Shown: one piece after another, positions 1 through 64,000 of the stretch
Layout: every line of letters begins with the position of its first letter
Numbering within the stretch: position 1 is the first letter of the stretch
Origin: Bacteroidales bacterium
GTDB taxonomy: Bacteria > Bacteroidota > Bacteroidia > Bacteroidales > P3
Direction of reading: 5' to 3'
Assembly: GCA_017616895.1 (NCBI GenBank)
Contig: JAFZXE010000011.1
Coordinates: 1 to 64,000, forward strand
Length of the DNA stretch: 64,000 bases
Notes under the pieces: model-generated
What the model was told of the DNA's origin: nothing
The model's database searches: none
The model's input: only the letters and a program-made list of their open reading frames with translations
Translations under genes and position numbers: made by a program

Positions 1-1
1 C

Positions 2-3000
2 ATCGCCGACTCTTGCGGCAACACCAAGGATGTATGGCATGTGCAGAGAATCAAGGATGACACGCCGCCGACAGCCACCCAAACTATCATCACTGCTGCC
101 GACAAGCAGTGTATCAGCGACAGCATAACGGTGCTTGACAACTTTGCGGCTGTTAACGCCCTCGGCTACGGCATTGAGGACAACTGCACAAAGGTGAACT
201 TCACTATTGAAGGTGTGACACGCACGGTCAAGCACAACGACATGTGCAATGACAGCATCATCATCAAATACACCATCGCCGACTCTTGCGGCAACACCAA
301 GGATGTATGGCATGTGCAGAGAATCAAGGATGACACGCCGCCGACAGCCACCCAAACTATCATCACTGCTGCCGACAAGCAGTGTATCAGCGACAGCATA
401 ACGGTGCTTGACAACTTTGCGGCTGTTAACGCCCTCGGCTACGGCATTGAGGACAACTGCACAAAGGTGAACTTCACTATTGAAGGTGTGACACGCACGG
501 TTAAGCACAACGACAGGTGCAACGACAGCATCATTATCAAATACACCATCGCCGACTCCTGCGGAAACACGAAAGAGGTGTGGCATGTGCAGAGGATTAA
601 GGATGACACGCCGCCGACTTCAGCGCATGACACCGTCGTTGCCGATGCCAAGCAGTGTCTCGGCGACAGCATAACGGTGCTTGACAACTTTGCGGCTGTT
701 AACGTCCTCGGCTACGGCATTGAGGACAACTGCACAAAGGTGAACTTCACTCTGGAAGGTGTAACACGCACGGTCAAGCACAACGACATGTGCAACGACA
801 GCATCATAATCAAGTACACCATTGCCGACTCTTGCGGCAACACCAAGGATGTGTGGCATGTGCAGAAGATACAGGACACCGATGCTCCTGTAGCACACAA
901 CGCAGCCATGTCGCACGATACCCTCTGGGTGACGGGGACCGAGTGTCTGAAGGACAGTATCACAACTTTGAGTACAATAGCTGATGTGGTGACTTTGTTT
1001 GACATTGATGACAACTGCACCAAGGTCAACTTCCAACTCAAGAGCACAAGCAACGTACTCAAGACCGGAGAGAACTGCGCCGACACCGTAGTGATAAAGT
1101 ATGTGGTCGCAGATTCTTGCAATAACGAAGCTACATTCTATCATGCACAACCGATACAGGATGTTACACCGCCAACAGCGGAGCACGACACCATCATTGC
1201 CAGTGCTGGTCAATGCATAGAAACCGACAGCATACTGGTTAGAAACGACTTCGCTACAGTCAATGCTCTTGGATTCGGTATAGAGGATAACTGCACCAAA
1301 GTGAACTTTACGTTGCAGGGTGTAGAGCGCACAGTTAGACACACCGACCCATGTACTGACAGCGTAATAATTAAATACACCGTAGCTGACTCTTGCGGCA
1401 ACACGAAGAATGTGTGGCATATTCAGCAGATAAAAGACGAGCAGGCTCCGACGCTTAAAACTCCTGGCACTTGGCCTGACGATGTAACTGGACAGAATGT
1501 CTGCGTTGCATCTTCCGACCTTTCGGTGTTCCTTTCTGAATCGGCAGCGGCTGACCTCTTTGAAGATTGCAACACAGTCACCGTCACATACACTCAAGAT
1601 ACAACTGTAAATGTATGCGACTGGACAGTACGCAGGATGTATGTGATAGCAGATGCCTGCGACAACAAAACATACGACACGATTAAGGTGAGCGGAACCA
1701 ACAAAGTGGAGCTGACCATGTCGCCTGACACCACTATATGTCTTGGCGGTACTGCCAACCTGCGTTCTACCGCTACGGTTTGCAGCGGTGACGCCACATA
1801 TCAGTGGACTTCGGAATCGGCTAACAACGGTATGCCGGGAACCACAAATACCAACAACATCAGCGTTATGCCAACGAGCCCAGGTGTCATGACTTACACC
1901 GATACGGCGTATGATGCAAATGGATGTAAGACCGTCGAATCCATCACTGTAAACGTAATAGATACGGCGTCACTAAGTGCCACGAACACTATTCAAGCAT
2001 CCATCTGCGTAGGTGGCAATATCGCTCCCATAGCTATCGAGTACTCCAACGCAACGCTTGACTACGAATACAACAGTGTGTCAGGCACACTGCCTCCAGG
2101 ACTCGATATAACCACGCATGGCAACGGCAAAGACACTATCACAGGTTCCATCACTGGGGCGACGATTGGCGATATATACACCTTCAGTATTATAGCTGAC
2201 AATGCAGATAACTGCGGAGACAAGGTAATAACATGTACCATTACCATCACCAACGGTACGAAAGTTTACGACACTGTGACTGGCTGCGGTAGTTATACCT
2301 GGACATCAGCTGCCAACCCATCGGAGGACGAGACTTTCGATGTGACAGGACCTCACGACAGAATATTTGGCCCATACACAAGCGTTAGTGGCTGCGACAG
2401 CTCGTTTTACCTGCATGTGGTTATCTATGACCTGCCGACACCAACGATGGACAACGACACAGTTTGTGTTGGCAGCGAGGCAACGCTTGCGGTGAACCAG
2501 ACATACGCGCATTACGACTGGGGCAACGGAGTAGATCGCCGCGATTCGACCGTTACAACAACGGATGCAGGAGAAACAACCTACATAGTCACGGTTACGG
2601 ACGAGCACAACTGCAGCGCTGATGCAATTGCGAAGATAGTGGTTAAAGACACTGTAAGCCTGAGAGTAATCAACGGGGAACAGACTCTCTGCCTCGGCAA
2701 GGAGATGGACACCGTGAAAATTATTCACTACCACTGCTCGGTGGATAGCCTGAATGTGCCTGCAGGATTGACACTAAACCTGACCTTCAACGACAGCACC
2801 GCCATTATTACCGGTACACCCACGGCCACATATAAAGACACGGTGTATGGCAACAGCCACGAGGAGAACGTGACCTGCGACCAGAAGAGCAGCATCATCA
2901 CAATCACGGTGAACGAGCCCGGCGATGCCGGACTGCCCGCCACGGCGACGCTGTGCGCCAGTTCATCTGGTACGAACAATAGCGTGACTATTACATCGAG

Positions 3001-6000
3001 TCTCTCGACTGACGACTATGACTTCACCTGGACTGCTACAGGCGCAACGCCGAGCAGCGCTACGAACGTTAACAGCGTGACGCTGAGTTACGATGCAGAT
3101 GGTGACTACGAGGTGACGGTAATAGCAGAAGACAAAATAACACACTGCCTGGCATACGACACCACGCGGGTGCATGTAAACGCCGTGACCATCCCGATTA
3201 TAGCTGGACGTAGCACAATATGCGACGGTGAGACAGACACTCTGACCACAACTGTTGACTTCGCCGGCTACGAATGGATAGGACAGAGCAGTACCTACGA
3301 CACGCTGTTTGTCACCGCAGCGGGCGACTACACGGTGGTAGGCACAGACGCCAACGGATGTAGTGACACCTCGGCGGTGTTCCATGTGGATGTGCTCGAC
3401 CCGATAACCATAACCGAGAACTCGAAAGACACCACCTACTGTTTCGGTGCGACCGCCGACTCGCTGAGCTTCACCGCACACGGCGGCAACGGCACCTACA
3501 GCTACCAGTGGTATGTCTCGACCAACGGCGGCAGCTATGTTGAGCTAACGGGAGCCACCGACTCTGTATATACCCCCGCAACAACTGCGGCAGGCACCTA
3601 CTCGTACAAGGTGGAAGTGACTGGAGAATGCGGACCTGTGGAGCAGGAGATAGCGGTGGTCGGCGTGCGCCAGCCGTTCATAGTATCTGAGGCAATAGCC
3701 GACGACGCGCTGTGTCTGGATGCCACCGCGGGCGAGATAGCCGCCACGGTGACGGGCGGAACAGGTGTGTATGACTTCCTATGGGAGGTCTCGACCGACA
3801 GCTCGGCATACGCGACAGCTGGCACCGACAGCATCTATATACCCGAGACTAATACGGCTGGCACCTACTACTACAGACTAACTGTGACCGACTCGCTGTG
3901 CGGTGACACGACACTGCATGTGCAGAAGCTGATAGTGAAGCCCAACGTAGGTCTTGAACTTGTAGGCGACCTGAACCAGACCAAGTGCATCGGCGGCAAC
4001 ATCGACTCTGTAAGGGTGGTCGCCACCAACGCCGCCTCGGTGGATGTGACTGCCGACCACGGCATCACTCCGACCTACAACACAAACACTGGCAACATCG
4101 GCTTCACCACGGCTGGCAACGAGAACGATGTCATCACAGTGACAGTGACGGCACATCATGACGAGAATTCGTGCGACGACTCGACACTGACCTTCCAGGT
4201 GACGCTGAGCGCGCAGACAGTGGCAAATCTCACTCGTGAGGGTTGTGAGAGTTTCCATTGGCTGACGGCTAACGAAGACAGACTGTTCACCGCGAACAAA
4301 GATACCGTTATAGGACCTTATATTTCAACAGAAGGCTGCGACAGTATCACGAACCTGCATGTGGTCATCTATGACCTGCCGACGCCGACAATGGACAACG
4401 ACACGGTGTGTGTCGGTAGCGACGCCACACTTACGGTCAACGAGACCTTCGCCCACTATGACTGGGGCAACGGAGTTGACCGTCGGGATTCAACTGTTAC
4501 CACAACGGCTGCAGGCGAAACGACCTACACCGTAACGGTTACGGACGAGCACAACTGCAGCGCTGATGTACAGGCGAAGATAGTGGTACATGACACGCTG
4601 GTGCCGATATTTGTTGCAGACCCGAACGACACGGTATGTGCAGGTAATGCGGTGACTGTGAGCGAGACATCTGGCAACAGAACCGACTACACCTACAGCA
4701 TAGCCTATATGGCAGCAGACGGAACGAATGCTGTGGCAAGCGATAGCACGGTGACTGTGACATACACAACAGCCGGAACGTACTACTTCGACTTCACAAT
4801 TACGAATGATACCACCAACTGCGTAAGCCACAAGAGAGACACGATTGTGGTGTTGCCGAAGGTGGGGCTTGAACTCACGGGCAACTTGGATCAGCAGGTC
4901 TGTGTGGGAAGTGACATCGACTCGGTGACGGTGACTGCTACCAACGCCGCCTCGGTGGATGTGAGCGCCAACCAGGGCATCACACCTACATATAACGAGA
5001 CCACAGGTAATATAGGCTTCACGGCAGCGGGTAACGAGAACGATGTTATCACGGTGACGGTTGTGGCACACCACGACGAGAATTCGTGCGACGACTCGAC
5101 GCTGACCTTCCAGGTGACGCTGAGTTCGACCAGAGTGGTCAATATCACAAGAGAGGCGTGCGGAAGCTTCCACTGGCAGACCGCCAACGAGGACCGTCTG
5201 TTCACTGAGAGCAAAGACACCGTAATAGGACCGTACCCAGCCGCCAACGGATGCGACAGTATCACGAACCTGAGTGTGGTTATAAACAGCAATCTGACGC
5301 CCACTATCAACGGCAGAACACACATCTGTCAGGGTGACACCGACACGCTGACTCTGACCGCGACATACGACGAATACGAGTGGTCAGACGGAAGCCACGG
5401 CGACACCCTGTTTGTAACGGCAGGCGGTCCGTACAGTGTGGAAGTCAGAGATGTGCACGGCTGCACAGGAACGGCAAATATCACAGTTACGATAGACACT
5501 CTGCCAGTGCCTGTGATAGCGGGAGAAACCACGATATGCGACGGTGAGACCGACACGCTGACCGTCACAGTGGATTACAACAGCTACCTGTGGACTGGCG
5601 GAAGCACCTACGACACACTGTTTGCCACGAGCGAAGGAGACTACACAGTGACAGTGACCGACGGAAACGGATGCGAAGGCACCTCGGCGGTGTTCCATGT
5701 GGATGTGCTCGACCCGATAACCATAACCGAGAACTCGAAAGACACCACTTACTGCTTCGGCGACACAGCCGACTCGCTGAGTTTCACAGCACACGGTGGC
5801 AACGGCACTTACAGCTACCAGTGGTATGTCTCGACCGACGGCGGCACGAGCTATGCCGAGATAAATGGAGCTACCGACACCGTATATACACCCGCCACAA
5901 CTGCGGCCAACACCTACACATACAAGGTGGAGGTAACAGGCGAGTGCGGACCTGTAGAACAGGTTATTGCGGTGGTCGGTGTGCGCCAGCCGCTTGCGGT

Positions 6001-9000
6001 GACGGAGGCGATAGCCGACGACGCGCTGTGTCTGGATGCCACGGCAACTGAGATAGGTGCCACGGTGACAGGCGGCACGGGAGTGTATGACTTCGTGTGG
6101 GAGGTCTCGACTGACAGCGCGAACTACACCACGGCTTCGACCGACAGCGCCTACGTGCCTGAGACTACCACGGCTGGCACCTACTACTACAGACTGACTG
6201 TGACCGACTCGCTATGCGGCGACACGACGCTGCATGTGCAGAAGCTGGTGGTGAAGCCCAACGTAGGTCTTGAACTCGTGGGCGACCTGAACCAGACCAA
6301 GTGCATAGGCGGCAGCATAGACTCTGTGATGGTGGTTGCAACCAACGCCGCTTCGGTGGAGGTGACTGCCGACCACGGCATCACGCCGACCTATAACACC
6401 ACTACTGGAAACATAGGATTTGCCACGGCTGGCAACGAGAACGACGTCATCACGGTGACAGTTGTGGCACACCACGACGAGAACTCGTGCGACGACTCGA
6501 CGCTAACCTTCCAGGTGACGCTGAGCGCGTTGACCACGAAGAATCTGACCGTGTCGGGTTGCGGCAGCTACCACTGGGTTACAGCCAACGAAGACACGCT
6601 GTTCACGGCGACTACCGACACCATAATAGGACCTTACCCATCGGCCAACGGTTGTGACAGTATGACATACCTGCATGTGGATGTGAACGGAGGCGAGATG
6701 CCTGTGTTCAGCCTGCCAGAGGATGTCTGTGTGACTGCCTCGGAGACGAACGACAGCATCGAGATAAGCGTCCAGGCGCTGACGGGATACACATACGTTT
6801 GGGACATTGACGGCGGAGTGAGAGCTGCAAGCAGCCCGCTGGCTTCGGACGGCGTAAGCGACACGAACGTGGTGGTGGTGCGCTGGGCAGACGACGGCGA
6901 CAAGACCGTAAGTGTGACGCTCACCAGCCTTGAGAACAGCTGCACAGGCACGGACAGTAAGACCATCCATGTACATGCCGTGCCGGCGATAAGCATTGCC
7001 GCTGTGACAGGCGACATCTGCCCATACGTTGGCAGCCAGACGCTGACAGCCACCGTGGATCCCGCAACCGCAGCCGACTACACCTACACCTGGGGAGGCG
7101 GATTGACGGTGACGACCGACAACGCGACCACCGATGCAACCACCAGCGAGGCGACTGCCACGATACCGACCAGCCCGTGCGACACCACATACAATGTAGG
7201 TGTGAGCGTGACGGACGGCAACGGATGTACAGCCACAGCCGACAGTGTGACGCTGACGGTACGCGACGTGACTGCGCCGACCTACGACAAGCCGAACGAC
7301 ACTACCATCTACAAGGATGCCACTTGCAACGCGGACATAACGCCTGAGGCGCTGGGCACGGTAAGCAATGTGGTTGAAGGCTGCTCACCCGATGTAGATA
7401 CCAGCTACACAGATGTTGTCGTGACACCCGCCACCGCCTGCATGGGTACGACGGTGATAGAGCGCAGATGGAGAGTGGTTGACCTGTGTGGCAACGTATC
7501 GACAAGCGACTCGGTGCAGACCATCACGATACTCGACACCGTGGCTCCGATAATCGAAGGCACGATGGCAGAAGTGACCGTTGAAGGCTGCGACGAAAGC
7601 GCAGTACCCGCAGTGGCATCTACAGACACGACGATAGCCTACATGCTGTCGCAAGGTGTGACATCGGTGACAGACAACTGCTCAGACGAGGCACACCTGA
7701 CGGTGAGCATCAGCGACGGTGCGATGACCGGCGACTGCGACCATGAGGTGATACGCACCTACACGGTGACCGACGACTGCGGCAACAGCAGCAGCACGAC
7801 ACAGACCTTCACCATCACACGTCCGGCGTTTGTGGTGCCTGCAATGGATACCACGACTGTGGTGTGCGAAAACGACGCCACCGCGCCGATGCCTGCAGCA
7901 GTGACGCTGTGCGGTAACGAATACACAGCGCAGCCTGTGAACACGGGCGACACCAACCGAGTGACGGAGACGGTGGCAGGCTATCTGTATATCACCTACA
8001 ACTACGAATATACCGACTGCAAGGGCAGCTACGCATGGCACAAGACATACAAGCTCACACCCGGTGAGTTTACGCCAGTGGATTCAGTCTATGACGTGGT
8101 GGCCTGCCCGAGCGACATAGACTCAATACCTGTGCCGACGGTGATAGTGTGTGGCGACACGGTGCCGTTCACCTTCACCACGGCGAACAGCTCAGACACC
8201 GCACGCTGCGGCGACAGCATATACAACTACACCTACACTGTGAACGGCACAACCTACAACTGGGCGTACATAGTGCGCTTTGAGCCTGGCGACTTTACGA
8301 TGCCAGACGACGACTCGGTGGTGGTACACTGCCCGTCGGCGATAGTGCTGCCGAACACGGTGGCAGGACGTATGCCAGAGGTGCACAACGCCTGCGGCGA
8401 GGACATTTCAGACCAGTATGCGCTGGCATCACAACCCGATGAGATACCGACCTGCGAAGGCAGAGCGGTCTATACCTACAGCTATACCGACTGCGCCGGA
8501 CACAGCCACGAGTGGCACTTCACATACATCTTGGAGCGCGAAGACTTCACGATAGCCGCCGAGCCAGGCAGCGCGACGGTGGCGTGCGCAGCCGAGGCAC
8601 TCGGAGCAGGTGAAGCCGGAAGTGTGGTGACACTGCCCACGGTGATGGCGATGTGCGACGGCGAGCCTCCGCTGATGCCGATTGACACCATAGAAGGCCA
8701 GATGCCTAGCTGCGACGGTGTGATGACCTACACCTATCGCTACAACGACTGCACGGGCAACCATCAGCACGACTGGGTGTTCACCTACACGGTGCGCGAC
8801 AGTATAGCGCCGACCATAGCCCCGATAGCCGACCGTATGGCGGATGCAGGCGGCGGATGCGAATATGTGATACCCGACCTGAGCAGCGAGGTGAACGCCA
8901 CGGACAACTGCGGCGAGACACATTTCATGGGTCAGACGCCGACGGCTGGCACACGCTACCAGCAGACCGAGAGCCAGCAGCAGGTGGAGGTGATAGTACA

Positions 9001-10963
9001 GGTTGACGACGACTGCGAGAACCACGGCTACGACACGGTGATAGTGACCATACCGGCTCGCAATCCAAATGTAACGGTGAACCCGACGAACCCGTCGATA
9101 TGCTACGGCGACACAGTGACGCTGACCGCCAACGGCACAAGCTCGGCGACAGGCGAGGGCAGCTACCGCTGGAACCCCATCAACGGGCTTGACGCATCGA
9201 CTGGAGCGACGGTACACGCCTTCCCGACGACACCGATGACCTACACGGTGACCTATACCGACGGCAACGGCTGCGAGGCCAGCGCAAGCGCAGTGGTGAC
9301 GGTGAACCCGCAGAGTACGCTGGAGGCAGAGAACCTGAATCAGGAAGTCTGCGTGGGCGGCAGCATCACCAACATCGTGATAGGCTACACCAACTCGACA
9401 ATAACGATAAGCGGACTGCCGAACGGCTTGACCTACCGTCCCGCCACGGCGACGATAAGCGGACGCCCGACGGAGAGCGGCACCTTCACCATCACGGCTA
9501 CGAGCAACTACGGATGTCCTGAGAAGACACTGACGGGTACGATAACGGTGGACGACACGGTGACGACCACCAGCGACATTGTGGCGTGCGACAGCTATGT
9601 GTGGCCGGTGAACAACGGTACATACGCGACCAGCGGCAGATACCGCCAGCTTATCACTGCCAGCGACGGCTGTATCAGCGCTGAATACCTGAACCTGACT
9701 ATCAACCACCGTTCATACGGCGTGGATGAAGTGTCGGCATGCGACGAATTCACCTGGACAAACGGCAACGGACAGACCTACACGAGTTCGACCAGCACTC
9801 CGACATACACCATACAGAACGGCAACGCTGTGGGATGCGACTCTATCACGACGCTGCACCTGACGATGCACTACAGCAACAACACGGAAACGAGCGAGAG
9901 CGCATGCGACAGCTACACATGGTTCGGGACAACCTACACGAATAGCACCGACGCCACGTTCACCACGCAGAACCGCTGGGGATGCGACAGTACGGTAGTT
10001 CTGCATCTGACGGTTAACCCGAGCTACCACTTCGAGCCGGACAACGACTCGATATGCGCAGGCGAGTCGGTATCCTACCACGGAAACCAGTATTCGAGCA
10101 CAGGAAACTACACTGTGACGCTGCGTACACGCGCAGGCTGCGACAGTGTCTATACACTCCATTTGACAGTGCTACAGCCTCAAACAGTATCGATAGAGAA
10201 GGACGAGAACTGCTTGACTGGAAGCTACACGCTGACCGCGATAACGGAGAGCGAGTTTTATATGTGGAGCGAGACTCCCGACCGCGGACAGGTAGAACCG
10301 CAGGCCACGCAGAAGTCGATAGAGGTGGCACCGCCCGCCACGACGACCTACACTGTGACCGTGGGTTATGGCGACAACCTCATCTGCCCGCAGAGTGCCT
10401 CGATTACACTTGACGAGTTCATCACGCCGACGGCAATCATCACGACACGTCCGGCCCACCTGTCGTTTGATCATCCGGAATGGTTTGCCGATGACCAAAG
10501 CACGGGAGCCACCGGACGCGAGTGGTATGTTGACGGCGAGGTGTACTGGCAGCAGACTCAGCATATCAACGGTGCGATTGAGGCCAACCCATACGACGAC
10601 AATGACAGTGTGACCCTGACGCTGATAGTATATAACGACCGATGCGCCGACACTGCCGAAGTGGTGATACCGCTGATAAGGAGCGAGATTTGGGTGCCCA
10701 ACGTGTTCACTCCGAGCCTCGACATCAACAACCTGTTCGGAGCCGAAGGAGTGGGTATCATCGAATACGAGATATGGATATACAACCGCGAGGGTCTGAG
10801 AGTGTTCCACAGTGACGACATGACTGTGAAGTGGGACGGCAAACACGAAGGAACCGACACAGACTGCAAGCAGGATGCCTACACATGGCGTATAGACTAC
10901 CGTTTTGCAAGCAAACCAGAAGAACTCCAGACGAAAGTTGGTCTGGTGCTGCTGCTGAGGTAG
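2..10963 (+). CDS. Giant T9SS type B sorted repeat protein, 5' end outside window
   Basis: The reading frame is already open at base 2 and runs 3653 codons, so the start and signal peptide lie upstream. The C-terminal ~90 residues are a gliding-motility-associated (type B) T9SS sorting domain: WVPNVFTP, a short spacer, then IWIYNREG, VKWDGK and a final DYRF-like strand. The rest is repeated extracellular modules. Bases 2-1437 encode six HYR-like units of about 91 residues (DDTPP, DNCTKVNF, ADSCGNT). The middle is PKD/Ig-like and Cys-rich modules with large internal duplications. The last third has CDSYTW...GCDSxxxLHLTV units. Predicted function is a surface adhesin or matrix protein exported by T9SS; the ligand is not known. 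It is followed by a strong terminator. Export and family are well supported; the role is inference. Confidence 0.9.
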   Translation: MADSCGNTKDVWHVQRIKDDTPPTATQTIITAADKQCISDSITVLDNFAAVNALGYGIEDNCTKVNFTIEGVTRTVKHNDMCNDSIIIKYTIADSCGNTKDVWHVQRIKDDTPPTATQTIITAADKQCISDSITVLDNFAAVNALGYGIEDNCTKVNFTIEGVTRTVKHNDRCNDSIIIKYTIADSCGNTKEVWHVQRIKDDTPPTSAHDTVVADAKQCLGDSITVLDNFAAVNVLGYGIEDNCTKVNFTLEGVTRTVKHNDMCNDSIIIKYTIADSCGNTKDVWHVQKIQDTDAPVAHNAAMSHDTLWVTGTECLKDSITTLSTIADVVTLFDIDDNCTKVNFQLKSTSNVLKTGENCADTVVIKYVVADSCNNEATFYHAQPIQDVTPPTAEHDTIIASAGQCIETDSILVRNDFATVNALGFGIEDNCTKVNFTLQGVERTVRHTDPCTDSVIIKYTVADSCGNTKNVWHIQQIKDEQAPTLKTPGTWPDDVTGQNVCVASSDLSVFLSESAAADLFEDCNTVTVTYTQDTTVNVCDWTVRRMYVIADACDNKTYDTIKVSGTNKVELTMSPDTTICLGGTANLRSTATVCSGDATYQWTSESANNGMPGTTNTNNISVMPTSPGVMTYTDTAYDANGCKTVESITVNVIDTASLSATNTIQASICVGGNIAPIAIEYSNATLDYEYNSVSGTLPPGLDITTHGNGKDTITGSITGATIGDIYTFSIIADNADNCGDKVITCTITITNGTKVYDTVTGCGSYTWTSAANPSEDETFDVTGPHDRIFGPYTSVSGCDSSFYLHVVIYDLPTPTMDNDTVCVGSEATLAVNQTYAHYDWGNGVDRRDSTVTTTDAGETTYIVTVTDEHNCSADAIAKIVVKDTVSLRVINGEQTLCLGKEMDTVKIIHYHCSVDSLNVPAGLTLNLTFNDSTAIITGTPTATYKDTVYGNSHEENVTCDQKSSIITITVNEPGDAGLPATATLCASSSGTNNSVTITSSLSTDDYDFTWTATGATPSSATNVNSVTLSYDADGDYEVTVIAEDKITHCLAYDTTRVHVNAVTIPIIAGRSTICDGETDTLTTTVDFAGYEWIGQSSTYDTLFVTAAGDYTVVGTDANGCSDTSAVFHVDVLDPITITENSKDTTYCFGATADSLSFTAHGGNGTYSYQWYVSTNGGSYVELTGATDSVYTPATTAAGTYSYKVEVTGECGPVEQEIAVVGVRQPFIVSEAIADDALCLDATAGEIAATVTGGTGVYDFLWEVSTDSSAYATAGTDSIYIPETNTAGTYYYRLTVTDSLCGDTTLHVQKLIVKPNVGLELVGDLNQTKCIGGNIDSVRVVATNAASVDVTADHGITPTYNTNTGNIGFTTAGNENDVITVTVTAHHDENSCDDSTLTFQVTLSAQTVANLTREGCESFHWLTANEDRLFTANKDTVIGPYISTEGCDSITNLHVVIYDLPTPTMDNDTVCVGSDATLTVNETFAHYDWGNGVDRRDSTVTTTAAGETTYTVTVTDEHNCSADVQAKIVVHDTLVPIFVADPNDTVCAGNAVTVSETSGNRTDYTYSIAYMAADGTNAVASDSTVTVTYTTAGTYYFDFTITNDTTNCVSHKRDTIVVLPKVGLELTGNLDQQVCVGSDIDSVTVTATNAASVDVSANQGITPTYNETTGNIGFTAAGNENDVITVTVVAHHDENSCDDSTLTFQVTLSSTRVVNITREACGSFHWQTANEDRLFTESKDTVIGPYPAANGCDSITNLSVVINSNLTPTINGRTHICQGDTDTLTLTATYDEYEWSDGSHGDTLFVTAGGPYSVEVRDVHGCTGTANITVTIDTLPVPVIAGETTICDGETDTLTVTVDYNSYLWTGGSTYDTLFATSEGDYTVTVTDGNGCEGTSAVFHVDVLDPITITENSKDTTYCFGDTADSLSFTAHGGNGTYSYQWYVSTDGGTSYAEINGATDTVYTPATTAANTYTYKVEVTGECGPVEQVIAVVGVRQPLAVTEAIADDALCLDATATEIGATVTGGTGVYDFVWEVSTDSANYTTASTDSAYVPETTTAGTYYYRLTVTDSLCGDTTLHVQKLVVKPNVGLELVGDLNQTKCIGGSIDSVMVVATNAASVEVTADHGITPTYNTTTGNIGFATAGNENDVITVTVVAHHDENSCDDSTLTFQVTLSALTTKNLTVSGCGSYHWVTANEDTLFTATTDTIIGPYPSANGCDSMTYLHVDVNGGEMPVFSLPEDVCVTASETNDSIEISVQALTGYTYVWDIDGGVRAASSPLASDGVSDTNVVVVRWADDGDKTVSVTLTSLENSCTGTDSKTIHVHAVPAISIAAVTGDICPYVGSQTLTATVDPATAADYTYTWGGGLTVTTDNATTDATTSEATATIPTSPCDTTYNVGVSVTDGNGCTATADSVTLTVRDVTAPTYDKPNDTTIYKDATCNADITPEALGTVSNVVEGCSPDVDTSYTDVVVTPATACMGTTVIERRWRVVDLCGNVSTSDSVQTITILDTVAPIIEGTMAEVTVEGCDESAVPAVASTDTTIAYMLSQGVTSVTDNCSDEAHLTVSISDGAMTGDCDHEVIRTYTVTDDCGNSSSTTQTFTITRPAFVVPAMDTTTVVCENDATAPMPAAVTLCGNEYTAQPVNTGDTNRVTETVAGYLYITYNYEYTDCKGSYAWHKTYKLTPGEFTPVDSVYDVVACPSDIDSIPVPTVIVCGDTVPFTFTTANSSDTARCGDSIYNYTYTVNGTTYNWAYIVRFEPGDFTMPDDDSVVVHCPSAIVLPNTVAGRMPEVHNACGEDISDQYALASQPDEIPTCEGRAVYTYSYTDCAGHSHEWHFTYILEREDFTIAAEPGSATVACAAEALGAGEAGSVVTLPTVMAMCDGEPPLMPIDTIEGQMPSCDGVMTYTYRYNDCTGNHQHDWVFTYTVRDSIAPTIAPIADRMADAGGGCEYVIPDLSSEVNATDNCGETHFMGQTPTAGTRYQQTESQQQVEVIVQVDDDCENHGYDTVIVTIPARNPNVTVNPTNPSICYGDTVTLTANGTSSATGEGSYRWNPINGLDASTGATVHAFPTTPMTYTVTYTDGNGCEASASAVVTVNPQSTLEAENLNQEVCVGGSITNIVIGYTNSTITISGLPNGLTYRPATATISGRPTESGTFTITATSNYGCPEKTLTGTITVDDTVTTTSDIVACDSYVWPVNNGTYATSGRYRQLITASDGCISAEYLNLTINHRSYGVDEVSACDEFTWTNGNGQTYTSSTSTPTYTIQNGNAVGCDSITTLHLTMHYSNNTETSESACDSYTWFGTTYTNSTDATFTTQNRWGCDSTVVLHLTVNPSYHFEPDNDSICAGESVSYHGNQYSSTGNYTVTLRTRAGCDSVYTLHLTVLQPQTVSIEKDENCLTGSYTLTAITESEFYMWSETPDRGQVEPQATQKSIEVAPPATTTYTVTVGYGDNLICPQSASITLDEFITPTAIITTRPAHLSFDHPEWFADDQSTGATGREWYVDGEVYWQQTQHINGAIEANPYDDNDSVTLTLIVYNDRCADTAEVVIPLIRSEIWVPNVFTPSLDINNLFGAEGVGIIEYEIWIYNREGLRVFHSDDMTVKWDGKHEGTDTDCKQDAYTWRIDYRFASKPEELQTKVGLVLLLR
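41..1437 (+). repeat. Tandem 273-bp coding repeats (HYR-like units)
   Basis: The GTGCAG/GCACAA junction recurs at 41, 314, 587, 860, 1145 and 1421. Spacing is 273, 273, 273, 285 and 276 bases. The first two complete units are nearly identical at DNA level, the third is very close, and later units are diverged. This gradient suggests recent amplification at the 5' side, which continues past the window edge. Confidence 0.9.
3388..6530 (+). repeat. Large internal duplication in giant gene (offset 2313 bp)
   Basis: The block beginning GGATGTGCTCGACCCG at 3388 returns at 5701 with high DNA identity, an offset of 2313 bases or 771 codons. The match continues through the modules ending near 4212 and 6525. 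A third copy of the last module ends near 5125. The duplication keeps the reading frame. Confidence 0.8.
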
Positions 10964-10983
10964 CGGTGCGAGATGGAACTGAG

Positions 10984-11022
10984 AAAGAGCTTCTCCCTGC
11001 GGGGAGGAGCTCTTTTGTTTTT
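10984..11022 (+). terminator. Rho-independent terminator after giant gene
   Basis: A 14-bp stem (10984-10997 with 11002-11015, one G.T pair) closes a TGCG loop and runs into TTTTGTTTTT. It lies 20 bases past the stop codon. Confidence 0.9.
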
Positions 11023-11030
11023 GGGGGGAG

Positions 11031-11086
11031 GTGAAGATGTGAAGGTGTGAAGATGTTAAGGTGTTAAGGTGTTAAGATGTGAATCC
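11031..11086. repeat. 8-bp tandem array (GTGAAGAT/GTTAAGGT)
   Basis: Seven octamers in register: GTGAAGAT, GTGAAGGT, GTGAAGAT, GTTAAGGT (twice), GTTAAGAT and GTGAATCC. The array sits between the terminator and the 11-bp array that follows. Confidence 0.8.
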
Positions 11087-11098
11087 GCAACAACATAT

Positions 11099-11197
11099 CA
11101 AAGTCGTATCAAAGTCATATCAAAGTCATGTCAAAGTCATGTCAAAGTCATGTCAAAGTCATATCAAAGTCGCTGCAAAGTCACTGCAAAGTCGCTC
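11099..11197. repeat. 11-bp tandem array CAAAGTCNNNN
   Basis: CAAAGTC begins at 11099, 11110, 11121, 11132, 11143, 11154, 11165, 11176 and 11187, exactly 11 bases apart. The variable four bases are GTAT, ATAT, ATGT, GCTG or ACTG. The array is preceded by CGCAACAACATAT. An inverted counterpart with the same flank lies at 19604-19731. Confidence 0.9.
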
Positions 11198-11270
11198 GCG
11201 GCTGACGGCAGATTAATGACTATTTTTCAGAAAAAAAGTGACTGATTTACAATTTATAAACTTTTTTTCA

Positions 11271-11278
11271 TATCTTTG
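11271..11278 (+). promoter_or_regulatory. Putative rpsA promoter -7 element
   Basis: TATCTTTG fits the Bacteroidota -7 consensus TAnnTTTG and lies 107 bases before the chosen rpsA start. No TTTG is present at the usual -33 spacing, so the -33 box is weak or absent. Confidence 0.6.
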
Positions 11279-11385
11279 CGAGGCTTTGCCTTTCAAGTTA
11301 GACCCCATCATCTTACTATAGGTCAAAGCGTTAACTAATGTTTAACCCGACAGGATGGGCTGTCATATTTATTAAAATCTTACAC

Positions 11386-13188
11386 ATGGATTACAAAAAT
11401 GTGCAACCTTTAGAGGATTTTGACTGGGGTGCAATCGACAACAAAACCGAGAAGACGAACCAGGCAGACCTCGACAAACAATCAGCTGCCTACGAACAGA
11501 CTTTCAACGCTTTCACAGAACAGGAAGTAATCGAGGGAACTATCGTATCGAAGAACGACCGCGAGGTGGTGGTGAACATCGGAGCCAAATCGGATGGTAT
11601 CATCCCCGCTACCGAAATCCGTTACAACCCCGACCTGAAAGTTGGCGACAAAATCGAGGTTTTCGTGGAGAACCAGGAAGACTCGAACGGTCAGCTGCAG
11701 CTGAGCCACAAGAAAGCCCGCATACTGAAATCGTGGGATCGCGTGAACGAGGCTTTCGACAACCAAGAAATCATCACCGGACACGTGAAGAGCCGCACCA
11801 AAGGCGGTCTTATCGTCACTGTGTTCGACAACATCGAGGCATTCCTGCCTGGCTCGCAGATCGACGTGAAACCGATTCGCGACTACGATGTGTATGTTGA
11901 TAAGAGCATGGAATTCAAGGTTGTGAAAATCAACCACGAGTATAAGAACGTCGTTGTGTCGCACAAGGCTCTTATCGAGGACGAACTCGAGGCTCAGAAG
12001 GCCAAGATTATCGCCACCCTCGAGAAGGGTCAGGTGCTGGAAGGCACGGTCAAGAACATCACCAACTACGGTGTGTTTGTTGACCTCGGCGGAGTTGACG
12101 GTCTGGTGCACATCACCGACCTCAGCTGGGGCCGTATCAACCATCCCGAAGAAATCGTCCACCTGGATGAGAAAATCAAGGTCGTTATCCTTGACTTCGA
12201 CGAGGCAAAACGCCGCATAGCCCTTGGTCTGAAACAGCTCACTCCTCACCCGTGGGATTCGCTCGACCCGAACCTGAAGGAGGGCGACAAGGTGAAAGGA
12301 AAAGTGGTTGTCATAGCCGACTACGGTGCATTTGTGGAAATCGTTCCCGGTGTGGAGGGTCTGATACACGTCAGCGAGATGAGCTGGAGCCAGCACCTGC
12401 GCAGCGCACAGGACTTCCTGAAGGTTGGCGACGAGATAGAGGCCGTTATCCTCACCCTCGACCGCGAGGCTCGCAAGATGTCGCTCGGCATCAAGCAGCT
12501 CATGCCGGATCCGTGGCTCTCAATCGCAGAGAAATATCCTGTCGGAAGCAAGCACACCGCCACCGTTCGCAACTTCACCAACTTTGGTATCTTCGTCGAG
12601 CTTGAAGAGGGCGTTGACGGCTTGATCCACATCAGCGACCTGAGCTGGAGCAAGAAAATCAAACACCCCGCCGAGTTCACCAAGATTGATGAGAAGATCG
12701 ACGTGGTCGTTCTCGAAGTCGATGCTGAAAACCGTCGTCTCAGCCTCGGTCACAAGCAGCTTGAAGACAATCCTTGGGATGTCTATGAGAGCTTCTTCAC
12801 CATCGGTTCTGTCCACCAGGGCACCATCATCTCGATGAGCGACAAGGGCGCCATCGTGAGCCTGCCTTACGATGTCGAGGCTTTCGCCCCGATGCGTCAC
12901 CTTGAGAAAGAGGACAAGAGCAAGGCCAAACAGGGCGAAACTCTGGACTTCAAGGTCATCGAGTTCTCGAAAGAAAACAAGAAAATCATCGTTTCGCACA
13001 CCCGCATCCACCAGGACAACGTGGAAGCCGACAAGGTGGCTGCCGAGAACGAGGAGGCCAAGAAAGACCGCGCTGTGAAGAAAGCCACAAAGAAAATCAA
13101 CGAGCAGGTGGAAAAGACCACCCTCGGCGATGTCTTCGGCAACCTGAAAGAGGAGCTTGAGAAGAAAGAAGAGAAAGGTCAGGAATAA
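11386..13188 (+). CDS. rpsA: 30S ribosomal protein S1
   Basis: A 600-residue protein with six S1 (OB-fold) RNA-binding repeats. They lie approximately at residues 40-110, 125-195, 210-285, 295-370, 380-455 and 470-545. Repeats 3 to 5 carry the typical GVFVDLGGVDGLVHI-type core and the spacer SWGRINHPEE. S1 helps mRNA bind the 30S subunit; in Bacteroidota, where Shine-Dalgarno sites are scarce, it is thought to be especially important. I chose ATG 11386 (MDYKNVQPLEDF), which matches the N-terminus of Bacteroidales S1. An in-frame ATG at 11338 would add 16 residues that look like leader. A strong terminator follows. The C-terminus is a charged Lys/Glu-rich tail. Confidence 0.95.
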   Translation: MDYKNVQPLEDFDWGAIDNKTEKTNQADLDKQSAAYEQTFNAFTEQEVIEGTIVSKNDREVVVNIGAKSDGIIPATEIRYNPDLKVGDKIEVFVENQEDSNGQLQLSHKKARILKSWDRVNEAFDNQEIITGHVKSRTKGGLIVTVFDNIEAFLPGSQIDVKPIRDYDVYVDKSMEFKVVKINHEYKNVVVSHKALIEDELEAQKAKIIATLEKGQVLEGTVKNITNYGVFVDLGGVDGLVHITDLSWGRINHPEEIVHLDEKIKVVILDFDEAKRRIALGLKQLTPHPWDSLDPNLKEGDKVKGKVVVIADYGAFVEIVPGVEGLIHVSEMSWSQHLRSAQDFLKVGDEIEAVILTLDREARKMSLGIKQLMPDPWLSIAEKYPVGSKHTATVRNFTNFGIFVELEEGVDGLIHISDLSWSKKIKHPAEFTKIDEKIDVVVLEVDAENRRLSLGHKQLEDNPWDVYESFFTIGSVHQGTIISMSDKGAIVSLPYDVEAFAPMRHLEKEDKSKAKQGETLDFKVIEFSKENKKIIVSHTRIHQDNVEADKVAAENEEAKKDRAVKKATKKINEQVEKTTLGDVFGNLKEELEKKEEKGQE

Positions 13189-13196
13189 ACAGCAAT

Positions 13197-13258
13197 GGCG
13201 TACCCCCGTGTACGCCTGACAACACAGGAAACGGGGCCTTGTTTAGGCCCCGTTTTTC
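13197..13258 (+). terminator. Terminator after rpsA
   Basis: Two hairpins follow the stop: GGCGTAC/GTACGCC (13197-13216), then ACGGGGCC/GGCCCCGT (13231-13238 with 13246-13253) followed by TTTTTCTTT. The second is a classic intrinsic terminator and ends just before recQ. Confidence 0.85.
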
Positions 13259-13271
13259 TTTGATTGACACT

Positions 13272-15161
13272 ATGGCAAAGACAGCGCTGGAACTGCTCAA
13301 AAAGCATTGGGGTTACGACTCGTTCAGGCATCCGCAGGAGGAGATTATCGATGCGGTGATGGAGGGGTGTGACACACTGGTGCTTATGCCAACGGGAGGC
13401 GGCAAATCGCTGTGCTACCAGATTCCAGCACTGATGAAAGAGGGCGTATGCCTTGTGGTGTCGCCGCTGATAGCCCTGATGAAAGACCAGGTTGAGAACC
13501 TGCGTCAACATAAGATAAAGGCGGGCTGCATAGTGTCGGGGATGACCGACGAGCAGCAGTCAAACGTGCTGACCAACTGTATGTATGGAGGGCTGAAACT
13601 GCTGTATGTAGCTCCAGAAAGGCTTCGGAAACGGGCTTTTGTGAATGCGCTTAAAATGATCAATGTGTCGATGATTGCTGTCGATGAGGCGCATTGTATC
13701 TCGCAATGGGGCTATGATTTCCGTCCGTCGTACCTTTCGATCGGTGAGATACGCCAACATTTCCCGTCGGTGCCTGTGATAGCCTTGACTGCCACAGCCA
13801 CGCCTGTTGTGGCAGACGACATCTGCACGAGGCTGGGAATGCGCAACGTCAAGCGGTTTACGACCAGTTTCTATCGCGACAACCTTGCATACATGGTGTT
13901 TCATGAGCCCGACAAACGCAACCGTTTGCTGAGGATAATACGCAAGATAGGTGGCTGTGGCATAGTGTATGTTGCAACACGGCGTGCAACACGAGACATA
14001 GCCGACTTTCTCAATGCCAACGGCATAATAAGCAGCTACTATCACGCAGGCCTCACCAAGCGTGAACGCGATATGGCGCAATGCCGTTGGATGGAGGGAA
14101 AATCCCAGGTGATGGTAGCAACAAACGCCTTCGGCATGGGAATTGACAAACGCGATGTACGGTTTGTAGTGCATACGTATGTCCCGACAAGCATAGAGTC
14201 ATATTTTCAGGAGGCCGGAAGAGGCGGTCGCGACGGACAGCGCTCGTACGCCGTACTGCTATACACCGAGGGCGACATAGAGACCCTCAGCCGCAATGTG
14301 GAGCTGGCTTATCCCGAAACCTCTACCGTAAGGGAGATCTACAACGCACTGTGCTGTCATTTAGCTGTGGCCATGGGCGGTGGCGAGAACGAAGAGTTTG
14401 TGCTGGACATAGATGCCATCTGTGCCAAATACTCGTTTCAGCCGGTAACAGCATGGGCCGCCTTGAGCATATTGGAGCGCGACGGCATGATATACCTGCC
14501 ATCAAAAGGCGACGCACAATCGACGCTGATGGTGACGGTTACTCGGGATGAACTTTACAGATATGCCGCATCCAATCCGCAATATGCCCCTATAATAGAC
14601 TCAATCTTGCGGGTGTGCGGAGGGGTGTTTGCAAAATACACTGAAGTTGACGAGGCTTTGATAGCCAAAATGACGGGGTTGGACACCGTTCAGGTGGAGT
14701 TTATGCTGGGAGTTATGGACAACTTTAAGCTGCTCGACTACAAGAAAGGCATACAGGAACAGACGGTGGTTTTCACATCACCCAGGTGCGATGCCAAGAG
14801 TCTGTTGGCGGGCGGTTTAGATTATGTGACCCAGAAAAAACATGCCATCCAACGCAAAGAAGCCATGGTGGAGTATATCCGCTCAACCGAGCCCTGCCGC
14901 AGCATACAGTTGTTACGCTATTTCGGCGAACAGAGCGACCGTCGGTGCGGGTGGTGCGACATCTGTATAACTCAAACAAAGGAACAAAAAGCCGAGGTGG
15001 AAGCGAAAGTGATGCAACTGCTGGCGCAAGGGCCTATGACCATACAGCAACTACTCAGTCATTTCGAAGACATCGACGAAAGACTTATCCGCTCGCAGGT
15101 GCGCACGATGATTGACGCACGGACGATAGGTATCGACCGCGAAATGCGTCTTTACATCTGA
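13272..15161 (+). CDS. recQ: RecQ-family ATP-dependent DNA helicase
   Basis: A 629-residue superfamily 2 helicase. Walker A PTGGGKS is at residues 40-46 and the DEAH box at 138-141, followed by the RecQ motif around HCISQWGYDFR. The second RecA lobe ends with the SYFQEAGRGGRDG motif. A Cys cluster (C-x8-C-x2-C-like around CGWCDIC) is the RecQ zinc-binding region. A winged-helix-like end follows, and I see no clear HRDC domain. Its role is unwinding of forked or recombining DNA in repair. ATG 13272 is preferred because upstream in-frame ATG 13239 lies inside the rpsA terminator. The gene converges on the next minus-strand gene with only 10 bases between them. Bacteroidales usually have more than one recQ; I cannot tell which paralogue this is. 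Confidence 0.9.
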   Translation: MAKTALELLKKHWGYDSFRHPQEEIIDAVMEGCDTLVLMPTGGGKSLCYQIPALMKEGVCLVVSPLIALMKDQVENLRQHKIKAGCIVSGMTDEQQSNVLTNCMYGGLKLLYVAPERLRKRAFVNALKMINVSMIAVDEAHCISQWGYDFRPSYLSIGEIRQHFPSVPVIALTATATPVVADDICTRLGMRNVKRFTTSFYRDNLAYMVFHEPDKRNRLLRIIRKIGGCGIVYVATRRATRDIADFLNANGIISSYYHAGLTKRERDMAQCRWMEGKSQVMVATNAFGMGIDKRDVRFVVHTYVPTSIESYFQEAGRGGRDGQRSYAVLLYTEGDIETLSRNVELAYPETSTVREIYNALCCHLAVAMGGGENEEFVLDIDAICAKYSFQPVTAWAALSILERDGMIYLPSKGDAQSTLMVTVTRDELYRYAASNPQYAPIIDSILRVCGGVFAKYTEVDEALIAKMTGLDTVQVEFMLGVMDNFKLLDYKKGIQEQTVVFTSPRCDAKSLLAGGLDYVTQKKHAIQRKEAMVEYIRSTEPCRSIQLLRYFGEQSDRRCGWCDICITQTKEQKAEVEAKVMQLLAQGPMTIQQLLSHFEDIDERLIRSQVRTMIDARTIGIDREMRLYI

Positions 15162-15171
15162 TTTGTGACTA

Positions 15172-15882
15172 TTATCTGTGGCTGTAATACTCAATGGTGC
15201 GCGTTGTGGTATAGCGCTTGCTGCCGTTGAGTATGTATTGCTGGGAATACCAGTTCCCGTAGCGGTCATATTTATACTTGCGCTTTTCGACAATCTTGGT
15301 TTGCGTGTCGGCCACCTCGTCGTAGAATACCTGCACTTTCTTCACAAGATTCGAGTAGTGGTCGTAGGTATATTGTTCATCCAGCAGCATGACCTCGTCA
15401 GGGGTGAACTTGCGAATGGAAACCACGTTTCTCAGCTTGTTGTACTCCGTCAGCGTGCGAACCACTATCACACCCTCTTCTGAATACTCATAGTCGATAA
15501 CCATAATCAACTGGTGGGGAGCACTATATACATAGTGGGACGAGTGGTAGAGGCTGCCATTGGGATGGAACTGACGTTTCTCGATAAGGTCGTTGTCTTT
15601 GTCGAAATCTGAACGCACCAAACTGTCGGGTTCTATTTCGAGCGGATAATCCACAACCTGCTTATGTCCGAACCCTTTGCGTATGTATGTAGTAAGATTG
15701 CCTGTGGAGTCGAACTTGAAGGTCTCCTGATAATTCATATCATTGGCTCCCTCGTAAACGGTCACACTGGTCACACGCTTGACATTGTCGTACAGGTTAT
15801 AGTTGCCCCAACGCGGCTGTATTTGTGCTACAGCCGAAAACGCGAAAACAATCAAGAGTGTGAGGATAACAAGTTTTTTCAT
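15172..15882 (-). CDS. Secreted protein of unknown function with YD-like segments
   Basis: A 236-residue protein. The first ~20 residues (MKKLVILTLLIVFAFSAVAQ) form a signal peptide with a likely cleavage after AVA. The mature part has repeated short aromatic strands such as YTYDHYSN and YKYDRYGNWY. These resemble RHS/YD-type strand repeats seen in many Bacteroidota periplasmic or surface proteins. I do not recognise a defined family and assign no function. An in-frame ATG at 15921 would place 13 residues before the signal peptide, so ATG 15882 is preferred. It is downstream of ettA on the same strand and may be the last gene of the recJ-ettA unit. Confidence 0.7.
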   Translation of the reverse strand: MKKLVILTLLIVFAFSAVAQIQPRWGNYNLYDNVKRVTSVTVYEGANDMNYQETFKFDSTGNLTTYIRKGFGHKQVVDYPLEIEPDSLVRSDFDKDNDLIEKRQFHPNGSLYHSSHYVYSAPHQLIMVIDYEYSEEGVIVVRTLTEYNKLRNVVSIRKFTPDEVMLLDEQYTYDHYSNLVKKVQVFYDEVADTQTKIVEKRKYKYDRYGNWYSQQYILNGSKRYTTTRTIEYYSHR

Positions 15883-15956
15883 AATATTCTTTATTGCGTG
15901 AATGCGTTGATTATTAACCATAGCGTTTTGTTGTCACTGCAGCTGCCTCCTTGCAA

Positions 15957-17627
15957 CTATTTCTGCAGCTTTTTGTATCGTATCCTGTGCGGTGTGTCGT
16001 CGCCCAGACGTTTGCGGCGGTTCTCCTCATACTCGCTGTATGAGCCCTCGAAGAAATAGACCTGCGAGTCGCCTTCGAATGCGAGGATATGGGTACAGAT
16101 GCGGTCAAGGAACCAACGGTCGTGCGAGATAATCACAGCGCAACCGGCAAAGTTCTCCAAACCCTCCTCCAACGCCCGCATCGTGTTCACGTCGATATCA
16201 TTGGTAGGCTCGTCGAGCAGCAACACGTTGGCTTCGCTTTTGAGGGTCAGCGCCAGGTGCAGGCGGTTGCGTTCGCCACCCGACAGCACGCCGGCTTTCT
16301 TGCTCTGGTCGTTGCCCGAGAAGTTGAAACGGCTTATGTATGCACGGGAATTGATGAGGCGTCCGCCGACCTGAATCTGCTCGTTGCCCTCACTGACCAC
16401 TTCCCACACGCTCTTTTCAGGGTCGATGGTGGTATGCTGCTGATCGACATATCCCAGCTTCACCGTCTCGCCGATGCTGAAGGTGCCGCTGTCGGGTTGT
16501 TCCAATCCCATGATGAGGCGGAAGAGTGTCGTCTTACCGCAGCCGTTGGGGCCTATAATGCCCACAATGCCTGCAGGCGGCAGACTGAATGTAAGGTTCT
16601 CGTATAGCAGTTTGTCGCCGAAGGCTTTGCTCACGCCGTTGGCCTCTATCACCTTGTTTCCGAGTCTCGGTCCGTTGGGTATGAATATCTCTAGCTTCTG
16701 TTCCTTCTCCTTCACGTCCTCGTTCATCATGCGGTCGTAGGCAGCCAGACGCGCCTTGCCCTTTGCATGACGTGCCTTGGGCGCCATGCGCACCCATTCC
16801 AACTCGCGCTCAAGGGTTTTGCGACGCTTGCTCTCCTGCTTTTCTTCCATCGCCAGGCGCTGTGTTTTCTGGTCAAGCCACGATGAGTAGTTCCCCTGCC
16901 AAGGGATGCCCTCGCCGCGGTCGAGTTCTAGAATCCAGCCAGCCACATTGTCAAGAAAATAACGGTCGTGGGTCACAGCTATGACGGTACCCTTATATTG
17001 TCTCAGATGCTGTTCAAGCCACTCAATCGACTCTGCGTCCAAGTGGTTGGTCGGCTCGTCGAGCAGCAGTATGTCCGGTTCCTGCAACAGCAGGCGGCAC
17101 AACGCCACCCTACGCCGCTCGCCTCCGCTGAGGTTCTTCACAGGGGTATCTTCTTCGGGGCAACGCAACGCATCCATCGCTCGTTCCAATCGGCTATCCA
17201 AATTCCACGCATCGTAGTGGTCAAGCAGTTCCGTCAACTCGCCTTGCCGCTCACAAAGCTTCTCGATGTCGGCATCGGGGTCGGCGAATTTGTTGTTCAC
17301 CTCCTCATATTCTTTCAGCGCATCCACAATGTTCTGCACCGCCTCCTGCACAACCTCCTTCACCGTCTTCGAGTCGTCAAGTTTAGGCTCCTGTTCGAGG
17401 TATCCCACGCTGTAGCCAGGTGCAAAAACCACCTCACCCTGATAATCCTTGTCAACGCCGGCGATAATCTTCAGCAGCGACGATTTTCCGCTGCCGTTCA
17501 ATCCTATGATACCTATCTTTGCCCCGTAGTAAAACGAGAGATAGATGTCCTTCAATATCTGACGCGATGGGGGTATCAGCTTCCCCACCCCCACCATTGA
17601 GAATATGATTTTCTTGTCGTCGGCCAT
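15957..17627 (-). CDS. ettA: ABC-F translation factor EttA
   Basis: A 556-residue soluble protein with two ABC ATPase domains and no membrane segments. Domain 1 has GLNGSGKS (42-49), LSGGE (166-170) and LLLDEPTNHLD (187-197). Domain 2 has GPNGCGKT, LSGGER and LLLDEPTNDID. Between them is a charged linker rich in Lys/Arg/Glu, as in the P-site tRNA-interacting motif of ABC-F proteins. The length and N-terminal KIIFSMVGVGK pattern match EttA, which binds the ribosomal E site and gates the first elongation step according to ATP level. The gene lies 53 bases downstream of recJ on the same strand. Confidence 0.92.
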   Translation of the reverse strand: MADDKKIIFSMVGVGKLIPPSRQILKDIYLSFYYGAKIGIIGLNGSGKSSLLKIIAGVDKDYQGEVVFAPGYSVGYLEQEPKLDDSKTVKEVVQEAVQNIVDALKEYEEVNNKFADPDADIEKLCERQGELTELLDHYDAWNLDSRLERAMDALRCPEEDTPVKNLSGGERRRVALCRLLLQEPDILLLDEPTNHLDAESIEWLEQHLRQYKGTVIAVTHDRYFLDNVAGWILELDRGEGIPWQGNYSSWLDQKTQRLAMEEKQESKRRKTLERELEWVRMAPKARHAKGKARLAAYDRMMNEDVKEKEQKLEIFIPNGPRLGNKVIEANGVSKAFGDKLLYENLTFSLPPAGIVGIIGPNGCGKTTLFRLIMGLEQPDSGTFSIGETVKLGYVDQQHTTIDPEKSVWEVVSEGNEQIQVGGRLINSRAYISRFNFSGNDQSKKAGVLSGGERNRLHLALTLKSEANVLLLDEPTNDIDVNTMRALEEGLENFAGCAVIISHDRWFLDRICTHILAFEGDSQVYFFEGSYSEYEENRRKRLGDDTPHRIRYKKLQK

Positions 17628-17680
17628 GTGTCTGTTTTTTGAATGGATTTGAGCTTGAATTGTGGTCGATTTCGGAGATA

Positions 17681-19522
17681 CTAGTCGATGAAATGGATAT
17701 CCTTAACGTTGAGTTGCATCTCGGTTTTGCCATTCCAGTAGTTTTCCTCGAGCTGATAAACCAAGTCGAAATGGTCTCCCCGACGAACCCTGTCATAATA
17801 TTCTCCCAACTGGAATCCGATTGCTGAATAGCTCTGCGAACGCTCGTCAAACGGTATCGGGGCAAACTTCAAGTGCTTGACGTCCTTTGCGCCGACCACG
17901 CGCGGATGTCCTGTGTCGATAAGGTTTTTGGTCATGAATATCGGCACGTTGTTCTCTGGTCCAAACGGCGAGAACTGCTTCAATATGCGCAGAAATTTCG
18001 GCGTGATGTTCTCTGCAAAGCTTATTGCGGCGTCTATCTCTATCTCTGGCACCGCCGCCTCCGGCTGCACTCCCTTGCTCACCTCCTCCTCAAACCGCTC
18101 GCAGAAACGCTCGAAGTTCTCAGGCTTCACCGACACACCTGCCGCACATTTGTGCCCGCCGAAGTGTTCCAGCAAATCGGCGCATTTCTCCAGAGCCGCG
18201 TGTATGTCGAACTCGCCAGCCGACCGGGCAGAACCCACATACATGTCGTCCGTCGATTTGGTAAAGATAATCGTAGGCTTGTAATACAGCTCCACCAGGC
18301 GCGACGCCACGATTCCGACCACTCCCTTGTGCCAGTTTTCATCATAAAGCACAATCGACTTGCGGTTGCGCAGTTTCTCGTCCCCGTCTATGCGACGTTT
18401 CGCCGTGTCCGTGGCCGAAGTGTCCAACTCTTTGCGTTCCTGGTTGTAGTCGTCAATCTCCTTGGCCAAAAGCCTTGCCCGTTCAATATCTTCCTCCAGC
18501 AGCAGCCTCACCGAGTCAAACGCGCTGTGCAGGCGTCCTGCCGCATTGATTCTCGGTCCCACCAGGAACACCAGGTCGCTTATCGTAAGGTTTTTCGCAA
18601 AATAGCCTTGCTCCTTCTGCGACTGCGACGCCGTGCCCTCGGCCCTAGCAATGTTGCCATAGCTCAATATCGCCTCCAATCCGGCTCTCGGATGCGTATT
18701 GATCACCTTCAACCCGTAGAAAGCCAGCACGCGGTTCTCGCCTGTCATAGGCACTATGTCGCTCGCAATCGACACCACCACCAGGTCGAGATAGTGCAAC
18801 AGCCTTAGTTTCAGTTCCTCCAGCCGTTTGCGCCCGTTGCCGTCCAGCCGTTCAGGATTGTCACTCAGCTTCACGCCGAAGTTCTTCTCCATGATAGCCT
18901 CGACAATCTTGAATCCAATGCCGCAACCCGACAGCTCCTTGTATGGATAGGGGCAGTCGCTCCGCTTGGGGTCCAGCACCGCCACCGCCTTCGGGATGGA
19001 ATCCCCTGGCAGATGGTGGTCGCCGATAATAAAGTCAATGCCCGCCTCAGCGGCATAATCCACTTGTTCCACGGCCTTGATGCCGCAGTCCAGCGCTATG
19101 ATCAACCGCACACCCGTCTCTTTGGCATAGTCAATGCCCTCGAAACTGATGCCGTACCCCTCCCGTTCGCGGTCGGGGATATAGAAGTCTATGTTGTCCG
19201 TCAAGGAGTGTAAAAAGCCGTAAACCACCGCCACCGCACTGGTGCCATCGACGTCATAGTCGCCATACACCATAATCCGCTCCTTCGCTCTCAGGGCTTT
19301 CTCAATGCGGGCCACCGCCTCTTCCATATCCTTCATCAGGAATGGGTCGTGCAGGTGTTCCAAACTCGGACGGAAAAACCGTCGCGCCTCTTCAAATGTC
19401 CGCACCCCGCGTTCAACCAGCAAAGTGGCTATAACACGGTCAACTCCCAATTCTCCTGCTAGTCGTTCAACATCTTCTATTTCATAGTCTTGTCTTAATT
19501 TCCAACGTTTTTCTTTCATCAT
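17681..19522 (-). CDS. recJ: Single-stranded-DNA-specific exonuclease RecJ
   Basis: A 613-residue DHH-family 5'-3' exonuclease used in recombination and mismatch repair. Phosphoesterase motifs are visible: DYDVDG at 88-93, DCG near 145-147, GDHH at 167-170 and GPRINAAGR in the DHH domain. They are followed by the DHHA1 region (GGHKCAAGVSV) and a C-terminal OB fold. It is slightly longer than E. coli RecJ but normal for Bacteroidota. Two tandem ATG codons open the gene; the first is used here. It has a good promoter just upstream and probably heads a recJ-ettA unit. Confidence 0.93.
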   Translation of the reverse strand: MMKEKRWKLRQDYEIEDVERLAGELGVDRVIATLLVERGVRTFEEARRFFRPSLEHLHDPFLMKDMEEAVARIEKALRAKERIMVYGDYDVDGTSAVAVVYGFLHSLTDNIDFYIPDREREGYGISFEGIDYAKETGVRLIIALDCGIKAVEQVDYAAEAGIDFIIGDHHLPGDSIPKAVAVLDPKRSDCPYPYKELSGCGIGFKIVEAIMEKNFGVKLSDNPERLDGNGRKRLEELKLRLLHYLDLVVVSIASDIVPMTGENRVLAFYGLKVINTHPRAGLEAILSYGNIARAEGTASQSQKEQGYFAKNLTISDLVFLVGPRINAAGRLHSAFDSVRLLLEEDIERARLLAKEIDDYNQERKELDTSATDTAKRRIDGDEKLRNRKSIVLYDENWHKGVVGIVASRLVELYYKPTIIFTKSTDDMYVGSARSAGEFDIHAALEKCADLLEHFGGHKCAAGVSVKPENFERFCERFEEEVSKGVQPEAAVPEIEIDAAISFAENITPKFLRILKQFSPFGPENNVPIFMTKNLIDTGHPRVVGAKDVKHLKFAPIPFDERSQSYSAIGFQLGEYYDRVRRGDHFDLVYQLEENYWNGKTEMQLNVKDIHFID

Positions 19523-19532
19523 TTACTGATTG

Positions 19533-19564
19533 TAAAAGTACAACTTTTATCGGAAACCGCCAAA
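19533..19564 (-). promoter_or_regulatory. recJ promoter
   Basis: On the minus strand this reads TTTG, 20 bases, TACTTTTA. That matches the Bacteroidota promoter except for the last base of the -7 box. The -7 box lies about 10 bases upstream of the recJ start, so the leader would be very short. Confidence 0.6.
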
Positions 19565-19603
19565 AAAAATCATAAAAAAGTGTCTCGGCCCACAATCCCC
19601 AGC

Positions 19604-19731
19604 GACTTTGCAGCGACTTTGCAGCGACTTTGCAGTGACTTTGCAGTGGCTTTACACATGACTTTACACATGACTTTACCATGACTTTGATATGACTTTG
19701 ACATGACTTTGATATGACTTTGATATGTTGT
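19604..19731. repeat. 11-bp tandem array, inverted copy of the 11099 array
   Basis: GACTTTG or a one-base variant begins at 19604, 19615, 19626, 19637, 19648, 19660, 19672, 19683, 19694, 19705 and 19716. Spacing is 11, except two steps of 12 where units read GACTTTA. The array ends with ATATGTTGTTGCG, the reverse complement of the sequence before the 11099 array. Confidence 0.9.
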
Positions 19732-19899
19732 TGCGTATTCACATGCCCGACCGCAGGTCTTTGCCTTGAGCTCCGCTGAAACAAATCATCTCACGCGAAA
19801 AATCCTCAACACTCCGACCCCTGGGAAAATCTGTGAGTTACGCCAAACACAACTGCGCCTATTGACATTTACTTTTTATATTTATATGTGTGACTAACA

Positions 19900-19940
19900 T
19901 AAAATAAAAAGGGCAGGCTCCGAATGGAAACCAGCCCTTG
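19900..19940 (-). terminator. Terminator of the TPR/PorE-like operon
   Basis: On the minus strand AAGGGC (19934-19939) pairs with GCCCTT (19909-19914) around an inner imperfect GG/CC stem. It is followed by TTTTATTTT. It lies 27 bases after the OmpA gene stop. Confidence 0.75.
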
Positions 19941-19966
19941 CCATGTTAACCAACCATGGAACTTGT

Positions 19967-21982
19967 TCAGTCTATGATAGTGAACTCTGTGCGGCGGTTG
20001 TGCGCGCGGCCCTCGTCCGTATCGTTCGTGTCTATCGGTCGGTCGAAGCCATAGCCCATCGCCTTCATGCGGTTCTTCTTGATGCCTTTCTTCATCAGAT
20101 AGTTCATCACCACCTGGGCTCTCTGCATCGAGAGGCGCTTGTTATAGTCCGCCGACCCAACATTGTCGGTGTGGCCCGATAGTTCTACCTTCATTTCAGG
20201 ATTAGATATCATCAAATCATAGACTTTATCCAACTCCATTATCGACTCGGGCTTCAGTGTAGCCTTGTCGAAATCGAAGAAGATATTGTTCAGCACAATG
20301 CTCTTACCCACGGCAATCTTGTCCAGCTTGATAACCTGCTCAACCACCTGGTAGGTCGCTGTATCAGGTATGTTGAAGTTTTCCGAATGAAAAAGGTACT
20401 CGGGTGCGTTGATATTCTCGCCATAGTTGCGTCCCGACGGCAGAGACAGAAGGAATCGCCCCTCTTCATCGCTCTCAAACGACAAAAGCTGCAAGTTCTC
20501 CACTATGTCGTAGAGGTCAATATGTGCACCCGCTATCGGCTCTTTGGTATCAGCATCAATAACAACACCTCGCAACAGCGTCAGACGTGCCTCCTCAAGC
20601 GGCATCTGCTCGTTCTTTATATCCACATCCACAAAACTCTCCACTCCGTCTATCAAGTCGTTCTCCGAGCGGTATGCAAACTCTTTCTCCGGCCCGAGGA
20701 AAGCAATCTTGTAGATGTCGTAGCCGCCTTGTCCCCCCGCCTGCTTCGACGAGTAATATCCCGTGCGCTTGTCCGCAGTAATAACAAAGTAGGCGTCATC
20801 GCCAGATGTGTTCACAGGATAGCCCAGGTTCACAGGCTCCGTCCAAGCACCGTTCACGTATGTGGTCACGAAGATATCGAATCCGCCGTAGCCTGCATGT
20901 CCATCCGAGCAGAAATATAGCGTCTTGCCGTCAGGATGCGCGAACACGCTCTTCTCGTCGTATGGTGTGTTAACCACAGGTCCGAGGTTTTCGGGCTTGC
21001 CCCATTTTCCTTTGGAGTCCATCACCGAACGGTAGATGTCGTGTTCACCGTAACCGTCTTTGCGGTCAGAGCAGAAGTATATCGTCTTGCCATCGTATGA
21101 ATAGGTGGCACTAGTCTCGTGGGCATCGGTGTTTAGTGCTTTCAAAGCCTTTGGCTTCTCCCATTTAGCACCTTTCTTGGTCGTTTCATAGAGGTCTCCG
21201 TTGCCGTCGGCACGGTAGATTAGCATCTTTCGTCCATCAACCGTCACTCCCTGCACCGCATCGTGATCCTTCATGTTGTTGATTCCCTCCACCATCTCGG
21301 CCGGCACCCAGTTGTCGTCGCCGCTCTGTTTCGAGAAAAAGATATTCTCATAGTAGTTGCCGTCACTTGCGTACTGCGCTTTCTTATAAGCGCGGCGCGA
21401 AGTGAAGTATATCATTCGTCCGTCTGCCGTCACAACCGGGTTGTATTCGTCATACTGCGAGTTGACGTTACTACCGATGTTGTCGATAAAGCACCTCACC
21501 TGTTTGTTAATCGACGACTTTCCGAACAGGCAGTCCCTGATTTTCTTGTCTGCAGAACTCTTCCACTGCGATGTGGGCGACACCGCGCTGTAGAACGAAA
21601 TCGCCTGGTCGAAATCGTAGTTCGCCTGGCGCTCCATACCCTTGAAATACACTATCTCAGGATCGACTTTCGGGTCCAGCTTGTAAGCCTTATTCAAGTA
21701 GCCGTAACTTTCCGACATCATCTTCAAATTGTATGTGCACTTGAATAGGTCATAGTTCAGTTTCGCATTGTTTGGGTTGAACTTCTGTGCCTTTATCAAC
21801 TCCTCGTAGGCCTCCCTAAAAAGTCCTTCCGACAACAGTTTTTCGCCATCCTTCACCTGTTTTTTCGCCTCTTTTACCCCCTTCTTGTCGTTGGGGAAGG
21901 CCTCGTTGGTGAATTCCACATTCTGTGCGGCGGCTGCAAAACACATCAGCAGCGCTATAAGAGTAAGTAATGCCTTTTTCAT
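19967..21982 (-). CDS. porE: OmpA-family protein with TPR and PD40 propeller, PorE-like
   Basis: A 671-residue exported protein. The signal peptide ends near CFAAAAQ. Residues ~30-140 are TPR-like helices. The next part is a beta-propeller with repeated YFCSDRKDGYGEHDIY and GYGGFDIF signatures (PD40/WD40-like). A small carboxypeptidase-regulatory-like domain follows, then a C-terminal OmpA peptidoglycan-binding domain with GHTDNVG and NRRTEF. This domain order is that of PorE, which anchors the type IX secretion trans-envelope complex to peptidoglycan. I start at ATG 21982, preceded by GGAGG at a good distance; an ATG at 21997 overlaps the upstream stop. A clear lipobox is not seen. Assignment as PorE rests on architecture, since OmpA/PD40 paralogues are common in Bacteroidales. 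Confidence 0.75.
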   Translation of the reverse strand: MKKALLTLIALLMCFAAAAQNVEFTNEAFPNDKKGVKEAKKQVKDGEKLLSEGLFREAYEELIKAQKFNPNNAKLNYDLFKCTYNLKMMSESYGYLNKAYKLDPKVDPEIVYFKGMERQANYDFDQAISFYSAVSPTSQWKSSADKKIRDCLFGKSSINKQVRCFIDNIGSNVNSQYDEYNPVVTADGRMIYFTSRRAYKKAQYASDGNYYENIFFSKQSGDDNWVPAEMVEGINNMKDHDAVQGVTVDGRKMLIYRADGNGDLYETTKKGAKWEKPKALKALNTDAHETSATYSYDGKTIYFCSDRKDGYGEHDIYRSVMDSKGKWGKPENLGPVVNTPYDEKSVFAHPDGKTLYFCSDGHAGYGGFDIFVTTYVNGAWTEPVNLGYPVNTSGDDAYFVITADKRTGYYSSKQAGGQGGYDIYKIAFLGPEKEFAYRSENDLIDGVESFVDVDIKNEQMPLEEARLTLLRGVVIDADTKEPIAGAHIDLYDIVENLQLLSFESDEEGRFLLSLPSGRNYGENINAPEYLFHSENFNIPDTATYQVVEQVIKLDKIAVGKSIVLNNIFFDFDKATLKPESIMELDKVYDLMISNPEMKVELSGHTDNVGSADYNKRLSMQRAQVVMNYLMKKGIKKNRMKAMGYGFDRPIDTNDTDEGRAHNRRTEFTIID

Positions 21983-21996
21983 TGTCCAGTCCTCCA

Positions 21997-23055
21997 TTAG
22001 TTACAGTTATCTTTGAAATAACGGTCGGCGACCTTTATACCCAGCGACGAAGCTTTCTTCCAGTCGTCCAACGCACCCTGCTTGTCTCTCATCATCTCCT
22101 TCACGTTTCCTCGATACATGTAAGTGTTGCCGTTGTGCGGCTCGGAGAGTATGGCCGCATCGAAGTCTGCCACCGACTTGTTGTACTCTCTTATCTTGTA
22201 GTAAGCAATACCACGGTTGCTCAATGCCGACGTGTACCCCGGCTCCACATCCAGACACAACGTGAAGTCGTTTATCGCGTCCTCATACCTCTCCAAGTTC
22301 GCCCTAACCACACCGCGGCCATTGTATGCCTTGTAATATTTGCCATCGACTGCGATTGCCTGCGTGTAGTCGTTTATCGCCTCCTCGTTCTGCCCCATCT
22401 TGGCATAGATACTCGCCCTGTTGCAGTAATACATAGCCTTTGGTTCCACCTCAATTGCCTTAGTATAGTCAACCACCGCCTCAGGATACTTGTTAAGCAT
22501 CCGCTGGCAGCTCCCGCGGTCGTTGAATACAGCTGAAGTCGCAACTCCGTTTTCGATGGCGCTCGTCATATCCGCCAGCGATGCGTCGTAGTCGCCCTGC
22601 TCAAAATGGACAATGCCCCTTGTATAGTACGCCTCGCCGTATGCCGAGTTAAGTTCTATGCATTTATTCAGCGCAGCCATCTCCTCTGGCACCTTCGACG
22701 TTTCCGAATACATCTTCGCAAACAGGAAATACACCGTGTCTATCGCCCTTGTGTCGCCTCTAGTCAAGTATGTCTGCAGCGTCTTCTCAGTCGCAGGATA
22801 ATCGTGTTTCTCATAATATATACGCGACTTCAACAATAACGGCTCACTAAACGTTGGATCCACCTCCATCGACTTTGTCAGTAACTGCAACGCCACCTCA
22901 TAGCTCTTCACAGAATACATCTCGAACGCCTCGTTGTAAAGGCGTTTCGCCACTTCTCGTGTTGTCGGAGGCAGCTCCACCTTCAGTGTGTCCTGCGCAA
23001 ATGCGCTTCCCATGCCCATCAAGGCCAGGACTACGATAACGAAATACTTTTTCAT
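21997..23055 (-). CDS. Periplasmic TPR-repeat protein
   Basis: A 352-residue protein. The signal peptide (MKKYFVIVVLALMGMGSAFAQ) is followed by about eight tetratricopeptide repeats with motifs such as AYYNKGI/AIDYTQAI and NRGIAYYKIREY. TPR proteins act as protein-protein scaffolds. Its stop codon lies 15 bases before the start of the PorE-like gene, so the two are cotranscribed and probably work in the same envelope complex. I cannot link it to a named T9SS component. Confidence 0.8.
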   Translation of the reverse strand: MKKYFVIVVLALMGMGSAFAQDTLKVELPPTTREVAKRLYNEAFEMYSVKSYEVALQLLTKSMEVDPTFSEPLLLKSRIYYEKHDYPATEKTLQTYLTRGDTRAIDTVYFLFAKMYSETSKVPEEMAALNKCIELNSAYGEAYYTRGIVHFEQGDYDASLADMTSAIENGVATSAVFNDRGSCQRMLNKYPEAVVDYTKAIEVEPKAMYYCNRASIYAKMGQNEEAINDYTQAIAVDGKYYKAYNGRGVVRANLERYEDAINDFTLCLDVEPGYTSALSNRGIAYYKIREYNKSVADFDAAILSEPHNGNTYMYRGNVKEMMRDKQGALDDWKKASSLGIKVADRYFKDNCN

Positions 23056-23171
23056 GATATTACAACTTTTTGTTTCTTTCTGTCTTAGTTACACTACAAC
23101 CCACCCCCAAACACATACAAACAACTGGAATTAAACCAATTGCCACAAAACACACAATATCCTCCAAATGT

Positions 23172-23179
23172 CAAAGATA
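23172..23179 (-). promoter_or_regulatory. Putative promoter -7 box for TPR/PorE-like operon
   Basis: The minus strand reads TATCTTTG, matching TAnnTTTG, 117 bases upstream of the TPR gene. No matching -33 TTTG is present. Confidence 0.5.
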
Positions 23180-23285
23180 CAAAAAACGATTGAATTAAGA
23201 AAACATCTCGGTAAAAAAATCACCATCTTCCAACTTGAACTCAAGCCAACCATCATCCGCCCACACCCATCCCAAACCCCATCCG

Positions 23286-23358
23286 CCGTTGCTCCACCCC
23301 CCCACCCGCCGTTGATCCAAACCCCAACCACCGTTGACCCCAACCCTACCCTCCGTTG
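23286..23358. repeat. 22-bp imperfect repeats around CCGTTG
   Basis: CCGTTG begins at 23286, 23309, 23331 and 23353, steps of 23, 22 and 22 bases. The spacers are C-rich (CCACCC, CCAACC). The period is twice that of the nearby 11-bp array. Confidence 0.7.
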
Positions 23359-23425
23359 ACCCAAGGTTGGCACAACGCCGTCTCATTGCCGTCCAAAAGT
23401 CGTCTCATCATAGGCTTAACGCAAT

Positions 23426-23469
23426 ACCTGAACAATACCTGAGCAAAACCTGAGCAAAACCTGTAAACA
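23426..23469. repeat. 11-bp repeats ACCTGAGCAAA
   Basis: Four units begin at 23426, 23437, 23448 and 23459, exactly 11 bases apart. The sequences are ACCTGAACAAT, ACCTGAGCAAA (twice) and ACCTGTAAACA. Confidence 0.8.
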
Positions 23470-23530
23470 TATCTTATTGTCCCACAAAATGTTACAAGCC
23501 ATAATTTTGCCGTTTTTTGCACCGTCAAAA

Positions 23531-23582
23531 AAGGTTAATCTACATATTATCAAGCCTTTGACCTTCAAGAAAAATTAACCTT
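23531..23582. other. Stem-loop structure, possible ncRNA end or attenuator
   Basis: AAGGTTAAT (23531-23539) and ATTAACCTT (23574-23582) form a perfect 9-bp stem. It encloses a smaller TTGA-CCT-TCAA hairpin. Both sides are flanked by T- or A-rich sequence, so it could end a transcript on either strand. No gene is adjacent on either side. Confidence 0.4.
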
Positions 23583-23828
23583 TATTTTTCAATTTTCTAC
23601 CTTCAGAAACTGTTTTAATTTGATTGATGAATTTTGTTATGGACATGGACGAGCAGATTTTTCACCTTATCGAAGGCGCAATGGGTGTCCATTGTAACTG
23701 AGAGAAGGTGGAAAATATGCCGTTCAGGTGCTTTAAGAAAAACATTGAATTAAATTTAAACAGTTTCTCAATTCACCCCTTCAACTTTCAAAGAGCAAAC
23801 CCAAACAACTTATTTCCCATCTTTTTCG

Positions 23829-23836
23829 TACCTTTG
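23829..23836 (+). promoter_or_regulatory. Putative cysS promoter -7 box
   Basis: TACCTTTG matches TAnnTTTG and lies 26 bases upstream of the cysS ATG. The -33 element is not obvious. Confidence 0.6.
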
Positions 23837-23861
23837 CAACACAATTCAAACTCATACCGAT

Positions 23862-25343
23862 ATGCAACAGTTGCTAGTTTACAATACTTTAACCCACCAG
23901 AAAGAACTTCTCAAACCCGTTCACGAAGGCCGTATTGGGATGTATGTCTGCGGACCCACCGTCTATGGTGACGGACACCTCGGTCACGCCCGTCCAGCCA
24001 TCACCTTCGACGTGCTTTACCGCTATCTGATGCACATCGGCTACAAGGTGCGCTACGTACGCAACATCACCGACGTGGGACACCTCGAACACGATGCCGA
24101 CGAAGGTGAGGACAAGATTGCAAAGAAAGCCCGACTCGAGCAGCTCGAACCAATGGAGGTGGCTCAATATTACACCAACCGCTACCATGCGGCAATGGAC
24201 AAACTCAATGTCCTCCGTCCCAGCATCGAGCCACTCGCCAGCGGACACATCATCGAGCAAATCGAGCTCGTGAAGAAGATACTCGACAAAGGCTATGCCT
24301 ACGAGAGCAACGGAAGTGTCTATTTCAACCTACGCAAATATCAGGAAGACTTCAAAGCCTACGGACGCCTCAGCGGCCGTGTGCTCGACGAGATGCTCTC
24401 CACCACCCGCGACCTCGACGGACAGAGCGAGAAACACGAGACGATGGATTTCGCCCTCTGGAAGAAAGCGTCGCCCGAACATATCATGCGCTGGCCATCA
24501 CCCTGGAGCGACGGCTTCCCAGGTTGGCACACCGAGTGCACCGCTATGGGTACCAAATATCTCGGCGAGACCTTCGACATACACGGAGGCGGAATGGACC
24601 TCATGTTCCCCCACCACGAGAGCGAGATAGCGCAGCAGACGGCCGTCACCGGTCACGGACCCTGCCGTTACTGGATGCACAACAACATGATCACCATCAA
24701 CGGCAAGAAGATGGGCAAATCGCTCGGCAACTTCATCACCCTCGACGAGTTTTTCAGCGGTTCCCACAAAGACAGCGAAGGCAAGGAGATGCTCGACCAG
24801 GCCTACTCTCCCATGACCATCCGCTTCTTCATCCTGCAGGCACACTACCGCAGCACCGTCGATTTCAGCAACGAAGCCCTCCAAGCCGCACAGAAAGGTT
24901 ATGAGCGTCTCATGCAGGCCTACCACACGCTCGGCAAGCTGCAGCCCTCAAAGAGTTCTTCCATCGACGTCAAAGGCTACCGCGAGAAATGCTACGAGGC
25001 AATGAACGACGACCTCAACACCCCCATCGTCATCAGCCACCTCTTCGACGCCGCCAAATTGATAAACACCGTCAACGACCACAACGCCACCCTGACGCAA
25101 GCCGACATCGACGAGCTGAAGTCGGTCTTCGACACCTTCGTGTTCGACGTGATGGGTCTCAGAGACGAAGCCAGCGGCGACAACACCGCCCTCCTCGACG
25201 GCCTCATGCAGATGATTCTCGACATGCGCGCCACCGCCAAGGCCAACAAAGACTGGGCCACCAGCGACAAGATTCGCGACTCGCTCGGCTCACTCGGTGT
25301 GACCGTCAAAGACGGCAAAGACGGCGCCACCTGGAGTTTGTAA
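23862..25343 (+). CDS. cysS: Cysteinyl-tRNA synthetase
   Basis: A 493-residue class I aminoacyl-tRNA synthetase that charges tRNA-Cys. The HIGH motif appears as HLGH at 39-42 and KMSKS as KMGKS at 283-287. Zinc ligands C30, C226 and H251 (with E255) are present for cysteine recognition. A C-terminal helical DALR-like domain follows. The length is normal. The zeta-type kinase gene starts 43 bases downstream and could share the transcript. Confidence 0.97.
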
Positions 25344-25386
25344 TAATACAACACAATAACACACCAACACTGTCGTTACAATATAG

Positions 25387-25977
25387 ATGGACGAAACCAA
25401 ACAGTTATACATCATAGCCGGTTGCAACGGAGCCGGAAAGACCACCGCTTCCTACACGGTGCTGCCCGAGATTCTCGGTTGTCAGGAGTTCGTCAACGCC
25501 GACGAGATAGCGCGCGGTCTCTCTCCGTTCCACCCCGAAACCGTGATGGTTCAAGCAGGGCGACTGCTGGTCAAGCGCGTTGACGAGCTGCTCGCCCAAG
25601 GCGCCACCTTCGCCATCGAAACCACCCTCTCGCCACGCACCTACCGCACCCTCATCATCAAAGCACAGGAGATGGGTTATCGCTGCAGCCTCCTCTATTT
25701 CTGGCTCGAATCGCCCGAGATGGCCGAGATGCGTGTTGCAAAGCGTGTCGAAGCTGGCGGACACGACGTGCCAAAACACGTCATCCATCGCCGCTATCGC
25801 CTCGGGCTCGAACACCTTTTCGAACTTTATATGTCCTGCGTCGATTACTGGGTGCTGTTCGACAATTCGTCGCTCAACCGCGTCCTCGTCGCCGAAGGCG
25901 GACGCGATCTGCCCACCACCATCCACGCACCCGAAACCTATCAACAAATCGAAGACTATGTCGGAAGAAGAAGCTAA
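25387..25977 (+). CDS. Zeta toxin-like P-loop kinase
   Basis: A 196-residue single-domain P-loop protein of the zeta toxin/COG4185 family. Walker A GCNGAGKT is at 12-19. NADE at 37-40 and ETTLS at 78-82 are the substrate-site motifs. The RRYRLGLEHL region near the C-terminus is the arginine-rich lid. Classical zeta toxins phosphorylate UDP-N-acetylglucosamine; whether this short chromosomal form does so is unknown. No epsilon-type antitoxin precedes it. Instead a 74-codon gene overlaps its 3' end by 20 bases, so the two are translationally coupled and may form a unit. Confidence 0.8.
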   Translation: MDETKQLYIIAGCNGAGKTTASYTVLPEILGCQEFVNADEIARGLSPFHPETVMVQAGRLLVKRVDELLAQGATFAIETTLSPRTYRTLIIKAQEMGYRCSLLYFWLESPEMAEMRVAKRVEAGGHDVPKHVIHRRYRLGLEHLFELYMSCVDYWVLFDNSSLNRVLVAEGGRDLPTTIHAPETYQQIEDYVGRRS

Positions 25978-26182
25978 AGAACTACGCAGCAAGATCTGCT
26001 ATGGGTTGGCCCTCTCCGACTGGCGCATGCTGAAGGAGAAGTCCTTTAGGGACGAGCAGGTCGTCACCCGTCATAACGGCAAAGTGGCCATCCTCTCCGC
26101 CAGTACCCTCTACCACGAGCTCTACGGCAACAGCAGAGAGTTCATCCCCATCGACGGCAACCAGTACTTCATGCCGAAATAA
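25958..26182 (+). CDS. Small protein encoded overlapping the zeta-like kinase
   Basis: A 74-residue protein starting MSEEEAKELRSKICYGLALS. Its ATG lies inside the last codons of the zeta-like gene, in another frame, and it ends before a strong terminator. It is charged and has no signal peptide or membrane segment. The middle contains RHNGKVAILSA and the end a Tyr/Asn-rich strand. I do not recognise a family. The overlap and shared terminator suggest it acts with the kinase, possibly as an antitoxin or modulator; this is inference. Confidence 0.65.
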   Translation: MSEEEAKELRSKICYGLALSDWRMLKEKSFRDEQVVTRHNGKVAILSASTLYHELYGNSREFIPIDGNQYFMPK

Positions 26183-26208
26183 ACAAGGAACAATGAACAA
26201 AAAAAGAA

Positions 26209-26239
26209 CAGGGCAGCCCATTGGGTTGCCCTGAGTCTT
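26209..26239. terminator. Bidirectional terminator between zeta pair and ftsZ
   Basis: An 11-bp stem CAGGGCAGCCC/GGGTTGCCCTG (26209-26219 with 26223-26233, one G.T pair). It is followed by TCTTTCTTG on the plus strand and TTCTTTTTTTG on the minus strand. It ends both the plus-strand zeta unit and the dcw cluster. Confidence 0.85.
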
Positions 26240-26265
26240 TCTTGTGCTTACTTATCAGTTAATCT

Positions 26266-27951
26266 TCAGTCGGCCTTGTTGTCAAGATAGCCGTCCTGCT
26301 TGCATATTCTGCCGCCAGCGCTCAGATATGTGGTTGGCATGTCTGACTCTGACAGCGGTGGCATTGCTGACACATCGCTCATCAGTTCCGCAGGAGTCAT
26401 CTCCTCTGCAATTTTCGGACCCATCGGGTTGTTGTGCAGGAGGTCGTGCATACGTTTGATGCGTTCCTCGGCGGTAGTCTTCATTTCAGGGCTGAGGGTC
26501 GGTTCCTCAATCCGCTTGGTTTCCGGCTCGACAACCTCGCAACGCATCGTGTTTGCCTCCTCTGCCGCGGGCTCCTCTATGCTTAGCGCAACAGCGGCGC
26601 TCACCTCGCTTTCCTGCTCTTCAACACGATTGGTGCGGAGAAACATGGTGTCAGCATTGCTAGTAACCTGCACAGCAGGTTGATCTTTGTGTATCAGCTG
26701 CATTCCGTCATCTACCTTGTCCTGACTGTGGTCGCCAAAGCTGAAGCTTATGGCTCCAGGAATATGCTCGCCCGCAGGTTTATTCTCTGCAGCCGATTTC
26801 TCTCCAAGAGTGAAGATACGACGCTGGGCATTGGCCTCATTCACTTCTACACTTACCTCTGGAACAGCAGGCTTAGCCTCACTTTTCAAACTTTGACCGT
26901 TGTTTTCGTCAAGCTTATGTATCTCTGGGGCATCATTTTTCTTGGCCTCGAACCCCGTAGCGATAAGGGTTATCTTGATTTCGTCCGTGAGCGTGTCATC
27001 CGCACCCTGACCCCAGATGACATTGGTGTCTCTGCTGCCAGTGAGACGGGTCATATAGTCTGTTATCTCGCTCAGTTCATCAACGGTTATAACATTGTTC
27101 TCCGAGTAAGAGATGTAAAGCAGAATGTCTTTCGCGCCTGAGATGTCGTTATCATTGAGCAGTTCCGATGTGGTAGCCATCTCAATGGCTTTGGTTGCAC
27201 GATCCTCGCCTGCTCCAGTTCCAACACCCATCAGGGCTGTACCGCTGCCTGCCATAACGGCATTCACATCCTCGAAGTCGATATTGATATACGAATTAAC
27301 CGTGATAATCTCCGAAATGCCTCTTGCGGCGGTGAGTAACACATCGTCGGCAAGCGCGTATGCCTGTGGCAGCGGTAGATTACCCTTCTTGAGAAGTTTG
27401 TCATTGTTAATGACAAGTACTGAATCCACTTTGCTATTGCGCAGTTCCTCAAGTCCGGCCATAGCCTGTTTCATGCGCTTCACTCCTTCGAAAAAGAAAG
27501 GCATGGTAACAATGGCAACTACAAGTATCTCCTTTGTATAGCCATCCTTGAGCTCAACTTCCTTGGCAAGCTTCGCAATCACGGGTGCTGCACCTGTTCC
27601 CGTACCACCACCCATACCGGCGGCGATAAAGAGCATCTTGGTATTGTCCTCGAAAATGGCACGCAACTCATCTTTCTTCTCTTCGGCTGCCGCACGGGCT
27701 ACATCTGGATTGTTACCTGCTCCCATTCCGTTGCCGAGCATTATCTTGTTCGGCACAGGGCTGGTGTTAAGGGCTTTCTGGTCGGTATTGCACACAATGA
27801 AGTCAACGCCCGAGATACCCTGACGGTACATGTGGTTGACCGCATTGTTTCCGCCACCGCCAACGCCGATGACTTTGATGTAAGACGTCTGATTCTTAGG
27901 GCTATCGAACACCAGATCGTCCATGTTTTGCATATTATCGTTTGTATCCAT
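26266..27951 (-). CDS. ftsZ: Cell division protein FtsZ
   Basis: A 561-residue tubulin-like GTPase that forms the cytokinetic ring. The GTP-binding loop GGGTGTG is at 114-120, with GVGGGGNNAV near 29-38 and the T7-loop region further on. The globular core ends near residue 330. A long acidic, low-complexity linker follows, then a short tail (YLSAGGRI...). The linker makes it longer than E. coli FtsZ (383 aa), as usual in Bacteroidota. It is the last gene of the dcw cluster, 201 bases after ftsA, and ends at a strong terminator. Confidence 0.97.
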   Translation of the reverse strand: MDTNDNMQNMDDLVFDSPKNQTSYIKVIGVGGGGNNAVNHMYRQGISGVDFIVCNTDQKALNTSPVPNKIMLGNGMGAGNNPDVARAAAEEKKDELRAIFEDNTKMLFIAAGMGGGTGTGAAPVIAKLAKEVELKDGYTKEILVVAIVTMPFFFEGVKRMKQAMAGLEELRNSKVDSVLVINNDKLLKKGNLPLPQAYALADDVLLTAARGISEIITVNSYINIDFEDVNAVMAGSGTALMGVGTGAGEDRATKAIEMATTSELLNDNDISGAKDILLYISYSENNVITVDELSEITDYMTRLTGSRDTNVIWGQGADDTLTDEIKITLIATGFEAKKNDAPEIHKLDENNGQSLKSEAKPAVPEVSVEVNEANAQRRIFTLGEKSAAENKPAGEHIPGAISFSFGDHSQDKVDDGMQLIHKDQPAVQVTSNADTMFLRTNRVEEQESEVSAAVALSIEEPAAEEANTMRCEVVEPETKRIEEPTLSPEMKTTAEERIKRMHDLLHNNPMGPKIAEEMTPAELMSDVSAMPPLSESDMPTTYLSAGGRICKQDGYLDNKAD

Positions 27952-28152
27952 AGTGCTTACTTTTACTTATTTAATTGAAAACGAGAGATATATTATACGA
28001 TTGGTTTTATCTGTCAGGATTGTAAAATTACTTATTGCCAGTGAGTTATACATAGTCGTTACTTATTAGTTATCAACATCTTTATAAACAATTCTACGAT
28101 TTTTCGCCGTTCTTAGAAGATTTCATCCTATAATCATTGGCAAATCAGCACC

Positions 28153-29646
28153 TTACTTAATATCATCATCCCCAACAATCTTCCATAGAAAATCTGTCAT
28201 CTTTCCAAAGAATGTCGGCTTCTTCTTAGAATCATCTTTCGAATCATCAGGCTCTACGGGCTCAGGCTTCGGTGCTGGAGCTGGCTTAGGCTCCGTCTTC
28301 ACTGGTTCTGGTTCCTGACTGACAGACGGCTTTTCCTCCGGCTCTTTCTTCGTTCCAGGCATATTGTTGAGTATGTCGATTATCGACTGGTCTTTAGTCG
28401 AAGGTTGGCTGGGTTGTGCGTCTTGCTTGATCGGTTCTGCTTCCTGTGACGTCGTTTTCTTTGCATGGATTGCTGCCATACGGGATTCCTCCTTCTCAAT
28501 ACCGTAGAGCACAAGACCAATACCCGTGGCATACTTGGGCAGTGCGAGGTCGGCATCCGATTCGGCCACCAGATGCTCGCTCGGCAATCCAGTACGAGTG
28601 TCCATACCAGTTATAAGCGACGCGAATTCCTTGATATATTTGAGGCTAGCGCCGCCACCTGTGAGCACCAAGCCTGCGCTGAGGTTCTTACCGCTGTAAC
28701 CAGCCGTGTTAATCTCGTATGCCACCTGCTCCATGATTATCTGCACCCTCGCCTTGATAATATTGGCAAGCACTTTGAGACCAATCTCCTTGGGCGGCTG
28801 ATTGCGAATGCCGGGTATCGAGACAGCATCGCCTTCGCGCTCATTGGCGGGCAAACACGAGCCATATTTCACCTTCAGACTTTCAGCCTGGTCGGGCAGA
28901 ATGCTGCAACCTCGACGTATGTCGCTCGTGATAGCCTGTCCCGCGAGAGGAATGACCGAAGTGTGGCGGATGATACCGTCGTAGAAAATGGCAATGTCGG
29001 TAGTACCGCCACCTATATCCACCAACGCCACGCCAGCCTCTTTGTCACGTTCGTCAAGCACGGAATATGACGAAGCCACAGGCTCAAGGACCAGGTCCTT
29101 CACCTTGTAACCTGCCGCCAACACACTGTCGCGGATATTGCAGATGTTCTGTGTGTTTCCTGTCACGATGTGGAAATCGGCCTTCAACTGTTTTCCAGCC
29201 ACACCAACAGGCGAAATCTCGTTGTTGAGAAGTGCTCCATCCACATAGTAGTTTTGTGGGAAGATGTGAATAATCTCGTCTCCCGGTCCAAGCATAACAC
29301 GGTTCTGCTCGCGGGTCAAGCGTTCCACATCTTCCTTGGAGATGAGCTTGTGGTCTTCGGGAATCATGATGATGCCCTGGCTGGGAATTGACTTGATGTG
29401 TTGTCCAGCAACGCCCACATAGACCTCATCAACCTTTACATTGGCCTGTTGTGATGCAGCCTCTATGGCTTTCTTCACACTCTCTGCCGTAAGGCTGATG
29501 TTGCGTACCACGCCATGTTCAACACCAATCGACTTGGTGCATGCATAGCCGAGGATTTTGATTTTGCCGTCCTCTGCCCGTTTTCCGATAAGGCAGGCAA
29601 TCTTGGTTGTGCCGATGTCTAAACCGACAATGAACTCGTTTTCCAT
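28153..29646 (-). CDS. ftsA: Cell division protein FtsA
   Basis: A 497-residue actin-like ATPase that tethers FtsZ filaments to the membrane. It has the SHS2 and actin-type motifs GLDIGTTKI (N-term), DIGGGTTD and LTGGGASL. A Pro/Glu/Lys-rich linker of about 70 residues separates the core from a C-terminal amphipathic helix (FFGKMTDFLWKIV), the membrane-targeting sequence. It lies 16 bases after ftsQ. Confidence 0.96.
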   Translation of the reverse strand: MENEFIVGLDIGTTKIACLIGKRAEDGKIKILGYACTKSIGVEHGVVRNISLTAESVKKAIEAASQQANVKVDEVYVGVAGQHIKSIPSQGIIMIPEDHKLISKEDVERLTREQNRVMLGPGDEIIHIFPQNYYVDGALLNNEISPVGVAGKQLKADFHIVTGNTQNICNIRDSVLAAGYKVKDLVLEPVASSYSVLDERDKEAGVALVDIGGGTTDIAIFYDGIIRHTSVIPLAGQAITSDIRRGCSILPDQAESLKVKYGSCLPANEREGDAVSIPGIRNQPPKEIGLKVLANIIKARVQIIMEQVAYEINTAGYSGKNLSAGLVLTGGGASLKYIKEFASLITGMDTRTGLPSEHLVAESDADLALPKYATGIGLVLYGIEKEESRMAAIHAKKTTSQEAEPIKQDAQPSQPSTKDQSIIDILNNMPGTKKEPEEKPSVSQEPEPVKTEPKPAPAPKPEPVEPDDSKDDSKKKPTFFGKMTDFLWKIVGDDDIK

Positions 29647-29662
29647 AATTAATGTTGTTTAT

Positions 29663-30469
29663 TTATTTGATTTGTTTTCTTTTCGTACACACCACCTGTC
29701 CTTCGAACTTCACACTCACACGACTATACGAGTCATATCCTGCATGAGGAAGTCCTTTGGAGTAAAATGTCTTGAGGTTTTTGAATTTGCCCTCCAAATT
29801 GTTCGGCGCACCAACGACCACTTCGTGATTGCCCAACCGAGGTTGCATAACCAAATCTCCATTTTCATCAACGAAAATCTGATCGAAGAGTTTATAGTAT
29901 TGATTGACTGGGTCGTCAAGGAATTTTGCCAGCAACCATACGTTTACGATGTCATAGGTTGAGCGGAGTGTGTCTTTTGCGAGTTGTGCAATATCTAGCT
30001 GAGCCGGGTTGCTTTTAAGACGCTGACGGAAATGACCGCTCACAACGGGAACATCGCAATTGGCAGTACGCTTGGATGGAAAACAACGACCATGACGGTC
30101 AATATAGAAATCGCTGCCGTCATAAAACACCCTGGCTATCGGGCGACGCGCAACGATGTTGACGAGTATGCGACCTCCCACGCTTACGGCTGCATGCACA
30201 GTCTCCACGTATGGATTTTTCGCCAAAAACGTCTCTATCGCACGAGTGTTCACATCTTTCACACGACTTGACGTCAGACCTGGGAACTCTTCCAATAGAG
30301 AATTCTCTATCTCAGACGCGGAGACTAGCGCCGTGTACCCACGACTATTGATACTCACAGTAAGACCTCCGACAACAGAACTTGCCCTTATGACACTGGC
30401 CGTCACCAAAGCAGCGATGACTGCCACAATGGAAATTCCAAATAATATTATTTTGCCAGAGCGTTTCAC
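29663..30469 (-). CDS. ftsQ: Cell division protein FtsQ
   Basis: A 268-residue bitopic membrane protein. A short cytoplasmic start is followed by one membrane segment (IILFGISIVAVIAALVTASV). The periplasmic part has a POTRA-like region (VKDVNTRAIETFLAKNPYVETVHAAVS) and a beta domain. It links FtsA/FtsZ to the FtsL and FtsI/FtsW synthase. Sequence conservation is low, but size, topology and position between murC and ftsA are diagnostic. Confidence 0.88.
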   Translation of the reverse strand: MKRSGKIILFGISIVAVIAALVTASVIRASSVVGGLTVSINSRGYTALVSASEIENSLLEEFPGLTSSRVKDVNTRAIETFLAKNPYVETVHAAVSVGGRILVNIVARRPIARVFYDGSDFYIDRHGRCFPSKRTANCDVPVVSGHFRQRLKSNPAQLDIAQLAKDTLRSTYDIVNVWLLAKFLDDPVNQYYKLFDQIFVDENGDLVMQPRLGNHEVVVGAPNNLEGKFKNLKTFYSKGLPHAGYDSYSRVSVKFEGQVVCTKRKQIK

Positions 30470-30506
30470 TGATGCTATTGTTTTATTGCTTGCAGGGTTG
30501 TTTCTA

Positions 30507-31907
30507 TTATTCTGTCGTTAAAAGTTTTTCTATCTGAGGAACCAGCCTGTCAATGTCGCCGGCTCCAAGTGTGACGAGGATATCGGGATATAGCGCTGGG
30601 ATAAGTTCCATCAGCTGTTCCTTGGTCACAAGGTATTTGGAGAGGGTGTCCATCTTGCGAAGTATCATACCCGACGAGACACCAGGCATCGGCTTCTCTC
30701 GGGCTGGGTAAATCGGCAGCAACACAGCCTCGTCAAGTGTAGAAAGAACCTCGGCAAACTGGTCGGCAAAATCCGCAGTACGGCTATACAGATGAGGCTG
30801 AAACACCCCAACGATACGCTTGCCTGGATAAAGGAAACGGATGCTGTCGAGCGTGGCGGCAATCTCTTTCGGATGATGCGCATAGTCGTCTATATAGACC
30901 ACATCCTTTGTCTCGACTCTAAAATCGAACCGACGGCATACACCCTCGTATGATTTTAAACCTGCCCGCAACTCAAATTCATCAAGGCCGCACTCTAAGG
31001 CAACCGCAGCAGCCACCACAGAATTCTCTACATTGTAAAGACTGGTGTGGTGAAGTTCTATATCGTATATCACACCTTTGGGGGTACGCAAATCATAATA
31101 TATGTTACCGCGACTGGTTCTTACGTTCCATGCGTAGTAATCAGCCTCTATACCCGATGTGGTGTATGAAATAATCGGAACTGAGACACCTTCAGATAGA
31201 TTATGACCGTGTCCCTCATGTTCGTGTCCTTCATGCTCATGTTCTTCGCCGTCCGAAAACGCGACTCCTTGTTTGAGGAATAGTTTCCCATCCGACTTTG
31301 TCTGGTTTGCAAACTGAAGGAACGCTTCACGGAGATGGTCATAATCGCCATAGATATCCAAATGGTCAGGGTCTATCGATGTTATCACCGAATAATATGG
31401 ATGAAGCTGCAAAAACGACCTATCATATTCATCGGCCTCCACCACAACAAAATCGCTTTTATTGTCAACGACGATATTGCTCTGGAAATTCTTTGAAATG
31501 CCACCCAGAAATGCGCTACACCCCAGCTTACTCTTTGAAAGCAGGTGTGCTATCATAGTGCTGGTAGAGGTTTTGCCGTGTGTACCAGCAACGGCAATAC
31601 ACTTTTTGCCGTCGGTCAGCTGTCCGAGCATTTGAGACCGTTTCAGCATAAGCCTGCCCGAGCCTTCCGCCCATTTGAACACTGCCGTGTCGCGAGGCAC
31701 CGCAGGTGTATAGACAAAGCACTCAACATTCTTTGGCATAAGCTCGGGATTATCCTCATAGAAAACCTCTATCCCCTCTTTCTCCAACGCAGCCGTGAGC
31801 GGGCTGGGCGTAAGGTCGTAACCCGACACCTGGTCACCACGCAGATGCAGATAGCGCGCTATTGCGCTCATGCCAATGCCTCCTATGCCAATGAAGAAGT
31901 AATTCAT
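30507..31907 (-). CDS. murC: UDP-N-acetylmuramate--L-alanine ligase MurC
   Basis: A 466-residue ATP-dependent Mur ligase adding L-Ala to UDP-MurNAc in the cytoplasm. The N-terminal Rossmann motif is GIGGIGMSA, the P-loop GTHGKTS is at 108-114, and the EADEYDRSF and DDYAHHP motifs are intact. Residues 221-235 are a histidine-rich insertion with six His alternating with Glu and Gly (HEHEGHEHEGHGH). I do not expect this in MurC. Its ATG overlaps the murG stop by one base (TAATG), so translation is coupled. Confidence 0.95.
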   Translation of the reverse strand: MNYFFIGIGGIGMSAIARYLHLRGDQVSGYDLTPSPLTAALEKEGIEVFYEDNPELMPKNVECFVYTPAVPRDTAVFKWAEGSGRLMLKRSQMLGQLTDGKKCIAVAGTHGKTSTSTMIAHLLSKSKLGCSAFLGGISKNFQSNIVVDNKSDFVVVEADEYDRSFLQLHPYYSVITSIDPDHLDIYGDYDHLREAFLQFANQTKSDGKLFLKQGVAFSDGEEHEHEGHEHEGHGHNLSEGVSVPIISYTTSGIEADYYAWNVRTSRGNIYYDLRTPKGVIYDIELHHTSLYNVENSVVAAAVALECGLDEFELRAGLKSYEGVCRRFDFRVETKDVVYIDDYAHHPKEIAATLDSIRFLYPGKRIVGVFQPHLYSRTADFADQFAEVLSTLDEAVLLPIYPAREKPMPGVSSGMILRKMDTLSKYLVTKEQLMELIPALYPDILVTLGAGDIDRLVPQIEKLLTTE

Positions 31908-33013
31908 TATTTTATCAGTTTTTCTATCTCATCCACAATCAGATCTGCCGAATGTCTGACTCCAAGTTTCTTTATATTTGCACTCATCTTTTCTCTCAAA
32001 TCCTCATCTTTGAGTATTTTGTCCAGCACCTCTATGCCTTTTTCGCCACACAGCTTGTCGGCCACGACCTCGGCTGCTCCCTTGTTTGCGAGCGACATAG
32101 CGTTTTTCGTCTGGTGGTCTTCCGCCACATTGGGTGACGGTATCAATATTACAGGTTTTCCCACAAGGCATAGTTCTGATATGGCTATTGCTCCAGCTCT
32201 GGAAACCACTGCATCTGCAGCAGCGTATGCGTAATCCATCTTGCTGACGAACTCATACACCTTGACCCACGGCGTCAACCCCTGACTCTCCACCGCACTC
32301 ACTGCCTCCTTGTACATCCACCGTCCCGTCTGCCATATCAGTTGTATGTCATTCTGTTTGAAGTAGTCAAGGTTTTTAAGTATCATCTCGTTTATGCTTC
32401 TCGCACCCAGGCTTCCGCCGACGGACAGCACCACTCTTTTACTATTGTCCAAATCGAACTCCTTACGACCATCCTCTCGCGAGATTGACAACTCCTCAAT
32501 CTCCTTGCGAACAGGGTTGCCCGTAAAGACTATACGCTCTTTCGGGAAAAACCGCTCCATATTGTCGTATGCCACACAAATTTTCGCAGCTTTTTTTGCA
32601 AGTGTCTTGTTGGTCAGTCCCGCATACGAATTCTGCTCCTGTATCAGTGTGGTATAGCCCATTGCCGAAGCTGTCTTCAGCGTCGGCTCACTGGCAAACC
32701 CTCCAACACCCACCACAATGTCGGGGTTGAATTTCTTGATTATCCCCCTGACCATCAGCCGACTTTTTATCACCTTATACGGCAACATGGCGTTCTTGAC
32801 CAGGTTGGTCAACGTAATCTTACGCTGTAGCCCGGCTATGGGAAGACCTTTTATCTCATAACCTGCCGCTGGGACTTTCTCCATCTCCATTCGTCCTTGC
32901 GCTCCCACAAACAAAATCTCAGCATCCGGCCAGCGTCTCTTTATTGCGTTGGCTATTGCCACTGCGGGGAATATATGCCCACCGCTACCGCCTCCACTGA
33001 TTATTGCTTTCAT
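31907..33013 (-). CDS. murG: UDP-GlcNAc transferase MurG (lipid II synthesis)
   Basis: A 368-residue GT28 glycosyltransferase that converts lipid I to lipid II at the inner membrane face. The N-terminal glycine-rich loop GGGSGGHIFPA, the second SVGGSLGA loop and the sugar-nucleotide site SRAGAIAISEL are all present. It lies 16 bases after ftsW and overlaps murC by one base. Confidence 0.96.
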   Translation of the reverse strand: MKAIISGGGSGGHIFPAVAIANAIKRRWPDAEILFVGAQGRMEMEKVPAAGYEIKGLPIAGLQRKITLTNLVKNAMLPYKVIKSRLMVRGIIKKFNPDIVVGVGGFASEPTLKTASAMGYTTLIQEQNSYAGLTNKTLAKKAAKICVAYDNMERFFPKERIVFTGNPVRKEIEELSISREDGRKEFDLDNSKRVVLSVGGSLGARSINEMILKNLDYFKQNDIQLIWQTGRWMYKEAVSAVESQGLTPWVKVYEFVSKMDYAYAAADAVVSRAGAIAISELCLVGKPVILIPSPNVAEDHQTKNAMSLANKGAAEVVADKLCGEKGIEVLDKILKDEDLREKMSANIKKLGVRHSADLIVDEIEKLIK

Positions 33014-33029
33014 ATTATGCGTTTTTTAG

Positions 33030-34196
33030 TTATTCTGATGTTATTTTTTCCTGCGAATTAGATTTCTGTGCGTTGCGCTCTTCCAGTGCCTTGCGCCGTT
33101 TCAAGTCCTGCGCCACCGACTGTACACCCCCTAAACCTATGCTCATCACTACGTATGCCGAGCCTCCATAGCTGATGAACGGAAGCGTCTGTCCTGTCAC
33201 TGGTATAACACCCACCGACACACATATATGAACCAGCGCCTGAACGTATATGAGAGTTCCCATACCTACGCAAACGAGCTTGCCGAAGAGCTTGTCACAC
33301 TTGCGGGCAACCACCAGGCAACGCAGGTAGAGGAAGGAATAGGCCAATAGTATGGCAATCCCCACAAGGCTGCCAGCCTCTTCCACAATCACTGCATAAA
33401 TAAAGTCATTATGAGCCTGCGTCATCAATCGTCCATGAATGGTATTTCCAATGCCAGCGCCGAACAGTCCCCCACGAGCCACCGCCATATGCGACATATT
33501 CTCCTGGTTGTATATTGTCGGGTCAGGATGTAGCCATTTATCAACTCGGCTAGCCCATGTTTCTGAACGAAAGAGGGGTTTGTCCAGCAACATGTTCACC
33601 AACACAAACACAAGTGCAAGTCCAAGCAATACCAACAGGCATTTGCCCAGCGCACTCTTTTTAACCCCTGCCACATACATCATGATAATGCATACCACAA
33701 AAGTGATAATGGCACTCGACAAGTTCTCTGGGAATATCAACCCACAGGTTACCAAGACAGGTATGAGAGCGATAGGGGCGAAATACTTATCCTCCAGATT
33801 ATCCTTGTATTTTGAGAGTATGGTGGCGAGGAAATACAGCAGGCATATCTTGGCCACCTCTGACGGCTGAATACTACCAATTATCGGTATTCTAAACCAA
33901 CGGCCGCCAAACACAACCAAGACAACAAAAAGAGCGATGATGGAAAGCAGAAATGCGAAAAACGAAAATCGAGAAAAGTACTTGTAGCTAATGCGTCCGC
34001 CTGCCCACACAAAAGCATATCCCATGACGATAAACACCAAATGCCTTAGTGTCGCCAAAAGGGGACTGCGTCCAAGGTCATGCCGAGCCGTGAAACCGAT
34101 TGAGGTATATACAGCAAGCACTGACACTATGGAGAGGAATATGAACACCACCCATATTGCGCGATCACCTTTGACTATGGCCGAGAACTTGCTCAT
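33030..34196 (-). CDS. ftsW: Lipid II polymerase FtsW
   Basis: A 388-residue SEDS-family protein with about ten membrane segments. Conserved patterns include QPSEVAK in the first half and the loop GRLMTQAHNDFIYAVIVEE with the catalytic-region acidic residues. The C-terminal TLPFISYGGSA is the SEDS signature. It polymerises septal glycan together with FtsI. A charged cytoplasmic tail follows. Confidence 0.95.
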   Translation of the reverse strand: MSKFSAIVKGDRAIWVVFIFLSIVSVLAVYTSIGFTARHDLGRSPLLATLRHLVFIVMGYAFVWAGGRISYKYFSRFSFFAFLLSIIALFVVLVVFGGRWFRIPIIGSIQPSEVAKICLLYFLATILSKYKDNLEDKYFAPIALIPVLVTCGLIFPENLSSAIITFVVCIIMMYVAGVKKSALGKCLLVLLGLALVFVLVNMLLDKPLFRSETWASRVDKWLHPDPTIYNQENMSHMAVARGGLFGAGIGNTIHGRLMTQAHNDFIYAVIVEEAGSLVGIAILLAYSFLYLRCLVVARKCDKLFGKLVCVGMGTLIYVQALVHICVSVGVIPVTGQTLPFISYGGSAYVVMSIGLGGVQSVAQDLKRRKALEERNAQKSNSQEKITSE

Positions 34197-34265
34197 CGTT
34201 TTTTCTGTGGATATGTTGTTATGAAGTCGGGCTTGCCTTACAGTCGTATCAACTTGAAGCTTAAA

Positions 34266-34805
34266 TCACAACTCACACACTTCCCTGCGGAATGCAGCCC
34301 CGGAGTCTTTCACCGAAACTCCGCTCTGAGTTGACGGAGAGTATATCACAGTGGCCGTCTCAACATTTCCATACAGAGCGCGATTAACCGCATACTCCAT
34401 TGACGGACAGTCTATAATCTGCGATACCACACCATCGAATGCTTGATGCAACGACTCGGCATGTTCTCCGACACAAAGTATCATCTTGACCTTTTGTGAG
34501 ACGCAGGTCTTCAGTTTCCTGTAATCGATGCTGTCGCTGGAACCATTCGCAATCCATATTATAGGACCCTCGGTTGACTCCAAGGCATACCATGTGGCAT
34601 TTACATTGCACGAAGCAGCGTCATCCACAAAACATTTGTCCTGAATTCTTGCCACAAACTCCATCTTATGGGGAATGTCATCCAGATGCTTGAAACAGTC
34701 ACGCAAACCCTGGTTACGAATCTTGATGAGTTGTGCACGGTTTACTGCTGCCAAACCTGAATGGTTAGTACTTGTAATTTGACGTGTTATGGTTTCTATT
34801 CCCAT
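34266..34805 (-). CDS. murD: Truncated MurD: C-terminal domain only
   Basis: A 179-residue product in the exact position of murD between mraY and ftsW. It aligns by eye to the last ~180 residues of Bacteroidota MurD: HKMEFVARI, NVNATWYALES, PIIWIANG, KMILCVGE, then a final FRREVCEL. The N-terminal UDP-binding domain and central ATPase domain (GTNGKTT) are missing. Only 37 bases separate it from mraY, so they are deleted rather than frameshifted. The normally conserved DSKATN reads DDAASCN and SPACAS reads SPSTQS, so catalytic residues are also lost. It cannot be a working D-glutamate ligase. It is either decaying or kept for a structural role; an active murD must be elsewhere. Confidence 0.8.
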   Translation of the reverse strand: MGIETITRQITSTNHSGLAAVNRAQLIKIRNQGLRDCFKHLDDIPHKMEFVARIQDKCFVDDAASCNVNATWYALESTEGPIIWIANGSSDSIDYRKLKTCVSQKVKMILCVGEHAESLHQAFDGVVSQIIDCPSMEYAVNRALYGNVETATVIYSPSTQSGVSVKDSGAAFRREVCEL

Positions 34806-34842
34806 TGTTATGATTATTTATTTGATTATCGATTATTTTGAA

Positions 34843-36018
34843 CTATCTGAGTTTCAATGTCACAATACTCACTATTGCGAGCAGGACTGCTATAATTATG
34901 AAACGCTGTACAACTTTCTCCTCTGCCTGCCCTGTTTTCTGGAAGTGGTGATGCAGCGGTGTCATTCTATAAGGTCTCTTATCCACTGGCACTGCCTCGC
35001 TTGGCTTCAGATGATGACGTTTACGGTATATCTTGCAGAACGTGGTTTGATGTATAACCGAAAGATCCTCGAACAGATATATACCGCACAGAAGCGGAAG
35101 CAGCAGTTCCTTGTGTATAAGCAATGCAAAAACAGCGATTATACCTCCTATTGTAAGCGAGCCTGTATCTCCCATGAATATTTGTGCTGGATGGCTGTTA
35201 AACCACAAGAATCCCAACAGAGCTCCGACAAATGACGATATAAACATTGTCAACTCTCCAATATGAGGCAGATATGCTATGTTCAGGTAGTTTGCCATGA
35301 CAATATTGCCCGAAAGCCAAGCCAGAATGGCAAGTGCGCCTCCCACCGTAGCCCCCACTCCACTGGCCAGTCCGTCTATACCGTCTGTAAGATTAGCGGC
35401 ATTCGACACCGCCGTCACAACAAATATCGCCACCAGCACAAATACCAGCCACACCCACTTCTCGGCCCATTCTCCCATCCAGCTGACCAACCATACGTAG
35501 TCAAACTCGTTGTTCTTGACAAACGGTATGGTAGTCTTGGTTGTAGAAATCTCTGGGTGGAACACAATCAGAAGTCCGACCACCAAACCCAGAGCCACTT
35601 GACCTATGACTTTGTAGCGTCCAGCCAGACCTTTCTTGCTCACCTTCTTTTTCATATAGTCATCCAGAAAGCCTATCAACCCAAGCCACAGTGTCGTGCA
35701 AAGCATGATGATAATATATATGTTGTCGAGCTTTGTGAACAAAAGTGACGGCACTACTATCGCGGCAATAATTAGCAAACCGCCCATCGTTGGGGTATTT
35801 GCTTTCTGATTTGCACCCTCAAGTCCCAACTCCGTGCGTACAACATCCTTCATGTGCAACTTGTTTCCAATCCATCTAATGAACGGCTTTCCACACAACA
35901 GCATGATAAGCAGCGACGAGATGAAACAACACGCCGCACGGAAAGAAATATACTGGAACACACCTGCTCCGGGAAAGTTGTATGCGCGATCCAGCCAGTC
36001 AAATAGGTAGTATAACAT
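34843..36018 (-). CDS. mraY: Phospho-N-acetylmuramoyl-pentapeptide transferase MraY
   Basis: A 391-residue polytopic membrane enzyme with about ten helices. It transfers phospho-MurNAc-pentapeptide to undecaprenyl phosphate (lipid I). Catalytic motifs present are DDY at 119-121, NAANLTDGIDGLA at 206-218, FMGDTGSL, and the cytoplasmic His motif MTPLHHHF. It lies 43 bases after murE. Confidence 0.96.
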   Translation of the reverse strand: MLYYLFDWLDRAYNFPGAGVFQYISFRAACCFISSLLIMLLCGKPFIRWIGNKLHMKDVVRTELGLEGANQKANTPTMGGLLIIAAIVVPSLLFTKLDNIYIIIMLCTTLWLGLIGFLDDYMKKKVSKKGLAGRYKVIGQVALGLVVGLLIVFHPEISTTKTTIPFVKNNEFDYVWLVSWMGEWAEKWVWLVFVLVAIFVVTAVSNAANLTDGIDGLASGVGATVGGALAILAWLSGNIVMANYLNIAYLPHIGELTMFISSFVGALLGFLWFNSHPAQIFMGDTGSLTIGGIIAVFALLIHKELLLPLLCGIYLFEDLSVIHQTTFCKIYRKRHHLKPSEAVPVDKRPYRMTPLHHHFQKTGQAEEKVVQRFIIIAVLLAIVSIVTLKLR

Positions 36019-36061
36019 TGTGTTTGTTTTATTGATTCAAATCAGTTGTTTTTTATTTCTC

Positions 36062-37513
36062 TTAATCGTTCAAGAATTTCCCCACTTCCTCCTTGTCGTC
36101 AAAGTGGCTACGCACCCCATTCACCTCTTGATACTTCTCATGGCCCTTTCCTGCCACCAGTATTATGTCGCCGTCCTTTGCCGTCATGCACGCAGTCTTA
36201 ATAGCCTGCCGCCTGTCGCTGATTCGCAAAGCCTGTCGCTGTTCGTCAGACGTAAGCCCGGCATACATGTCGTCCAATATGGATTCAGGATTTTCTGTAC
36301 GGGGATTGTCCGATGTCAGAATCACTATATCGCTTTTGCGCACAGCTATCTGTGCCATCTCTGGACGCTTGGTCTTGTCCCTGTCTCCACCGCAGCCTAC
36401 CACTGTGATAAGCCGCTGCTGTTTTTCCCTTATCGCATTGATGGTGTCTATCACATTCTCAAGAGCATCGGGTGTGTGCGCATAATCCACAATTGCGGTC
36501 ACACCTTTGCCGTTGATATACTCAAATCTACCCTCTGCCGCCGAAAGCGTGCTAAGCAGACGCAAAGCCTCCAACTTATCTATACCGCAAAGCACAGCCA
36601 CACCGTATATCGCTGTCACATTATAGGCGTTGAAACGCCCCACCAGACGTACCCACACCTCACATCCGTTGAGTTCAAGGTGAAGTCCCTGGAAGGTGTT
36701 TTCTATTATCTTGCAGCCGAAATCGGCATTACCCCTGAGCGAATATGTAGAGACCGTCGCCTTGGTGTTCTGCACCATAACCATGCCGTTGCGGTCATCC
36801 TTGTTGACCAACGCGAAAGCCCCTGCCGGCAGCATGTCGAAGAAGCCTTTCTTGGCTTCGATGTAGGCTTTCATGGTTTTGTGGAAATCCAAATGGTCAT
36901 GGGTTATATTACTGAACACTCCGCCATAAAATGTCAAGCCTCCAATACGATGCTGCACCACCGCATGTGAACTCACCTCCATAAAGCAGTAGTCGCAGCC
37001 TTGCTTGACCATCTCCGAAAGCAGTCGGTTCAACTCCAATGCATCGGGCGTCGTGTGTGTCGTTGGAATATCCTGCTCGTCAATCTTGTTCACTATCGTG
37101 GATATCAACCCCACATGGTGTCCTGCCAGTCGGAACATTCGGTGCAGAAGCGTGACCGTTGTTGTCTTTCCGTTGGTTCCGGTCACTCCAACCAGTTTTA
37201 TCTGCCTGGAAGGATTGCCGTAGTAGTTTGAAGCCATGTCCCCAAGTGCCGCACTGCTGTCGGACACCACAATATATGACACCTCTGGATTCAAGCTGCC
37301 GGGCAACTCTTCACAAACCACAGCCACAGCACCCTGACTTACCGCCTGGTCAATATACTTGTGTCCATCGACATGCACTCCTCTTTGTGCCACAAAAAGT
37401 GATCCGCTACCTACAGCGCGTGAGTCAAATGTGACACTCTTTATTTCTCTCTCCGAGAAATTGTGTCTTTCACAATCAAGTCCTGCTATTATCCTGGTCA
37501 ACTGCATTTTCAA
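36062..37513 (-). CDS. murE: UDP-MurNAc-tripeptide synthetase MurE, meso-DAP type
   Basis: A 483-residue Mur ligase. The P-loop TGTNGKTT is at 111-118, SSHA near 181-184 and DYAHTPDALE near 343-352. The specificity motif DNPR at 402-405 indicates meso-diaminopimelate rather than lysine as substrate. It overlaps the upstream ftsI by four bases (ATGA type), indicating coupling. Confidence 0.96.
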   Translation of the reverse strand: MKMQLTRIIAGLDCERHNFSEREIKSVTFDSRAVGSGSLFVAQRGVHVDGHKYIDQAVSQGAVAVVCEELPGSLNPEVSYIVVSDSSAALGDMASNYYGNPSRQIKLVGVTGTNGKTTTVTLLHRMFRLAGHHVGLISTIVNKIDEQDIPTTHTTPDALELNRLLSEMVKQGCDYCFMEVSSHAVVQHRIGGLTFYGGVFSNITHDHLDFHKTMKAYIEAKKGFFDMLPAGAFALVNKDDRNGMVMVQNTKATVSTYSLRGNADFGCKIIENTFQGLHLELNGCEVWVRLVGRFNAYNVTAIYGVAVLCGIDKLEALRLLSTLSAAEGRFEYINGKGVTAIVDYAHTPDALENVIDTINAIREKQQRLITVVGCGGDRDKTKRPEMAQIAVRKSDIVILTSDNPRTENPESILDDMYAGLTSDEQRQALRISDRRQAIKTACMTAKDGDIILVAGKGHEKYQEVNGVRSHFDDKEEVGKFLND

Positions 37514-39669
37514 AAATTATTTCTAAGTGTAAGCTGTACCTTGCTGCCCGATTTGAGCTTGGTGCCGTGCGCGACATCTTGCTTCACGACTCGCCCAAGT
37601 CCCTCGAATCTCGCTCTGAGACCTCGTTTCTCCAGTGCTGCAATGGCTTGGCGTACTGTCATATTTCGGCAATCTGGCACCACGCCATTTTCTCCATCGG
37701 CTATCGCTTTCGCCTCGGTGGTGTTCATCCGTTTTACTCCCGACCTGCTACCGACCTCTATCTTTCCGTTCTCTAGTTTGTTGTCAAGCGCCACCACACA
37801 ATCCGAAATCTTCTTGAACACTGGAGCTGCTGCCGAACGTCCGTATGCTGGCACATTCTTAACCACAACCAGACAGGTATAGCGCGGATTCTCAGCTGGG
37901 AAGTAGCCCGCAAACGAGGCATTGAACACACCGGGCGAGTTAAGGTTGACCGATGTACCGGTCTTGCCAGCTATACCGTAGCTGTTGTCCTTTATGTTGT
38001 CGCCCGTTCCATGTTCCACCACGTTTACCAGCAGGTCGTTGATGGTCTTCAGGGACTTTTTATCGCATATCGACTCGCGCATCACCACGGGTTTTATCTC
38101 CTGTCTTTCGCCATTCTTTATTATAGCCTTGCAAAACAGGGGTTTCATCATTTTACCGCCATTGGCAAGTGCGTTGTAGAACGTTATCAGCTGCATAGCC
38201 GAAATGGATTGGGCATAGCCGAAGCACAACCCCAAAAAGTCGCGCTGAGATAGAGTAATGTCGTTCACTATCGGCTTGTATTCGCCAGTCTTCAGGTCAA
38301 GATGCAGCACATCGTATGGAAACACCTTTTCCATAAGTCTGCTCAAATCGCCTCTCCTGTTGTTATAGTTCTGCCATCCGAGCTCGCACATAGCCACATT
38401 GCTTGATATGGTGATAGCTTCCTTCAACGAGATGGTGTCCTTGCGAATCTTCCGTGTCGCTGGGTCTTTGTACAGGAAGTGGTCGTCTTTAATCTCTCCA
38501 TCCTGTCTCCCTGTGAAGTTTTTCACACAGGCGCGTATCCTCATTGCGGTATCGATTGTTATCGACGAGTCGTTCATCATGGCAGTCAACAACACCGTCT
38601 TTATAGTCGAACCGGGATTATAGAGGTCCGAGCAGGCTATGTTTTTGTCTGGCAACTCGCGATACTCTCCATACACGCTGTCCCATGCAAGGTTGCTGCA
38701 TGCCAGCACATATCCTGTTGCGGCCTCCATCAATATAGCGCAACCGCTGCTACGCGACGTTCCGCCACTTCTGTGCAACGCCTGACGCAGCGCAGTTTCA
38801 GCGATGTCCTGATACCTCGTATCAATGGTCGCCACAATGTCTGATCCGTCGATGCGTTCTTTTTTCTGCTTGTCTCGAGCCAGCGTATCGGAAGCCGACT
38901 GTCCCTCATAATCCACCGCTGTGACTGGAATCCACACTCCACGGGCGAGACGGCGGCACTCGTAAAGGCCGTCCTGTCCGGCCAGCACATTGTTATAGTA
39001 CCCCTCCAATCCAGTCGAAAGCCTGTGGTCGTTATACCCGAACCCTATGCAGTTTTCTGCCAAATTGCCGTATATATGCTCCCTGTTCTGCCTTATCACA
39101 CTGGTTCCGTCTCCCATCAGCTTCACCACAAAACGGCCCCAACCGTCAAAATGCACTATCTTGTCCCATGTGGTATATGGGATGTTGCGTTCTATCAAGA
39201 AACACCTCGACGGTTTCTCCTTTGCCCGCTCCGAGTCGAAACGGTCTCTATAGTACTGGGCGTCGCGTCCCGGTCTCTCCAACTCTGCCAACAATGCACA
39301 CACCGTATCTATCACAGGTTTGTATAGCGAGTCTGGCAATATTTTCGCCATCACCGTATGTCCGAGTGAATCCTTCACTTCCCGTCCCTTTTTGTCGCGC
39401 ACCACTCGGCTACCCATATCCACATACAGATTGCAGATAGGTATTGTCGTGGCCATTATCTTGCCGTCCGACGAATATATATTGCCTCTCCGTGCCTCAT
39501 CTACAATCTCTTCAGCCTCATGCTTCTCCGCTATATCCAGCCACATCTTCCGCTGCACCAACTGTATTCTTATGAAGCCACCAATGACAAACAAGCCCGC
39601 CACCATAAGCAGTATATATACTATGGTCATGCGTTGCAGTTGTTTCTTGTCTCCGTCAGCGTGTGGCAT
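37510..39669 (-). CDS. ftsI: Septal transpeptidase FtsI/PBP with PASTA domain
   Basis: A 719-residue class B penicillin-binding protein. A single N-terminal membrane helix (~15-32) anchors the protein. A dimerisation domain and the transpeptidase domain follow, with STIK at 354-357, SSN at 422-424 and KTGT at 569-572. All active-site motifs are intact. The C-terminal ~65 residues form one PASTA domain (VVPDCRNMTVRQAIAALEKRG), as in SpoVD-like PBPs of Bacteroidota. It cross-links septal peptidoglycan with FtsW. Confidence 0.95.
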   Translation of the reverse strand: MPHADGDKKQLQRMTIVYILLMVAGLFVIGGFIRIQLVQRKMWLDIAEKHEAEEIVDEARRGNIYSSDGKIMATTIPICNLYVDMGSRVVRDKKGREVKDSLGHTVMAKILPDSLYKPVIDTVCALLAELERPGRDAQYYRDRFDSERAKEKPSRCFLIERNIPYTTWDKIVHFDGWGRFVVKLMGDGTSVIRQNREHIYGNLAENCIGFGYNDHRLSTGLEGYYNNVLAGQDGLYECRRLARGVWIPVTAVDYEGQSASDTLARDKQKKERIDGSDIVATIDTRYQDIAETALRQALHRSGGTSRSSGCAILMEAATGYVLACSNLAWDSVYGEYRELPDKNIACSDLYNPGSTIKTVLLTAMMNDSSITIDTAMRIRACVKNFTGRQDGEIKDDHFLYKDPATRKIRKDTISLKEAITISSNVAMCELGWQNYNNRRGDLSRLMEKVFPYDVLHLDLKTGEYKPIVNDITLSQRDFLGLCFGYAQSISAMQLITFYNALANGGKMMKPLFCKAIIKNGERQEIKPVVMRESICDKKSLKTINDLLVNVVEHGTGDNIKDNSYGIAGKTGTSVNLNSPGVFNASFAGYFPAENPRYTCLVVVKNVPAYGRSAAAPVFKKISDCVVALDNKLENGKIEVGSRSGVKRMNTTEAKAIADGENGVVPDCRNMTVRQAIAALEKRGLRARFEGLGRVVKQDVAHGTKLKSGSKVQLTLRNNF

Positions 39670-39687
39670 ACCTTATTCCCGTTTAAT

Positions 39688-40200
39688 TTATTTCATCTCA
39701 TACGGCGGGCCCGAAAGCAAGCCTATTCCCAATGTGTCCAATTCTTCCGCTATCTTCGATATCTTCGTTGATTCCTGATATATTTTCTGCATCTGAATCC
39801 TGTGTTCGCGCAGATATTTTATGCGCTCTTCCGTGTCGTTTTTCTCCTTCACCAAATCCTCCAGGCGGTAACGGTTGAATATCAGCGCCACAAAACACAT
39901 CACAACCATAAATATCCATGGCACATACCGCCTCAACCCTCTGCGTGTGATTTTGTTGTTTTTCAGAATACCCCTCAATGTCAGCTTCTCCTTCGCGGCA
40001 GGTTCTTTTTGCGATGTGTTGTCTTCAACCTTTTCTGCCTGCGTCGCCTCCACACTTTCTGCCGTTTCCGCTTTTTTCTCTTCCTCTGCTTTATCTACAT
40101 CCTTCCGACTCTGCGACCCCTCTATGTCCGACACGTCGAAATGCCAGCGCTTCACTTCGCCACCTTCTTGCTGGTTATTTATGTTCAACATGTCTTCCAC
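39688..40200 (-). CDS. ftsL: FtsL-like divisome protein
   Basis: A 170-residue bitopic protein. The first ~85 residues are cytoplasmic and charged (Glu/Lys/Ala-rich, low complexity). One membrane helix follows (VPWIFMVVMCFVALIF), then a ~45-residue coiled coil (RLEDLVKEKNDTEERIKYLREH). Position between rsmH and ftsI and the topology fit FtsL. The family is poorly conserved, so the name rests on context. ATG 40200 and ATG 40191 are both possible starts. Confidence 0.75.
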   Translation of the reverse strand: MEDMLNINNQQEGGEVKRWHFDVSDIEGSQSRKDVDKAEEEKKAETAESVEATQAEKVEDNTSQKEPAAKEKLTLRGILKNNKITRRGLRRYVPWIFMVVMCFVALIFNRYRLEDLVKEKNDTEERIKYLREHRIQMQKIYQESTKISKIAEELDTLGIGLLSGPPYEMK

Positions 40201-40226
40201 TATTTATATATTTACTATTTATAATT

Positions 40227-40335
40227 CACACATTAACACATTCCCACATTTACACATTTACACATTCCCACATTAACACATTAACACATTAACGCATTAA
40301 CACATTAACGCATTCCCACATTCACGCATTCCCAC
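40227..40335. repeat. 8-bp tandem array [AG]CATTAAC/ACATTCCC
   Basis: About 13 octamers in register: ACATTAAC, GCATTAAC, ACATTCCC, ACATTTAC and GCATTCCC. The array fills the gap between ftsL and rsmH and includes the last codons and stop of rsmH. Confidence 0.9.
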
Positions 40336-41235
40336 CCTCTCTCCTACTCTAAGCTTTGCGCTGCGCGACCTGTTGTTGTCCTGCAACTCCGTCTCCGACG
40401 GTGTGATAACCTTGCGGTTCACAGCCTTGAAAGGAGTTATCGGATTGCCGTAGAAATCCTTTTTTACCTCTCCCTCAAAATTGCCGCTCTTGATAAAATT
40501 CTTCACCAATCTGTCCTCCAACGAGTGGTAGCTTATCACCGCTAGGCGGCCTCCCTCTTTTAGCAACTCCACCGACTGCGACAGCAGCGCCTTCAGTGCC
40601 TCCAACTCTCCGTTCACCTCGATGCGTATCGCCTGGAAAAGCATCGCCAGGTATTTGTTCTCATAGCCCTTCGGCAGATGGCGGCGCACCGCCTCGCACA
40701 ACTCGCCTGTCGTCTTTATCTCTCCTCCTTTGCGGGCCTCCACAATTTCATGGGCCATCTGTCTGGCGTTCGGCAGCTCTCCATACAGTTTCAACACTCT
40801 GTGCAAATCCTCCTCGTCGTATGTGTTCACAACATCCGCCGCCGTGGTTTCCTGCCTCACGTCCATACGCATGTCCAACTGCCCGTCCGACCGCGTCGAA
40901 AACCCACGCCACGGGGCGTCGATCTGATGACTCGAGATTCCCAAATCCGCCAGTATGCCATCAACCTCGCGCACTCCCTCCAATCGCAGATAGGCCTTTA
41001 TATGACTGAAATTCCCATGTATCACCTTGACCCGTGCATCCTCCGGTGCGTTATTCAAAGCATCGGCATCTTGGTCGAAGGCAAATAGCCGTCCTGCTTC
41101 CGACAAATGCTGCACTATGGCACGCGAGTGTCCGCCGCCGCCGTATGTCGCATCGACATATACGCCATCGGGCTTGATATTCAAGCCTTCTATACACTCC
41201 GTAAGAAGTACTGGCTTATGATATATCTCCGTCAT
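40297..41235 (-). CDS. rsmH: 16S rRNA m4C1402 methyltransferase RsmH
   Basis: A 312-residue SAM-dependent methyltransferase. HKPVLL is at the start, the SAM loop is DATYGGGGHSRAI, and DGILADLGISSHQ and SYHSLEDR follow. RNRSAKLRVGERV marks the usual end of the family. The last ~11 residues (GMRECGNALMC) are encoded by the 8-bp array, so the array has extended the C-terminus. I chose ATG 41235 (MTEIYHKPVLL); it overlaps the mraZ end by 20 bases. Starts at 41256 and 41271 are in frame but not family-like. Confidence 0.92.
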   Translation of the reverse strand: MTEIYHKPVLLTECIEGLNIKPDGVYVDATYGGGGHSRAIVQHLSEAGRLFAFDQDADALNNAPEDARVKVIHGNFSHIKAYLRLEGVREVDGILADLGISSHQIDAPWRGFSTRSDGQLDMRMDVRQETTAADVVNTYDEEDLHRVLKLYGELPNARQMAHEIVEARKGGEIKTTGELCEAVRRHLPKGYENKYLAMLFQAIRIEVNGELEALKALLSQSVELLKEGGRLAVISYHSLEDRLVKNFIKSGNFEGEVKKDFYGNPITPFKAVNRKVITPSETELQDNNRSRSAKLRVGERVGMRECGNALMC

Positions 41236-41692
41236 GTGCTTCAACCAAGGTTCCATTGCCCAGACGTGCATCCACCCTATCCGACATGTTTGCCGTCTGT
41301 GCGTTCATTTCTTGATACAGGTCACGATCCCAAATCTCAATGAACTTACCTGTTGATTGCAGCACAATCTCTTTGCTCTTCTGCAACACCGACTTCTGCT
41401 CCGTTGGTATAAGCAGCCTGTCGTTCGAATCCAGCTCAACAATGTTGCCGTCGGTAAGATTTCTCAGAATCTCTCGGTCACCCTTGTTGTACGGATTCAA
41501 CATCTTCTGCAATCCTTCCACCTCTGCACTGAAACTCTCGTAAGTCCACAGCTCCAAACATTTGGCATAGATACTCTGCCTGATCACGAAACGGTTGTCA
41601 TCAGTCTCCAATTGCTTCTTCAAAGCAACTGGGAACTTGAATCGACCGTTCGAATCAATCTTACAGTACTCTTTACCAATGATTAACAGCAT
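41216..41692 (-). CDS. mraZ: Transcriptional regulator MraZ
   Basis: A 158-residue protein with two SpoVT/AbrB-like swapped-hairpin DNA-binding repeats (KIDSNGRFKFPVAL and VELDSNDRLLIPTEQ). MraZ is the first gene of dcw clusters and binds repeats in its own promoter to regulate the operon. Length is close to normal. It heads the minus-strand cluster that runs down to ftsZ. Confidence 0.93.
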   Translation of the reverse strand: MLLIIGKEYCKIDSNGRFKFPVALKKQLETDDNRFVIRQSIYAKCLELWTYESFSAEVEGLQKMLNPYNKGDREILRNLTDGNIVELDSNDRLLIPTEQKSVLQKSKEIVLQSTGKFIEIWDRDLYQEMNAQTANMSDRVDARLGNGTLVEAHDGDIS

Positions 41693-42036
41693 CGTGACAC
41701 TATTTTTTTCAGACTGCTAAAGTAGAAAGATTTTTCCAATAATTGTTGCAAAAAACCAAAAAAAGTTTTTTTGTTGTTATTTCATTCCATTTATCAACAT
41801 TTTACGTTGCCTGAAAAATAATGTTTCATTTTCGTCTCGTTTCCTCCCAACTGCCAATCAATTCACACTTTCAACGTCATGACCGTTTCGACCTAACCCC
41901 TGGTTTTTCCACAAAAACCTCGAAATGCCAATGTTGAAAACTTTTTTTTGCCCGACAACAGTCAGCCGCCAACCGTTAACCAACAATAAATCACCCATCC
42001 CGTCGTTTTTAATCTATTAACAGATAAAAATAACCG
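41693..42036. other. 344-bp divergent region between mraZ and thiL
   Basis: It carries the dcw promoter on one strand and presumably the thiL promoter on the other. A TACTTTAG box (minus strand, 41717-41724) resembles a -7 element, but spacing to a TTTG is 24 bases, so it is weak. There are runs of T and A at 41753-41775 and 41941-41950. I did not find MraZ-box triplets with confidence and see no gene. Confidence 0.6.
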
Positions 42037-43101
42037 ATGGAACAACTGGAATATGCCGACGAGGGTCGCACCGAACTTTCAAGTCTTGGCGAGTTCGCCC
42101 TCATCGAGCGCATAAAAGAACATTTCGAGACTAAGAATAAAAGCACCGTAAAAGGCATCGGCGACGACTGCGCTGTCATCGGCACCGGACGCCAGAAGGT
42201 CCTCGTTTCAACCGACACCATGACCGAAGGCGTTCAGTTCGACATGACCTACACTCCTCTCAAACACCTCGGCTATAAAGCCGTGGCACGCAGCCTTAGC
42301 AATATCGCCGCTATGAACGGCGTCCCTCTGCAGATTCTCGTCAGCATCGCCGTCAGCAACCGCTATTCTGTCGAGGCTGTCGAAGAACTCTACGACGGCA
42401 TCCGCCGTTGCTGCGAACGCTACGATGTCGATCTCGTCGGAGGCGACACCACCTCTAGCCGCAGCGGCTTGGTAATCACCGTGACCACCATAGGCACAGC
42501 CGACGAGGACAAGGTTGTCTATCGCAACGGCGCCAAACGCTACGACCTCATCTGCTGCTCTGGCGACCTCGGCAGCGCCTACTCTGGTCTGCTCGTACTC
42601 GAACGCGAAAAGGCCACCTACCAGGCCGACCCCTCCTCTCAGCCCGACCTCGACGGCTACGACTACGTGCTCGAGCGCTACCTCAAGCCCGAACCTCGAC
42701 TCGACATCATCGCCGAACTCCGCAAACGCGGCATCGTGCCCACCAGCATGATTGACGTCAGCGACGGCCTCGCGAGCGAATTGCTCCACATCTGCAAAGA
42801 GTCCTCCTGCGGCTGCGAAGTCTATGAAGAGCACATCCCCATCGACTACCAGACCTCTCGCGTCTGCGAGGAGATAAGCAAAAATATGATACCGCTGAGC
42901 AACGCTCTCAACGGGGGCGAGGACTACGAACTGCTCTTCACCGTCTCCCAGAGTGACTATGAGAAAGTGAAGGAAATCGAAGGCATCGCCATCATCGGAC
43001 ACATCACCGACGCCGCCTCCGGCGCCAAGCTAGTCACCCCGCACAACATGACCATCGACCTCATAGCTCAGGGTTGGACAAGCCAGGACAACGATGATTA
43101 A
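42037..43101 (+). CDS. thiL: Thiamine-monophosphate kinase
   Basis: A 354-residue protein of the AIRS/PurM-type ATPase family that makes thiamine pyrophosphate. Motifs are GIGDDCAVI, STDTMTEGVQFD, VGGDTTSS and the C-terminal DVSDGLASEL and NGGEDYELLF. It has a ~15-residue N-terminal extension. Its 3' end overlaps the HAD gene by 8 bases. I see no riboswitch in the region before it. Confidence 0.95.
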   Translation: MEQLEYADEGRTELSSLGEFALIERIKEHFETKNKSTVKGIGDDCAVIGTGRQKVLVSTDTMTEGVQFDMTYTPLKHLGYKAVARSLSNIAAMNGVPLQILVSIAVSNRYSVEAVEELYDGIRRCCERYDVDLVGGDTTSSRSGLVITVTTIGTADEDKVVYRNGAKRYDLICCSGDLGSAYSGLLVLEREKATYQADPSSQPDLDGYDYVLERYLKPEPRLDIIAELRKRGIVPTSMIDVSDGLASELLHICKESSCGCEVYEEHIPIDYQTSRVCEEISKNMIPLSNALNGGEDYELLFTVSQSDYEKVKEIEGIAIIGHITDAASGAKLVTPHNMTIDLIAQGWTSQDNDD

Positions 43102-43774
43102 GAACATCATATTCGACCTCTGCGGCCCCATCATCACACTCGATATCGAGCTTATGAACCGCCGTTTCCACGACTTCGGTGTCAAAGTCGATAAGCCTTA
43201 CCAGCTTCTTCGCGAATTCGGTGTGACAAAAAAATATGAGGCGGGGGAGATTTCAACTTTCAATTTCACACAACAAGTGCGTGTAGTCCTCGGCTGCCCG
43301 CTTTATTACCCCCAAATCATTGAGGCCTGGAACACCGTAATCGTCGATTTTCCCAAAAAACATATCAAACTGCTGAAAAAGCTTAAGGGCAAATACAAAA
43401 CCTTCATCCTGAGCAACAGCGACGAAACCAACGCCGCATATTTCAGAGAATACATGAGGCGACGCGCAAGATTCGATATTTTGAACGATTGTTTCGACGA
43501 AGTCTTTTTCAGCTGCGACCTCCACGACCGCAAGCCCAGCCCTGCCGTGTTTCAACATATTGTTGACAAACATCACCTTATCCCCTCCGAAACGCTGGTC
43601 ATAGACGACTGCAAAGCCCATTGCGAAGCTGCCGCCTCCATCGGACTTCAAACCCATTGGCTCCAAGCGGGCGAGGACATCTGCGACCTGACCTACTGGG
43701 ATTTTTCAAACATGCGAAAACCTTGGAAACCTGACATACTGGAATTTCTAAAAAAACACACGACACAATGCTAG
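43094..43774 (+). CDS. HAD-family hydrolase
   Basis: A 226-residue haloacid-dehalogenase-like hydrolase. Motif I is IIFDLCGPI (nucleophile D8), motif II ILSNSDE, motif III KPSPAVF and motif IV VIDDCKAHCEAA. The helical cap after motif I fits the YihX/epoxide-hydrolase-like subgroup. The substrate is unknown, probably a small phosphoester. It overlaps thiL at its start (8 bases) and pcm at its end (7 bases), so the three are translated together. No link between their functions is evident. Confidence 0.88.
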   Translation: MIKNIIFDLCGPIITLDIELMNRRFHDFGVKVDKPYQLLREFGVTKKYEAGEISTFNFTQQVRVVLGCPLYYPQIIEAWNTVIVDFPKKHIKLLKKLKGKYKTFILSNSDETNAAYFREYMRRRARFDILNDCFDEVFFSCDLHDRKPSPAVFQHIVDKHHLIPSETLVIDDCKAHCEAAASIGLQTHWLQAGEDICDLTYWDFSNMRKPWKPDILEFLKKHTTQC

Positions 43775-44427
43775 ACGACTCCTATAAACAACAAGGCCTA
43801 CGTATTCAGATGTGCCGCAACCTGCGCGCCAAAGGCATCACCGACGAAGCGGTACTTGCCGCCATGGAGAAGGTGCCGCGCCATTGGTTCCTCGACCCAA
43901 CCCTCGTCGAGATAGCCTACGACGACCAAGCCATCCCCATCCTCTGCGACCAAACCATCTCCCAGCCCTCCACCGTAGCCTCTCAAAGCCAGCTCCTCAA
44001 CCTTAGTCCTGGCATGAAAGTCCTCGAGATAGGCACAGGCAGCGGCTACCAAACCGCCATCCTCTGCGAGCTCGGTGCCAAGGTCTTCTCCATCGAGCGT
44101 CAGAAAGGCCTCTTCGACAAGACCAAGCTCCTGCTCCGCGAACTCCACTACACCGCCAAGTGCTACCTCGGCGACGGCTACAAAGGGCTCACCGAAGTCG
44201 ATTACGCCCCCTTCGACCGCATCATCATCACCTGTGGCGCACCCTACATACCGCAGCCACTGATGGACCAGCTCAAGCCCGACGGCATCATGGTCATCCC
44301 CGTCGGCGACGAGCAGCAGGAGATGCTCCGCATCACCAAACGCCCCGACGACGAACCCCTCGTCGAGCATTTCGGCAACTGCCGCTTCGTCCCCATGCTA
44401 GGCAACGTACAATACCGCTATCAGTGA
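43768..44427 (+). CDS. pcm: Protein-L-isoaspartate O-methyltransferase
   Basis: A 219-residue SAM-dependent methyltransferase that repairs isoaspartyl residues in aged proteins. The PIMT signature QTISQP is at 62-67 and the SAM loop EIGTGSGY at 87-94, with the family's RVP-type start (VPRHWFL). Size is normal. It closes the thiL-HAD-pcm unit. An 8-bp array follows instead of a clear terminator. Confidence 0.94.
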   Translation: MLDDSYKQQGLRIQMCRNLRAKGITDEAVLAAMEKVPRHWFLDPTLVEIAYDDQAIPILCDQTISQPSTVASQSQLLNLSPGMKVLEIGTGSGYQTAILCELGAKVFSIERQKGLFDKTKLLLRELHYTAKCYLGDGYKGLTEVDYAPFDRIIITCGAPYIPQPLMDQLKPDGIMVIPVGDEQQEMLRITKRPDDEPLVEHFGNCRFVPMLGNVQYRYQ

Positions 44428-44453
44428 CTAGCGGTTAGCAGTCAGCCACTACC

Positions 44454-44574
44454 ACACTAACGCAATAACACATTAACACACTAACGCATTAACGCCTCCC
44501 CCACTAACGCAATAACACATTAACACAATAACGCATTAACACATTAACGCATTAACGCAATTACACATAAACAT
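44454..44574. repeat. 8-bp tandem array [AG]CA[AT]TAAC between pcm and gldD
   Basis: About 14 octamers such as GCAATAAC, ACATTAAC, ACACTAAC and GCATTAAC, with one interruption (GCCTCCCCC). A second, about 10-bp, pyrimidine repeat (AACCTTTTCA-like) runs from 44585 to the gldD start codon. Confidence 0.9.
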
Positions 44575-44638
44575 CAACCCCTTTCCAAACCTTTTCAACC
44601 TTTCTAACCTTTTCAACCCTTCTAACCCCCATAACCCC

Positions 44639-45226
44639 ATGCTCAAATACCTAATTCCCCTCTTCTGCATAACGCTCATTCTCACCTCTTGCGGTGGCGA
44701 CGACTACGTACCCAAGCCCAAAGCCTACATCCGTATGGATATGCCGCAGAAAGACTACGTCCTCTACGACACCTCAGCGCTCCCCTTCACCTTCGAGCGT
44801 CCGTCCGAAGCCGTCGTCAACTGGAAGCAGGATGACGCACGCACCAAGTATTTCGACCTCATCTACCCTCAGTACAAAGGCATCATAAACCTCACCTACA
44901 AACACTTCCGCACCCTCGACGACCTCAACTCACTCATCGACACCGCCTCGCGCATGCTCGCCCTCCACCACAGCCAATCCACCGGCGAACAGGAGATGGA
45001 CCTCTCCGACCCCGAAGGCCGCGTCTATGCCACCATCGTAAAAGTCGGCGGCAAGAACACAGGCTCCACCTACCAGTTTTGGCTCACCGACAGCACCGAG
45101 CACTTCCTCCGCGGCGCCCTCTTCCTCAACTACACCCCCAACAACGACTCCCTCGCCCCAGTCATCGAATACCTGCAGAAAGACATAGACCGCATAGTGG
45201 AGACTCTGAAATGGCGGCAAGAATAA
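44639..45226 (+). CDS. gldD: Gliding motility/T9SS lipoprotein GldD
   Basis: A 195-residue lipoprotein with signal peptide and lipobox LTSC (C18). The mature start YVPKPKAYIRMDMPQKDY and the FTFERP strand are the GldD pattern. GldD is required for gliding in Flavobacterium and occurs in many T9SS-bearing Bacteroidota, including non-gliders; its exact role is unsettled. It fits the T9SS cargo and PorE-like gene in this window. The start codon follows directly on a pyrimidine-rich repeat. Confidence 0.88.
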   Translation: MLKYLIPLFCITLILTSCGGDDYVPKPKAYIRMDMPQKDYVLYDTSALPFTFERPSEAVVNWKQDDARTKYFDLIYPQYKGIINLTYKHFRTLDDLNSLIDTASRMLALHHSQSTGEQEMDLSDPEGRVYATIVKVGGKNTGSTYQFWLTDSTEHFLRGALFLNYTPNNDSLAPVIEYLQKDIDRIVETLKWRQE

Positions 45227-45328
45227 CCGACACACTTGGTTTCGGTCATCCACTACTCCATTTTCAAAATTCAACCTTCATAATTCATATCATTTCCACT
45301 CCTCCTGCCGTACATTATGACAAAACAA

Positions 45329-45364
45329 AAGTGGTGCTTGAAACCAGTGTTTCAAGCACCACTT
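45329..45364. terminator. Perfect 16-bp hairpin between gldD and iorB
   Basis: Arms 45329-45344 and 45349-45364 are perfectly complementary with a CAGT loop. On the minus strand it is followed by TTTTGTTTTG, so it mainly ends the iorA-iorB transcript. It can also protect the gldD mRNA end. Confidence 0.85.
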
Positions 45365-45383
45365 CGCATTGAATCGTATGCCT

Positions 45384-45947
45384 TTATTTCGCGTCTCTTC
45401 CCGCGCGGATGGCTGCGATATTGGTGTTCACCACATCCTCGCCCTTGCGTCCGAAGATATTGCTGATAGCCTTCTCAAGCTCGGCAAAGTCAATCTCAAG
45501 ATAGGGAGCGGCGGCACCCAGCAGCACCATATTGCCGCGGGCGTGAAGCTGCTTGGCTATCTCGTTGGCGTTGAAGCTCACGCATTTCTTCAGCTTCTTA
45601 AGCTCGGCGTTCACCTTCTCCATATCGGGGTAGTTGGTGATGTTGATGAACGGGTCGCTGTTGGTGATGACGCATCCGTCGGGTGCCAGGAAAGGCAGGT
45701 AGCGCAACGCCTCCATTGGCTCCGAGCTCAGGATGATGTCGGCCTTGCCTTCGGGTATCACGTCCGAATAGATGGGCTCGCTGCTGATGCGCAGATGCGA
45801 GAACACGCTGCCGCCACGCTGCGACATGCCGTGTATCTCACTCTGTTTTACGTTCATGCCGAGGTTCAACGCGGCATCGCTTATTATCTTGGCCACGGAG
45901 ACGATACCGTCGCCGCCTACGCCACACAGTATGATGTCTTTCTTCAT
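45384..45947 (-). CDS. iorB: Indolepyruvate ferredoxin oxidoreductase, beta subunit
   Basis: A 187-residue gamma-type domain of the 2-oxoacid:ferredoxin oxidoreductase family. It starts ILCGVGGDGIVSVAKII, with HGMSQRGGSVFSHLR following. With IorA it oxidises aryl pyruvates (from aromatic amino acids) to aryl-acetyl-CoA and reduces ferredoxin; the reaction also runs in reverse. It lies 100 bases downstream of iorA, with a short CTTAAAA repeat in the gap. Confidence 0.92.
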   Translation of the reverse strand: MKKDIILCGVGGDGIVSVAKIISDAALNLGMNVKQSEIHGMSQRGGSVFSHLRISSEPIYSDVIPEGKADIILSSEPMEALRYLPFLAPDGCVITNSDPFINITNYPDMEKVNAELKKLKKCVSFNANEIAKQLHARGNMVLLGAAAPYLEIDFAELEKAISNIFGRKGEDVVNTNIAAIRAGRDAK

Positions 45948-46047
45948 TTTTGTTCTGTTTTTAATTTGGGGTATCTTGTCTTAAACGTCGTGCTATGCCT
46001 TGCGTAAAGCACTTAAAACTTACAGCTTAAAACTTAAAACTTGAAAC

Positions 46048-47634
46048 TTACTTGTTCGCTGCCACGCGTTTCTTGTTCTCCACGATGCAGACGCGCTGCG
46101 GGATGATGACGCTCACGCCCTCGTATGCAATCTCCTCTTCGAGAATCTTGACAAACTCTTCGTGGTTCTTCTTCAACGGCACTATGTGGCGTATGTGTTT
46201 CTCATCTACGCCGAGGCCTTTGCAGATATTGAACAGCTTCATGTTGGCGCTCGAAGGCTGTCCGCCCGTCATAGCCGTGATGTCGTTGTCCAAAATCATG
46301 ATAACCACGTTGGCTTTCTCGTTCACGCAGTCAAGCAGTCCTGTCATGCCGCTGTGTCCGAAGGTGCCGTCGCCGATAACTCCGATGGACGGGAATATGC
46401 CCATCTCCGCAGCTCCCTTGGCCATTGTGACCGATGCTCCCATGCAGACGGTGGTGTTGATGGCGCCCATGTTGAATCCGAGTGTGTAGCATCCGATGTC
46501 GCCAAACACGCGTCCGTTCGGGTATTTCTTCATCACCTCGACCACTGCCTCGTAGCTGTCGATATGCGGGCAACCCTGACACAGTGCCGGCGGACGGTTC
46601 GTCACCACCTCGGGCACCGCAGGACCGTTCTCCACCTTCATTCCGAGTGCCTTCGCCACCTTCTCGGCGTTCAGCTCGCCGTCGCGACGTATCACCTCGT
46701 CAAGGCGTCCGTGTACAGGCTTGCCTTTGCCCAGGAATCCCTTGATATGCTCCTCTACGAACGGCTGTCCGTCCTCGAGAACGATTATCTCGCCACACTC
46801 GTCATAGAGCTTGTTGAGCATATTGTAAGGCAGCGGATACTGCGTGATTTTCACAATCGGATACGGGCACTTGCCGCCAGGGAAGTTCTCCATCAGGTAG
46901 TTGAATGCAATGCCTGTGGTGATGATACCCTTGCTCTTGTCGGTACCCCCAATATATTTATTGTAGCCGCTCTCCTCCGACGATTTGGTGAAGGCGGGCT
47001 GTTTGTCGATAAGGTCTCTGTAGAGGCGCTTGGCGTTCACAGGCAGCAACACGAAGCTCTTCGGATCCGACGGGCTGCTCAGCGCGTTCTGCGGCAGCGG
47101 CTCTCTGCGTTCCACACCCGCGCGGCTGTGTGCCAGACGAGTCGGGATGCGCATAAGGATGGGGGTGCCCATCTTCTCGCTCAGCTCGTAGCCGAAAAAC
47201 ACCATATCGTAGGCTTCCTGCTGGTTGCTCGGCTCCAGCATCGGAATCATCGCCCAATGACCGTAGTAGCGGCTGTCCTGCTCGTCCTGCGACGAGAACA
47301 TCGACGGGTCGTCCGCAACGACTATCAGCACTCCCTTCGTGCCGATGATGGCCGCATTCATGAAGGGGTCGCCGCACACGTTAAGACCCACATGCTTCAT
47401 ACAGGTCATAGCGCGCTTGCCGGCATAGGCAACTCCGATTGAGGCCTCCAGCGCCGTCTTCTCGTTGGCGCACCAGTTGGCAACCACGCCTTTCGACTTG
47501 GCCTCTTTCGATTTCATCACATATTCGGTAATCTGGGTTGATGGCGTACCGGGATAGCTGTTGATGGCGCTGCCGCCGGCATCAATAAACGCTTGGGCTA
47601 TCGCTTCGTCGCCCAGTAGTAGTAACTTTGACAT
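46048..47634 (-). CDS. iorA: Indolepyruvate ferredoxin oxidoreductase, alpha subunit
   Basis: A 528-residue thiamine-diphosphate enzyme subunit. The N-terminal pyrimidine-binding domain starts LLGDEAIAQAFIDAG. The CQGCPH motif is at 352-357, and the TPP-binding GDG at 421-423 runs to N450. The C-terminal 2[4Fe-4S] ferredoxin-like domain of archaeal IorA (~600 aa) is absent: no Cys cluster occurs in the last 70 residues. This short form seems common in Bacteroidales, so electrons probably leave through a separate ferredoxin. Confidence 0.92.
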   Translation of the reverse strand: MSKLLLLGDEAIAQAFIDAGGSAINSYPGTPSTQITEYVMKSKEAKSKGVVANWCANEKTALEASIGVAYAGKRAMTCMKHVGLNVCGDPFMNAAIIGTKGVLIVVADDPSMFSSQDEQDSRYYGHWAMIPMLEPSNQQEAYDMVFFGYELSEKMGTPILMRIPTRLAHSRAGVERREPLPQNALSSPSDPKSFVLLPVNAKRLYRDLIDKQPAFTKSSEESGYNKYIGGTDKSKGIITTGIAFNYLMENFPGGKCPYPIVKITQYPLPYNMLNKLYDECGEIIVLEDGQPFVEEHIKGFLGKGKPVHGRLDEVIRRDGELNAEKVAKALGMKVENGPAVPEVVTNRPPALCQGCPHIDSYEAVVEVMKKYPNGRVFGDIGCYTLGFNMGAINTTVCMGASVTMAKGAAEMGIFPSIGVIGDGTFGHSGMTGLLDCVNEKANVVIMILDNDITAMTGGQPSSANMKLFNICKGLGVDEKHIRHIVPLKKNHEEFVKILEEEIAYEGVSVIIPQRVCIVENKKRVAANK

Positions 47635-47676
47635 GTCCTGTATTTTTTGTTATTAGTAATTGTTTCAAAATTTTTG

Positions 47677-47708
47677 CAAAGATAAACAAAATTCCCCGTC
47701 TTTCCAAA
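47677..47708 (-). promoter_or_regulatory. iorA promoter
   Basis: The minus strand reads TTTG, exactly 20 bases, TATCTTTG, a full match to the Bacteroidota consensus. It lies 43 bases upstream of the iorA start. Confidence 0.8.
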
Positions 47709-47854
47709 TTCCACCCCCAACCCACACAAAATCACCCACTCACCCCACCCCAATCCACCCACAAAACCACCAATATTCTATCCCTCCCCTCTAGTTCCCC
47801 TAGTAATTCTAGTTTCCCTACCCCATCCCAAGCCCCCCTATCCATCCTATCCCC

Positions 47855-47889
47855 CCCCTCGCCTTCAGGAGAGGGGACAGAGGTGAGGT
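47855..47889. repeat. Palindromic GAGAGGGG repeat (REP-like)
   Basis: CCCCTC (47855-47860) pairs with GAGGGG (47871-47876) and is followed by ACAGAGGTGAGG. From memory this type of short palindrome is dispersed in many Bacteroidota genomes; only one clear copy is in this window. Confidence 0.45.
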
Positions 47890-48034
47890 TCCCCCAAAAA
47901 ACACACCCACCCACCCCAAAACCATCCCCAACCCTCCACCGAATCCCCTACAACTTTGGTATATCTTTGTCATAGACCTATCATAGAGTTGATACATCCA
48001 CGCACCACACCCTCAACCACTTACAAACAGTCCC

Positions 48035-48065
48035 TTGCCCATTCCAAAATAAATTCCTATCTTTG
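48035..48065 (+). promoter_or_regulatory. Promoter of DUF6266/TonB-lipoprotein unit
   Basis: TTG (48035-48037), 20 bases, then TATCTTTG (48058-48065). Another TATCTTTG lies at 47962-47969. The predicted transcript would begin just before the octamer array, so the array forms almost the entire leader. Confidence 0.65.
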
Positions 48066-48080
48066 CACCCACACATCCCC

Positions 48081-48212
48081 CACTAACACATTAACGCATT
48101 AACACATTAACGCAATAACACATTAACGCATTAACGCAATAACACACTAACGCAATAACACATTAACGCAATAACGCAATAACGCAATAACACATTAACG
48201 CAATAACGCATT
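48081..48212. repeat. 8-bp tandem array [AG]CA[AT]TAAC in leader of DUF6266 gene
   Basis: About 16-17 octamers in perfect register: ACATTAAC, GCATTAAC, GCAATAAC and ACACTAAC. The array ends ten bases before the start codon at 48222. Confidence 0.9.
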
Positions 48213-48221
48213 CACAAACCC

Positions 48222-49016
48222 ATGGGCATCACACGCAGCGCAATGAAACTCTATTTCACCGGACAGCTCGGTGGAATCATCCAGTACGAAGTCCGCGGAC
48301 AGCTCCGTTCCCGCACACGTCCCGAACACGTCTCCAATCCGCGCACCCCCGCACAGCAGGACCACCGCACCCGATTCTCCCTCGCCTCCTCCTTCGTCCG
48401 CTCCCTCGGCCACGTCTATAAAACCGGCTACGCCCGCTACAACACCTCCCTCTCCCAGCGCGCCAACATCGTCAAGCAAGTTTACGACAACGCACTCACC
48501 CCCGATGCCACCATCGACCCCCTCCGCGTCCTCGTCGCCCGCGGCCCACTCGCCCGTCCACTCGACCTCCGCGCCTCCCTCTCCGACCACTCTCTCCACC
48601 TCTCCTGGCGACGCCCCGACTCCCGCAACCTCACACTCTCCGTCACCATCTACAACTACACCCAGGCACTCGCCGTCACCCACCTCGACCTCGCCACCTC
48701 CCGCACCTCCTCCGCCCGCATCCCCGTCCCCGACGGCTGGCTCTCCGACACCCTCTATCTCTACGCCTTCTGGCGCAACCCCTCCTCCCTCGCCACCTCC
48801 GACTCCCAAGTCCTCCCCATCCCCACCGCCCAAACCACCCACCCCAGCCTCATCCCAACACCCCCCAACCCCGACCCAACCGCCATTCCCGACCAAACAA
48901 CCCCCAACGCCACAAACCCACCAACCACCACCTTCCCCACCCCCCTCCAAGCCTGGCAAAACCGCCTAGCCCTAACCACCCGCTGGCCCACTCACATCCC
49001 CTCCCCACCACAATAA
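48222..49016 (+). CDS. DUF6266-like protein with Pro/Thr-rich tail
   Basis: A 264-residue protein. The N-terminal ~75 residues (TGQLGGIIQYEVRGQLRSR, then TPAQQDHRTRFSLASSFV) resemble DUF6266, a Bacteroidota family of unknown role. The middle is beta-rich with LHLSWRRPD and a YLYAFWRN strand, like an Ig-type fold. The last ~60 residues are Pro/Thr/Asn-rich and low complexity. The 3' half of the gene is extremely C-rich on the coding strand. There is no signal peptide. The TonB-domain lipoprotein gene follows after 20 bases. Confidence 0.7.
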   Translation: MGITRSAMKLYFTGQLGGIIQYEVRGQLRSRTRPEHVSNPRTPAQQDHRTRFSLASSFVRSLGHVYKTGYARYNTSLSQRANIVKQVYDNALTPDATIDPLRVLVARGPLARPLDLRASLSDHSLHLSWRRPDSRNLTLSVTIYNYTQALAVTHLDLATSRTSSARIPVPDGWLSDTLYLYAFWRNPSSLATSDSQVLPIPTAQTTHPSLIPTPPNPDPTAIPDQTTPNATNPPTTTFPTPLQAWQNRLALTTRWPTHIPSPPQ

Positions 49017-49036
49017 ACAATAACACACCTAAACCC

Positions 49037-49897
49037 ATGCCACGCACATCACACCTCCTCGCCCTCTACGCCCTCCTGATTGTCCTCGCCTCAGCATGTT
49101 CGCCTAGAGAAACCAAACCCCGCACAGTCAAAGCCACACTCAACCTGTACGAGTTTGTCAACCCCACCCTTGAAAAACAACTCGACCAGGTCGCCGACAG
49201 CTGTTTCTTTGACGACCCCGATAATCTCGTCCTCACCATATTCCCCAATCGCACCCTCTATGCCGAGATGCCTGACATCGACCCCGAACAGGGAGCCCCC
49301 TGCAACGCCCTCCTCGAAACCTACCACTGCTACTATGGCTACGAGAGTGATAGCTCTTTCTTTTCCAGAATCACCTCATGCGTCAAAATTGGCAAACGGA
49401 TATGCTACCTTGAAGACACCGTCCCCGACTTCCTCCGCAGCACCGGCCAACGCATCACCGAACAGCACACCTTCACCACCGAAGAGACCTGCTTATGTGC
49501 CGACGAGCGACGCTATATTCTCCTCGGCAGCGACGGACTCGTCCAGCGCGTCTATCCCGTCTCCAGCCTCGTCCCCGACGGTCTCATCGACACCATTTTG
49601 TTCATCGTACCCGACCGACCACCTCAATTCCCTGATGGTAACGATGCCCTGAGCCGATGGATTTCCCTTCACGCCCAATGGCCCGACAGCCTCCCTCAAA
49701 TCATAGCCACTTTCACCGTCGAACTCGATGGCTCCGTCTCCGACATCCAAGCCCCTCCATCCGTAAAAGACCCCTCCGAGCGCGCCTTCATCGAGAGCCT
49801 CCGCCCGCTACTCCCCTCCTTGCCTCGCTGGTCACCAGGTAAAATCTATGGTAAAACCGTCCGCTCCAACATTCTTATCCGCCTGAAACGCCCCTAA
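49037..49897 (+). CDS. Lipoprotein with TonB-like C-terminal domain
   Basis: A 286-residue lipoprotein with signal peptide and lipobox ASAC (C21). The C-terminal ~90 residues (PPQFPDGNDALSRWI, then FTVELDGSVSDIQ, PRWSPGKIYGKTV) match the TonB C-terminal fold common in Bacteroidota, where it often occurs in proteins not energising transport. The middle is Cys-containing and unrecognised. There is no N-terminal membrane anchor of TonB type, so a classical TonB role is unlikely. It is probably cotranscribed with the DUF6266 gene. Confidence 0.75.
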   Translation: MPRTSHLLALYALLIVLASACSPRETKPRTVKATLNLYEFVNPTLEKQLDQVADSCFFDDPDNLVLTIFPNRTLYAEMPDIDPEQGAPCNALLETYHCYYGYESDSSFFSRITSCVKIGKRICYLEDTVPDFLRSTGQRITEQHTFTTEETCLCADERRYILLGSDGLVQRVYPVSSLVPDGLIDTILFIVPDRPPQFPDGNDALSRWISLHAQWPDSLPQIIATFTVELDGSVSDIQAPPSVKDPSERAFIESLRPLLPSLPRWSPGKIYGKTVRSNILIRLKRP

Positions 49898-50089
49898 CCC
49901 CACCACAAAAAAACCACCACAAAAAACACCGAAAAAAACATTTTCGACACCCTTTACCACCTGTTTTGCATCAACTTATAAACAAAAAAAGTTGAAAAAC
50001 TCCGCACCAATCCACCCATACAACACACACATAATCAATACTTAATCACACACCACACCCTTCCACTCCCCCTTTTATTTCAAAAAAAT

Positions 50090-50120
50090 TTTGTGGATAA
50101 AAAAAATGTGTGTACTTTTG
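50090..50120 (+). promoter_or_regulatory. Promoter of tRNA-Glu/rpsT
   Basis: TTTG (50090-50093), 19 bases, TACTTTTG (50113-50120), a full match to the Bacteroidota promoter. The tRNA starts 34 bases further on. Confidence 0.85.
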
Positions 50121-50154
50121 CAATCTCTTTTTGCGGAGAAAAGTCAGCAAAAAT

Positions 50155-50229
50155 GCTCGGTTCGTCTAGCTGGCCCAGGACGTGAGATTTTCATTCTCAA
50201 AATCGCGGGTTCGAATCCCGCACCGAGTA
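50155..50229 (+). tRNA. tRNA-Glu (anticodon TTC)
   Basis: A 75-base cloverleaf. The acceptor GCTCGGT/ACCGAGT has a G.T first pair and discriminator A. The D arm is GTCT/GGAC, the anticodon stem TGAGA/TCTCA with loop TTTTCAT, giving anticodon TTC. The T arm is GCGGG/CCCGC with loop TTCGAAT. CCA is not encoded. rpsT starts 24 bases downstream and is probably on the same transcript. Confidence 0.97.
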
Positions 50230-50253
50230 CAAACAAAAAGAATCGTAATAATT

Positions 50254-50505
50254 ATGGCACATCACAAGTCAGCAAAAAAAAGAATTCGTTCCAACGAAAC
50301 AAAAAGAGTAGAAAACAGATACTACGCTAAAACCATGCGTAACGCACTGCGCGATTTCAGAGCCCTTGAGGACAAGAACGTCGCTGTCGAGAAGCTCCCC
50401 CACATGCTCTCCGTCATCGACAAGCTCGCCAAGCGTTCCGTCATCCACAAGAACAAGGCCTCCAACCTCAAATCGAAACTCATGCGTCAGGTGAACGCCA
50501 TGTAA
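50254..50505 (+). CDS. rpsT: 30S ribosomal protein S20
   Basis: An 83-residue basic helical protein (MAHHKSAKKRIRSNETKRVEN) with the S20 end HKNKASNLKSKLMRQ. It binds 16S rRNA early in 30S assembly. The start at ATG 50254 is fixed by family length; upstream in-frame codons lie within the tRNA. A terminator follows. Confidence 0.97.
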   Translation: MAHHKSAKKRIRSNETKRVENRYYAKTMRNALRDFRALEDKNVAVEKLPHMLSVIDKLAKRSVIHKNKASNLKSKLMRQVNAM

Positions 50506-50547
50506 TTGGCGTTTCTTAATAGAAATGATTATTAAAGGTTTAGTGAG

Positions 50548-50580
50548 CCAGTCCTTCCAAGGGCTGGTTTTTGTTTGTTT
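50548..50580 (+). terminator. Terminator after rpsT
   Basis: CCAGTCC (50548-50554) pairs with GGGCTGG (50561-50567, one G.T pair) around TTCCAA. It is followed by TTTTTGTTTGTTT. Confidence 0.85.
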
Positions 50581-50591
50581 ATATACGCCTT

Positions 50592-52130
50592 ATGCTAGCT
50601 AAAACCTATGGAAGCGCCATTATCGGCGTCAACGCCGTCTCCGTCACCGTCGAAGTCAACGTGAGCAGCGGCATGGGCTTCAACATGGTCGGCCTCCCCG
50701 ACAACGCCGTAAAGGAAAGCTCTCAGCGTGTCATCTCCGCAATTGAATACTCCGGCTACAAAATCCCTGGCAAACGCATCATCATAAACCTCGCTCCCGC
50801 CGACATCAAAAAAGAGGGCACCGCATACGACCTCACCATCGCCGTCGGCATACTCGGCGCACTCGGCGAAGTCGATTCCGTCGCCTTCGACCGCTACGTC
50901 ATCATGGGTGAGCTAAGCCTGGACGGCACCCTACGCCCCATCAAAGGCGCCCTACCCATCGCCATCGAAGCTCGGCAGCGTCACTGCAAAGGAATCATCC
51001 TGCCTGAAGCCAATGCACGCGAAGCCGCCATCGTCAACAACCTGGAGGTCTATGGAGCATCCAACCTCAAGCAAGTCGCCGACTTCTTAAACAACGAGGG
51101 CACCATCCCTCAAACCATCGTCGATACCCGCGCCGAATTCACTCAATCTCTCAACAACTACGAGTTCGACTTCGCCGACGTCAAAGGTCAGGCCAACGTC
51201 AAACGCGCTCTCGAGATAGCCGCCGCCGGATCCCACAACGCCATCCTCATCGGTCCTCCGGGCAGCGGCAAGACCATGCTCGCCAAGCGCATGCCCAGCA
51301 TCCTGCCCCCGCTCACTCTCAGCGAGTCGCTCGAAACCACACAAATCTACTCCGTCGCAGGCAAGATGCGCAAAGAAGACTCCCTCATCTCCATCCGTCC
51401 TTTCCGCTCACCCCACCACACCGTTTCCGACGCCGGCCTCTGCGGCGGCGGCACCTATCCCCAACCAGGGGAAATATCCCTCGCCCATAACGGCGTCCTC
51501 TTTCTTGACGAACTACCTGAATTTAAGCGCACTGCGCTTGAAGTGCTGCGCCAACCCATGGAGGAGCGCCACGTCACCATCAGCCGCGCCAAGACCACCA
51601 TCGAATACCCAGCCTCCTTCATGCTCATCGCAGCCATGAACCCCTGCCCCTGCGGCTACTACAACCACCCCACCATCGCTTGCACCTGCCCTCCCGGCGC
51701 TGTCCACCGCTACCTCAACAAAGTCAGCGGTCCTCTCATGGACCGCATCGACATCCACATCGAAGTCACTCCCGTTCCCGTCGCCGAACTCGGACGAGCA
51801 CTTCCTTCTGAACCCAGCGCCGTCATCCGCGAGCGAGTAATAGCCGCCCGAGCCATACAGACGGAAAGGTTCAAGAACAACCCCGACGTCCACTGCAACG
51901 CACAGATGACCAGCAAGCTCACCCGCCAGTACTGCCAACTGTCCGACCAGTGCCGCAACATAATGGAAGCCGCCATGAACCGCCTAGGCCTCTCCGCCCG
52001 AGCCTACGACCGCATCCTAAGGGTAGCAAGAACCATAGCCGACCTCGAAGCCAGCGACCAAATAACCCCAACCCACCTCTCCGAAGCCATAACCTACCGC
52101 TCCCTCGACCGCGACTCCTGGGGCAAATGA
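50592..52130 (+). CDS. comM: YifB/ComM-family AAA+ ATPase
   Basis: A 512-residue protein of the Mg-chelatase-like family. An N-terminal Lon-protease-like ChlI domain (~1-170) precedes the AAA+ core with GPPGSGKT at 221-228, LFLDELPEF, and the CNPCPCG-type Cys motif NPCPCGYY. The Mg_chelatase C domain ends SEAITYRSLDRDSWGK. In naturally competent bacteria ComM is a hexameric helicase that extends branch migration during integration of donor DNA. ATG 50592 is chosen; an in-frame ATG at 50571 lies in the rpsT terminator. The last 57 bases are partly duplicated downstream at 53902. Confidence 0.92.
   Translation: MLAKTYGSAIIGVNAVSVTVEVNVSSGMGFNMVGLPDNAVKESSQRVISAIEYSGYKIPGKRIIINLAPADIKKEGTAYDLTIAVGILGALGEVDSVAFDRYVIMGELSLDGTLRPIKGALPIAIEARQRHCKGIILPEANAREAAIVNNLEVYGASNLKQVADFLNNEGTIPQTIVDTRAEFTQSLNNYEFDFADVKGQANVKRALEIAAAGSHNAILIGPPGSGKTMLAKRMPSILPPLTLSESLETTQIYSVAGKMRKEDSLISIRPFRSPHHTVSDAGLCGGGTYPQPGEISLAHNGVLFLDELPEFKRTALEVLRQPMEERHVTISRAKTTIEYPASFMLIAAMNPCPCGYYNHPTIACTCPPGAVHRYLNKVSGPLMDRIDIHIEVTPVPVAELGRALPSEPSAVIRERVIAARAIQTERFKNNPDVHCNAQMTSKLTRQYCQLSDQCRNIMEAAMNRLGLSARAYDRILRVARTIADLEASDQITPTHLSEAITYRSLDRDSWGK
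52074..52109 (+). repeat. 36-bp direct repeat, left copy (in comM 3' end)
   Basis: This segment of comM encodes LSEAITYRSLD. It is identical over 36 bases to 53902-53937. The two copies bracket about 1.8 kb holding one AAA ATPase gene, the pattern of an integration at a gene's 3' end. Confidence 0.85.
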
Positions 52131-52265
52131 TTGAAGCTTGAATTCAAACATCGCGTCACCGCGTTCAATGTACACAGGGTAACTGCGATTCAGTCTTCAG
52201 CTGGTCAGATGCCACTCATCGGCTTTGAAACGTCCACGTTATTAAATCGCGGAATTTTGTGAATA

Positions 52266-53603
52266 TTACACATCCGTCAAAAGGAACAACATATAGAACG
52301 GCAATGTGAGCAGTTGCCCTTTACGACCGACATTGTAGTCTCCAACTTTCAACGCATTCTGGATGTGGTAATGCTCCGGATTCTTCAGCACGGTTTGCAT
52401 GGACTTGGCATTTCCTGAACGGGCTTTACATTCCAATGGACAGCACTCGCCCTTGTAACGGATGAGGAAGTCGAGTTCCAGCCCTCCGTCTTTCTGGAAG
52501 TAGTATAGTTTGCGGCCCATTTTGCACAGAATGTCAGCAGCCAAGTTCTCGAAGATGGCCCCCTTATAGCCCAACAAGTTCCCTTGCAGAATACTCCAGG
52601 CGGTACCATCCTCAAGCATGCTGACCAGCAATCCAATATCCGTCATATATACCTTGAAGACATCAGGAATGGCGTTGCCGTCAAGTGGCAGCTCGGTTAT
52701 TGAGACGTTATGGCAGCGGTGGATGATGCCAGCGTCTTCGATCCACTGCAAACTGCCGGCATACTGGCTCGACCGAGCCCCCTTACGTATCACGGCATAT
52801 TGGAACTTTTTGTTCTCCTTGGCCAACTGCGCGGGTATGGACTCAAAGCACTCACGTATGCGGGACTTATCTTCCTGACGGGCGTATTTCAGCATATCGG
52901 CCTTGTAAGTCTCTATAATTCCATGTTGCACATCCAACACGTCGTTCATATTGGTTGTTTCAAGAAATGCTGTAACGGCTTCGGGCATTCCTCCTACCAC
53001 CACATAGCGTAGCAGCAACTCACGCATACGCTGATGGATGCCTTCATTAACGGGAGTCTCATTCAACAAGCAACTGCGCAGATAGTCGATATGTTGTTGC
53101 TCTATACCGTTGGCCCACAGCCATTCTTCGAAATCCATAGGATACATGGTGACGACTTGCTCAAATCCCACAGGGACGGAAGCATTCTCTTCCTCCTCTT
53201 GCTCCGTCTTGGTTCGATAGCCATTGACACCCAAAAGAGAGCCTGTACAGATAACATCATAGCGACCGTCAAGCTTGAAGAACTTTAACGAAGCGCGAGC
53301 ATTGGGACATTCCTGTATCTCGTCGAGTACCAGACAGGTCTTGCCTGGAATAAAGCGGGCACCCCGAATACCGGCAGAGACGGTCATAGTCAAAGTATCC
53401 ACATCAAGTGCTCCGGCGAAGAATGCCTTGTATTCTCTATGCTCATGGAAGTTAAGACAGATGACATTGGGGTAGTTCTTGTTGGCGAAATCCACCACCG
53501 AACTAGTCTTTCCACATTGCCGACAGCCTTTTATCACCAATGGCTTATGCCCTTTCTTTGCCTTCCACAGACTCAATGTCTGTTCTATTTTCCTTTTATA
53601 CAT
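52266..53603 (-). CDS. AAA_14/DUF4143 ATPase
   Basis: A 445-residue P-loop ATPase. Walker A GCRQCGKTS is at 26-34 and Walker B LVLDEIQ at 91-97. A DUF4143 C-terminal region ends in GLELDFLI...PLECKA, a PD-(D/E)XK-like pattern. Such proteins are abundant and often horizontally transferred; their biochemical role is not established. It stands alone on the minus strand between the two 36-bp comM-end repeats and is likely the cargo of that insertion. Confidence 0.85.
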   Translation of the reverse strand: MYKRKIEQTLSLWKAKKGHKPLVIKGCRQCGKTSSVVDFANKNYPNVICLNFHEHREYKAFFAGALDVDTLTMTVSAGIRGARFIPGKTCLVLDEIQECPNARASLKFFKLDGRYDVICTGSLLGVNGYRTKTEQEEEENASVPVGFEQVVTMYPMDFEEWLWANGIEQQHIDYLRSCLLNETPVNEGIHQRMRELLLRYVVVGGMPEAVTAFLETTNMNDVLDVQHGIIETYKADMLKYARQEDKSRIRECFESIPAQLAKENKKFQYAVIRKGARSSQYAGSLQWIEDAGIIHRCHNVSITELPLDGNAIPDVFKVYMTDIGLLVSMLEDGTAWSILQGNLLGYKGAIFENLAADILCKMGRKLYYFQKDGGLELDFLIRYKGECCPLECKARSGNAKSMQTVLKNPEHYHIQNALKVGDYNVGRKGQLLTLPFYMLFLLTDV

Positions 53604-53626
53604 ATTGTTTTCACACTTTTAGAGGC

Positions 53627-53700
53627 GACTTTTTTGAGGTGTTGTACATTTTTAGGGGTGACTTTTTGCTACATCATTGCACTTTTATGGGCGACTTTTT
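53627..53700. repeat. 33-bp imperfect repeats with GACTTTTT
   Basis: GACTTTTT cores begin at 53627, 53660 and 53693, exactly 33 bases apart, each preceded by a G-rich AGGGG/GAGGC-type run. The array lies just upstream of the minus-strand ATPase start. Confidence 0.7.
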
Positions 53701-53901
53701 GATGATGCAAAAATACAATATGTTTTTAATTTTGTATAAAATCATTTGCACCACCCACACAAACCAATCGTTATCAAGCATTTATATCACAATATTGTCA
53801 TGGAGAGGTATTTGCTTAGCAATCCCAATACGACACATATTGGAATTTTTGTTTAGCAGCTCATTTTGTACTGAACCAATACAATTTCAAAAAAACACTA
53901 A

Positions 53902-53957
53902 CACCTCTCCGAAGCCATAACCTACCGCTCCCTCGACAGAGAGCCTTGGGAAAATAA
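53902..53957 (+). pseudogene. Duplicated comM 3' end (right copy)
   Basis: The first 36 bases are identical to 52074-52109. Beyond them the sequence diverges but still encodes a ComM-like end, DREPWEN, where the left copy encodes DRDSWGK. It is therefore a homologous comM terminus, not a random match, cut off from any start codon. Confidence 0.8.
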
Positions 53958-54091
53958 CGGTCACCTCTATAGGACAACGATATTAGGGATCCTAAAAATG
54001 ACAGCCGTAAACCTCCAATTGAAAAATAAATAGTATTTTTGCAATCGAAATTTAACGGTCGTAAAATTTACCATCATAAAATAGTGTCAAA

Positions 54092-55450
54092 ATGAAGAAA
54101 TTCTATGACAGGGAGTTGGAGATGCGGCAGCTACGTGAAATGCAGCGGCAGGCATATGAGGATTACAGTAGATTTGTTGTACTGACGGGCAGAAGGCGCA
54201 TCGGCAAGACAAGTCTGGTATATCGGCTATTGGAGGAAACAAAAGCGGAAACGCCAGGATTGTATTTCTTTGTGGGACGCAAGGCGGAGGCCACGCTGGT
54301 GAGAACCTACTGTGAGGAAGTGCGAACAAAACTGGGTGTGTTTGTGCCCGAGGGCATAACGAGTTTTCGCAACCTGATGCAACTACTGTTCGATATTGGC
54401 AAACGGCGGCAATTCACCTTGTTCATCGACGAATTCCAGGAGTTCGACAATGTGAATGCAGGAGTGTTCAGCGACATGCAGGATCTTTGGGACAAATATA
54501 AGAAAGTGACCAAGGTGTGCTTGATTGTGTCGGGCAGTATCTTCCGTACGATGGAGAAAATTTTCAAAGATGAGGAACAACCGCTGTTCGGACGCGACGA
54601 CTGCACAATCAAGCTGCAACCATTTACGACGACAACAATGCGGGAAATTCTCGGCGATTACAAGGCGGACTACACGAATGAGGATTTGCTGGCTCTATGG
54701 ACCATCACGGGCGGTGTGGCCAGATATATCGAGCAGTTGATGAACAACCACTGTACGAATGTGAAGAAAATGCTGCACTATGTGTGTTCGAGTGGCGACA
54801 GCTATTTCATAGAAGAGGGCAAGTCGGTGTTGGTACAGGAATTTGGCAAGCAATATGGCACCTATTTCAGCATTCTCGACCAGATTGCACATGGAGACGT
54901 GACACAAAGTGAAATCGAGGCGGCACTTGGTGCGAAGAGTTTGGGCGGTCAGTTGAAAGTACTTGAGGAGAAATACGGCATTATCAAGAAGAAACGGCCC
55001 GTAGGTGCGAAGGACGGCAGTCAGACCGTACGTTACGAGATACAGGACAATTTCTTCCGTTTCTGGTTCAGATACATCCATCGGTATGCATCGCTAATAG
55101 AGATTCAGAACTTGCCGGCATTGGAGCAAATCATGACGGAGGACTATCCGACCTTCTCAGGCATAGCTCTGGAGCGATGGTTCAGGCAGAAAATGATGGA
55201 GAGTTGTCGCTACCGTACGATTGGGGGATGGTGGCAATCGGGTGGGGTCAACACAAAAGGCAACAGCGACGAGTTTGAGATTGACATCGTGGCTGAAACT
55301 CTTGACGGTGATATTGAGGCCTACGAGGTGAAACGCAACCCGAAGAAATACAACCCCGCACGATTACGGGAGAAGGTGGGGATGATGCAGCGACATTTGT
55401 ATCGGGGACGCGAGGTGAACATGAAAGGACTAAGCATAGATGATATGTAA
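54092..55450 (+). CDS. Archaeal-type ATPase with DUF234 domain
   Basis: A 452-residue P-loop protein of the ATPase_2 family. Walker A GRRRIGKT is at 33-40 and Walker B is FIDEFQEF. A winged-helix part follows, then a DUF234 end with DEFEIDIVAET and EAYEVKRN, a nuclease-like pattern. The family is common in archaea and Bacteroidota and of unknown role. It is only distantly similar to the ATPase at 52266. It lies just outside the comM-end repeat. Confidence 0.85.
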   Translation: MKKFYDRELEMRQLREMQRQAYEDYSRFVVLTGRRRIGKTSLVYRLLEETKAETPGLYFFVGRKAEATLVRTYCEEVRTKLGVFVPEGITSFRNLMQLLFDIGKRRQFTLFIDEFQEFDNVNAGVFSDMQDLWDKYKKVTKVCLIVSGSIFRTMEKIFKDEEQPLFGRDDCTIKLQPFTTTTMREILGDYKADYTNEDLLALWTITGGVARYIEQLMNNHCTNVKKMLHYVCSSGDSYFIEEGKSVLVQEFGKQYGTYFSILDQIAHGDVTQSEIEAALGAKSLGGQLKVLEEKYGIIKKKRPVGAKDGSQTVRYEIQDNFFRFWFRYIHRYASLIEIQNLPALEQIMTEDYPTFSGIALERWFRQKMMESCRYRTIGGWWQSGGVNTKGNSDEFEIDIVAETLDGDIEAYEVKRNPKKYNPARLREKVGMMQRHLYRGREVNMKGLSIDDM

Positions 55451-55537
55451 CGGACTAATACGAGCAAAATCAAATTCAGCGGATAATATCCGTGACAATA
55501 TTTTTCGGGAGAGGGGACAATTCAATTCCTACCCTTC

Positions 55538-58108
55538 CTATTGTCCAGACGCGTTATAATCCATTACCAGGCGGACTGCCCTGCCTTGACTGCGGTTGTA
55601 ACCGTACGTAGTCACATTGTCATCGAAGAATGCCATTCCATATGCCATTTGATCACTGCTGTGAGTACTAGACCAATAGTATCCAGCCGAGCCGACGCTG
55701 CTTGGAGTTTTTTCGCTGCGGCAGCCTGCTGCAGGCAGGAATACGACTCCACATGATGCGAGCTGCTCCCATTGCTCGGCGTTATAGCTATTGCCTGAGT
55801 ATTCTGCACCAGTGTTATTCACATTGTTTACAGTTATACCAGCCGGGATGGATATACTGTCAGGGAACAGCATAAGACCTGCGACATTATTTACTGTCGC
55901 TTTTGCGAAACGTGCATTGGGGGTGTCGTTTATTGTTGAGGCTGGTCTCCAATTCAGAATGGAATCCCATTCATTTTTGGTCAACGTTCTCCACATACCA
56001 ACGGTGTTGCCACCGTTTTCTATGCTATTATGCACACCCCAGTCAGCATGGCCACAACTGTCAGTGAGGTCTTTGGTTGGAGACCCATACACATAGTAAC
56101 AACTGTAATTCGAAGTGTCTGACCACGGCTGATATGCCTTTGCTCTGCTGTTAAAGCCCGATGTACCCCAGCCGAAGAGATCAATCCAGCCTGTATTAGA
56201 TGAAGAAATGTTTCTATTGCCAGTACCAATAGTATCATACTGGTTATCCGCAAAACGCCAAGTGGCAGGCGCTGGTGATGCCTTGTACCGCAAATTACCC
56301 TTCGAGAAACGAACCTTCTTTGTTGGACTTACCGTAAACAACAAATTGGATGCACCGTCTGTATCAAATGCGTCAATAATTGTCAGATGCAAGGTATCCA
56401 CGCTACTGCAGCCATTGGTATCGGTGTAGGAATACGTTTTTGTATAATTACCGGTTGTGGTGTAGGAGTATGTCGTTCCATGCCAAGTATAACTGCCAAC
56501 TGCAGTATCAAATTCGTTGTTGTGAGTGCCATGATTGATTCTCAGATGAAGAGTCAGTATGCTATCGAAACCTGCCGCATTTGTTAGCCGATGTTGGTAA
56601 TTACCCGTACTGGTATATACGGTGCCGTACCATGCAAAACTATCACACACCGTAACATTGGTGTCTCCGGTGGTGATGCCGAGCAAACCGAGTGTGATGG
56701 AGTCTAAGCGGTGCATTATCGAATCATATCTGCGCGTTATGGAATCTAAACGGCGTGTTATCGACTCATAGCTGGACGTAATGGAATCCAAACGGTGTGC
56801 AACGGCATTCATCGTGCGAAGGTTCACCGCATCCATTTCATCAGTTGGGTCACTGAGGTGTTTTATTTGACTTCCGATAGAGTCGCCCATTGCAGCCACA
56901 GCAGCCAAGTTCTGAGTTTCGTTAGTCAGATAACCTGCATCGTTTGTAAACTCACTTACGTTTGTTGGTACGGTCGGGATGGTGGGTTTGTTGGTCAGGT
57001 CGTTATAGTTCCCGCTGAATCCAGCTGGCAGCTTCACATAACTGCCACCTGTCAGGAATATCGTGTCGTGGCTTATGCTCAATATCTGGGTCTCGGTTAT
57101 ATAACCCGCATCGTTTGTGAATGCACTCACATTTGTCGGCACAGTCGGGATGGTGGGTTTGTTGGTGAGGTCGTTATAGTTCCCGCTGAATCCCGCCGGC
57201 AGCTTCACATAACTGCCACCCGTCAAGAAAATCGTGTCGTGGCTTATGCTCAATATCTGATTTTCGGTGAGATAACCTGCATCGTTTGTGAATGCACTCA
57301 CATTTGTCGGCACGGTCGGGATGGTGGGCTTGTTTGTCAGGTCGTTATAGTCTTTGTCCCAAGTCGAAAATACTGGGTCGGTCTCACTATAAGATGTGAG
57401 ATAACCTGCATCGTTTGTGAAGTCGCTTACATTAGTTGGTAAGGTCGGGATGGTGGGTTTGTTTGTCAGGTCGTTATAGTTTCCGCTGAATCCCGCCGGC
57501 AGTTTCACATAACTGCCACCTGTCAGGAAAACCGTGTCGTTACTTATGCTCAATATCTGATTTTCGGTGAGATAACCTGCATCGTTTGTAAATGCGCTCA
57601 CGTTTGTCGGCACAGTCGGGATGGTGGGTTTGTTGGTAAGGTCGTTATAGTCTCTGTCCCAAGCTGTAAAAACGGGGTCTGTCTCGGTGTAAGTCAGCCC
57701 ACCTGCTACGCTATCGGCTGTATGTGAATGTAGAGCATACGGCACACTGAAGAGCTGCTGCACGGTTTCGAGAGTGTAGTCGGAACCACCGGTCGGGTCA
57801 ATCTCACTCTTGAGGAAATATGGTCCTGCCGCCCAGTTTATGCCGCTGAGGCTATTCTCTTCCGAGCCTATAAGCATGGTGAAAAGGCCGTTAGCGTTGG
57901 TGGTTACTGTTTGGCGGTCGCTATAGACAGCCGTGCCGTTCGCGTAGCCTTGCAGAATGGAAATCTGCACCCCTACGTTGCTGTTACACATCAACATTCC
58001 CTCGGCGTCGCGCACCACAGCCTGATAAGTCAGCGTCTGAGGCACCTGCGACCATGCCGACAATGCGGCAACCATCGCCATGACAAAAAGGAGAAAACTC
58101 TTTTTCAT
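55538..58108 (-). CDS. Secreted tail-fibre-like protein with coiled coil and FISUMP domain
   Basis: An 856-residue exported protein with signal peptide ending SAWSQ. Residues ~20-130 are a beta domain. About 135-395 hold five tail-fibre-like repeats, 57-residue units (one is 43) with YNDLTNKPTIPT and FTNDAGYLT. About 425-470 is a heptad coiled coil (RLDSIT/RYDSIM). Two CDSFAWYG-type modules follow, as in the giant protein at the window start. The C-terminal ~250 residues form a FISUMP (Fibrobacter major paralogous) domain ending YYWSST and VRLVMD. It looks like a trimeric surface fibre with a tip domain; that is inference. It follows the T9SS protein by 34 bases. No T9SS domain is seen at its own end. 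Confidence 0.8.
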   Translation of the reverse strand: MKKSFLLFVMAMVAALSAWSQVPQTLTYQAVVRDAEGMLMCNSNVGVQISILQGYANGTAVYSDRQTVTTNANGLFTMLIGSEENSLSGINWAAGPYFLKSEIDPTGGSDYTLETVQQLFSVPYALHSHTADSVAGGLTYTETDPVFTAWDRDYNDLTNKPTIPTVPTNVSAFTNDAGYLTENQILSISNDTVFLTGGSYVKLPAGFSGNYNDLTNKPTIPTLPTNVSDFTNDAGYLTSYSETDPVFSTWDKDYNDLTNKPTIPTVPTNVSAFTNDAGYLTENQILSISHDTIFLTGGSYVKLPAGFSGNYNDLTNKPTIPTVPTNVSAFTNDAGYITETQILSISHDTIFLTGGSYVKLPAGFSGNYNDLTNKPTIPTVPTNVSEFTNDAGYLTNETQNLAAVAAMGDSIGSQIKHLSDPTDEMDAVNLRTMNAVAHRLDSITSSYESITRRLDSITRRYDSIMHRLDSITLGLLGITTGDTNVTVCDSFAWYGTVYTSTGNYQHRLTNAAGFDSILTLHLRINHGTHNNEFDTAVGSYTWHGTTYSYTTTGNYTKTYSYTDTNGCSSVDTLHLTIIDAFDTDGASNLLFTVSPTKKVRFSKGNLRYKASPAPATWRFADNQYDTIGTGNRNISSSNTGWIDLFGWGTSGFNSRAKAYQPWSDTSNYSCYYVYGSPTKDLTDSCGHADWGVHNSIENGGNTVGMWRTLTKNEWDSILNWRPASTINDTPNARFAKATVNNVAGLMLFPDSISIPAGITVNNVNNTGAEYSGNSYNAEQWEQLASCGVVFLPAAGCRSEKTPSSVGSAGYYWSSTHSSDQMAYGMAFFDDNVTTYGYNRSQGRAVRLVMDYNASGQ
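56970..57640 (-). repeat. 171-bp coding repeats of the tail-fibre-like gene
   Basis: The same GTCGGGATGGTGGG position recurs with steps of 171, 171, 129 and 171 bases (from 56973 to 57616). Copies are nearly identical at DNA level, so unit number can change by recombination. Confidence 0.85.
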
Positions 58109-58142
58109 ATTATTGTTTGAGTGATTAGTGACTAATTCTGTT

Positions 58143-58631
58143 TTATTTTGCCTTAACTATGCGGTATGACTTGCAGGCCTTAGCGCCCATGACACGCAAC
58201 AGGTAGGCTCCGGCGGGAAGAGCTTGCAAATCCAAATTCTGTTCTTCGGTACGGATGCTATCCATTTTTACAAGCCGACCGTCGGTGTCATAGAGTTCGT
58301 AGCACATGCCAGCGATAGAACCTTCTACGCCTATAGTCACGTTGTCTGTAGTCGGGTTGGGATAGACCTTGACGTCGAAGTCAAAAGGCACAGCACCGTC
58401 AATCTTCAACTCCTCGACCGTGTAGGTCTGCTGCACCCCTTCGCGCACACTTGTCCGGTCGCGCTCGTCTGTATCAACTCTGTATGCGGTCTGGGTTGCC
58501 ATCTGCCCCACGGAGTAGCTCACGCTGCAGGTATTCGAGCGCGCGTCGCCGCCTGTGGCAGACAGGGAGGTCTGACCTTTCAGGCCTACGCCTACAAGCA
58601 GCAGAGCTGCCAACAGAAGTGTTCGTTTCAT
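58143..58631 (-). CDS. Small secreted protein with T9SS type A sorting domain
   Basis: A 162-residue protein with signal peptide (MKRTLLLAALLLVGVGLKGQ). A short middle part holds SVGQMATQTAYR. The C-terminal ~75 residues have VYPNPTTDNVTI, ELYDTDGRLVK and GAYLLRV, the type A T9SS sorting domain. The passenger is tiny, so it may be a cofactor or anchor for the larger protein encoded next. The two genes form a unit. Confidence 0.88.
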   Translation of the reverse strand: MKRTLLLAALLLVGVGLKGQTSLSATGGDARSNTCSVSYSVGQMATQTAYRVDTDERDRTSVREGVQQTYTVEELKIDGAVPFDFDVKVYPNPTTDNVTIGVEGSIAGMCYELYDTDGRLVKMDSIRTEEQNLDLQALPAGAYLLRVMGAKACKSYRIVKAK

Positions 58632-58654
58632 CTCTTTGAGTTAAAATTACGTTG

Positions 58655-58662
58655 CAAAAGTA
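58655..58662 (-). promoter_or_regulatory. Putative promoter -7 box for T9SS protein operon
   Basis: The minus strand reads TACTTTTG, matching TAnnTTTG, 24 bases before the start. No -33 TTTG is visible. Confidence 0.55.
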
Positions 58663-58738
58663 CATTTTTTTTATGATTATTGAATCTTTTTACTTTCGCT
58701 CTATTTTGACATGGCCCTAGTTTATTATTCGACTGATA

Positions 58739-58850
58739 TTTTCAAAAGTAGCGTCTCTCCAAGACGCATATTTTGCTCATTTCGCCCCCCCACACTGCTC
58801 TTCGTTTGTGTGGGGTTATTGGAATATAGTCTCTTCGAGACTTTTGAAAA
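58739..58850. mobile_element. MITE-like element, copy 1
   Basis: 112 bases bounded by 11-bp perfect inverted repeats TTTTCAAAAGT and ACTTTTGAAAA. Inside are three hairpins: GCGTCT/AGACGC, CCCCACAC/GTGTGGGG and GTCTC/GAGAC. A partial tandem second copy of the right half follows to about 58926. Copy 2 is at 60152-60262. No open reading frame is present. Confidence 0.65.
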
Positions 58851-58953
58851 GGCGTTTCCGCTACCCCACACTGCTCTTCGTTTGTGTGGGGTTATTGGAT
58901 TACAGTCTCTTCGAGACTATTGAAAAATCAGTCATTTGTTGTATAAAAGCGTT

Positions 58954-59219
58954 TACTTTTCTTTTACCGTTCTTTTACTTTTCTATTACTTTTTACCTAC
59001 TTTTCTTTTACATTTCTTTTACATTTCTTTTACTTTTCTCCTACCTCGCTTTTACTTTTTCCTACATCAGTCCTACTTTTCTTTTACTTTTTACCTACTT
59101 TTCTCCTAGATTTTACCTGCATTTCATCTATACAGACCCTTTACAGACCCTTTATAGACCCTTTACTGGTTTTACAATTCTCCTACTATGGACCTATTCT
59201 GGACCCACTCTGCTCCTAG
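58954..59219. repeat. 11-bp T-rich tandem array CTTTTACNNTT
   Basis: TAC (or TAG/TAT) recurs every 11 bases from 58954 to 59217 with only two or three slips, about 24 periods. Units change gradually from CTTTTACTTTT to CAGACCCTTTA. T-runs are therefore on one face of the helix. Confidence 0.85.
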
Positions 59220-59359
59220 TCTGCTTATTCGTCACCCATATCTGAAAAAATTAAGGATTGACACCTCAAGTGGGGGCGAAAAAAGATGAAACCACTCGTT
59301 TTATATTTCTTTTTTGTATTTTTGCATCCGTTATCGAGAAACCGAAAAAAAAGAAAGTC

Positions 59360-59890
59360 ATGAAAAAAGCACTCCTAATTGTAGTCCTGACGGTGCTCGC
59401 AGTGGTTGCCGCCGCCCAAAACGTTGACAAATCCAAAGGCACGACTCATAAGCACGACGCAGCAAAGACACAATCCGAGCTGGAGGGCGACGAGTTGGGG
59501 TTTGTTGACTTGGGACTTCCCAGCGGCACAAAATGGCGTTCCTACAATGCACCCGGTATGTACACCTACGAAGAGGCCGTGAACAACTTCCGCACCCGTC
59601 TGCCGACAAAAGAGCAGTGGGAAGAGCTGAAGTCCGAGTGCCAATGGGTATGGAACGGAAACGGATACACAATCACAGGACCCAACAACGACACGATTTC
59701 GCTGCCTGTCGTTGGTTTCCGCAATTGCGACGGTACGGTGAGCGGTTCGAAATCAGCCGGCAACTATTGGTCATCGACACCCTATAATTCGTCATACGCC
59801 TGGGAAATGTATTTCGGTGCAGGTGGCACAAGCGTCTATCGAACCAAGATGTGTTATATCGAATCTGTGCGACTGGTCAAAAACAAATAA
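59360..59890 (+). CDS. Small secreted FISUMP-domain protein
   Basis: A 176-residue protein. The signal peptide (MKKALLIVVLTVLAVVAAAQ) is followed by a ~30-residue linker. A FISUMP domain then occupies the rest: FVDLGLPSGTKW, LPTKEQWEEL, NYWSSTPY and SVRLVKN. The domain resembles formylglycine-enzyme/C-type-lectin-like folds and its role is unknown. It is a stand-alone version of the domain that ends the 55538-58108 protein. ATG 59360 is chosen because the signal peptide starts there. A strong terminator follows. Confidence 0.82.
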   Translation: MKKALLIVVLTVLAVVAAAQNVDKSKGTTHKHDAAKTQSELEGDELGFVDLGLPSGTKWRSYNAPGMYTYEEAVNNFRTRLPTKEQWEELKSECQWVWNGNGYTITGPNNDTISLPVVGFRNCDGTVSGSKSAGNYWSSTPYNSSYAWEMYFGAGGTSVYRTKMCYIESVRLVKNK

Positions 59891-59920
59891 GACATCGGCT
59901 CCGATTTCAAAATCAAACAT

Positions 59921-59951
59921 AGAGGATACAACGATGTATCCTCTTTTTTTT
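59921..59951 (+). terminator. Terminator after small FISUMP gene
   Basis: AGAGGATACA and TGTATCCTCT form a perfect 10-bp stem around ACGA, followed by TTTTTTT. Confidence 0.92.
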
Positions 59952-60058
59952 GTTGACCAACAGGATTGTATTCAAAGTTAATCTATATATTTTCAAATTG
60001 TTACATATTCGACAAACGATTTTTTTGTAATTGCGTCTGATTTTTGAAAAAAAATACG

Positions 60059-60066
60059 TACTTTTG
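60059..60066 (+). promoter_or_regulatory. Putative tssH promoter -7 box
   Basis: TACTTTTG matches TAnnTTTG, about 257 bases before tssH. A -33 box at proper spacing is not seen. If used, the leader would contain MITE-like copy 2. Confidence 0.45.
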
Positions 60067-60151
60067 AAGGTTGTTTTTTATGTTAGGTACAATATATGTT
60101 CTATATAAACCATACTATTGAAAATGGCTCTAGTTTATTATTCGACTGATA

Positions 60152-60262
60152 TTTTCAAAAGTAGCGTCTCTCCAAGACGCATATATTGCTCATTTCGGTC
60201 CCCACACTGCACTTCGTTTGTGAGGGGTTATTGGAATATAGTCTCTTCGAGACTTTTGAAAA
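60152..60262. mobile_element. MITE-like element, copy 2
   Basis: 111 bases with the same 11-bp terminal inverted repeats and internal hairpins as copy 1. Flanking sequence on both sides (from 60124 ATGGCTCTAG to about 60284 CAGTCATTTGTT) also matches copy 1. The duplication is thus larger than the inverted-repeat unit. Confidence 0.65.
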
Positions 60263-60322
60263 ACCAGTCATTTGTTATACACGAGCGTTGAAAATTCATT
60301 TTATTAATTTATACGTTATTCT

Positions 60323-62545
60323 ATGAGCGACAAACTAAAAAGCATTGCCAATTCCTATGCCGAGGAGTTTTGCAGCGACGCCATCTATCCGGCGCATCTG
60401 TTCAAAGCCGTCCTGCATAAGGATATGGGCTTAGTTCATTTCATAGAGTCCGAAATGGACAAGGACTATTATTACCTGCTCGACTGGGCTGACGTTCAGA
60501 TTCAACTGGCACCCCGGGCTGTTCGTCCCAAACGCGATTTGGAATACAGCGACGAGAGTGTGGCTGTTATGGAGGAGGCCGAAAACTACAAACTGAAGTT
60601 CGGTCTGGACGAGTGTACCGAAGTGTGCGTGCTCGCCTCGCTGGTGACCCCCGGTGTGGGTTTCACCTTTGACCAGCTGAAAACCCTGCCGTTGACCCCC
60701 GCCGATATCAGTGCCAAGATGGGCACAGGGGCGACAGCCAACATCACGGCAACGGGGCAGCAAGCGACAGGCAGCAGGCCTCGCACATCGGGCAACCTTG
60801 CAAAGTACTGTACCGACAAAACCGCCATCGCCCGTGCAGGCAACCTTGACGCCGTAGTAGGTTTCGAAAAAGAGATTTCCATTATCTACGAGATACTTGG
60901 CCGCAAGACCAAAGCCAACCTGCTCATCACGGGTGAGTCAGGCGTAGGTAAGACCTCACTGGTCAACGGATTCGTGCACGAATTGGTGGGCAACAAGGTG
61001 CCCGGATTCTTGAGCGACGCCGTAGCATGGGAACTTGACACAGCCGCTCTGGGTGGCGACGCGCAGTATAAAGGCGAGGTCGAGGACCGCTTCAAAGGTG
61101 TATTGAGTGAGATTGAAGCCCAACAGAATGCGGTGCTCATCATCGAGCAGATAGACAAGTTGTTCGACAAACAAGGTTCGCTGTTTGGAGCATCCGCCAT
61201 TCTCAAAAACGAGTTGGCCAAAGGCCGTCTGCAACTGCTCTGCACCTCGAGCATCGACGGCTATACGAAGAACATCGAGACTGACAAAGAGATGGTCTCA
61301 TATCTCGAGAAAATCACCGTTGAAGAGCCTACTGCCGACCACACGATGGAGATTCTGAAGGGCATCATGCCCTCCTACGAGGAGTATCATAGCCTTACGC
61401 TTGACGAGACGGTGATGGATGAGTCCATCCGCCTGGCCAAGCGCTACCTTACCGAGAAATCGTTGCCCGCGTCGGCCATAGACCTTATCGACCGCACCAT
61501 GGCACATGTAAAAGTGGAGAACGACCTTGGCGACGAGGCTCAGAAGCACACCGAACTGAAGAACGACGACCTTACAGCGGTGGTGGCCAAGCAGACCGGC
61601 ATACCGCTGGGCAAGGTGCAAACCGGCGAACGCGAGCGCCTGATGGGAGGCGAAGAGGCATTGAAAAAACGTGTCGTAGGACAAGACCACGCCGTCAAGA
61701 AAGTACTCGACGCCGTGTATGAAGCCCGTTCCGGCCTCAGCAAGAAAGGCCAGCCTATGGGTTCGTTCTTCTTCCTCGGCCCCACGGGTACAGGTAAGAC
61801 CGAACTGTCGAAAGCTTTGGCCGAATTCCTCTTCGGCGACGAGAGTGCCCTGCTGCGTTTCGACATGTCCGAGTTCAAAGAGGAACATTCTGTTGCATTG
61901 CTCTACGGAGCACCTCCAGGATATGTGGGATATGAAGAGGGTGGCCTGCTGGTGAACAAAATCCGCCAGACACCTTACAGCGTGGTGCTGTTCGACGAAA
62001 TCGAGAAAGCCCACAAGTCGGTGTTTGACCTCTTCCTTCAGATATTGGACGAAGGCAAGCTGCACGACCGTCTCGGACGTGTTGGAGACTTCTCAAACGC
62101 CTTGATTCTCTTCACCTCCAACATTGGAGCGCAGACCATTGTGGAGAAGTTCAACAGCGGCGTGGTGCCAGAGAACAACGAGCTTATGGACATCATGCAG
62201 GGCTACTTCCGCCCCGAGTTCCTGGCCCGACTGACAGAGATAGTGCCGTTCTCGCCGATAACCGACAAGACCGTCACAGCCATCTTCGATATCCACATGA
62301 AGGGACTGCTGAAACTGCTTGCCGAGCAGAACATCACCCTTGAACTCACGCCCGAAGCTCGCGAGACCATCGCCCTACGCGGCTATAACCAGCAGTACGG
62401 CGCACGTCCTGTGTTGGGCATCATCCGTAAGGAACTTCGTCACCCCATCTCGAAGATGATGATAGCCGGCACCATCAAACCCGGCGACCACATCGTAGTT
62501 GGATTGGACAGCGAGGGCAACCCGGATATTAAAGTTAAACAGTAA
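60323..62545 (+). CDS. tssH: Type VI secretion ATPase TssH (ClpV-like)
   Basis: A 740-residue double AAA+ protein that recycles the contracted T6SS sheath. The N-terminal domain (~1-150) is short and diverged from Clp_N. NBD1 has GESGVGKT at 204-211, but its Walker B reads VLIIEQ (271-276) where IDE is expected. The usual arginine-finger segment (ERRFQ) reads VSYLEK, so NBD1 probably does not hydrolyse ATP well. NBD2 is intact: GPTGTGKT at 486-493, VVLFDE at 554-559, pore loop GYVGYEEGG, and sensor TSNIGA. Neighbour tssB supports the T6SS role over ClpB or ClpC. Confidence 0.87.
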   Translation: MSDKLKSIANSYAEEFCSDAIYPAHLFKAVLHKDMGLVHFIESEMDKDYYYLLDWADVQIQLAPRAVRPKRDLEYSDESVAVMEEAENYKLKFGLDECTEVCVLASLVTPGVGFTFDQLKTLPLTPADISAKMGTGATANITATGQQATGSRPRTSGNLAKYCTDKTAIARAGNLDAVVGFEKEISIIYEILGRKTKANLLITGESGVGKTSLVNGFVHELVGNKVPGFLSDAVAWELDTAALGGDAQYKGEVEDRFKGVLSEIEAQQNAVLIIEQIDKLFDKQGSLFGASAILKNELAKGRLQLLCTSSIDGYTKNIETDKEMVSYLEKITVEEPTADHTMEILKGIMPSYEEYHSLTLDETVMDESIRLAKRYLTEKSLPASAIDLIDRTMAHVKVENDLGDEAQKHTELKNDDLTAVVAKQTGIPLGKVQTGERERLMGGEEALKKRVVGQDHAVKKVLDAVYEARSGLSKKGQPMGSFFFLGPTGTGKTELSKALAEFLFGDESALLRFDMSEFKEEHSVALLYGAPPGYVGYEEGGLLVNKIRQTPYSVVLFDEIEKAHKSVFDLFLQILDEGKLHDRLGRVGDFSNALILFTSNIGAQTIVEKFNSGVVPENNELMDIMQGYFRPEFLARLTEIVPFSPITDKTVTAIFDIHMKGLLKLLAEQNITLELTPEARETIALRGYNQQYGARPVLGIIRKELRHPISKMMIAGTIKPGDHIVVGLDSEGNPDIKVKQ

Positions 62546-62562
62546 TAACTCCGAATACGACA

Positions 62563-63348
62563 ATGAAAACAAAATTTATTCTATCTACTGCAATCATGTG
62601 CTGTGCAGCGGTACTGCTGCTCTTCAGCTGCAAAAAAGATGAAGTAACCTATCAGAAAGGCTACACTTACGAGGTTGAAATGGATATACTGGCAAGTGTT
62701 GGCTACACGTCAAGCGAGGCTCAGTCCATAATGGATGCGTTTAATCAGGCCATCGGTTACGACGGCACTATGTATCGGACATATTCCAGCCTGAAAGACG
62801 ATGAGATGAAGTCGGCCTGCGATGCCGTGAGCCGCAGATACACCGACCTGAACAGTGTCTATCTGGTTTATACGCTTTACCGCATCACCGACGACCCCAC
62901 CCCCGGTGCAGAAAGGAGTACCGAAGTCTTAGCCACCTACAAGTTTGGACGCGCCTTGACCACACCATACGTTAAATATTCATTCAGTTCAAACGAGGAT
63001 GAAGCATACACTGCCTTGGAGGCCATGCGTGAATCGCTCGGCGACAACTATACCACTGCCCTGCGTAATCTCAGGGTTCTCGTGGGACGTCACATTTCCA
63101 CTTCCACAGGCTCGTCCACATCCCCATCAGTATTCGAGACCACGTTGAGCGATGTTATTGGCCATCCATTTGAAGAGAATGATACCGACGAAGCCTATCT
63201 CAGGTCGGTCTGCGACTCCATAGCCGATGCACATTCGGGCGACATGATGGCGGTTGAGGCTGTTGTGACGCTTTCCAAGACAGGCCTGCTCAACGGTCAG
63301 AAAACCGACATCTGGACCAGGACGTTCCCCGGAAATCTGGATAAATAA
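62563..63348 (+). CDS. Lipoprotein in T6SS cluster, unknown
   Basis: A 261-residue lipoprotein with signal peptide and lipobox LFSC (C23), followed by KKDE. The body alternates helices and strands (YTYEVEMDILASVGYT, VYLVYTLYRI) and has a Ser/Thr-rich loop (STSTGSSTSPS). No family recognised. It lies 17 bases after tssH and 57 bases before tssB on the same strand. It may be an outer-membrane component of the Bacteroidota (type iii) system, which lacks TssJ, TssL and TssM; this is inference. Confidence 0.75.
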   Translation: MKTKFILSTAIMCCAAVLLLFSCKKDEVTYQKGYTYEVEMDILASVGYTSSEAQSIMDAFNQAIGYDGTMYRTYSSLKDDEMKSACDAVSRRYTDLNSVYLVYTLYRITDDPTPGAERSTEVLATYKFGRALTTPYVKYSFSSNEDEAYTALEAMRESLGDNYTTALRNLRVLVGRHISTSTGSSTSPSVFETTLSDVIGHPFEENDTDEAYLRSVCDSIADAHSGDMMAVEAVVTLSKTGLLNGQKTDIWTRTFPGNLDK

Positions 63349-63405
63349 GCGGCCTGCAAATTGAAAACACACATAAAATTATTATAAACAAAAAACATTA
63401 CAGTT

Positions 63406-63870
63406 ATGGCAATGAAAGAAAATTTCATCTCGATGGCTCCCGATGAGGAGAGCAGCGCGAAAGTCAGTCTAATCGACCAGAACAAAACCTTGATGATCGA
63501 CCAGTACACCACCGATGTGGATGCCGGCAACCCCGAGTTTGTCGAGGACATCCAGAACATCAACGATGCCTTTGAGCACTTCAAACCCAAGGTTGATGTC
63601 ACCTTCACCGATGCCGAAGGCGGTGCCGTGGAAGAGACACTGAAATTCGGAGAAATCCGCGACTTCGAAGCCAACGGTGGCAAAGGCCGTCTGGTAGAGA
63701 ACAGCGAGTTTCTCTCTGGAGTGAAGATGAAAATCGAGACCAACCAGAAGGTCCGCAAGAGCATAGAGCAGAACCGCAAGCTGCGCGACATCCTGAAAGA
63801 GGAAGGCAGCCGCGAGGAGCTGAAGCAGATGCTCCAGTCGATGCTCGACGAACTCAACGAAAACGAATAA
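63406..63870 (+). CDS. tssB: Type VI secretion sheath protein TssB
   Basis: A 154-residue small sheath subunit. The middle has NINDAFEHFKPKVDVTF and LKFGEIRDFEANG, followed by a long basic helix (VRKSIEQNRKLRDIL). With TssC it forms the contractile sheath. Its sequence is of the Bacteroidota type rather than the proteobacterial VipA type. Its 3' neighbour is the expected tssC. Confidence 0.85.
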   Translation: MAMKENFISMAPDEESSAKVSLIDQNKTLMIDQYTTDVDAGNPEFVEDIQNINDAFEHFKPKVDVTFTDAEGGAVEETLKFGEIRDFEANGGKGRLVENSEFLSGVKMKIETNQKVRKSIEQNRKLRDILKEEGSREELKQMLQSMLDELNENE

Positions 63871-63923
63871 ACCATCGTAAGTTCACCACAACCTACAATT
63901 GAAAACAAAAAACTAAAACTAAT

Positions 63924-64000
63924 ATGGCAGAAACAGAAAAGAAAAAAGCCCAGGCCGTAGAACAGGCTGGTGCCGAACTACAAGAAAAAGGTAAAGATGT
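63924..64000 (+). CDS. tssC: Start of TssC sheath gene, cut by window edge
   Basis: ATG 63924 opens a frame (MAETEKKKAQAVEQAG) running to the window end, 53 bases after tssB. The large sheath subunit is expected here. Only ~25 residues are visible, so the name rests on position and the charged N-terminus. Confidence 0.6.
   Translation, partial: MAETEKKKAQAVEQAGAELQEKGKD

Follow-up and report, generated by a model that had tools for sequence, protein, structure and literature searches.

The window analysed here, a stretch of 64,000 nucleotides from a Bacteroidales bacterium, contains a dcw cluster on the minus strand, in which the place of murD is taken by a short open reading frame (34266..34805) located between mraY (34843..36018; PF00953, PF10555) on its upstream and ftsW (33030..34196; PF01098) on its downstream side, with spacers of 37 bp and 69 bp, respectively. 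The frame starts with ATG and encodes 179 amino acids followed by a stop codon, without any internal stop or frameshift, and an in-frame stop lies shortly upstream of it. Further members of the cluster, all on the minus strand as well, are murE (36062..37513; NF001126, 616.5 bits) and murC (30507..31907; TIGR01082, 374.6 bits), both encoding all three ligase domains, murG (31907..33013; named by reading of the sequence) and a gene for a penicillin-binding protein in the ftsI position of the cluster (37510..39669; named by sequence reading and position). MurC, MurE, MraY and FtsW give ordinary full-length matches to their families.

The short frame encodes the C-terminal domain of MurD as a separate, intact protein, here called MurD-C. 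A search with Pfam and TIGR profiles (matches up to E 1) returned Mur_ligase_C as the only Pfam match (21.7 bits, below the cut-off of 28.4) and neither an N-terminal UDP-binding nor a central ATPase domain. The match to the murD profile TIGR01087 covers positions 278-421 of 441 (81.5 bits, E 6.7e-23) and stays below the equivalog cut-off of 211.95 bits, so that by score the protein does not belong to the MurD ligases. Its homology to the MurD C-terminal domain is evident from Pfam, TIGR01087 and alignments as well as from the structure database: a profile of MurD-C relatives (alignment A2) retrieved 11 distinct PDB sequences, all of them MurD (best 3lk7, E 5.4e-19). Compared with MurD itself (PF02875; PDB 3lk7, 7sir, 1uag), MurD-C is homologous over the last ~180 residues and occupies the same gene position, but it is devoid of the N-terminal and central domains, the DSKATN lysine and the SFDLF stretch. 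In the window, DDAASCN stands where full-length murD of the order has NDSKATN, the lysine of which is present in 44/44 aligned full-length rows. The first-pass annotation had described a murD reduced to its C-terminal domain, without the UDP and ATPase domains, with DDAASCN in place of DSKATN, and still in possession of its place in the cluster, its start codon and its open frame; in all of this it proved accurate. With these domains and its catalytic lysines lost, MurD-C is not expected to act as a ligase on its own.

Within the genus, the short gene is widely conserved. Searching 99 genomes gave a match in 94, one of which (G114) was the MurD2 protein only, leaving 93 genomes that carry the gene, among them 53/53 of those at least 90% complete; the six genomes without it are 59-88% complete. 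None of the 93 copies contains an internal stop, and of 30 aligned copies 29 encode 179 and one 178 amino acids, with start codons at most two codons away from the common position. Of 253 related loci in public genomes, the best 80 (several of which are contigs also included in the 99 genomes) contain an ORF of 176-181 aa in 80/80 cases, the ATG nearest the match being taken as start, and in 79 of these 80 it lies between mraY and ftsW, i.e. in a nearly fixed place. The 80 loci are mostly titled uncultured Bacteroidales or Bacteroidetes, many of them from rumen or gut samples, and one (L186) is Candidatus Colimorpha pelethequi; another (L194, DBXK01000008.1), titled Christensenella sp. UBA1214, bears the same Bacteroidales cluster, its organism label probably being wrong. 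Because the short gene recurs in 93/99 genus genomes and 80/80 public loci, and hence in many separate assemblies, an assembly slip, which had been named as a possible refutation, is ruled out as its cause.

The rate of evolution points in the same direction. For the 435 pairs formed by the 30 copies, dS is saturated in most cases; of the closest 25 pairs, which were listed, three have a dS below 1, and in these dN/dS of murD-C is 0.137 (dS 0.64), 0.206 (dS 0.88) and 0.195 (dS 0.95), as compared to 0.265, 0.146 and 0.103 for ftsW and 0.054, 0.057 and 0.085 for mraY of the same pairs. The remaining listed pairs, with dS above 1 or saturated, gave finite values of 0.037-0.192. Neither a disabled frame nor a neutral rate, which would mark a pseudogene, was found; murD-C is under purifying selection and is not decaying, and the earlier suggestion that this piece has been kept is borne out by conservation and dN/dS alike. 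The opposite case, full-length murD in relatives combined with neutral decay of the fragment, does not apply to the genus; complete murD genes do occur in other families of the order. What selection has not preserved are the lysines: the one of DSKATN (K325) is absent from all rows of both genus alignments (30/30 in A1, 68/68 in A2), and the column of the DKGNDY lysine (K352) contains Lys in 2/30 (A1) and 6/68 (A2) rows and Asp in the window.

In one metagenome assembly (L186/G083), murD-C was found relocated, flanked by a short ftsL-like ORF on one side and by the PBP gene on the other and lying ahead of murE, while the ftsW ORF opens 3 bp past the mraY stop. The relocated gene is intact, and the genus genome search found no further copy in G083. 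Since the gene stayed intact after its move, neither a cis role for ftsW nor passive retention in place explains its presence there.

The first-pass annotation had offered a second murD as one explanation for the short gene, and such a gene exists. The genome from which the window derives (G000; 2.61 Mb, 31 contigs, 88% complete) encodes a full-length MurD on another contig (C5:19628-20854, 294.9 bits), which constitutes the first half of a protein of 893 aa, the second half being an M20 amidohydrolase (L001, 88-2769, minus strand, C5). The gene next to it is a homologue of murL (NF041275, 261.8 bits, E 8.8e-78; the cut-off, set for Xanthomonadales, is 700). In Xanthomonas, MurD2 adds L-Glu and MurL converts it to D-Glu, and the preference for L-Glu is set by Glu in place of Asp182 and Arg in place of Lys348, in E. 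coli numbering (PMC8788868). Both residues are found in the window genome's protein (in the contexts QEH and DRG), and the Glu and Arg pair is present in 26/26 aligned MurD2-like rows (26 loci, 25 distinct genes) from genomes with MurL, versus Asp and Lys in 5/5 dcw MurDs. Glutamate racemase (MurI) gave no match in the window genome, at 88% completeness. Because of the MurL-like gene, the MurD2 with both specificity residues and the lack of a MurI match, D-glutamate is probably supplied through a route of the Xanthomonas type. The likeness to the published system lies in these three features, but in the window genome MurD2 is joined to the M20 hydrolase, and of the old murD a C-domain remains; besides, the lists in the parts of the Xanthomonas paper available to us name Gamma- and Alphaproteobacteria as well as actinobacteria, not Bacteroidales (PMC8788868). 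The fusions vary: in L317 (G114) MurL and MurD2 form one ORF with the M20 protein separate, and in L297 (G177) MurL-MurD2 is one protein of 876 aa.

Short forms are not restricted to this genus. Surveying 149 genomes from 119 families of the order, we found 23 with the C-domain only, 118 with full-length MurD, four in which the gene is cut by a contig end (G150, G205, G193 and G042, called neither short nor full) and four without a match, the short form recurring in many families. In a sample of 168 genomes of the phylum, that of the window was the only short form among the matches listed. The 22 short-form genomes beyond the window's have ORFs of 176-190 aa, followed by ftsW in 22/22 and preceded by mraY in 21, the contig ending first in the remaining one (G041). 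The gap between mraY and ftsW measures 522-843 bp in short-form genomes versus 1185-2080 bp in the 44 full-length regions fetched (G048 and G049 were omitted because of their short contigs, and some other full-length genomes by choice). A candidate fusion of the C-domain to its neighbour in G100 (a 397-aa frame) was not borne out, the open frame extending backwards across mraY. A literature search confined to open-licence papers found no description of a standalone MurD-C.

The short form goes together with MurL. MurL was found in 53/149 genomes and MurI in 89/149, both in 0 and neither in 7; this mutual exclusion suggests that a MurD2/MurL-type route is widespread in Bacteroidales, as it appears from gene content. 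MurL is present in 22/23 short-form versus 26/118 full-length genomes (Fisher p 1.6e-11, uncorrected for kinship). In 23/23 of the MurL-containing full-length genomes examined (of 26), DSKATN and DKGNDY are kept despite the absence of MurI and the presence of MurD2, so MurL alone does not free MurD and the two routes can coexist. Three genomes with MurL (G056, G175, G227), whose dcw regions were not recovered whole, gave no C-domain match and could be true losses; neither was there a match in G053, which lacks MurL and is 70% complete.

A few genomes contain the C-domain in a different setting. G051 (98% complete, ~10 contigs) has retained the gene for the C-domain in its place between mraY and ftsW, with some doubt about where this gene begins, as the ORF of 190 aa overlaps mraY, and at the limits used no match to MurD, MurL or MurI was found, MurC being absent as well. 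Four proteins of this genome resemble Mur ligases, namely MurE, MurF, FolC and one Mpl-like protein, the latter with 57% identity to the Mpl-like protein of the window genome and 24% to its MurC. This near-complete genome (L127, L292-L295), with MurE, MurF and an Mpl-like protein and no matches to MurC, MurD, MurI and MurL, may belong to an organism living on scavenged murein peptides, perhaps obligately. Two members of the genus outside the 149-genome set (G012 and G018; 92% and 96% complete) likewise have the C-domain, with no MurL match and no MurD over the cut-off.

Whether murD was truncated once or many times was approached with a tree of the flanking proteins (MurE, MraY, FtsW, MurG and MurC; 2102 columns, 66 genomes). 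It requires 12 changes between full and short (bootstrap range 11-13, at least five forced by starred branches), five rows being omitted from the count as edge cases or for more than 35% gaps (G218, G150, G045, G193, G205), and none of 200 bootstrap trees, which are not settled, gave a single origin; holding all short forms as one clade is rejected (p-AU 3.5e-9). Clean full and short neighbours are G132 (short) beside G246 (full), in one genus, and G041/G222 beside G146. Repeated truncation is therefore likely, though not settled. It is set against one ancient short gene that spread between dcw clusters by exchange, a reading that concerns origin and not function and that we regard as unlikely. 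The C-domain tree is compatible with it, one short clade not being rejected with 33 rows (p-AU 0.82) or with 12 slow rows after removal of the motif columns (p-AU 0.81), and in both tests the constrained tree even scored higher than the free one; but this alignment is short, and the short rows share relaxed columns, which may draw them together. Besides the flanking tree, a genus showing both states (g36) and the ancestral active site retained by some short forms also speak against a single origin.

How far the active site has been lost differs among the short forms. Those of G222, G041 and G137 keep NDSKATN, DKGNDY and SPACASFD, that of G238 nearly so, and others keep part; the DSKATN-type lysine is retained in G132, G177 and G051. 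A residue comparison of 44 full-length rows with 19 short lineages found D323, I346, V367, A400 and F436 kept in 19/19 short lineages, W333, E310, V401 and V440 in 18/19, and K368, G374, S417, P418 and L443 in 17/19. Lost more often are K325 (kept in 13 of the 19), F423 (11), K352 (5) and H273 (0). This pattern implies that the fold and part of the surface are kept, and that the catalytic face is lost to a varying degree.

We therefore favour, at a probability of roughly 60%, the view that murD-C represents a remnant of MurD that is functional yet not catalytic, the ligase step having passed to MurD2/MurL and the C-domain being kept for a docking or regulatory job. A MurD2-type ligase and a MurL epimerase encoded elsewhere would take over the ligase step and presumably form the bond that brings in D-Glu; the domains that bind UDP and ATP would thereby be released from selection and deleted, leaving a protein made up of the C-terminal domain plus the last helix region of its central neighbour. 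The C-domain would have been spared because it would also serve a purpose other than catalysis, most likely docking or regulation within the cytoplasmic assembly of Mur proteins, MraY, MurG and FtsW; in this it would preserve a contact to MurG, MraY, MurE or the FtsW complex that has been a property of MurD all along. In other bacteria, MurG is reported to bind MurD, MurE and MurF (PMC6420597); as far as that source was accessible, these scaffolds resemble the proposed case in that Mur ligases serve as binding partners beside being enzymes, but they use whole ligases, whereas MurD-C would be a non-catalytic domain with a putative binding role. Of the first-pass reading, the second MurD and the retention of the fragment have thus stood, and its divisome scaffold is still hypothetical.

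Among other functions for the protein, the spare C-domain might bind and tune the replacement ligase, being a subunit that serves MurD2/MurL specifically, in regulation or assembly. The presence of MurL in 22/23 C-domain-only genomes agrees with this, as do the fusions of MurL, MurD2 and M20 hydrolase in several genomes, which imply that the pathway builds complexes. We nevertheless consider it improbable, as G051 has the C-domain without a match to MurD, MurD2 or MurL, G012 and G018 have it without a MurL match or a MurD over the cut-off, and the gene stays with mraY and ftsW, not with murL, in 79 of the best 80 of 253 loci.

The fold of the MurD C-domain once contacted the amino-acid substrate and the nucleotide, and MurD-C might use this old substrate face as a sensor of ligands, e.g. 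UDP-MurNAc peptides or a nucleotide. As contact residues are among those lost in the genus (K325 in 68/68 rows), we give this only a slim chance. Slightly less likely still is retention for a cis reason, with the 3' part of murD containing a promoter, an RNA element or translational coupling for ftsW: the position directly upstream of ftsW in 79/80 (best 80 of 253 loci) would fit, but dN/dS indicates selection on the protein, and in G083 the copy precedes the PBP gene with ftsW directly after mraY. That murD-C is the functionless, slowly dying remains of a replaced gene is scarcely credible, for although the catalytic lysine is gone and three genomes with MurL have no C-domain match, the 93 congeneric copies are free of internal stops, the length of 176-181 aa is held in 80/80 (best 80 of 253 loci), dN/dS is low and the gene was kept after relocation; very recent truncations outside the genus could be the only candidates for dying genes.

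The docking reading leaves room for a more specific history, in which the C-domain was translated on its own before any truncation took place. The start column of the short proteins holds Met in 15/19 short lineages and corresponds to Met265 (in the ORF of G038) of the full-length genes, where Met occurs in 40/43 genes of the order, making it the most Met-rich internal column, and in 22/30 genes outside the order. Codon tests were carried out on 43 of the 118 full-length genomes (regions fetched, ORF 430-480 aa), which are mutually related. The 20 nt preceding Met265 contain 43% A and 72% A+T; the starts of murD, ftsW and murG show 42-48% A and 65-72% A+T, and other internal Mets 33% and 56%. 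Compared with a null obtained by shuffling synonymous codons gene by gene, this stretch has more A (mean z 0.63, p 0.009), is richer in A/T-ending codons (z 0.79, p 8e-6) and is less structured (z 0.75, p 1.7e-6). The 15 least structured of 152 sampled murD positions are found at codons 253-277, where sampling was denser, and with even sampling the six top low-structure positions still lie within codons 249-277; gap-rich column 260 is strongly negative, and four other common Met columns of murD show no comparable signal.

The signal is strongest in full-length genes accompanied by MurL (n=23), weaker in those without MurL (n=20; z for A 0.20, ranking 36 of 151; folding rank 6) and weaker still outside the order (n=30; z for A 0.02, ranking 60 of 140; folding rank 6). 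As an alternative to an internal start, a general effect of domain ends on codon usage was considered; however, no such internal peak is seen in murE or murG from these genomes, their highest combined z being 0.40 (near the murE start) and 0.29, as compared to 0.90 for murD. A murC control (z 0.32) is flawed in that its reference row for G038 was the MurD of that genome.

The Met265 signature would be expected of an additional translation start inside the gene, without being proof of one. Bacteroidales murD might accordingly be two nested genes, the ligase and an internally started C-domain protein having a separate function in wall synthesis or division, the outer gene having been deleted repeatedly after the takeover by MurD2/MurL and the inner one kept. 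We advance this tentatively, at somewhat short of even odds; it would explain why most short genes share their start position. Internal starts are described as a source of N-terminal proteoforms in bacteria (PMC11005335, as far as accessible to us); the proposed case is alike in that a C-terminal isoform would arise from an in-frame internal start, but here codon and folding signatures alone point to it.

Across many families, the loss of the catalytic domains with retention of the tail amounts to a natural experiment, which points to a separately selected function of the MurD C-domain. Mur ligases are usually treated as pure enzymes and drug targets, and their structural role in the wall-building machine is an old question that now becomes directly testable. 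The survey also places the MurL-type route widely in Bacteroidales, an order absent from the lists seen in the Xanthomonas work (PMC8788868). Elsewhere in the window, a small zeta-toxin-like ATPase is encoded at 25387-25977 on the plus strand (PF06414, 35.0 bits; PF13671, 37.0 bits), its gene being flanked by cysS and ftsZ (names assigned by reading of the sequence).
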